From Coprothermobacterota bacterium (GTDB lineage Bacteria; Caldisericota; JANLFM01), in NCBI GenBank assembly GCA_026389455.1, contig JAPLHV010000019.1, forward strand, positions 1 to 33,901: a DNA stretch of 33,901 bases. The letters are read 5' to 3'. A program made the translations under genes and the position numbers. Under the pieces are notes generated by a model. The model was not told the DNA's origin. It saw only the letters and a program-made list of their open reading frames with translations, and searched no databases. This document shows, in pieces, positions 1 through 33,901 of this stretch. Position 1 is the first letter of the stretch. The number at the start of each line of letters is the position of its first letter.

Positions 1-4
1 CAAG

Positions 5-92
5 CGCATCGCCAACCCCAACTTTTCGATGCAAAATATCCATTGACAAGCAGAAACAGCTTTTCTATACTTCCGTCCATAAAATACAATGC
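5..92 (+). repeat. Upstream module copy A (direct repeat of 3126..3211)
   Basis: cgcatcgccaa...cttttcgatgca...acagcttttctatacttccgtccat...caatgc aligns with 3126..3211; may extend left of the window. Confidence 0.8.
43..71 (+). promoter_or_regulatory. Sigma70-type promoter TTGACA-17-TATACT
   Basis: TTGACA at 43..48, 17-nt spacer, TATACT at 66..71, upstream of the 181..1356 CDS. Confidence 0.75.
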
Positions 93-180
93 CTTATTGA
101 AATAAAGAGAGAGAAAGAATACGCTATTATTAATAAATACCCTTGATTAGGAACTTTAGCTCAATAAACAAGGAGGGTTT

Positions 181-1356
181 ATGAAGATCTTGTGTCTTGG
201 CGCGGGTAGCATGGGGGCGCTGGCTGCAGAGACGCTGGCCGGGTTTGATGAAATCCATCAGATGACCATTGCCGATCTCAATCTGGATTCCGCAAAGCGG
301 GTGGCAGGAGCATGCCTGGGAAAAGCAGCGGCCTGTGCTGTCAGTGTGGAAGATGCCGAAGGGTTAACGACGTTGATGCGAGGTCACGATGCTGTCGTCA
401 ATTGCGTAGGACCCTTTTTTCGTTTCGCCGTTCCTATTCTTACCTGCGCTATCAGGGCGGGAGTTAATTATTTTGACATCTGCGACGATCCGGAACCGAC
501 TCTCGACATGCTGAAGATGGGAAAAGAGGCGGAAGCAGCGGGGATCATGGCGATTGTCGGCATCGGCGCCACTCCCGGCATCACGAATATGCTGGCCGCC
601 AAGGTCTATGGCAAGTTCCAGCGGGTATCGGAACTGCATGCTGCCTGGAACATCGAAGAGAAAGAAAGCGACGCCCCCGAAGCAGTTGTATATTCGGCGG
701 CCATTGTCCACTGGATGCAGCAGTGTTCGGGCAAGATCCTCGAATGCCGGGACGGCAGACTGCAAGAGGTGAAACCCTTGGAGGAAGTGAAGTTGCACTA
801 CCCGGGATTGGGCGATCGGCCGGTCTGGACGGTAGGGCATCCGGAGCCGGTGGCCTTTTCGTGGTCCTATCCGGAGATCGAAAAATCTTCATGCTATATG
901 GTCATGCCTTCCATGACCGCTGATTATTTTAAGAAGTTGGCCGGAAAGATCGATGCGGGTCGCTTGACCTTGGAAGAGGCGGGACGACAATTGGTGGATG
1001 AGGTAAAGAATATCTCCCTGCTCGACCATATTCTGGCAGTAATATCGGGCATCTTTGATCGTCCCCGCCTACCCATGTTCTTTGTGATCGGCAAGGGAGA
1101 GATTGAAGGCAGAAGAGCAACCGTTGCCGCTACGATCAAGGCCAGCCCCCCCGGCATGGCGAGGGCTACGGGCATTCCGTTGGCCATTGGCGTCCACCAA
1201 TTCGCTCAGGGCAGGATCAAGCTAAAAGGGGTGGCGACACCCGAAAAAGCCTTAGACGCTGATGCGTTTTTCCTCGAACTGGCTCCCTATTGCACCTTTC
1301 CAAGCAGGGCGCCAAATGATGATATCGTAGACATAGTACAAGAATTCAGGGAATAA
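181..1356 (+). CDS. Saccharopine dehydrogenase family (NAD(P)-binding) protein
   Basis: 391-aa ORF, RBS aaggagg, N-terminal MKILCLGAGSMGALAAETLA Rossmann motif, VNCVGPF and GIGATPGITN motifs. Confidence 0.85.
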   Translation: MKILCLGAGSMGALAAETLAGFDEIHQMTIADLNLDSAKRVAGACLGKAAACAVSVEDAEGLTTLMRGHDAVVNCVGPFFRFAVPILTCAIRAGVNYFDICDDPEPTLDMLKMGKEAEAAGIMAIVGIGATPGITNMLAAKVYGKFQRVSELHAAWNIEEKESDAPEAVVYSAAIVHWMQQCSGKILECRDGRLQEVKPLEEVKLHYPGLGDRPVWTVGHPEPVAFSWSYPEIEKSSCYMVMPSMTADYFKKLAGKIDAGRLTLEEAGRQLVDEVKNISLLDHILAVISGIFDRPRLPMFFVIGKGEIEGRRATVAATIKASPPGMARATGIPLAIGVHQFAQGRIKLKGVATPEKALDADAFFLELAPYCTFPSRAPNDDIVDIVQEFRE

Positions 1357-1382
1357 AGGGGACAGATTTATTTATTGAATTC

Positions 1383-1760
1383 ATTGGTTTTCTTAAAATG
1401 CGCGGTAAAACAGTTTGAGGATGAAAAAGGTCTCTGGGATCATCGCCTTTCTTGGGTCTTCTTCCAGGAGTCGGCAGTGGAGACGCAGGTTCGTGTAACA
1501 AGACCTCTGTGATTATTGCCTTTCCTGGGACCGCCGCACCCCAGTGCGGCATCTGTAGTGACGAGAGGGAAGACAACCGCCCTGAAGAGCAACTACTACG
1601 AAGATTTCGTTCTAGTGGTTATCTGCCCTACTTCGATACAGAACACCCTGCCGGGGATTATTCAGCTTGGAACATCCTGCGGCAGCATGTCACAGAACAC
1701 CCTGCCGGGGGCTCTCTTGCCGCAGGATGGTAGGTTACTCACTTGAAACGATAAGCAACC
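1383..1760 (-). repeat. MITE-like intergenic element, copy 1 (inverted relative to copies 2 and 3)
   Basis: Reverse complement has ggttgcttatcgtttcaagtgag..., stem catcctgcggc / gccgcaggatg with a 35-nt loop, agcccccggcagggtgttctgtgacatgct, and gatgatcccagagacctt...tttaagaaa, all shared with 16400..16799 and 17436..17878. Confidence 0.8.
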
Positions 1761-2547
1761 AAGGTATTTCAAACATGACTCCTAGCATTAGCAAAGCTTG
1801 CGCCACCTCCGCATCGGTCATGCGGCCGCCTGTGGCTGGATCGGCCTGGAGTAAAAGAACCGGACATCGGATGGCTGGCAAGACTCGGTCGATCTCGTAC
1901 CCTGCTACTGTCGCTTCAAGCCGCTCCGAAAATGCCGTGAATGTATCTGGATCGCTTTGATACAGGTTAGTGGCCATCCATGCAAACTCAGGCGCATCTT
2001 CTCCCATTACCTGCCGCATGGGCGCCGGCTCGCTCTTGCCCGGCACGGTGATCGAGGACTCTTTCATGATTTCAATTAACTGATCAAGCGTTTTTTGACC
2101 GCCACACAGATCCCGCATCGCCGCGATGCGTTCCTGGTCTTGTGGGTGTGTTGCCCGGAGCGTTTGACTGGAAAGAGGCGCATCGCCGATGGCCACGGCA
2201 CGGATCCCCTCCGGGTATTGGGCTGCAACCATAAGCGCGACCATGCCGCCGAGTGAATGTCCAAATAGAAAGGCAGGCTCGTGAATGTGGCGCCGGAGAA
2301 AGACGATCGTATCGTCGGCGAAATCCTGCAAACGATAACTTCCAGGCGCTCTGCCAGACTTGCCTTGCCCGCGGAAATCAGGCGCGTAGAGGTGCCAATG
2401 AGCGGCAAGGTCTGGTAGGATGGACCAGAATGATTGCCAGCGGGTGTTGCTGCTATGCAGGAGTACAAGAGGCGCGCCTGCAGCCGGCGCCTCAGCGTAA
2501 TTGAGGTTGACCGTCCCTGTGTCGAAAGTGGCTTCCTTAATTTCCAT
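1735..2547 (-). pseudogene. Alpha/beta hydrolase, 3'-truncated by repeat copy 1
   Basis: GHSLGG nucleophile elbow, LLLQADPATGGRMTDAEVA acid region; ORF ends EIPWLLIVSSE* before the expected catalytic His region; the last codons lie in the repeat. Confidence 0.75.
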
Positions 2548-2777
2548 AGTATCTTCTTCCCATCTCCTTCAGTTTTTAGCATCTGACAGCATTCGTCTTC
2601 CACCAAGTAAACCAGAAGTAAGAATAGCCACAGATCGCAGGTTTATTGATGAAGCCACGCAATGCGCCTGATCATAATACTACGAAAACTTCCCTGAAGA
2701 GATTGTATTGGTCCCTTTCATTTCAAGTCCTATAGGGTTTCTTGTTGATAACCAGCAAATTGTCTACCTTCTGAGCT

Positions 2778-2959
2778 ATGCGAGACATTGAACTCTACCG
2801 TCAGATCCAGGGCTCGAAGCCCCCTGGTAGGTAAAGCATGTAGAGCTGGATCTGGAAGCTGGAGAAGTCCGTTTCCAACTCTCTCACCATGACAATCCCT
2901 CTCTCTGGCGACCCCCCGTCTGTCGGGATATTGCTCCCAGATCGGGAATCGCTTTCTGA
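2778..2959 (+). pseudogene. Decayed N-terminal fragment of an ISL3-like transposase
   Basis: MRDIELYRQIQG then, one frame over, LEAPW*VKHVELDLEAGEVRFQLSH; resembles ISL3 transposase N-termini; interrupted by frameshift and stop. Confidence 0.5.
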
Positions 2960-3125
2960 TCAAAGTGGCGAATAGGTTCTGCGATAACTTGCCTGGGATC
3001 CTGGCAACCCCCAAGCATCATGTCACCCGGACTAACCGGAGGTCCATGCCAGTGAGGAGGGATTGAACAGCCGCATCCAGCATCTCATCTCTTGTGCTCG
3101 AGGCTGCCGCCGTTTCGAGAACCTA

Positions 3126-3211
3126 CGCATTGCCAACTTCTGCTTTTCGACGCACAATACCCTTGTCAGGAAGAACAGCTTTTCTACACTTCCATCCATC
3201 GAAAGCAATGC
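3126..3211 (+). repeat. Upstream module copy B (direct repeat of 5..92), includes weaker promoter TTGTCA-16-TACACT
   Basis: cgcattgccaa...gcttttcgacgca...acagcttttctacacttccatccatc...caatgc; -35 at 3163..3168, -10 at 3185..3190. Confidence 0.8.
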
Positions 3212-3247
3212 TACAAAAGTCTTATAAAACTGAAAGGAGCAGTGCAG

Positions 3248-4180
3248 ATGAAAAAACTAAGAAGTGCAGCCGCAGTGTTTGGACTGATACTTTCCCTGGT
3301 GATCATCCTATCAGGCTGTTCTCCAGCACAGCCCAAAAACGCTTTAGTGATCCAAACGGATTTCGGCCTCGAAGATGGCGCTGTTAGTGCCATGCAAGGC
3401 GTTGCTGTCGGTGTTGATCCTAATCTCAGGATCTTTAACCTGACCCATGAAATACCGCCATATAATGTTTGGGAAGGCGCTTACCGTCTGATGCAAACTG
3501 CGCCATACTGGCCTGTTGGAACAGTTTTTGTTTCGGTAGTGGATCCTGGCGTGGGAACCGATGAACTTAAATCCATCGTTCTCAAGACCAAAACAGGGCA
3601 TTATTTTGTCACACCTGACAACGGAACGCTGACGCTGATTTCCGAAACAATGGGAATTGCCGAGATTCGGCAGATTGATCAGAAGACCAATCGTCTGCCA
3701 GGTTCCAGCGAATCTTATACCTTCTTCGGCCGGGATGTTTATGCGTACACCGGCGCCCGCCTGGCTTCCGGCGCGATCACCTTTGAACAGGTTGGTCCGC
3801 TTTTGACCGGGGATCTTGTTCGCATCCCTTACCAGAAAGCAGAAATCAGTGGCGTCAGCGCAAGTGGAAACATTCCAATTCTGGATATTCAATACGGGAA
3901 TGTCTGGACCAACATCAATAAAAGCAACGCGGAATCCATGAAGCTAAAGGCCGAAGACAAGCTGCAGGTGGAGATCTCCAACCAGGGCGCCTTGGTTTAC
4001 AAAGGAATCATTCCCTTCGCAAATGCGTTTGGAGATGTTCCAGAAGGACAACCACTTGCCTATTTTAACAGTTTGATGAATCTTTCCTTCGCCATTAATA
4101 TGGACAGCTTCTCAACTATCAACAAGGTTTATTCCGGACCGGAGTGGACGGTAAAAGTAGTGAATACTGCCACGCCGTAG
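3248..4180 (+). CDS. SAM hydroxide adenosyltransferase/hydrolase (DUF62) family protein with lipoprotein signal
   Basis: MKKLRSAAAVFGLILSLVIILSGCS lipobox; QTDFGLEDGAVSAMQGV, VSVVDPGVGT, FVTPDNGTL, FFGRDVYAYTGARLA motifs. Confidence 0.85.
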   Translation: MKKLRSAAAVFGLILSLVIILSGCSPAQPKNALVIQTDFGLEDGAVSAMQGVAVGVDPNLRIFNLTHEIPPYNVWEGAYRLMQTAPYWPVGTVFVSVVDPGVGTDELKSIVLKTKTGHYFVTPDNGTLTLISETMGIAEIRQIDQKTNRLPGSSESYTFFGRDVYAYTGARLASGAITFEQVGPLLTGDLVRIPYQKAEISGVSASGNIPILDIQYGNVWTNINKSNAESMKLKAEDKLQVEISNQGALVYKGIIPFANAFGDVPEGQPLAYFNSLMNLSFAINMDSFSTINKVYSGPEWTVKVVNTATP

Positions 4181-5326
4181 CTATCGGCTTCGGTCGATCT
4201 CCAAGTTTCGTCCTTTCCAGGTCCCTTTGCCGCTATAGGCGCTGATCAAAGACCGTGTGGCAATGAAAAGAGCGACCAAGATGATCAAAGGGCCGGCCAA
4301 GGCGACCGAGAGTGGGAAATGAAGCCGGCGGGAGGTGAAAAGCCAAAGGAGGAAGGAAAGGAGTGACGCTGCCACGCTCCAGGATAGCGTGCTCAGCGGG
4401 ATGGGCAGAAAAAGAGCGGATAGAAGAGTGATCAAGGGGCTCCAGGTAGCATAGGCGATCAACGGCCAGACGAAGAGGAAAAGGGGAAGGTTGTAGCGGA
4501 ATGCCGCGAAGAGATTCTTGCTGAAACCAGCCGATGCCTCTTTGAAATCATGATACATGCGGCAATCGATTCGGTCAGTGCCGTCCATGACGCGCAAACG
4601 CAAACCGCAATTTTTAGTAGCCCGAGCCAAAGCCAGGTCATCGGCGACATCTCCTCGAACGCTAGCAAATCCGCCCACTTGAGCCAAAGCTTCCCGGCGG
4701 AAGAGCATGAACTGACCCACCGCCACTGAAAGACCGTGCAGCCCAGTGCGGTGAATGAGGAGGATTGGTTGAAAGCAGAGGAAGCTCCAGCCAAAGAGCG
4801 GAACGGTCAGTTTCTCCCCCCAGCTGCCCAGGATCTGGTGAGGAAATGCCGTGAGCATGTCGGCGCTTTCCTGCTGTTGAGCGGAGACAGCGTTGGCCAG
4901 AGCTTGGGGGTGATGAACGGTGTCAGCGTCGGTGAAGAGCAGCAGCGAGCCTTGCGCCTTTTCGACCAGTTGCTGGCAAGCCCAGTGCTTTCCCAACCAA
5001 CCAGGGGGTAGATCCGCCCCTTGGATTGGACGAAGGCGCAGATCTTCCTGGGCTAATCGTAGAATAATGGCTTCTGTGTCATCACTGGAATGGTCGTCCA
5101 GAACCAGCACCTCGAAATTCCCATAATCCTGGCTCAAGAGACTCCTCAAACATCGTTCCAGGGCTCGTTCCTCGTTGCGGGCGGGAACCAGCACGCTGAC
5201 CAGTGGAGTATCAGAAGGATGGCCATAGTCTGACAAAAGCCGCAGTTCCCGCCAGTTGGTCCAGAAGATCAAGCCGACAGCCAGAAAAAAAATCACCAAG
5301 CTGGCTTGCATCTGTCCCCAGTCCAT
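4181..5326 (-). CDS. Family 2 glycosyltransferase, membrane-anchored
   Basis: VSVLVPARNEERALERCLRSLLSQDY, VLDDHSSDDT, LLFTDADTVHHP motifs; hydrophobic N- and C-termini. Confidence 0.85.
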   Translation of the reverse strand: MDWGQMQASLVIFFLAVGLIFWTNWRELRLLSDYGHPSDTPLVSVLVPARNEERALERCLRSLLSQDYGNFEVLVLDDHSSDDTEAIILRLAQEDLRLRPIQGADLPPGWLGKHWACQQLVEKAQGSLLLFTDADTVHHPQALANAVSAQQQESADMLTAFPHQILGSWGEKLTVPLFGWSFLCFQPILLIHRTGLHGLSVAVGQFMLFRREALAQVGGFASVRGDVADDLALARATKNCGLRLRVMDGTDRIDCRMYHDFKEASAGFSKNLFAAFRYNLPLFLFVWPLIAYATWSPLITLLSALFLPIPLSTLSWSVAASLLSFLLWLFTSRRLHFPLSVALAGPLIILVALFIATRSLISAYSGKGTWKGRNLEIDRSR

Positions 5327-5943
5327 CAGGACAGCTTATCCTCCCATTGACCTGGCTTGTGACGCAGGTGTGGAGGCTGACGCAGCTCGATCCGGTGTTT
5401 CCAAACCAATACAAGCAGGTTTCCTGCCCAGACAACGACGAAAGGCAAGCCATAATCAGCAATCACGAGTGACACCAGCATGATCCCCATCGCGAAGATG
5501 ATTGACCAGGAATCCACTGTCTGCAGAAGCATCAAGAGACCCAGGCCGAAGGCCAGCGCGATCGGCCCCAGCCAGAGAGTGAGGCCGGTCCAGATTCCGA
5601 AAGTAACGGCGACCGCTTTCCCCCCGCGAAAGCCCAGGAAAGGGGAGAAAGCATGCCCCAACAGCGGGGCCAAGGCTACCGGGATCAAGGCAAAGCCACT
5701 GATTCCAATAAAATAGTGGGCAATCCCTACCGGGACGAAACCTTTGGCGAAGTCCAAAACCATCACGGCTACCCCAAGCGGCCAACCGCCTGTTTTCCAG
5801 GCGTTAGCCGTACCTGGATTTCCATCTCCTACTTGGCGTATATCAAGGTGAGCAACCAGGCGGGTCAGAATCCAGGCAAAAGGAATCGACCCCAAGAGAA
5901 AACCAATCGTAGAGTAAATCAGGGTCAGAAGTGTATCGCTCAT
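5326..5943 (-). CDS. plsY: Glycerol-3-phosphate acyltransferase PlsY
   Basis: GSIPFAWI, GDGNPGTANAW, FRGGKAVA motifs. Confidence 0.93.
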   Translation of the reverse strand: MSDTLLTLIYSTIGFLLGSIPFAWILTRLVAHLDIRQVGDGNPGTANAWKTGGWPLGVAVMVLDFAKGFVPVGIAHYFIGISGFALIPVALAPLLGHAFSPFLGFRGGKAVAVTFGIWTGLTLWLGPIALAFGLGLLMLLQTVDSWSIIFAMGIMLVSLVIADYGLPFVVVWAGNLLVLVWKHRIELRQPPHLRHKPGQWEDKLS

Positions 5944-6002
5944 TCAGAATAATTCTAGCGGATTCCTTTCTGAATGGGTGATGGATGGAGGGCGGAAAGC
6001 GA

Positions 6003-7181
6003 TTAACCCCCCGCTGCGGCCTTGATCTTAGCGCTTGAAATCGGCAGGGCAGCTATCAGAACGGAACAGACCAGGGCCCCGGCAGCTCCATAGACGAACG
6101 TCGCCCAGGGACCTACTGCGCTCCACAGGTACCCAGCCAAGGTGGAAGCCACCAAGGTAGCGAGGCCGGAAACAGTCCCCAGCAACCCCAATGCACCACC
6201 CCTTATCTCGGCTGGAACCAGGTCCACAGCCAAGGCTTTGCCCACGCCGTCGGTAGCGGCTATGTATAAACCATAGACGGCGAAGAGCAGCCAAACTTCC
6301 CAAGAGAAAGCCAAGAAGGCAAAACCGAGATAAACTGCGGTAAAGACCAACAAACCTCCAACCAGCCCCCATTTCCTTCCCATGCGATCGGAAAGATGGC
6401 CCAAGAAAGGGCTGGCTCCGGCGTAAGTCAAGTTGTAAAGGGCATAGGCGAGCACCACCAATGTGGGGCTGAAGCCGATGGATTGAGCGCGCAAAATCAA
6501 GAAAACATCGGAGGAGTTGGCCAGGGCGAAGACTCCCCAAGCCAGTAGATAGAGACGGAAGGGTCTGGGCAGGCTGGCCCAAACTGCCTTGGGCGCCTGT
6601 GCTGGCGATGGCGCCCGCCGCTGCTCTTTCACAAACAGCACCAAGATTGCTCCGAGCAATCCCGGGATAACAGCCAGGATAAATATTAGACGAAGGTTGT
6701 CATTGGTCATGGAGATCAGCAGAAGGGCAAGAAGGGGGCCAACCACAGCGCCCATCGTATCCATCGCCCGGTGCCAACCGAAGGCGCGGCCTCTCATCTC
6801 GGGAGCGACACTATCGGCCAGAAGCGCATCGCGTGGGGATGAACGCATCCCCTTACCGAAACGATCGGCGATGCGAGCGCCCATAACCATCGGCCAACCG
6901 GCGGCCAGAGCAAGCAACGGCTTGGAGAGAGCGGAAAGGGTATAACCGAAAAGGAGGAAAGGTCGTCTGCGTCCGGAGCGATCCGACCACCGGCCGGCCA
7001 CGACCTTCAGCAGGCTGGCGGTAGCTTCGGCGACCCCTTCGATCAGTCCGATCACCGAGGCTGGAGCGCCTAGAACGCTGCTAAGGAAGATTGGGGTCAG
7101 CGGGTAGAGCATTTCCGAGGCGACATCAGCGAAGAAGGAGACCAATCCCAAGCGCACCACATTGGGGTGGAGGCCACGCAA
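6003..7181 (-). CDS. MFS transporter
   Basis: GRWSDRSGRRRPFLLFGY and LSDRMGRKWG loops, multiple hydrophobic helices. Confidence 0.85.
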   Translation of the reverse strand: MRGLHPNVVRLGLVSFFADVASEMLYPLTPIFLSSVLGAPASVIGLIEGVAEATASLLKVVAGRWSDRSGRRRPFLLFGYTLSALSKPLLALAAGWPMVMGARIADRFGKGMRSSPRDALLADSVAPEMRGRAFGWHRAMDTMGAVVGPLLALLLISMTNDNLRLIFILAVIPGLLGAILVLFVKEQRRAPSPAQAPKAVWASLPRPFRLYLLAWGVFALANSSDVFLILRAQSIGFSPTLVVLAYALYNLTYAGASPFLGHLSDRMGRKWGLVGGLLVFTAVYLGFAFLAFSWEVWLLFAVYGLYIAATDGVGKALAVDLVPAEIRGGALGLLGTVSGLATLVASTLAGYLWSAVGPWATFVYGAAGALVCSVLIAALPISSAKIKAAAGG

Positions 7182-7457
7182 GGGACCGCGCCGAACCGCT
7201 TCGGGTGGCAGACTCTCCTCCGATGGGGAGGAATGAGTTGGCTGATCTTGAATCTTCCTTTTTTCTTTTACTATGTCCGCTATTGGAATGGCTTTCTCGC
7301 TTTCGACCGGATTCCCGCCTGTGAGTTTTGGCGGCAGGCATTCCCTGGTTTCTTACCCAATCCATGGATGAGAAGTGTTGCTAGAATAGGCGGGAATACA
7401 CCCAACAGGGCGATTCTAGGTCGAGATTCCGGCAAAGACAAGATTCTGTTGGTACGC

Positions 7458-8672
7458 TTATTCTCGCGAACCCTTCCCTTCCTCGGGCGGCTTTAGTGAC
7501 CGGTTTCGGGATTCACCAAGACGGAAGAGGCTAGCACGTGATACCGTCCCTTCCCCATATTTCCCCCGGATCAGGTCGAGGGCGCGAGAAAGAGAAGCCT
7601 GTTGGGATTCACGAAAGCTGGGGAAGGTCACCGAATCGCCGCTTCGGCTCAAATGGGAGAGGCTTACTCCCAGCAATCGGACGCGCTTCGGACAACCCTT
7701 CTGGAAGAGGGCTCGCACCACACGGAAGAGGTCATCGTCACTGTCGATGGACTGTTTCAAGGTCTGCGCCCGGGTGGTGGTTTGAAAGTTGGGGTCACGG
7801 AGTTTGATCGTCACCCGGCTGGTCCGCCAGCCCTCCACCCGCATCTGGTGAGCCAGGGTGTCACTGATCTCCAGCAGCGCTTTGAGCATCTCGGCCGGGT
7901 CGGAAAGGTCCTCAGCGAAGGTGCCCTCCGAACCCATCGACTTACGGTCACAATCCGGTACCACCGGACGTGGATCAATCCCTTGGGCGTAAAGGAGAAG
8001 ATCCTGGCCTAACTTGCCGAACTCCACCCGTAGGAAAGCGGGGGGCAGAGCGAGGAGATCGCGCACAGTCCGTAGTCCTGACTGGGCCAGTTTTTCCCGG
8101 GTGCGGAATCCCACCCCCGGCAGCTCCCCCAGGGGAAGCTGGTGGAGAAAGCCCAGGGTGTCCTCCTCCAGGATGGAGATAAAGCCATGCGGTTTCTGCC
8201 AGCCGGAAGCAATCTTGGCCAGGAACTTATTGGTGGAGAGGCCCACCGAACAAGAAAGGCCAACCTCTTCCTGGATGCGGTCTTGAATGGCGTGGCCGAT
8301 TTCTTCCGCTGTCCCGAAGAGATGGAGGGAACCCGTCACATCCAGGTAGGCCTCATCGAAGCCCATCGACTCCACCAGAGGCGTGTACTCCTCCAGGATG
8401 CGGTGAAAGGCGCGCGAAGCCTCGGCATAGCGATTCATCCGCACGGGCAGGAAAATCGCCTGGGGGCAGAGCTGCTTGGCCTGCCAGAGGGGCATGGCTG
8501 AATGCACCCCGAAAGCCCGGGCAGGGTAGCTGGCTGCCGAGACCACCCCTCGCTTGGTGTTGTGCCCCCCTACAATGACCGGTTTACCCCGCAGGCTGGG
8601 ATCGTCCAGCTCTTCTACCGAGGCGAAGAAAGCATCCATATCCGCATGCAGGATGCGTCGCTTAGGGGACAT
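7458..8672 (-). CDS. dinB: DNA polymerase IV (Y family)
   Basis: ILHADMDAFFASVEELDDPSLRGKPVIVGG, SMGFDEAYLDVTGS, GLSTNKFLAKIAS. Confidence 0.93.
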   Translation of the reverse strand: MSPKRRILHADMDAFFASVEELDDPSLRGKPVIVGGHNTKRGVVSAASYPARAFGVHSAMPLWQAKQLCPQAIFLPVRMNRYAEASRAFHRILEEYTPLVESMGFDEAYLDVTGSLHLFGTAEEIGHAIQDRIQEEVGLSCSVGLSTNKFLAKIASGWQKPHGFISILEEDTLGFLHQLPLGELPGVGFRTREKLAQSGLRTVRDLLALPPAFLRVEFGKLGQDLLLYAQGIDPRPVVPDCDRKSMGSEGTFAEDLSDPAEMLKALLEISDTLAHQMRVEGWRTSRVTIKLRDPNFQTTTRAQTLKQSIDSDDDLFRVVRALFQKGCPKRVRLLGVSLSHLSRSGDSVTFPSFRESQQASLSRALDLIRGKYGEGTVSRASLFRLGESRNRSLKPPEEGKGSRE

Positions 8673-8679
8673 CGTTCAC

Positions 8680-11600
8680 TTACCTTACACCCATTTTCTC
8701 GGGGACGGCTACTCTAGCCATCGCAGAAAGGCGCAAACCGTCCGGGAGAGGTTCTCGTCCGCCCTCTTCCGGCGGGTTCCAGGGGGTCAGCTCGCGAAGC
8801 ACAAACTCGCGCGCGCCCTGGCGCTCGACCACCTCCCCCTCCAGCAGGAGGATGGAGCGCGCCCGCAGGCGCAAGGCGAAACGCCGTGCCTCGGCGGGAA
8901 GGAGCACGGCCTCCCATTGCCCGGCCAGATCGAAGAGGCAGAGAAAGGCCATCCGCTCGCCCCCCCTGGTTTTTTCCAGGCGATAGTGGACCAGGATGGC
9001 TGCCGCTTTGAGGGTCGAGCCGGGCTTCAACTGGCGCAGGCGGGCGCCCCCCTCCGGGGAGTAGGGGGCCAAGGCGGCGCGATGCAAAGCGAGGGGGTTG
9101 GGCAAGTAGATCTCGGTGGCCTGCCAGGAGAGGCTCGCTTCCTCGGACGGGCTGAAAGGTTCCAGATGGAAATCTGGCCCTTCCTCGGGTGGGGCGAAGA
9201 GGGAGCCCTTGTCCCGGGCTAAACGGATGGCGCGCGACAACCGGGCCAAGAGGGTGGGACGGTTGAAGCCCAAGCAGTCCAAGGCCCCTCCCTGGATAAG
9301 AGCCGCCAAGGCCCCGCGGTCGACCAGCGGGTAGAGGCGCAGGCAGAGATCCTCCAGGTTGGTGAAGCCTCCTGGCGGACGCAGTCGCAAGATCTCGCCG
9401 ATTTGAGCTGGGCCGAGATCTTTCAAATAAGCCAGGCCCAAGCGAATCCCCCCGCTTTCCTTCCGCATTCCTCTCTCTTCCATGGGCGCCGTTGAGGGTA
9501 GCTGGGGACAGGCGCTCTCCAGGGTGCAGGCTGCCTGGCTGCGGTTGATGTCCGGCGCCAAAACCGAGATCCCGGACAGCACAGCCTCTTGGGTATAGAC
9601 GAAGGGAGGATAGTAGCCCATCTGAGTGGAGAGGAGCACGGCGAAGAAGTGCGCCGGGTAATGCCGCTTGAGCCAGGCGTTACGGTAGGCGACGATGGCG
9701 TAACTGGCGCTGTGGGCTTTGTTGAAACCGTAACCGGCAAATTTCTCCAGCAAGGTGAAAGCCTCGTGGGCAACTCCTTCTTCCACGCCCCGCTCGTGCG
9801 CTCCCTCCAGGAAGCGAGGCTGGAGGAGGCGGATGGCCTCGGCATCCTTCTCCCCCATGGCTTTGCGCAGAATGTCGGCTTCTCCCAGGGTCAAGCCGCC
9901 AAGTTGGCGAGCCACTTGCATAACCTGTTCCTGGTAGAGGACGACGCCATAGGTCTCCTGGAGGATCGGCTGCAGCAGAGGGTGCAGGTAGCGAACGGCC
10001 TCCTCGCCCCGGTGACGGCGGACGAAGGGCTGCATCATCCCTCCCTGGAGAGGCCCGGGGCGATAGAGGGAAAGGGCAGCGGCCAGCTCTCCCAAGGAGT
10101 GCGGCTGAATCTTCATCAACAAAGAGCGCAAGCCGCTGCTCTCCAGTTGAAAGACGCCCAGCGTGCGCCCTTGGGCGATCATCTCCCAGGTGTCGGCGTC
10201 GTCGATGGGGATCTCCCCGGCTTTGCTTACTCGCACCAAGGTTGTTCCAGCCGGGGTATCGAAACCGGCCCTCTTCAGCGTCTCCTCAATGATGGCCAGG
10301 CTGCGGGAGCCGAGAAAATCCATCTTCAGAAAACCTAGAGCAGCCAAGGTGTGCATATCGTATTGGGTGACGACTCCCTCCGGGGTGACGGCTAGGGGCA
10401 GTTCCTGCCGCACCGCCCCCCGGCTGATGACGAATCCGCAAGGATGGGTGGTAAGGTGGTGGAGCCGGCCCACCAGTCGTTGCGCCAGCGCCAGCCAGGA
10501 GCGGGCCTCCTCGCTGCGGGCCTGACCCTGCTGAGCCTCCCGCTGGAATTGGTTGATCTCCTGTTTCCCCTTGCCCAGGACTTTGCCTACCTCCCGCAAG
10601 GCGCCCTGCAGGCGAAAGGTAGCGAAGCCGCCGACGTGGACGATACGCTCGGCCCCGTACTTGGCGCGAACGTAGTCCATCAGTTCCTCACGGCGATCCC
10701 AGTCAATATCCAGGTCGATATCCGGGGGGTCTTGGCCGCGCTCCGGGTTGAGGAAGCGCTCGAAGAGGAGCCCCTCGGCGAGGGGATCCACCCAGGTGAT
10801 GTGCAGCAGGTAGGAGACGATGCTGGAGGCGGCCGAGCCGCGCCCGAAGACGGCGATCCCCCGGCGTTGGGCTTCCTCCACCAGATCCCAAACGAGGAGG
10901 AAGTAACCGGCGTAGCCGAGTCGTTCGATCCAGCCCAATTCATCTTCCAAACGCCGGCATGCGTCAGGCCGCTCTCCTGGGTACTTGTCCGGGAGGCGAC
11001 GGCAGCAGATTTGCCGCAACAGTCCGACTTCCTCTTGGGGGCTGCGGCCGGCGTGGGGCAGGCGCAGTGAGAAGGGCGGGAAACGGAAGCGCAGGCTTTC
11101 AGCCAGCTCCAAGGTATGACGCAGGGCCTGCGGACAGGAGGCAAAGGCTAGTGTCATCTCGACCGCCGGGCGCAGGCAGCAGTTGCTGCCGCTGCGCTTG
11201 GCCGGGTGAGGTTCACCACGCCGGGTGAGGGTGCGGATGCAGCAGACAATCTCATAGAGGGGCTGGTCGGCCGGCTCCAGAAAATGCACGTCGTTGGCCA
11301 CCAGGGCGGGCACAGCCAATCTCTTGCCAAGGTTCAGCAGGCGGCGTACGCGAGACGCTTCTCCTTGCTCGCCGTGCCAGGATAGCTCCAGGTGCAAGCG
11401 TGGGCCGAAGGCCTGTCGCGCCTCGCCCAAAAGCGCCCGGGCTTCTCCCTCTCTCTCCGGCGACAAGAGCGAAGCCAAGATGCTCTCGCCCTGGCCGAGG
11501 AGCAAGTGCAACCCCCCGGCGTCAGCCAGCGCCTTCTGCCAGGGAACTTGGGGAGGCAGACCGATTGGTCCCTCCAGATGGGCTGCATTGAGCAAGCCCA

Positions 11601-11895
11601 GCAAGTGGGAGTAACCGATCTCGTCTTCCACCAAAAGAAGGGCTGTGCGGGGGAAGCGCTCCGGCTCGCCGCGAAAGCAGGAGAGCTCTACTCCCAATAG
11701 GGGACGTATCTCGTAGTGGGGGGCCAGTCGAAAGAACTCCACCGCACGGGCCAGTGAATCCCGGTCGGTCAGAGCCAGGGTCTTCATCCCCAGTGTCTGG
11801 GCCTTGGCCAGTAAAGCCTCCGGCGTGACGGTGGAGTCGAGAAAACTGCCGTCGGAGTGGACGTGCAAGTGAACAAAATCCATCGGTCTCTCCAT
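8680..11895 (-). CDS. DNA polymerase III alpha subunit, DnaE family (probably SOS-associated)
   Basis: PHP domain start FVHLHVHSDGSFLDS; FGRGSAASSIVSYLLHIT, PPDIDLDIDWDRREE, GYGFNKAHSASYAIVAYRNAWLK; 8 nt upstream of dinB and divergent from lexA. Confidence 0.92.
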   Translation of the reverse strand: MERPMDFVHLHVHSDGSFLDSTVTPEALLAKAQTLGMKTLALTDRDSLARAVEFFRLAPHYEIRPLLGVELSCFRGEPERFPRTALLLVEDEIGYSHLLGLLNAAHLEGPIGLPPQVPWQKALADAGGLHLLLGQGESILASLLSPEREGEARALLGEARQAFGPRLHLELSWHGEQGEASRVRRLLNLGKRLAVPALVANDVHFLEPADQPLYEIVCCIRTLTRRGEPHPAKRSGSNCCLRPAVEMTLAFASCPQALRHTLELAESLRFRFPPFSLRLPHAGRSPQEEVGLLRQICCRRLPDKYPGERPDACRRLEDELGWIERLGYAGYFLLVWDLVEEAQRRGIAVFGRGSAASSIVSYLLHITWVDPLAEGLLFERFLNPERGQDPPDIDLDIDWDRREELMDYVRAKYGAERIVHVGGFATFRLQGALREVGKVLGKGKQEINQFQREAQQGQARSEEARSWLALAQRLVGRLHHLTTHPCGFVISRGAVRQELPLAVTPEGVVTQYDMHTLAALGFLKMDFLGSRSLAIIEETLKRAGFDTPAGTTLVRVSKAGEIPIDDADTWEMIAQGRTLGVFQLESSGLRSLLMKIQPHSLGELAAALSLYRPGPLQGGMMQPFVRRHRGEEAVRYLHPLLQPILQETYGVVLYQEQVMQVARQLGGLTLGEADILRKAMGEKDAEAIRLLQPRFLEGAHERGVEEGVAHEAFTLLEKFAGYGFNKAHSASYAIVAYRNAWLKRHYPAHFFAVLLSTQMGYYPPFVYTQEAVLSGISVLAPDINRSQAACTLESACPQLPSTAPMEERGMRKESGGIRLGLAYLKDLGPAQIGEILRLRPPGGFTNLEDLCLRLYPLVDRGALAALIQGGALDCLGFNRPTLLARLSRAIRLARDKGSLFAPPEEGPDFHLEPFSPSEEASLSWQATEIYLPNPLALHRAALAPYSPEGGARLRQLKPGSTLKAAAILVHYRLEKTRGGERMAFLCLFDLAGQWEAVLLPAEARRFALRLRARSILLLEGEVVERQGAREFVLRELTPWNPPEEGGREPLPDGLRLSAMARVAVPEKMGVR

Positions 11896-11914
11896 TCAAA
11901 GTGCCATTTTCGCT

Positions 11915-11943
11915 AGTATTGAACTAATGTTTACATTTGTCAA
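11915..11943 (-). promoter_or_regulatory. dnaE-dinB promoter TTGACA-17-AATACT with a LexA-box-like GAACTAATGTTT (11921..11932) in the spacer
   Basis: -35 at 11938..11943, -10 at 11915..11920; near-palindrome matches GAAC-N4-GTTC except for the last base. Confidence 0.7.
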
Positions 11944-11981
11944 GAGGAAACACCCCGATCGATGAAAAAATATTTCCTTTT

Positions 11982-12001
11982 GAACGAACATTCGCTATAC
12001 T
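11982..12001 (+). promoter_or_regulatory. lexA promoter region: LexA-box-like GAACGAACATTC (11982..11993) next to -10 TATACT (11996..12001)
   Basis: GAAC-N4-RTTY pattern shared with 11921..11932; -10 ends 6 nt before the lexA ATG; -35 weak (TTTCCT at 11973..11978). Confidence 0.6.
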
Positions 12002-12007
12002 ACCGAC

Positions 12008-12607
12008 ATGCGACTAAAAAAAGAGCTATCCCCAAGCCAAAAAAAGATCTACGACTACCTGAAAGAACGCGCCCAACAGGGCAAGACTCCGCCGACCGTC
12101 CGCGAGATTGCTGCTGCAGTCGGCTCCCCTGGACCTTCTTCGGTGCAATATCAGTTAGTGAGTTTGGAGAAGAAGGGTTTCCTGAAACGTTCCCCGCTGC
12201 ACTCACGTTCCATGGAGGTGATCGGGTTGCCGCCCATCGCCAGGCAAGCGCCGATTGTTGGGCGGGTTCGAGCCGGGCTCCCCAATGCCGCCGAAGAGGA
12301 GATCGTCGGGCATTTCCCTATTCCCGATTTCTTCAAGGAGAAGGATTGCTTTGTGTTGGAAGTGAAAGGCGACTCGATGACCGGGGCCGGCATCCAAGCC
12401 GGAGACTATGTAGTGGTTGAGCGCCGCAGCGAGGCTGCCAACGGGGAGTTGGTAGTGGCTCTTATCGGTGAGGAAGCTACCCTCAAGCGGTTGCGGAAAT
12501 CCGGGGGAAAAGTGGCGCTGGAGGCAGCCAACCCGAAGTACACAGACATTGAGCCGGAACAACTGCAAATATTAGGAAAGGTTGTGGGCCTCTTCCGGAC
12601 CCTTTAG
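12008..12607 (+). CDS. lexA: LexA repressor
   Basis: N-terminal wHTH PPTVREIAAAVGSPGPSSVQYQLVSLEKKG; cleavage Ala-Gly (RVRAGLP); Ser in KGDSM; Lys in EATLKRL. Confidence 0.95.
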   Translation: MRLKKELSPSQKKIYDYLKERAQQGKTPPTVREIAAAVGSPGPSSVQYQLVSLEKKGFLKRSPLHSRSMEVIGLPPIARQAPIVGRVRAGLPNAAEEEIVGHFPIPDFFKEKDCFVLEVKGDSMTGAGIQAGDYVVVERRSEAANGELVVALIGEEATLKRLRKSGGKVALEAANPKYTDIEPEQLQILGKVVGLFRTL

Positions 12608-12621
12608 CAAGGAGGGTGGAT

Positions 12622-13476
12622 ATGGGAACTGGCGCGGAGATCCGCATCGGCACAAGTGGTTGGAGCTATCCCAAGGGGGAAGGGACTTGGAATGGGATCT
12701 TTTATCCCAAAGGCGCCAAGGGAGAGCTGGAGTATTACGCCAAGCGATTCTCCATCGTGGAAGTGAACAACACTTTCTACCGGCCGCCCGAGCCCGGGAT
12801 GGTCTGGGGGTGGGTCAGGCGAACGCCGGACTCTTTCCGCTTCGCTGTCAAGCTGTGGCAGAAATTCACCCACCCGAAGATGTACCAGGAAGCGACAGGA
12901 GAATCGGCTGAGATCCAAGCCGGAGATGTCGAGCTCTTTCGTAAGGCCATTGACCCGCTCGCAACCAGCGGTAAACTGGCTGCTTTGTTGGCTCAGTTTC
13001 CCCCCAGTCTGCGCAACGACGAGGGTGGCCAAGCCATCCTGACGAGTGTCATGGAGGCTTTCCGTCCTTACCCGCTGGCGGTGGAGTTGCGACACAAAAG
13101 CTGGAGCGACGACCCGAAGACGGCCCAACTCCTAGGCAATTACAACGCTGCTTGGGTGCGCATCGATGAACCTCGTTTCGAGATCTCCATCGCCGGGCGC
13201 CTGCCCATCACTGCCCCTCTCTCCTATTTCCGCTTTCACGGGCGGAACGCCGCCGACTGGTGGAGGGGGAACGTGGAGACCCGTTATAAGTACTTATATA
13301 GTGAAGAGGAGTTGAAGGGTCTGGCTGAACTCGTGCGGGAGACGGCTGAAGACCCTCGCACCGAACGTGAGCTGGTCTTCTTCAACAATCACTTCAGCGG
13401 TTATGCCCCGCGCAACGCCTCTCAGTTGGCCGAACTGCTGGAACTGCCTTTTCAGAAGGAAGCGCTTTCGCTGTAG
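12622..13476 (+). CDS. DUF72 domain protein
   Basis: IRIGTSGWSYP, GIFYP, VEVNNTFYR, FRFAVKLWQKFTH, YFRFHGRN, FFNNHFSGYAPRNA. Confidence 0.9.
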   Translation: MGTGAEIRIGTSGWSYPKGEGTWNGIFYPKGAKGELEYYAKRFSIVEVNNTFYRPPEPGMVWGWVRRTPDSFRFAVKLWQKFTHPKMYQEATGESAEIQAGDVELFRKAIDPLATSGKLAALLAQFPPSLRNDEGGQAILTSVMEAFRPYPLAVELRHKSWSDDPKTAQLLGNYNAAWVRIDEPRFEISIAGRLPITAPLSYFRFHGRNAADWWRGNVETRYKYLYSEEELKGLAELVRETAEDPRTERELVFFNNHFSGYAPRNASQLAELLELPFQKEALSL

Positions 13477-13552
13477 AACCACTTGATTGAGAGAACCTTC
13501 ACCCCGGGTACGCGTCATATAGATGTAAGTAACGATAAGAGAGGAACGAACC

Positions 13553-15844
13553 GTGAAAAAGAGCATCTTGTGCATCGCCGTTTCCGTGCTGATTTTGCTG
13601 AACTCTGCCGCTGTCTTGGCGGAATCGACACCCCAACCGCTCCCCCCGCCGGCCGGGGGCCTGGTTCTGCATTTGGAACTGGAGAAAAGCCGATACGCGC
13701 CCGGCGAGCCGGTCCCATTGCGAATGGTCCTGGAGAACCCGATGACCATTGCGGTGGACCTCACCTTCAACTCGGGTCAGCAGTACGACATCGAGGTGCG
13801 CGGCCCGAACGGTTACTTCTGGCGCTGGTCGAAGGATCGCGCTTTTACCCAAATTTTCGGCACGATGACAATCAAACCGGGGGAGAAGATAGTCTTTTTA
13901 GAGCCATGGCCGATACCCCAGACGGCTGCTGCGGGAAACTATTCGATAGTTGCCTGGATTACGGCCCAAGAAGGGCAACCACGCGCCACTGGCGAGGTGA
14001 CTGTAGAGAGCGGTCTCCCGCCCAGCGGGCCGCAAGTCGTCTACCTGGCTGATGAGCAAGGAGGGGTGATCCTGGCCATTACCGACCGAGCCGATCTCCT
14101 CACCGCTTTCCGCCGGATGCTGGCTGAGGGGAATTTCCTCTGGGTTGGCGGCGCCATCGAGAAGGCGGACAACGCGCCTTGGAGCTTCCGCTTCACTCCA
14201 GCCACCCTGTCGGTCGCCGAGGTGACGGCTGGAGCCTTGCAGTCCCCTTCTATCGCAGCCATTGAGGAAGATCTGAGCCGGTGGCTGGACATCTCTCAGG
14301 CTTACATTCATGCCCAGGTCTTGGGCATTGACCCGCTGCCGTTCCCGGATGTGGAAGGCAATTGGGCGTACCACAGCATCCTCTCTCTCTTCCACCAAGG
14401 GGTGGTGCAGGGATACCCGGACGGCGCCTTCCGCCCGGAGCGACCCATCACGCGCGCCGAGTTCGCCAAAATGATGGCATCGGCTTATAACTTACCCGTG
14501 TCTCACCCTGCGGTCCCAACTTTCTCTGACTTGCCCGCCACACACTGGGCTTTCGACCTGGTAGAAGCAGCGGCGCAGTCGAAACTCTTCCTGGGTTACC
14601 CCGACGGCGCCTTCCGCCCCGAAGATCCCGTCACCAAAGAACAGGTCGTGGCTGTCTTGGTGCGAAAAGCTGGTTGGACCCTGAGCACTCCTTCCTCGCC
14701 TACCTTCTCCGACCTCCCCCCTGTGGAGTGGTCGTTCCCCTTCGTGGAGACGGCCATGAAAGAGGGGCTTTTCCTCCCCAATGATCCCAACCTGGCCGGC
14801 GATCTCTTTCAAGGCAACGCACCGGCCACGCGCGCTCAGATCAGCGTGCTGGTGGCTCGCTTGCTGGCGCAATACAGCAGCATGAGCGGTTTTCAGGCAA
14901 TCGCCGCCGACTCGGGAGGAGGGTTTGTGCCGGTGGAATTCTTTCGTCAGCATGTTCCTGCCTTTCATCTCTACGGCGATGGACTGGTCATTGCTCTACG
15001 TGGAGGATCAGTGCGACAGGCCACCTTCACCTATACCCAGGGGATGGATCTGGTGATTGTCCTGATGGCCTATGGTTTCCTCCAGATGGAGAGCAATTAC
15101 CAGCCTGAACCGATGCCCACCGACTTGGGGACCACCTACATCCGCTGGCAAGGCTTGGTCTCCCAAAAAGAAGTATCGGAGTATGCCTGGGGGGCTCCGG
15201 GCGCCTTCCACTACCTCTATTCCTACTTGCGCAATGTCCCGCTCGAAGATAGCCAAGAGTACATCCCGGAGAAGAGCGCTCTCTTCGTCTCGAAGACAGG
15301 AGACGAGAGTGAGCTCAGCGATGATCAGAAAGAGCGCTTGGTGTCCCTGCCGGCAGCATTCACCGAAAATATCGATAGTTTGGCTCAACTGGCTCTTCTA
15401 AACGATGGCTACGCGCTGAATAGGGATCTTTACGCACTGTTGGCCCCTCTGCTCGCTGATCACCAGCGGGTGATCGTAGCGGTGGAGGGTGGTGTGGCGT
15501 ACAGTCTCATCGTGAAGATCGAGCTCCCCGAGTCGCAGACTGCCAGTGGGATCTCCGGCGCTATCACTCTCGGCCCGATCCAGCCGGTGTCAAAGCCGGG
15601 CGAGGTCAACGAGGAACCTTACCAAGCCACCGTTGCCGTTCGTGACGAGGCAGGAATACGAGAGATCACCCGCTTCACTTCCGATCCAAAGGGAGCTTTC
15701 CAGCAAGTTTTGCCCCCAGGAACTTACCAGTTATTTCCGCTTCCAGGCGGTTCTCCATTCCCCCAAGCCGGCGCCCAGGCGGTGACGGTGCTCCCTGGTC
15801 AGTTCACCGAGGTGAAGATCCAATACGATACCGGGATCCGCTAG
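13553..15844 (+). CDS. Secreted protein with N-terminal BsuPI-like domain and three SLH domains
   Basis: GTG start, signal peptide; SGQQYDIEVRGPNGYFWRWSKDRAFTQ...PGEKIVFLEPWP; three SLH repeats FPDVEGNWAYHSI.../FSDLPATHWAFDLV.../FSDLPPVEWSFPFV... Confidence 0.85.
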   Translation: MKKSILCIAVSVLILLNSAAVLAESTPQPLPPPAGGLVLHLELEKSRYAPGEPVPLRMVLENPMTIAVDLTFNSGQQYDIEVRGPNGYFWRWSKDRAFTQIFGTMTIKPGEKIVFLEPWPIPQTAAAGNYSIVAWITAQEGQPRATGEVTVESGLPPSGPQVVYLADEQGGVILAITDRADLLTAFRRMLAEGNFLWVGGAIEKADNAPWSFRFTPATLSVAEVTAGALQSPSIAAIEEDLSRWLDISQAYIHAQVLGIDPLPFPDVEGNWAYHSILSLFHQGVVQGYPDGAFRPERPITRAEFAKMMASAYNLPVSHPAVPTFSDLPATHWAFDLVEAAAQSKLFLGYPDGAFRPEDPVTKEQVVAVLVRKAGWTLSTPSSPTFSDLPPVEWSFPFVETAMKEGLFLPNDPNLAGDLFQGNAPATRAQISVLVARLLAQYSSMSGFQAIAADSGGGFVPVEFFRQHVPAFHLYGDGLVIALRGGSVRQATFTYTQGMDLVIVLMAYGFLQMESNYQPEPMPTDLGTTYIRWQGLVSQKEVSEYAWGAPGAFHYLYSYLRNVPLEDSQEYIPEKSALFVSKTGDESELSDDQKERLVSLPAAFTENIDSLAQLALLNDGYALNRDLYALLAPLLADHQRVIVAVEGGVAYSLIVKIELPESQTASGISGAITLGPIQPVSKPGEVNEEPYQATVAVRDEAGIREITRFTSDPKGAFQQVLPPGTYQLFPLPGGSPFPQAGAQAVTVLPGQFTEVKIQYDTGIR

Positions 15845-15883
15845 AAAAGGTTGCTATCGAGGGCGCGTGGTATCTCCGCCAGC

Positions 15884-15913
15884 TTGACCGGGAGTTCGCA
15901 ATTCCTCTAGAAT
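15884..15913 (+). promoter_or_regulatory. Possible promoter of the tRNA cluster, TTGACC-18-TAGAAT
   Basis: Hexamers at 15884..15889 and 15908..15913 directly before the tRNA-derived repeats. Confidence 0.45.
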
Positions 15914-15934
15914 GTGCGACGATGAGGGCAGAAA

Positions 15935-16115
15935 TCAGCCGGTAGAGTGCCTTCCTCTCGCTGAGGAAGCGCTTGGTTGAGATCCGCTCAGGAGTTTTGA
16001 TAATTGAATAGGCAGCAAAGCGGGAATAGCTCAGCCGGTAGAGCGCCTTCCTCTCGATGAGGAAGCGCTTGGTTGAGATCCGCTCAGGAGTTTTGATAAT
16101 TGAATAGGCAGCAAA
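15935..16115 (+). repeat. 96-bp tandem repeat containing degenerate tRNA-like sequence plus leader (one partial copy, one full copy)
   Basis: tcagccggtagag at 15935, 16031 and 16127 (exact 96-nt period); the first two units differ at only about 2 positions. Confidence 0.9.
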
Positions 16116-16191
16116 GCGGGAATAGCTCAGCCGGTAGAGCATCAGCTTCCCAAGCTGAGGGTCACGGGTTCGAATCCCGTTTCCCGCTCCA
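16116..16191 (+). tRNA. tRNA-Gly(CCC), CCA encoded
   Basis: Acceptor GCGGGAA/TTCCCGC, D-stem GCTC/GAGC, anticodon arm TCAGC-TTCCCAA-GCTGA, T arm ACGGG-TTCGAAT-CCCGT. Confidence 0.95.
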
Positions 16192-16195
16192 AAGA

Positions 16196-16269
16196 GGCGA
16201 CATAGCCAAGTGGCAAGGCAAGGGTCTGCAAAACCCTCATCCCCGGTTCGAGTCCGAGTGTCGCCTCCA
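16196..16269 (+). tRNA. tRNA-Cys(GCA), CCA encoded
   Basis: Acceptor GGCGACA/TGTCGCC, anticodon arm AGGGT-CTGCAAA-ACCCT. Confidence 0.95.
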
Positions 16270-16288
16270 TTTTTTCCTCCATTTTGAC

Positions 16289-16372
16289 GCCGGGGTGGCG
16301 GAACTGGCAGACGCAGCGGACTTAAAATCCGCTTCCCGCAAGGGAGTACCGGTTCGATTCCGGTCCCCGGCA
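16289..16372 (+). tRNA. tRNA-Leu(TAA), CCA not encoded
   Basis: Acceptor GCCGGGG/CCCCGGC, anticodon arm GCGGA-CTTAAAA-TCCGC, long variable arm, T arm CCGG-TTCGATT-CCGG. Confidence 0.95.
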
Positions 16373-16399
16373 CTTGAAGCCTCTTAACGAGAAATTCTC

Positions 16400-16799
16400 G
16401 GGTTCCTTTTCATTTCAAGTGGGCATCCTACCAGCCTGCGGCTAGACAGCCCCCGGCAGGGTGTTCTGTGACATGCTGCCGCAGGCTGTTTAGTCCAGCT
16501 TCCCTGAAATCATGGCAATGATGATCTTGAAGAGTCTTGTCGGCCCTGGGACCGCGGCGCCCCAGTGCATTCCTGGGTGTTGCGTTCCCAAGAAAACCGA
16601 TGGTCCCAGGAAAGCCGACGATCGCAGGAGCTGTCACAGGGGGAGTTATCCTCCTTTGTTTTTGAGGTCGCATCGACCACGATATGGTTTACGAGGACTA
16701 TCGAGCTGCCGGGGGCAAGATTATTGTCGTCTGCCTTGATAATCCCAAAGACTTTGTTTGCCTCAGACTGCCTTACTCACTCAGTTTGAGAAAGAGCCA
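16400..16799 (+). repeat. MITE-like intergenic element, copy 2
   Basis: gggttccttttcatttcaagtgggca... stem cagcctgcggc (16432..16442) / gccgcaggctg (16478..16488), 35-nt loop; ends tcactcagtttgagaaag. Confidence 0.85.
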
Positions 16800-16876
16800 A
16801 ATCTCGCTTCCCGGGGTTCGAAATTCCGTTCAACTGCCGGCCCTTGGCAATTTAGCCGCATCACCGGTAAGAAAAA

Positions 16877-16899
16877 GGCGTCTCCAGCGCGGAGACGCC
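16877..16899 (-). terminator. Rho-independent terminator of the STAS gene
   Basis: GGCGTCTCC-5 nt-GGAGACGCC perfect stem followed by TTTTT on - strand. Confidence 0.85.
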
Positions 16900-16923
16900 C
16901 CGTAAGTCTGTGCATGTGGCCGA

Positions 16924-17313
16924 TTAGAACGAGTTGACGGCGTCCTTGAGGTTTTTGTGTATCTCCAAGAACATGTCGAAGCCGGTGATCTTCAACCCTT
17001 CCATTACCGTCTTGGAGGGGCTCAACAGTTTGAAGTGGGCAGATTTGTAGGTGCCGTCGCGGAGCCCTTTGCTGAGCGCTTCCTCTTTCTCATCGCCCTT
17101 GTAAGCCTTAAAGATGATGTTCAGGGCTCGCAACCCCGAGCTGCTGATGTAGGGCACTTCCTTCAAGTCGAGCAGCAAGTTCAGTGTGCCGGCGGCCTTC
17201 AGCGCCTCAGCCTCGGCGATCAGTTTCTCATAGGATTCCACGTCGAGGTTACCGCTCAAGCGGAGGACGGTAACGGATACTTTGCCTTGTTCTTTCGTTG
17301 CTTTGATGTCCAA
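16924..17313 (-). CDS. STAS-domain protein (anti-sigma factor antagonist-like)
   Basis: GKVSVTVLRLSGNLDVESYEKL, LLLDLKEVPYISSSGLRAL; TTG start (MDIKATKEQGKV) preceded by GAGGAGGG. Confidence 0.8.
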   Translation of the reverse strand: MDIKATKEQGKVSVTVLRLSGNLDVESYEKLIAEAEALKAAGTLNLLLDLKEVPYISSSGLRALNIIFKAYKGDEKEEALSKGLRDGTYKSAHFKLLSPSKTVMEGLKITGFDMFLEIHKNLKDAVNSF

Positions 17314-17435
17314 ATTTCCCTCCTCATTCATTATTCTGCCATTGTAGCAAGGTTTTAATGATTTGTGCGCGGTCAGGCGCATTTTCGAGAAGCTGTCTGG
17401 CTCCTGGCCTACCTAATACCTAAGCTAAAAATGCC

Positions 17436-17878
17436 GGGTTCCTTTTCATTTCAAGTGGGCAGCCTACTAGCCTGCGGCTAGACAGCCCCCGGCAGGGTGT
17501 TCTGTGACATGCTGCCGCAGGCTGTTCAGTCCAGCTTCCCCGTAATCATGGCGATGAGGGTCGTAATGAGTCTAGTCGGTTCCAGGAAAGCCGACGATCA
17601 CAGTCTCAGGGACGGTCTCAGGGGGGGTCAGGCCCAGTTAGTTTTCGTCACTTCACTGCAGATGCCGCACTGGGGCGCCACGGTCACAGGAAAGCCGACG
17701 ATCGCAGGAGCGGTCACAGGGGGAGTTATCCTCCTTTTTTTGAGGTCTTATCAACCACGATATGGTTTACGAGGGCTATCGAGCTGCCGCGGGCTAGATT
17801 ATTGTCGTCAGCCTTGATGATCCTAGAGACCTTGTTTGCCCTCAGACTGCCTTACTCACTCAGTTTAAGAAAGGGCCT
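17436..17878 (+). repeat. MITE-like intergenic element, copy 3
   Basis: gggttccttttcatttcaagtgggca... stem agcctgcggc (17469..17478) / gccgcaggct (17514..17523), 35-nt loop; ends tcactcagtttaagaaag. Confidence 0.85.
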
Positions 17879-17964
17879 TAAAAAAAGCCGCAACGTGGGA
17901 GGAAAGGGTAGGGGAGTGAAGCGGACCGTGAGATAATAAGACAACCCGATAAGGAGGTGTATGC

Positions 17965-18411
17965 GTGTTCAAGAAAATCCTGGTGCCGGTGGACGGCTCA
18001 GAGGAGTCCAAGAAGGGGTTGCTTATCGTCCGCAGCCTTGCCGACAATTGTCAGGCGGCAGAGGTCACTTTGCTCTTCGTGTTGGCGCCGGTTGCTCTGC
18101 TGGCGGCTACCATTCCGGGTGACGAGCGCTATCTGTCGGCGATCCCGGAAATCCTAGTTTTCCGGCAAAAGGAGGGGCAGGAAGTCCTGGAGGCCGCGGA
18201 AGAGGTATTTGCCGGATCCTCCGCCGCCATCGATACGATCATGGAGGAGGGACACGCTGCTGGGGTAATCCTGGAGATGGCCAAAAAAGGGGGTTACGAT
18301 CTGATCGTGCTGGGTTCACGTGGACTCTCACGGGTAGTAGGCTTTCTACTGGGATCGGTTTCGGACGCGGTTGTTCACCACGCCAATTGCCCGGTCTTGA
18401 TCGCCCGCTGA
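17965..18411 (+). CDS. Universal stress protein (UspA family)
   Basis: MFKKILVPVDGSEESKKGL start, DLIVLGSRGLSRVVGFLLGSVSDAVVHHANCPVLIAR end; GTG start after AAGGAGGTG. Confidence 0.93.
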   Translation: MFKKILVPVDGSEESKKGLLIVRSLADNCQAAEVTLLFVLAPVALLAATIPGDERYLSAIPEILVFRQKEGQEVLEAAEEVFAGSSAAIDTIMEEGHAAGVILEMAKKGGYDLIVLGSRGLSRVVGFLLGSVSDAVVHHANCPVLIAR

Positions 18412-18475
18412 GGGTGAAGCCACTCATCGCGGCTCCCTTGTTTATAGGAGCGGATTTCCGTATGATACCCGAGTT

Positions 18476-18949
18476 ATGATCGTCAATATCTCCGAGATCC
18501 ACAATATCTTGGGGGGGATCCTGGAGGTTCCCATCCACTTTAACCCTCAGTCTATCGAGGGTCTAGAGTTGGAGGAACCTGTGCGCGGCTGGATCCGCGT
18601 GGAAAATCTAGGATCGCGCTTCCACCTTACCGGCGAACTCCACTCCCGCGCTCGCATGGACTGTTCTCGATGCGCGGGCAGTTTCGTCTTGCCGTTGTCG
18701 GTGGAACTAGATGAATACTATGCGGCCGGGAAGGATGAGCTTGCGCATGACTCAACCGGGGAACTGGAAGATCTCAATACTTTCGTATTCTTCAGCGATG
18801 AGATCGACCTCAGCCAGACGATCCGTGAAAACTTGCTTCTGGCTGTCCCCTGGACTCCTCTTTGCCACGAGGACTGCCGGGGGATCTGTCCCCAATGCGG
18901 CGCCAACCGCAACGAGAGAGAGTGCGCCTGCTCGCAAGAGCAGGATTAA
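18476..18949 (+). CDS. YceD/DUF177 family protein
   Basis: CSRCAGSFVLPLSVELDEYY, DLSQTIRENLLLAVPWTPLCHEDCRGICPQCGANRN; directly upstream of rpmF. Confidence 0.88.
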   Translation: MIVNISEIHNILGGILEVPIHFNPQSIEGLELEEPVRGWIRVENLGSRFHLTGELHSRARMDCSRCAGSFVLPLSVELDEYYAAGKDELAHDSTGELEDLNTFVFFSDEIDLSQTIRENLLLAVPWTPLCHEDCRGICPQCGANRNERECACSQEQD

Positions 18950-18970
18950 CCTGCAGGAAGGAGGAACACC

Positions 18971-19183
18971 ATGGGCGTTCCCAAGAAGAAGACAACTTCG
19001 ACCAAGATCCGTCAGCGCCAGCATGCCAACAGCAAAATCGAGGCGCCGGCAATGGTGGAGTGTGCGCACTGCCACAAACTGACCCAGCCTCACCATGTCT
19101 GCGCCAGTTGCGGCTATTACAAGGACCGTCACGAGGTTGAAGTCGTCGTCAAAGAACACAAGAAACAGATGCGGGGCCGCTAG
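18971..19183 (+). CDS. rpmF: Ribosomal protein L32
   Basis: MGVPKKKTTSTKIRQRQH...CAHCHKLTQPHHVCASCGYYK. Confidence 0.93.
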   Translation: MGVPKKKTTSTKIRQRQHANSKIEAPAMVECAHCHKLTQPHHVCASCGYYKDRHEVEVVVKEHKKQMRGR

Positions 19184-19185
19184 CA

Positions 19186-20199
19186 GTGGCGGTCCGCATC
19201 GCCCTGGATGCGGTCGGTGGAGACAATGCCCCCCGGGAGGTTCTCCTGGGGGCGCGAGAAGTCGTCCGGGAAGGCCTCATAGAGGTGATTTTGGTCGGCC
19301 CGCCGAGGGTGGTCCAGCCGTACATTGACGAATTGGCTCTCCCCCCTGAACGCTGCCGGCTGCACCCAGCGGAAGAGGTGGTGGGAATGGACGAGACCGC
19401 CAGTCACTCTCTGCGCAAGCGCGACTCCTCGATTCAAGCGGGGCTGCGCTTGGTTGTAGAAGGACAGGCTGACGCCTTCCTCTCTGCGGGCAATACCGGG
19501 GCCATAATGGCGGCTGCTTTGCTTGCTTTCGGTCGATTGGAGGGTGTCAAACGCCCCCCCCTCGCCGCCGTCTTGCCGGGACGCGGAGGTCCGGTTTTCC
19601 TCGTCGATGCCGGCGCCAATGTGGACTGTTCCAGCGAGCAACTGTTGCAGTTCGCCCTCTTGGCCGAGTGCTTCGTCTCCTTGGATCGGGGTATCGAGCG
19701 CCCTCGGGTCGCCCTCCTCTCCAACGGGGAGGAAGCGCACAAAGGCAACGAAGTAGTCAAGAGAGCGCACCAGATGCTGGCAGCAAGCGGGCTCCGGTTC
19801 GTCGGCAATGTTGAGGGGAAAGATATCCTGCAAAATATGGCCGATGTTGTCGTCGCCGATGGATTTCTCGGCAATGTCGCCCTTAAAGCGATGGAGGGCA
19901 CTGTCAAGGTAATCTTCCAATTGCTGCGCAAGGAGATCGGTTCCTCGGTACGGCGCAAAACAGGCGCCCTCTTGCTGCGATCAGCTCTTTCCGCCGTCAA
20001 AGAACGGATGGATTATAGTAAGATCGGCGCAGCTCCGTTGCTGGGCCTCAACGGATTGGCCTTCGTCAGCCATGGACGTTCGAGAGCGCCGGCCTTTGCC
20101 AACGGGATACGCCTGGCGGCCAGAGCGGTAGAACACGACATTGTCCGGGCGATGCGCGCGTCGCTTGCTCCATACGGGGAAAAAAGGAGCGGAACTTAG
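19186..20199 (+). CDS. plsX: Phosphate acyltransferase PlsX
   Basis: IALDAVGGDNAP, DAFLSAGNTGAIMA, VVADGFLGNVALKAMEG. Confidence 0.95.
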   Translation: MAVRIALDAVGGDNAPREVLLGAREVVREGLIEVILVGPPRVVQPYIDELALPPERCRLHPAEEVVGMDETASHSLRKRDSSIQAGLRLVVEGQADAFLSAGNTGAIMAAALLAFGRLEGVKRPPLAAVLPGRGGPVFLVDAGANVDCSSEQLLQFALLAECFVSLDRGIERPRVALLSNGEEAHKGNEVVKRAHQMLAASGLRFVGNVEGKDILQNMADVVVADGFLGNVALKAMEGTVKVIFQLLRKEIGSSVRRKTGALLLRSALSAVKERMDYSKIGAAPLLGLNGLAFVSHGRSRAPAFANGIRLAARAVEHDIVRAMRASLAPYGEKRSGT

Positions 20200-20445
20200 A
20201 TGGACACGGAAGAGATCTTCCAGCGAGTCCAAGAGACGATCGTCGATCAGTTGGCAGTGGAACCAGAGGAAGTGACCCTGTCGGCTTCCTTCTTCGACGA
20301 TCTAAACGCTGACCCTGAATACATGCTGGAATTCGCTGAAGCGGTGGAAGATGTATTTGGCATTCGCATCCCCGACGAGGAGCTGGAAAATCTGGAGACC
20401 GTCGGAGACGCAGTGAGGGCTATTCAAGATCGCCTGGAAGAGTAA
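20200..20445 (+). CDS. Acyl carrier protein-like protein lacking the phosphopantetheine Ser
   Basis: ACP fold pattern MDTEEIFQRVQETIVDQLAVEPEEVTLSASFFDDLNADPEYMLEFAEAVEDVFGIRIPDEELENLETVGDAV; DSL motif replaced by DPE. Confidence 0.85.
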   Translation: MDTEEIFQRVQETIVDQLAVEPEEVTLSASFFDDLNADPEYMLEFAEAVEDVFGIRIPDEELENLETVGDAVRAIQDRLEE

Positions 20446-20464
20446 CGCACATCCGCTTTTTCGG

Positions 20465-21124
20465 ATTCGTAACAAAAAGCTGCTTCAAGAGGCGCTGACC
20501 CATTCCTCTTACCTCAATGAGGATCCCAGCAGTACGTGTTGGGAGCGGCTGGAATTCCTCGGGGATGCCGTCTTGGAGCTGGCCATCTCCGAGGCTCTCT
20601 TCGCTCTCTACCCGGAAAGCCAAGAGGGTTACCTGACCCAGCGCCGTGCGGCCATGGTCAACCAGACCTCTTTGGCTGTCAAGGCACGCGAGATCGAGAT
20701 TGGACTGATGATCTATATGGGCAAAGGGGAGGACAAAAACGGGGGCCGAAATAAAGACTCCATCCTTGCCGATGCGCTTGAAGCTCTTATTGGCGCTTAC
20801 TTTCTAGATCGCGGTTACCTCAAGAGCAAAGGAATGATCCTGAAGCTTTTCAAGGTGGAGATGGAGAGCATGCATGCCCCGCCCCTCGATTTCAAGAGCA
20901 TGCTGCAGGAGTATGCCCAGCGGAACACCGACCAAATTCCCACCTATAAGGTAGCCGAGGAGAAAGGGACCGCCCACGCCCGGATTTTCATGGTGCGGGT
21001 CAGCTTGGCCGGTTTCCAGGCAGCCAAGGGCGCCGGAACCTCGAAGAAAGTAGCTGAACAGAACGCCGCCCATGCTTTCTTGGAGAAGAACAAGCTTTCC
21101 TCCGACGAGATGCTGCGGAAGTGA
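20465..21124 (+). CDS. rnc: Ribonuclease III (start uncertain; listed ORF begins at 20573)
   Basis: RNKKLLQEALTHSSYLNED, WERLEFLGDAVLE, SILADALEALIGA, C-terminal dsRBD; no ATG/GTG/TTG in frame between the TGA at 20414 and 20573. Confidence 0.88.
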   Translation: MRNKKLLQEALTHSSYLNEDPSSTCWERLEFLGDAVLELAISEALFALYPESQEGYLTQRRAAMVNQTSLAVKAREIEIGLMIYMGKGEDKNGGRNKDSILADALEALIGAYFLDRGYLKSKGMILKLFKVEMESMHAPPLDFKSMLQEYAQRNTDQIPTYKVAEEKGTAHARIFMVRVSLAGFQAAKGAGTSKKVAEQNAAHAFLEKNKLSSDEMLRK

Positions 21125-21956
21125 GTTGGTTCAGCAAGGTCAAGGAAAGCCTCGGCGCTCTTTTCCAGCGCAAGGGCGGACTGCGCGAGGAGGACTGGGA
21201 AAGCCTCCAGTTGCTCTTGCTGGAAGGCGACTTGGGTCCGGTCCTGACTGAGCAGATTCTGGAAGGGTTGCGCAAAGCCCTGCCCAGGAGCGCCACTCTG
21301 GAGGAAACGATGGCGGAGCTGCGCGCCACATTGCGAGTTGTGATCCCCCCCTCCATACCGCTCCAGGTATCGGTTCAAGTTCCTTCCGTCTATCTCTTCA
21401 CTGGCGTGAACGGCGCCGGCAAAACCACCAGTATCGCTAAGTTGGCTGCCGATTTGAAGGGGAAAGGCTTGCGCAGCCTGCTGGTGGGCGGGGATACTTT
21501 CCGCGCCGCGGCCGGAGAGCAGCTCAACATCTGGGCCCAACGGCTGGGGTTGCCTTTCATCGGCCACGAGATGGGCGGGGATCCTTCGGCGGTAGTCTTC
21601 GATGCCATGGAGATGGCCGCCACGGGCGCCAACAGACTAAGCACAATTTGATGGAAGAACTGAAGAAAATACGCCGCACGGTAACGCGCAAGAAGGCCGA
21701 TGCCCCCGACGAGGTCTTCCTTACCCTGGACGCCAACTCCGGCCTCAATGCCCTCTCCCAAGCAGATTCTTTTCATCGGGTGATGGGACTGACCGGCCTC
21801 ATCTTGACCAAGTTCGACTCGCCGGCCCGCGCCGGCTTTCTCTTTCCTATCCTGCAACAGTTGGCTATCCCGATAAAATACGTGGGAACTGGGGAGAAAG
21901 TGGGAGATTGGCAGACTTTTGACCCGGAGGGCTTCCTCGATAAGTTCCTGGCTTAA
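21121..21956 (+). pseudogene. ftsY: SRP receptor FtsY, split by an internal deletion/frameshift
   Basis: FTGVNGAGKTTSIAKLA, GGDTFRAAAGEQL...GGDPSAVVFDAMEMAATGAN, then frame change to TKHNLMEELKKI...LTKFDSPARAG; DTAGR region absent at about 21634. Confidence 0.85.
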
Positions 21957-22016
21957 CCCTCACTTTGGCGTGGACAGGCTCCTCTGCGGTGGGTTGCCCC
22001 GAATGGTCAACTGCAT

Positions 22017-22033
22017 AGCCCCCGGCAGGGTGT
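22017..22033 (+). repeat. Core fragment (agcccccggcagggtgt) of the MITE-like element between ftsY and ylxM
   Basis: 17-nt exact match to the loop core of the elements at 1383..1760, 16400..16799 and 17436..17878. Confidence 0.6.
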
Positions 22034-22076
22034 CCCTATTTGACAGGATCACCCCGTTAAGTAAAAATACTTGGCA

Positions 22077-22400
22077 ATGTTGGAAGAACGGATTCATCTA
22101 GGACGCCTTTTCCGTCAGTACGCCCCTCTCTTGACCGATCGACAGCGCTGCGTGTTGGGGCGCTACTTGGAGGGAGATCTCTCCTTGGCCGAGATCGGGG
22201 AGAGCCTCTCGATCAGCCGCCAAGGAGTGTACGACTTGGTGAGACGCGCTTCTGGAACATTAGAGCGCTGGGAGGAGCGGCTGAGCTTCTGTTGGCAATT
22301 GGAAGAGGTGAGCCGGCGCCTCAGTCCTGTCCTGGCCGACTCGACAGTCTTACTCTCTGCCGAAGATCGAACGTTCGTGGAGGAGTTCCTCGGTGTTTGA
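22077..22400 (+). CDS. YlxM-like HTH protein
   Basis: LLTDRQRCVLGRYLEGDLSLAEIGESLSISRQGVYDLVRRA, directly upstream of ffh. Confidence 0.88.
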   Translation: MLEERIHLGRLFRQYAPLLTDRQRCVLGRYLEGDLSLAEIGESLSISRQGVYDLVRRASGTLERWEERLSFCWQLEEVSRRLSPVLADSTVLLSAEDRTFVEEFLGV

Positions 22401-23694
22401 AAATCTAACCAATAAATTTCAGGACATCTTTCGCAAGTTGACTGGGAAGGGCAAGCTGAGCGAGGCCGACGTTGACCAAGCGTTAAAAGAGTTGCGCATG
22501 GCCCTCCTCTCTGCGGACGTGCATATCAGTGTGGTGAAAGCATTCTCCGAACGGATACGAGCCAAAGCTGTCTCCCAAGAGATCCTGGCCAGTCTGACCC
22601 CCGGACAGCAGGTAATTAAGGTTGTGCGCGACGAGATGGCCGAGATACTGGGTCTCGATCAACCTGCCTTCAACCTGGCCATGCCGACGGCCTGGATGAT
22701 GGTCGGTCTGCAAGGATCGGGGAAGACCACCACCTGCGCCAAATTGGCCCGCCTCTATCAGAAACGCGGCAAACATGTCCTCCTGGTGGGGCTGGACCTC
22801 AAGCGCCCAGCAGCCATGGACCAGCTCCGCATTCTGGCCGAGCAAGAGCGCATCGCATGTTTCGCGCAACCGGGGAACAGCATCCAAGAGATCCTTAAGC
22901 AGGCGCAAAGCCTCTTTTTTTCCAAGCAATACGACTTGGCCATCCTGGATACGGCCGGTCGCTTGCACATCGATGATGAACTAATGGGCGAGCTGGTGGA
23001 AGTGAAAAAGGTCTTCCAACCCAAGGAGACCACTCTCGTTTTAGACTCCACCACCGGCCATGTCGCAGTGGGAGTAGCCCAGGAGTTCCAGCGCTGGGTG
23101 GACTACAACTCGGTAATCCTCACCAAGATGGACGGCGACGCCCGTGGCGGCGCTGCCTTGTCCTGCAAGTATGTCACCGGCAAGCCGATCCGTTTCATCG
23201 GAGTGGGGGAGAAGATCGAAGACCTGGAACCTTTCTACCCGGACCGCATGGCGCAGCGAATCCTGGGCATGGGAGATGTGATGACCCTGATCGACCGGTC
23301 TCTTAAAGCTTTTTCGGTAGGGGAGCAGGAAAAGCTGGAGAAACGGCTGCTGAAGGACAAGTTGAACCTCAGCGACTTTCTGGAACAGATGCAAGGGTTG
23401 GGGCGGATGGGCAGCCTGGAGGGCCTTCTCCCCTCGATGCCTGGGATGCCCTCTCTGGCCGGCGCCCAACTGGATACCAAACAGTTGAAGCGTTGGGAGG
23501 CGATCATCCTCAGCATGACCTCGCAGGAGCGCGTTTTCCCGGAGATCATCAATTCCAGCCGAAAGAAGCGCATCGCCAAAGGCTCCGGCACAACAGTGCA
23601 AGACGTCAATATCCTGCTCAAGCGTTTTGATCAATTTAAGATGATGACCAAGCAAGTGAAGCGGGGGGTCTTCCCACGTTTCGGAAAAATCTAA
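22393..23694 (+). CDS. ffh: Signal recognition particle protein Ffh
   Basis: GLQGSGKTTTCAKLA, DLKRPAAMDQL, DTAGRLHIDDELM, TKMDGDARGGAAL, Met-rich M domain. Confidence 0.96.
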   Translation: MFENLTNKFQDIFRKLTGKGKLSEADVDQALKELRMALLSADVHISVVKAFSERIRAKAVSQEILASLTPGQQVIKVVRDEMAEILGLDQPAFNLAMPTAWMMVGLQGSGKTTTCAKLARLYQKRGKHVLLVGLDLKRPAAMDQLRILAEQERIACFAQPGNSIQEILKQAQSLFFSKQYDLAILDTAGRLHIDDELMGELVEVKKVFQPKETTLVLDSTTGHVAVGVAQEFQRWVDYNSVILTKMDGDARGGAALSCKYVTGKPIRFIGVGEKIEDLEPFYPDRMAQRILGMGDVMTLIDRSLKAFSVGEQEKLEKRLLKDKLNLSDFLEQMQGLGRMGSLEGLLPSMPGMPSLAGAQLDTKQLKRWEAIILSMTSQERVFPEIINSSRKKRIAKGSGTTVQDVNILLKRFDQFKMMTKQVKRGVFPRFGKI

Positions 23695-23716
23695 TTTTGG
23701 AGGAACGAACGAACCG

Positions 23717-24004
23717 ATGTCTGTAAAGATCCGTCTGACCCGCTTCGGGGCGCCACGCAAGCCCACCTATCGTCTGGTGATCGCAGATTCCCGCATTGCC
23801 CGCGACGGGGATTACCTGGAGGCGGTAGGCTCGTATGACCCGCGCACCAATCCTGCCACCATCAAGATCAACGCGGAACGGGCCCTCTACTGGCTATCCC
23901 AGGGAGTGCAGCCCACCGAAACCGCCCGCGATCTGTTGGCCGGCCAAGGGATCTGGCAGCGCCATCTAGCCGCCAAGAAGGAAAGGAAGGAGAAAAAGGC
24001 TTGA
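23717..24004 (+). CDS. rpsP: Ribosomal protein S16
   Basis: VKIRLTRFGAPRKPTYRLVIADSRIARDGDYLEAVGSYDP. Confidence 0.95.
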   Translation: MSVKIRLTRFGAPRKPTYRLVIADSRIARDGDYLEAVGSYDPRTNPATIKINAERALYWLSQGVQPTETARDLLAGQGIWQRHLAAKKERKEKKA

Positions 24005-24231
24005 AGGAATTGGTTGAGTACATCGTCAAGAATCTGGTCGATCACCCCGAACAAGTTGAGATCGTGGAAGCCAAGGATGAGCAGGGCAACCTCGTCTTGC
24101 AGATCCTGGCGGCCCGAGAGGATGTTGGGAAAGTGATCGGTAAGAATGGCAGGGTGATTAAAGCAATCCGCACGCTGCTGAAGAACCAAGCGGCGCGGAA
24201 CAACATACTAGCCAATGTGACCATCGAGTAG
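24001..24231 (+). CDS. khpA: KH-domain RNA-binding protein (KhpA-like)
   Basis: LVEYIVKNLVDHPEQVEI, GKVIGKNGRVIKAIRTLL; between rpsP and ylqD/rimM. Confidence 0.88.
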   Translation: MKELVEYIVKNLVDHPEQVEIVEAKDEQGNLVLQILAAREDVGKVIGKNGRVIKAIRTLLKNQAARNNILANVTIE

Positions 24232-24243
24232 GAGGAGTCAATC

Positions 24244-24642
24244 ATGATTCTGAAACAAAACGTGGTGGTGAAGGCCATCGTCACCGATGAATTCCGTACC
24301 GACCTCCTGGCCAAATTGCGGGGCGCCGGCAAAGAGGTGGAATTGGGCATCAGCCAACTGGAACAGCAGGGGCAGCGGTACTTGCTTGGCCTGGACCGTC
24401 AGAACATCCAACAAATGCTGGCCGTCCGTCAGGAGATCGAGGAAGAGAAAAAAAAGCAAGAGCTTCTGAAGAGCCAGTTTGCTGAGAAGATCAAAGAAGT
24501 GGAGGGCCTCTCTTTGGGCCAGGAGTACCCGCAAGGGACGCTGGAAGGTTTCGTGGAAATCAATCTTGGAGACGAATTGGGGTGGAAATTGGCTGGCCAG
24601 GAGGTCGTTATCAAGGATGGCATTGTCATTGAGATCCGCTGA
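24244..24642 (+). CDS. YlqD family protein
   Basis: Charged coiled-coil protein VVVKAIVTDEF...VGDE-like C-terminus; position between khpA and rimM. Confidence 0.75.
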   Translation: MILKQNVVVKAIVTDEFRTDLLAKLRGAGKEVELGISQLEQQGQRYLLGLDRQNIQQMLAVRQEIEEEKKKQELLKSQFAEKIKEVEGLSLGQEYPQGTLEGFVEINLGDELGWKLAGQEVVIKDGIVIEIR

Positions 24643-25132
24643 AGAGCGGATCCTGGTCGGCGAAGCGCTGCGATCCCACGGGGTGGCCGGCTGGGTGGCG
24701 GTGAAGCCGATCGGAACTGACCCGGAACGCTTCCCGGCTCTCGAGTCGGTTTTTCTCAACGAAATCCCCTATCTGGTCGAGAAAGTTCGGGTGGTGGGGC
24801 GCGCTGTCCTTCTCAAACTAGTCGGGGTGGAAGATGCCAACCAAGCCGCTGAATTACGCGGAAAACTCATCTTCATCCCTTTTGTGCAACGCCTACCCTT
24901 GCCCGAAGGGCAATACTTCATCGACGATCTGATCGGTTTTGCTGTCGTCACCACGGAAGGCCAGGCTATCGGCCGGCTGACTGAAGTTTGGAGCATGCCG
25001 GCCAATGATGTCCTCGTCGTGCGCACAGCGGAGGAAAGTCAAATCCTGATCCCTGCCTTGAAAAGCGCTGTGCGGGCCATCGAAAGAGAAGATCGTCGAA
25101 TCGTGGTGGAGGCCTGGAGCCTGGTTCAGTGA
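24629..25132 (+). CDS. rimM: 16S rRNA processing protein RimM
   Basis: ILVGEALRSHGVAGWVAVKPIGTDPERF, PLPEGQYFIDDLIG, SQILIPAL; TTG start proposed. Confidence 0.88.
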   Translation: MRSAEERILVGEALRSHGVAGWVAVKPIGTDPERFPALESVFLNEIPYLVEKVRVVGRAVLLKLVGVEDANQAAELRGKLIFIPFVQRLPLPEGQYFIDDLIGFAVVTTEGQAIGRLTEVWSMPANDVLVVRTAEESQILIPALKSAVRAIEREDRRIVVEAWSLVQ

Positions 25133-25878
25133 GGTTTGACCTGCTCACCGTCTTCCCGGAGATCATCTCCTCTTTGAGTCGTTACTCCATCCTGGAGCGG
25201 GCAGTCAGAGAAGGGCGGCTGCAGATCGTGGCGCATAACTTGCGAGACTTCACCCAGGACCGCCACCGCTCCACCGACGATTATCCCTTCGGTGGAGGAC
25301 CGGGCATGGTGATGCTGGCAGCCCCCATTCTGCGGGCTTGGGAAGACCTCGCGACTGAGCTGGGTCACCCCCCTTACACGGTCTTATTGGGACCTGCCGG
25401 GGAGCGTTTCGACCAATCCCAGGCACTGGCATTGGCTGCCCGAGAGGAGATTTGCCTGGTCTGTGGGCATTACGAGGGGATAGACGACCGTGTGCGCGCA
25501 CTGGCCGATCTGGAGCTGTCGGTGGGTGACTTTGTGACATTGGGTGGAGAGCTGCCGGCGATGCTGGTGGTCGACGCCACCAGCCGTTTGCTGCCAGGCG
25601 TGCTGGGGAACACCGACTCGTTGGAGAGTGAATCCTTCTGCGCCGGCTTGCTGGAATACGCTCAGTTCACCAGACCGGCTACACTCCCCGTGCCGGAAGT
25701 CTACCTTTCCGGCCACCATGCTCGCATTAATCAATGGCGCCGGAAAGACTCGCTGCTGCGAACCCTCCTCTTTCGTCCTGACCTCATCTGCGATACCCCC
25801 CTGGGCCAAGAGGATCGAAAGTTGTTGCGCGCTTTGCGCACAGAGATCGACGCTCTCCTGGGAGGGTCCGGTGGCTGA
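25129..25878 (+). CDS. trmD: tRNA (guanine-N1)-methyltransferase
   Basis: MRFDLLTVFPEII, LRDFTQDRHRSTDDYPFGGGPGMVM, CGHYEGIDDRV. Confidence 0.95.
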   Translation: MRFDLLTVFPEIISSLSRYSILERAVREGRLQIVAHNLRDFTQDRHRSTDDYPFGGGPGMVMLAAPILRAWEDLATELGHPPYTVLLGPAGERFDQSQALALAAREEICLVCGHYEGIDDRVRALADLELSVGDFVTLGGELPAMLVVDATSRLLPGVLGNTDSLESESFCAGLLEYAQFTRPATLPVPEVYLSGHHARINQWRRKDSLLRTLLFRPDLICDTPLGQEDRKLLRALRTEIDALLGGSGG

Positions 25879-26431
25879 GTTGGCTATCGCCCTTCTGCAT
25901 TGGCCCATTCGCAGCCGTTCCGGCCAAGTGACTTGCACCAACCTGACCAATTTTGACCTGCACGATCTGGCCCGGCTGGCACGCACCTACCGCCTTCCTC
26001 GTTTCTACTTGGTGCATCCCTACCAGAGCCAGCGCCTCGTTGCCCATCGCATCCTGGCTTACTGGCGCGATGGGAAAGGTGGGGAGATGAACCCGGACCG
26101 TCGCGAGGCAATGGGCCTGGTCAGGGTAGTGAGTAACCTGACGGATGCGGCAGTGGACCTGGAGGGCTGCTGTGGTCTCTTGCCCTGGACCGTCTACACC
26201 GACGCTCGCTCTGATTGGCGCAACCTCTCCTACCCGGCGCTGCGGCACAAGCTGCGACGGCGCAAAGCCCCCTGTCTGTTGGCTTTTGGCACAGGCTGGG
26301 GCATCGAGCCCAACGAGATGACCAGTTGCGATTATTTTCTAGAGCCCATCGCAGCAACTTCCGATTACAATCATCTCTCCGTGCGCAGCGCCGCCAGCAT
26401 CATCGTTGACCGCATATTTCGCTCGCACTGA
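25871..26431 (+). CDS. Putative SPOUT RNA methyltransferase (TM1570-like)
   Basis: AIALLHWPIRSRSGQVTCTNLTNFDLHDLARLARTYRL, CLLAFGTGWGI; GTG start overlapping the trmD end; the longer listed ORF 25544..26431 starts inside trmD. Confidence 0.82.
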   Translation: MAELAIALLHWPIRSRSGQVTCTNLTNFDLHDLARLARTYRLPRFYLVHPYQSQRLVAHRILAYWRDGKGGEMNPDRREAMGLVRVVSNLTDAAVDLEGCCGLLPWTVYTDARSDWRNLSYPALRHKLRRRKAPCLLAFGTGWGIEPNEMTSCDYFLEPIAATSDYNHLSVRSAASIIVDRIFRSH

Positions 26432-26557
26432 AACCTGTTCTGCCGGCGTATGCCGGAAAAGGCTATTGGGAAAGGATCAGCGGCTTGAAGGGCGCATGGA
26501 AACTTGGTAGCATAAGCCGATTAGAAGATCGTCAGGACTTGAAAGGAGTACAACGAA

Positions 26558-26911
26558 ATGGATTTGGCCCGATTGGGTGGAGATAAACGGGAGGACCTCC
26601 CTGAGTTTAATATCGGCGATACCTTGAAGGTATATGTGCGAATCGTGGAGGGTGGCAAGGAGCGTGTTCAGGCTTTCGAGGGCGCTGTCATCGCCCGCAA
26701 GGGACATAGCAATCTGGAGACCTTCACCGTGCGCAAGATTTCCTTTGGGATCGGAGTGGAGAAGGTCTTCTTCCTGAACTCTCCGGCCGTGGCGAAAATC
26801 GAGATTACGCGGCGCGGCCGCGCGGCGCGCGCCAAACTCTACTACTTGCGACAGAAGATCGGAAAAGAGAGAAAGATCAGTGCAGCCCGAAAACAGCCCT
26901 CTGGGCAGTAA
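26558..26911 (+). CDS. rplS: Ribosomal protein L19
   Basis: LPEFNIGDTLKVYVRIVEGGKERVQAFEGAVIARKG, ETFTVRKISFGIGVEKVFFLNSP, AKLYYLR. Confidence 0.93.
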   Translation: MDLARLGGDKREDLPEFNIGDTLKVYVRIVEGGKERVQAFEGAVIARKGHSNLETFTVRKISFGIGVEKVFFLNSPAVAKIEITRRGRAARAKLYYLRQKIGKERKISAARKQPSGQ

Positions 26912-27623
26912 GCTCGAGGAGCTGGCGGCCGTCATTCCGGCTCGTGAAACCCCCACCAAATCGAATAGCGACAGTTATGCAGAGTCGCCTGTTTTTGCTG
27001 TCCCTTCGACGATCGAGGAAGAAGTCCCCCAAGCCGAACCTGCCGAGAGTGACGATGGGTCGGTTCGGACTGTCGAGGCTGCCCCTATTCAAACCGGCGC
27101 GGCGCCAAAGAAGAAGCGTTCGGTGATCTGGGAATGGGTGGAGACGATCGTCATCGCCCTCATCTTGGCGCTCATTCTGCGCACTTTCGTCGTACAGCCC
27201 TACGAGGTCCACCTCAGCTCGATGGTCCCCACTTTGACGGAAGGGGACTTCATCCTCGTCAGCAAGCTCGCCTACAAGCTGGGTGCCGCGCAACGCGGGG
27301 ATGTGGTAGTTTTCATCCCGCCCAACGGATCCGATCGGGATTATGTCAAACGCGTGATCGGGCTGCCCGGGGAGACTATCGATATCCAGGATGGGCAGGT
27401 GAAGATCAATGGCACGCCCTTGGTCGAGCCGTACGCCAAAGGTCAGACCACGGGGGGTCGCTACAATCACCTGGAGATTCCCAAAGGAATGGTCTTCTGC
27501 ATGGGAGACAATCGCTTAAACAGCTCCGACTCGCGCAATTTCGGGCCCGTCTCGATCAGTGCCATGGAAGGTAAGACCATCTTACTCTTCTGGCCATTTC
27601 TCCATTTCAAGTGGACCCTCTAG
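26880..27623 (+). CDS. lepB: Signal peptidase I
   Basis: LRTFVVQPYEVHLSSMVPTL, GDVVVFIPP, DYVKRVIGLPGETI, CMGDNRLNSSDSRNFGPV. Confidence 0.93.
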   Translation: MQPENSPLGSKLEELAAVIPARETPTKSNSDSYAESPVFAVPSTIEEEVPQAEPAESDDGSVRTVEAAPIQTGAAPKKKRSVIWEWVETIVIALILALILRTFVVQPYEVHLSSMVPTLTEGDFILVSKLAYKLGAAQRGDVVVFIPPNGSDRDYVKRVIGLPGETIDIQDGQVKINGTPLVEPYAKGQTTGGRYNHLEIPKGMVFCMGDNRLNSSDSRNFGPVSISAMEGKTILLFWPFLHFKWTL

Positions 27624-28273
27624 AGGAATCCCCACTCTGGCTTTTCGATCATCCCTACGTTTCACGCTACAGCGCTGTTTGCGGCGTTGATGAGGCAGGT
27701 CGAGGGCCAATGGCCGGGCCGTTGGCAGCCGCTGCAGTCCTCTTCGATCGGATTCACCCTGCCTTGGGAGTGAACGACTCCAAGCAGGTGTCTGCGCGCC
27801 GCCGGGAAATCCTCTACCAGGAAGTGATCGGCTCTGCCTTAGCCTGGGGTGTTGGCGTGGTGGAAACAGCCGAGATGGCTTTCTGTTCGATGCACCAAGC
27901 CACCTTCTTGGCAATGCGTCGGGCTGTATGCGCCATGGGTCGAAACCCGCCGATCCTTCTGGTGGACGGGAAATGGGTCATCCCAGGCCTGTTCCCCTTC
28001 CCACAAGAAGCGATCATCCGCGGCGATGCCAAGAGCGCTTCCATTGCGGCTGCGTCCATCTTGGCCAAGGTCACCCGCGACCGTCGCATGATAGAACTGG
28101 ATCGTATCTACCCAGGTTACGGCTTCGCTCGTCACAAGGGCTATTGCACTCCCGAACACCGGCAAGCCCTTTCCCGTCTCGGTCCTACCCCAGAACATCG
28201 AACACGCTTCGCCCCTGTTCGCGCCTACCATGAGCAGCTCTCCCTTCTCGAGGCTCAGCGGCGCACCCGGTGA
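27611..28273 (+). CDS. rnhB: Ribonuclease HII
   Basis: VCGVDEAGRGPMAGPLAAAAV, NDSKQVSARRRE, AASILAKVTRDR. Confidence 0.95.
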   Translation: MDPLEESPLWLFDHPYVSRYSAVCGVDEAGRGPMAGPLAAAAVLFDRIHPALGVNDSKQVSARRREILYQEVIGSALAWGVGVVETAEMAFCSMHQATFLAMRRAVCAMGRNPPILLVDGKWVIPGLFPFPQEAIIRGDAKSASIAAASILAKVTRDRRMIELDRIYPGYGFARHKGYCTPEHRQALSRLGPTPEHRTRFAPVRAYHEQLSLLEAQRRTR

Positions 28274-28607
28274 GGAAGCGGCCCTCCGCTTTCTCCTGCG
28301 CAAAGGGTACCGCCTGGTAGAGCGGAATGTCCGCTCACGCTGGGGAGAGATCGATCTCGTCTGCCGGAGTGGAGCGACCTTGGTCTTCGTCGAAGTGAAA
28401 TCGCGCCGCTCCCTCTCGGCCGGGCACCCCTTGGAGGCGCTCACCCCGGCCAAGCAGGCGCGCCTGCGCCGAGCCGCTTTCCTGTACATGATGCGGAGCG
28501 AGCATCCCAAGGCTTCCTATCGGATTGACCTGGTCGCTATCATCTTGGACCAGGAGGGGCGAGTTAAAGAGATCACTCACTTGGAAAACGCGGTGGAGGA
28601 CGAATAA
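28230..28607 (+). CDS. UPF0102 (YraN) family nuclease-like protein
   Basis: GEEAALRFLLRKGYRLVERNVRSRWGEIDLVCRSGATLVFVEVKSR. Confidence 0.92.
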   Translation: MSSSPFSRLSGAPGEEAALRFLLRKGYRLVERNVRSRWGEIDLVCRSGATLVFVEVKSRRSLSAGHPLEALTPAKQARLRRAAFLYMMRSEHPKASYRIDLVAIILDQEGRVKEITHLENAVEDE

Positions 28608-30133
28608 TGCCCGGGAAAGTGACCAGCTATGTGCTGGACGGACTCTCTGCCATCCCTGCCGAGGTGGAGGTAGATGCTAGTTCCGGCCTCCCCAGCTTCA
28701 CCATCGTCGGCCTTCCCGATGCCGCCGTGCAGGAGTCGCGCCAGCGTGTGCGCGCGGCGGTTCACAACAGCGGATATGACTTTCCCCTCTGCCGGATCAC
28801 TGTCAACCTAGCCCCCGCCGACTTGCGCAAGGAAGGCCCTCTCTTTGACCTTCCCATCGCTCTCTCCCTTCTCTTGGCCACAGGTCAGATTGACTCCCTG
28901 TGCCAAGACGGTCTGGTGGTCCTGGGAGAGCTTTCTCTCTCCGGCGAAGTGAAGACGGTGCGGGGTATCTTGCCAATCGTTCGACGGGCCCGAGGCGCCG
29001 GCTACCAGCGATTCTTGCTCCCCGCCGAGGGGGCGATGGAGGCGGCTTTGGTGCAAGGAACCTCCGTCTTCCCAGTCTCTACCTTAAGACAGGCAGTGGA
29101 TTTCCTTCGAGGCGATTTGGTCATCCCACCCCTGGAAGCCCCGGATTGGACCGCCTATGGCCAAGAACCGTCTCAAGTCATCGACTTCGCCGAGATCCGC
29201 GGCCAGGAGACGGCCAAGCGTGCCTTGGAAGTGGCTGTGGCTGGCAATCATCATCTCATCATGGTAGGCAGTCCCGGCGCCGGAAAGACCATGCTGGCCC
29301 GTCGGGTGGTGACAGTGATGCCGCCGATGACCTTCGAGGAAGCCCTGGAGGTCTCCGAGGTGTACTCCATCTGCGGCTTGCTCTCCAAGGAGAAAGCGCT
29401 TCTCACCAGCCGCCCCTTCCGCGCCCCACACCACACCACTTCCTATGCCGGGATGGTTGGAGGAGGGAGCAATCCAGTGCCCGGGGAGCTCTCCCTTGCC
29501 CACCATGGGGTTCTCTTCCTGGATGAATTCCCCGAGTTTCGACGCGACGTGCTGGAGGCCTTGCGCCAACCGCTGGAAGATGGGCGCGTCCAGATCACCC
29601 GTGTGCATGGAACAGCCGTCTTTCCCGCCCAGGTGATGATGGTAGCTGCGATGAACCCCTGCCCGTGCGGTTTCCGGCTGGATCCGAGGCGCGAGTGCCG
29701 CTGCGGCGCGGGGGAAGTGAGGCGTTATTGGAATCAGGTCTCCGGGCCGATCTGGGATCGCTTCGACATTCACCTGCAAGTCCCCCCGCTCTCTTTAGAG
29801 GAATTGACAGGAGATGGCGGCGGGGAACCTTCCGCGGCCATTGCCGGCCGAGTCGCGCGCTGCCGCGCTTTAGAGGCCGAGCGTTATGCACCCTTCGGCA
29901 TCCGCACCAACGCACAGCTTGGAGGGAAGCTATTGCGCCGTTTCTGCGCTCTCGACTCCAGTGAGCAGGCTTTTCTCCGCCAGGCGGCAGACCGCTTACT
30001 GCTGACCGCGCGTTCTTTTGATCGCACCCTCAAGTTGGCTCGAACCATCGCTGACCTGGATAGCCAAGAACGGATTCGCCTGGTTCACTTGGCTGAGGCC
30101 TTGCAATACCGGGGAGCTGTCGATTGGATCTAG
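28607..30133 (+). CDS. comM: YifB/ComM-type Mg chelatase-like AAA ATPase
   Basis: FTIVGLPDAAVQESRQRVRAA, GSPGAGKTMLARR, FRAPHHTTSYAGMVGGG, LFLDEFPEF, AAMNPCPCG. Confidence 0.93.
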   Translation: MPGKVTSYVLDGLSAIPAEVEVDASSGLPSFTIVGLPDAAVQESRQRVRAAVHNSGYDFPLCRITVNLAPADLRKEGPLFDLPIALSLLLATGQIDSLCQDGLVVLGELSLSGEVKTVRGILPIVRRARGAGYQRFLLPAEGAMEAALVQGTSVFPVSTLRQAVDFLRGDLVIPPLEAPDWTAYGQEPSQVIDFAEIRGQETAKRALEVAVAGNHHLIMVGSPGAGKTMLARRVVTVMPPMTFEEALEVSEVYSICGLLSKEKALLTSRPFRAPHHTTSYAGMVGGGSNPVPGELSLAHHGVLFLDEFPEFRRDVLEALRQPLEDGRVQITRVHGTAVFPAQVMMVAAMNPCPCGFRLDPRRECRCGAGEVRRYWNQVSGPIWDRFDIHLQVPPLSLEELTGDGGGEPSAAIAGRVARCRALEAERYAPFGIRTNAQLGGKLLRRFCALDSSEQAFLRQAADRLLLTARSFDRTLKLARTIADLDSQERIRLVHLAEALQYRGAVDWI

Positions 30134-31200
30134 AAGAAGAGAAAACCAAGTTCGCCGTTACATTCCTGGCCGCTTACCTTTCTGCCAAACGCATTCAGGA
30201 TATCCTCGTCCGCAGCGACCCGGCCATGGTTTTTTCCCGTGCCAAGCAGTTGATCGGAGAGCTGGCCCTGCCTGAGGCGGCTTCCCAATGGCTGCGAGAA
30301 CCTGACTGGAAAAAGGTGGAGGAGACCGTATCCTGGTGCCGCGCCCAGGGAGTGCGTTTGCTTTGGCGGGGAGAGGCAGGCTACCCGCTTTGCCTGGAGC
30401 ACCTTTCCGACCCGCCTTCCTGGCTTTACCTGTGGGGAAAGGGGACATTGGAAGGAGCAGCTTTGGCGGTGGTGGGCACTCGTCAACCCTCTCTTTACGG
30501 CCGGCAAGTAACAGCTCGATTGGTGGGTGATTTGACACGCGCCGGATTGATCATCGTCTCCGGGCTGGCCCGTGGTTTGGATGCGGAAGCGCATCGGGCG
30601 ACCCTGGAAAACAGTGGGCGCACTTGGGCCATTCTCGGCTCGGGGTTTCAGCGCCTCTACCCGCCCGAGAATGTGGGGTTGGCCCGCCGAGTGCTATCCT
30701 CCGGACTGCTGGTGAGCGAGTATCCGCCGCCTATCGAGCCGGCGCCTTGGCATTTTCCCGCTCGCAACCGCCTCATCGCAGCCCTCTCTTTGGGGGTATT
30801 GGTGGTCGAAGCAGGGGAACGATCCGGTACGCTGCTGACTGCCGACTTTGCCCTCGACCTGGGAATAGAGGTGTTCGCTGTCCCCGGGCCGATTACCTCT
30901 CCGCAGTCGGTCGGCTGCCACCGCCTTCTCAAGCAGGGCGCCAAGCTCGTGGAGAAGGCCGAGGATGTCTTGGAGGAGCTCAGACTGGAACTCTTGTCGA
31001 TAGCGCCGCAAATCCCCCAGCCGGCCCTCTCCGCCGAGGAGGAGCAGTTGCAACAACTGCTCGCTGCCGCCCCACTCTCCCTGGAGGAGATCGTTTCCCG
31101 CTGCCCTTGGCCCGCATCCAAAACGCTTGCCTTGCTCTCCATGCTGGAAGTGAAGGGCCTCGTGCGGGCACTGCCCGGCAGCAACTACGCCATCCTTTAG
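30124..31200 (+). CDS. dprA: DNA-processing protein DprA
   Basis: VVGTRQPSLYGRQVTARL, IVSGLARGLDAEAHRATL, FPARNRLIAALSLGVLVVEAGERSGTLLTA. Confidence 0.95.
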   Translation: MDLEEEKTKFAVTFLAAYLSAKRIQDILVRSDPAMVFSRAKQLIGELALPEAASQWLREPDWKKVEETVSWCRAQGVRLLWRGEAGYPLCLEHLSDPPSWLYLWGKGTLEGAALAVVGTRQPSLYGRQVTARLVGDLTRAGLIIVSGLARGLDAEAHRATLENSGRTWAILGSGFQRLYPPENVGLARRVLSSGLLVSEYPPPIEPAPWHFPARNRLIAALSLGVLVVEAGERSGTLLTADFALDLGIEVFAVPGPITSPQSVGCHRLLKQGAKLVEKAEDVLEELRLELLSIAPQIPQPALSAEEEQLQQLLAAAPLSLEEIVSRCPWPASKTLALLSMLEVKGLVRALPGSNYAIL

Positions 31201-31678
31201 GGAGAAAATGGTGTCGATCCAGTGCAGCTAATCACGCCTACTTTCAAAGCTCCATTGGTGGCGACTCTTTCGTCACTTTCGGCCGCGAACAGAGGAACAA
31301 ATCTCGTCTCTTTCCGCCACAAGATCGCTGCCTTGATCGACAGCGACAACGCCCAATCCAGCCAAACTGCCTCGCTTTTGTCGACATTTCCAGTTCGTCT
31401 GGGTTATTCCGTTTCGCGCGGATCAACCGCCAACTGAAGGCAAACCAAAATCAGGCGCACGCGATTGGATGATAACGTCCCAATGCACTCGTCCAATTGC
31501 GACTTATCTACAGTGAAGACCAGGGACATGTTAACCACACTTAGCTCATTAATTCTTACGGAACAACTGCAATGCAACTTTCCCTGATTCTCCTTTGTAG
31601 CTTCGGGAAGCGTCGTCTGGCATAATAAATGCAGGCAATCCCGGCAAAGGGCCGCATTTCTCAAGAAGGTTGGTTCCA

Positions 31679-31756
31679 ATGAACAAGGGCATCGATGAAC
31701 GATTGGATCAAGCAATAACCCAGCGCCTTTTCAGCAGCGAGATGGGAACGGCATGA
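31679..31756 (+). CDS. Putative 25-aa ORF overlapping the next gene (ATGA)
   Basis: ATG...TGA encoding MNKGIDERLDQAITQRLFSSEMGTA; RBS-like aagaagg upstream; stop overlaps start of 31753..32559. Confidence 0.45.
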   Translation: MNKGIDERLDQAITQRLFSSEMGTA

Positions 31757-32559
31757 AACCAACCCTCCTGCCATCCGTCCAGTCTATTCTGGATAGTGTC
31801 TCTTCTTCCACCGGCAAGGGCTTCGAGTTCCGCGAAAAGAGAGATCTCCTCGTTCACGCGCCACTTAAACTGGCTCGCGGCGGAATGCCTGCGCACATCA
31901 TCTATTTCAATCCCACGCATGGCCAGGCGCTCAACCACCTGGTCGCGCATGAATGCGGCCACGTCTTGCGAATGTGGAGTGTGCCCGAAAGAGAGAGGTT
32001 GATCCCCAAGCTCAGCGAGGAGAATCACAATACTGCCCTGTTGCAAATAGTGGAGGACATTCCAGAACTTGCCCAGAGCATGCCCATTGAAAAGCTGGTC
32101 GGCCTGATCAATACCCAGTATCAGGGTCTGGTGCAACAGCTCGTCAGCATGCCGCCCGACATCATGATTGAATATTGGCTGTACGACGATTTTCCCGACC
32201 TCCGCTCTTGCCAGCAGATCTCCCTTCAGCTCCAGCGGATTGAGGCGCTGAAAGGGCTAGATTCCCAGATCAGCAGGCGCGCTTCAGCGAAAATCGTAGC
32301 GGCTTCCAATACCATGAGCTATTGTTACTTCCGCCTTGTTGGTCTGCATATAGGCCAAAACTTGGTCAGCCCCTACAGCGGCTCCGTCTATATCAATAGA
32401 GGAAAAGAGCTGGCCGAGATCACCGCCAGGGAATACCGCAATGACTATTCGGGCGACATCGCCATGATTAACCGCTGGGCGGTCTTTTTCGAGCTGCAGG
32501 ATTGGTTCAGTTGGACGGGCTTTGAGGATGTGCCCCCAGACTATTTCGACAACGAATAA
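31753..32559 (+). CDS. Uncharacterised putative metallopeptidase (HExxH motif)
   Basis: 268-aa ORF with HLVAHECGHVLRMW and a downstream acidic segment PPDIMIEYWLYDDFPDL. Confidence 0.65.
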   Translation: MKPTLLPSVQSILDSVSSSTGKGFEFREKRDLLVHAPLKLARGGMPAHIIYFNPTHGQALNHLVAHECGHVLRMWSVPERERLIPKLSEENHNTALLQIVEDIPELAQSMPIEKLVGLINTQYQGLVQQLVSMPPDIMIEYWLYDDFPDLRSCQQISLQLQRIEALKGLDSQISRRASAKIVAASNTMSYCYFRLVGLHIGQNLVSPYSGSVYINRGKELAEITAREYRNDYSGDIAMINRWAVFFELQDWFSWTGFEDVPPDYFDNE

Positions 32560-32903
32560 GGGAGCTTCATGATGGCAACATGGAGGCGTTGCGCGACCGG
32601 GCTCTGAAGTTCCGCCGGTCATCTCTCTCCAGGATAGAGTTGTACGCTGAGGCAGGAAGCAGGAGAGCTTGCGGGTGAGCGTGAATCGAGAGAACTTTGT
32701 AGGCCGATGGTCTTAGCGGCGGTTATAGACCGGCAATCAGAGCTTGGCTAACGTACGACTAGCGCTTAAGTATGCCGTGCGATCAGCAACCAGCCAGGGA
32801 ATTAGACATGTCAGTTCAGACACCAGCACAGCGTATCGTGAGGCTAAGTTGACAATTGAACAACGTCCCTGAAAGGTTCCCTGTCATCTTGAGCCCCCTT
32901 TTT

Positions 32904-32988
32904 ATCATCTTGAGCGAAGAGAAAGATCTCGCCTTTGCGGTTTTGGTTTCAAAACGAGCTCCAGATGCTTCACTGCGTTCAGATGCTG
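32904..32988. repeat. Degenerate palindromic (REP-like) repeat
   Basis: atcatcttgagcgaagagaaagatctcg (32904..32931) imperfectly inverted at cagatgcttcactgcgttcagatgctg (32962..32988); extra gtcatcttgagc at 32883. Confidence 0.55.
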
Positions 32989-33901
32989 TATGCCATGTCA
33001 AGTCCCCTGACCTCATCATCGACCTCCACTTCCCCGACCATTCGAGACAGGTCAGCCAAGGCAGTTCTCTCAGGAGTCCCATGAAAGGGCCGCTTGGTAC
33101 GATAAATGGCATGGGCTTGGCGCAGGAGTTTGCGAGCCACAGCTACCTGGGCCACTTTCTTCGGCTTCCCGGCGGCCACTAAGCGCTGCTTGAAAGCAGC
33201 CAAGGGTTCGTTCAGTCGACCAGCTGTCAATGAGGCCAGGAAGAAGGTCCGGCGAGCCATGGCATCCCCGTTCTTGCTGATCCGCTTGGGCTTGTTCAAC
33301 GAACTCCCGGACTGACGCTCACGGGGGTCCAATCCCACCAGAGCGACCATCTGTTGGGAGTTGGCCTCTGGGTAGGTCAGTTCCAGGTAGAGCAAGACGA
33401 TAGCCGTCAGCGGTCCCACCCCGGGGATGGTCTGCAGGAGCTGGTAATCCTGGCACAACTGCTCTTCCTCCAAGACGAACTGGACCATCTCCCCAAGCAA
33501 CCGCTTCTCTTGATCATGGAGCCTCTCAGCCAGTTCGCCGATCGGTCTTCAGGGCATGATGCTGGTTGCTGAACTGAACCCTGCTCTTCTGCACCAGCTG
33601 ATAAGCCGCCAGGTAGCGTTGGAGGGTTTCCCGGGCCAGATCGTGGACCGGAACCCGGCAGTCTTCCTCTTTCAGCAGTACCTGGAAGGCGGTGAGCATG
33701 CGGGCATCGATGGGATCGTTCTTGGAGCGCTGCCCGAGGGCCTGACGGAAGTGATGTCCTCGTTTGGGGGGAATGATGTGGCAACGGATCTGTCTTCTGG
33801 CGCAGAGACTGACCAGTTCCCAGGAGTAGGGGCCGGTCGGTTCAAAGATCAAGGCCACTTCCTGGAAGCCCTGGGGGTGCTTTCTCTCCAGGAAGGCGGT
33901 A
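32979..33901 (-). mobile_element. IS110-family transposase, frameshifted, N-terminus beyond window end
   Basis: C-terminal part LQTIPGVGPLTAIVLLYLEL...MVALVGLDPRERQSGSSLNKPKRISKNGDAMARRTFFLA; N-terminal part TAFLERKHPQGFQEVALIFEPTGPYSWELV...SKNDPIDARML; frame changes near 33540..33546. Confidence 0.9.

Follow-up and report, generated by a model that had tools for sequence, protein, structure and literature searches.

A 34-nt deletion splits the ftsY gene of one draft genome

FtsY, the SRP receptor, takes part in membrane-protein targeting; cells normally cannot do without it, and together with Ffh it builds a single composite GTPase site. The SRP itself is said to be conserved across all life (PMC7844537). 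An ftsY gene that is broken in its middle, next to an intact ffh, raises the question of whether the break is a natural change in the organism, a trait of its lineage, or a product of the way in which the sequence was obtained. Such a locus was analysed in the window, i.e., the whole 33,901-nt stretch of DNA under study, which is contig C163 of G000, a draft genome of 2.63 Mb (263 contigs, 89% complete, 1.4% contaminated). The sequence does contain a split ftsY; the split is recent and has to date been met in this one genome only, and it amounts to either an ordinary null allele or an artefact rather than to a receptor of a new kind.

The ftsY locus and its deletion

The genes around ftsY are arranged in the order rnc-ftsY-ylxM-ffh-rpsP (Table 1), which also occurs in G006, and the conserved neighbourhood rnc-ftsY-ylxM-ffh by which FtsY can be recognised is therewith present in the window. 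The ftsY gene (21121-21956) is split by one clean 34-nt deletion and the accompanying frameshift; the internal deletion with frameshift that had been proposed from the letters of this stretch alone was borne out by the alignment to the same-genus genome G001, as well as by profile matches in two frames.

Table 1. Coordinates of the ftsY fragments, the deletion junction, and the neighbouring genes in the window
Feature	Position	Strand	Description
rnc (RNase III)	20441..21124	+	Open to the N-terminus; no ATG/GTG/TTG before 20573, likewise in G001
ftsY 5' fragment	21121..21651	+	176 aa; N domain, G1, G2; out of frame after 21622, stop at 21651
Deletion junction	21622..21623	+	34 nt of G001 absent between these bases; breakpoints share no bases
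ftsY 3' fragment	21624..21956	+	Shifted frame, GRQQTKHNLMEE...; G4 (TKFD) and G5; mechanical ORF from TTG at 21648
ylxM	22071..22400	+	Intact
ffh	22393..23694	+	Intact FtsY partner

Profile searches placed the 5' fragment at positions 3-158 of the 279 positions of TIGR00064 (E 1.1e-34), with further matches to PF02881 and to positions 1-80 of PF00448. This fragment holds the helical bundle of the N domain (PF02881; residues 9-54, E 1.7e-7), a P-loop of the GxNGxGKTT type (G1, GVNGAGKTTS), and the G2 motif DTFRAAA. The 3' fragment (second frame, from 21624) covers TIGR00064 positions 171-278, with a match at 179-278 of E 6.3e-31, and its TKFD exists in the shifted frame and not in the frame of G1. 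The two pieces score 120.0 and 107.7 bits against the curated TIGR00064 cut-off of 260.7, each less than half of it, versus 269.4 bits for the intact partial protein of G001.

Coverage of ftsY by the G001 sequence begins at window position 21327, so that the initial 206 bases of the gene lack a counterpart, and within this covered part the 34-nt gap is the only one inside the gene. The sequence that is absent from the window is SKGFDAVLVDTA, which includes the DTA of the G3 motif and is read in G001 as the 12 codons S-K-G-F-D-A-V-L-V-D-T-A; G001 continues unbroken across the site (MEMAASKGFDAVLVDTAGRQQTKHNLMEE). The loss is thereby slightly larger than the approximately 31 nt that were originally estimated, and the loss of DTAGR holds in part, as DTA is deleted and GR survives in the second frame (HGRQQTKHN). 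Slippage between direct repeats was rejected as the cause, because a nearby 9-nt repeat in G001 (TTCGATGCC, 33-nt spacing) would leave a different junction, and no hairpin explains the breakpoints (z 0.44). Since the breakpoints share no bases on which an assembler could have based an overlap, we infer that the junction was present in actual DNA, be it a natural allele carried by part or all of the population or a chimeric library fragment.

The partner gene ffh is intact, as had been noted, and exceeds its NCBIfam cut-off (526.8 versus 473.2 bits), and an intact SRP RNA is encoded on contig C33 of G000. The missing middle of ftsY is not supplied anywhere else in the 89%-complete G000 assembly, nor was a second ftsY, which had been put forward as a way to reconcile the lesion with essentiality, found in it.

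Several other observations were made in the window. The rnc frame is open and homologous in 20441-20573, upstream of the first ATG/GTG/TTG; translation must therefore begin at a rare codon, an in-frame ATT being one candidate. The corresponding stretch of G001, with a single-base difference, has no usual start either. An N-truncated rnc as a second lesion was rejected, as the frame is open from 20441 without a gap to G001, and homology to G002 reaches the N-terminus. Likewise, the loss of smc beside ftsY was rejected as a local anomaly, since rnc and ftsY adjoin in G006 as well. Interspersed repeats at 16390-16620, 17430-17880, and 32570-33060 are about 70-99% identical to other sites, with 131 matches in G000 and 92 in G001 for a 19.9-kb query, and probably represent a high-copy, mostly non-coding repeat family of the genus. 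The region 32979-33900 on the - strand presumably encodes an IS110-like transposase, which is split between two frames near 33500, at the contig end. Finally, a lexA-like gene lies beside genes for DnaE-type and DinB-type polymerases at 7458-12607 (assigned by eye), which by eye resembles an SOS mutagenesis-like cluster.

Constraint on ftsY among relatives

The ftsY stretch of G000 is 96-99% identical to that of G001 on both sides of the gap. The dN/dS between these genomes is 0.05 for ftsY (12 synonymous and 2 non-synonymous differences in 204 codons), which is as low as that of ffh (0.075). The downstream residues that had been taken as a sign of relaxed constraint, NSGLNA and TKFDSPARAG, are present in the window as described, but the intact FtsY of G001 has exactly the same residues, and the intact FtsY proteins of G002, G003, and G004, which belong to the same family, have the close variants NAGLNA or NAGMNA and KFDSPA[KR]AG. 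Relaxed constraint was rejected on the strength of these lineage-typical residues and the dN/dS of 0.05. One of the two amino-acid changes is an E to G substitution in GEKVEDW, at a mostly acidic position among the aligned relatives; it could be a first sign of decay, and is too little to claim decay.

Because G001 is intact, the motifs are common to the relatives, and dN/dS is low, the break in ftsY is recent and genome-specific. The gene is single-copy in the relatives searched. The suggestion of an SRP receptor that is unusual in this lineage is not upheld, as the same-genus G001 has ftsY whole in the part that it covers, and this intact ORF essentially contradicts the change as a lineage trait. 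The window's ftsY is thus not an old pseudogene, not a gene under relaxed constraint, and not a novel receptor.

Separately, the rnc-ftsY stretch (20381-22050) is 96-99% identical to G001 where comparable, and the flanking genes are mostly 86-96% identical; this hints at a possible recombined or slowly evolving tract.

Explanations of the split gene

The locus shares with known FtsY (TIGR00064; PDB 1FTS, 1RJ9, and 1VMA) the N domain, G1, G2, G4, G5, and the position between rnc and ylxM-ffh, and chains of E. coli FtsY align over 209 residues to the homologue in G001, which is intact (E about 1e-61). Unlike known FtsY, the window has lost 12 codons, including the DTA of G3, and its frame is shifted. 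We favour, at somewhat better than even, the explanation that a recent, single, out-of-frame deletion of 34 nt, known in one draft genome, has struck an otherwise conserved single-copy ftsY. As written, the gene would be a null allele of the SRP receptor. The deletion takes out the beta-strand and most of G3 (DTAGR) and shifts the frame. Its products would be a 176-aa stub with N, G1, and G2 and, at most, a fragment of 102 aa with G4 and G5, and neither of them could form the GTPase site shared with Ffh; because this site is a composite of the two proteins, neither piece should work.

The strongest competitor, which we consider a serious possibility although short of even, is a pure assembly or library artefact, in which ftsY is intact in the organism and the 34 nt were dropped during contig building or in a chimeric read; it overlaps with the favoured deletion, which also allows a chimeric fragment. 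The normal essentiality of FtsY, the intact ffh and SRP RNA, the purifying selection on the rest of ftsY, and the draft state of G000 with its 263 contigs all speak for an artefact, and the G001 assembly also breaks nearby, between 20603 and 21327. Against it stands the junction, which has neither overlap nor repeat to drive a false join, and the lack of overlap argues in particular against a simple overlap-driven one. Moreover, in approximately 60 kb of contig alignments between G000 and G001, comprising about 130 ORF comparisons, ftsY was the single recognisable conserved gene in which a large frame-breaking gap was seen; further ORFs were flagged without individual annotation, and several of these overlap real genes on the opposite strand. 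The 1-nt gaps in trmD and lepB relative to G001 are near-compensating pairs. Sequencing noise was rejected as the cause, since no comparable large frame-breaking deletion was seen in recognisable conserved genes of the stretches aligned to G001, and the assembly is for the same reason not generally error-ridden.

A real inactivation would have precedents to the extent that laboratory E. coli survives SRP loss when it carries translation-initiation suppressors, and that S. mutans and yeast reportedly also live without SRP (PMC7844537). A real null allele is therefore not impossible. If the window allele is real, its carrier would be SRP-defective like SRP-null E. coli (ffh deletion with suppressors) and S. 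mutans, with the difference that the E. coli work removes ffh in laboratory strains (PMC7844537) and in the window only ftsY is struck. It is conceivable, although we judge it unlikely, that the SRP receptor was recently inactivated in a wild population, with a pathway loss in progress and ffh and SRP RNA still intact, in a phylum of which a sister clade of three families appears to have lost the entire SRP pathway already.

We regard as equally doubtful a real loss of the SRP receptor that is fixed in the population and tolerated since the SRP route is dispensable in the phylum. Besides the survivable losses elsewhere, such a fixed loss is in line with the absence of a second ftsY from the assembly, and with three families of the same phylum in which ffh, ftsY, and SRP RNA are not detectable. 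However, ffh, SRP RNA, and the remaining ftsY of G000 are without decay, the window's family sits in the SRP-bearing part of the tree, and FtsY is kept in G001, G002, G003, and G004. The full-looking constraint on Ffh, together with the normal essentiality of FtsY, argues against a fixed null allele.

A functional ftsY, duplicated or acquired, could be missing from the 89%-complete assembly and reside in the unassembled approximately 11% of the genome; this is improbable, as a duplicate is not expected given that the gene is single-copy in the relatives searched. Least credible by far is an FtsY that functions despite lacking the DTA of G3, in two pieces or through frameshift rescue, for although both fragments are open and conserved in sequence, recoding cannot restore 12 missing codons, a core strand is lost from the fold, and the arrangement is absent from all aligned relatives.

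Sister families without detectable SRP

The set without detectable SRP comprises 11 genomes (69-97% complete) of three families, namely f3 (G009, G015, G021, G026, and G053), f6 (G020, G023, G040, G051, and G052), and f7 (G029), represented by loci L116-L123, L236, and L240-L246. Ffh (TIGR00959, a profile that detects FtsY as well in the rest of the phylum) had no match in any of the 11 genomes. With TIGR00064, neither FtsY nor Ffh was convincingly matched in the eight genomes tested, G029 having one weak, chance-level match, and PF00448 gave nothing above its cut-off in eight tested genomes of these families. SRP RNA was found neither with RF00169 (eight genomes tested) nor with RF01854 (all 11). 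As controls, SecY was found in 8 of 8 genomes tested, YidC in 10 of 11 (missed in G021), and TrmD in 8 of 11, the remaining three being 69-75% complete; since these proteins were recovered in nearly all genomes tested, the searches work in this set.

The rpsP-trmD region is assembled in these genomes. The neighbours of rpsP there are different ones, namely an enolase-like gene on its upstream side in f3 and an unrelated gene in opposite orientation in f6. In G040 and G051 of f6, plsX-rnc is followed by another gene at the usual ftsY site, without Ns, and tblastn gave no significant match to ftsY remnants at this site in the two genomes. In a tree of SecY, TrmD, and YidC, a branch with support 95/96 sets f3, f6, and f7 apart, and a single loss is thus enough; the window's family (f1) lies on the other side and keeps SRP. 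The missing hits in two genomes of family f2, G028 and G035, were not counted as further losses, because contig ends fall on or close to the site of ffh or ftsY in both. G028 even retains the beginning of ftsY at the end of a contig, and it gave a weak match to SRP RNA.

If the SRP receptor of G000 is truly inactivated by a natural null allele, this would be striking, but the case rests on one draft genome. A natural loss of the whole SRP pathway is probable for f3, f6, and f7, and these sister families are more interesting than the split ftsY and deserve a study of their own. Full-text searches of open-licence papers turned up no account of bacteria that have lost SRP naturally, which is weak evidence of novelty; to our knowledge, the three-family clade would be the first natural bacterial loss of the pathway. 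If its SRP-less state is true, membrane-protein targeting without SRP becomes directly testable.
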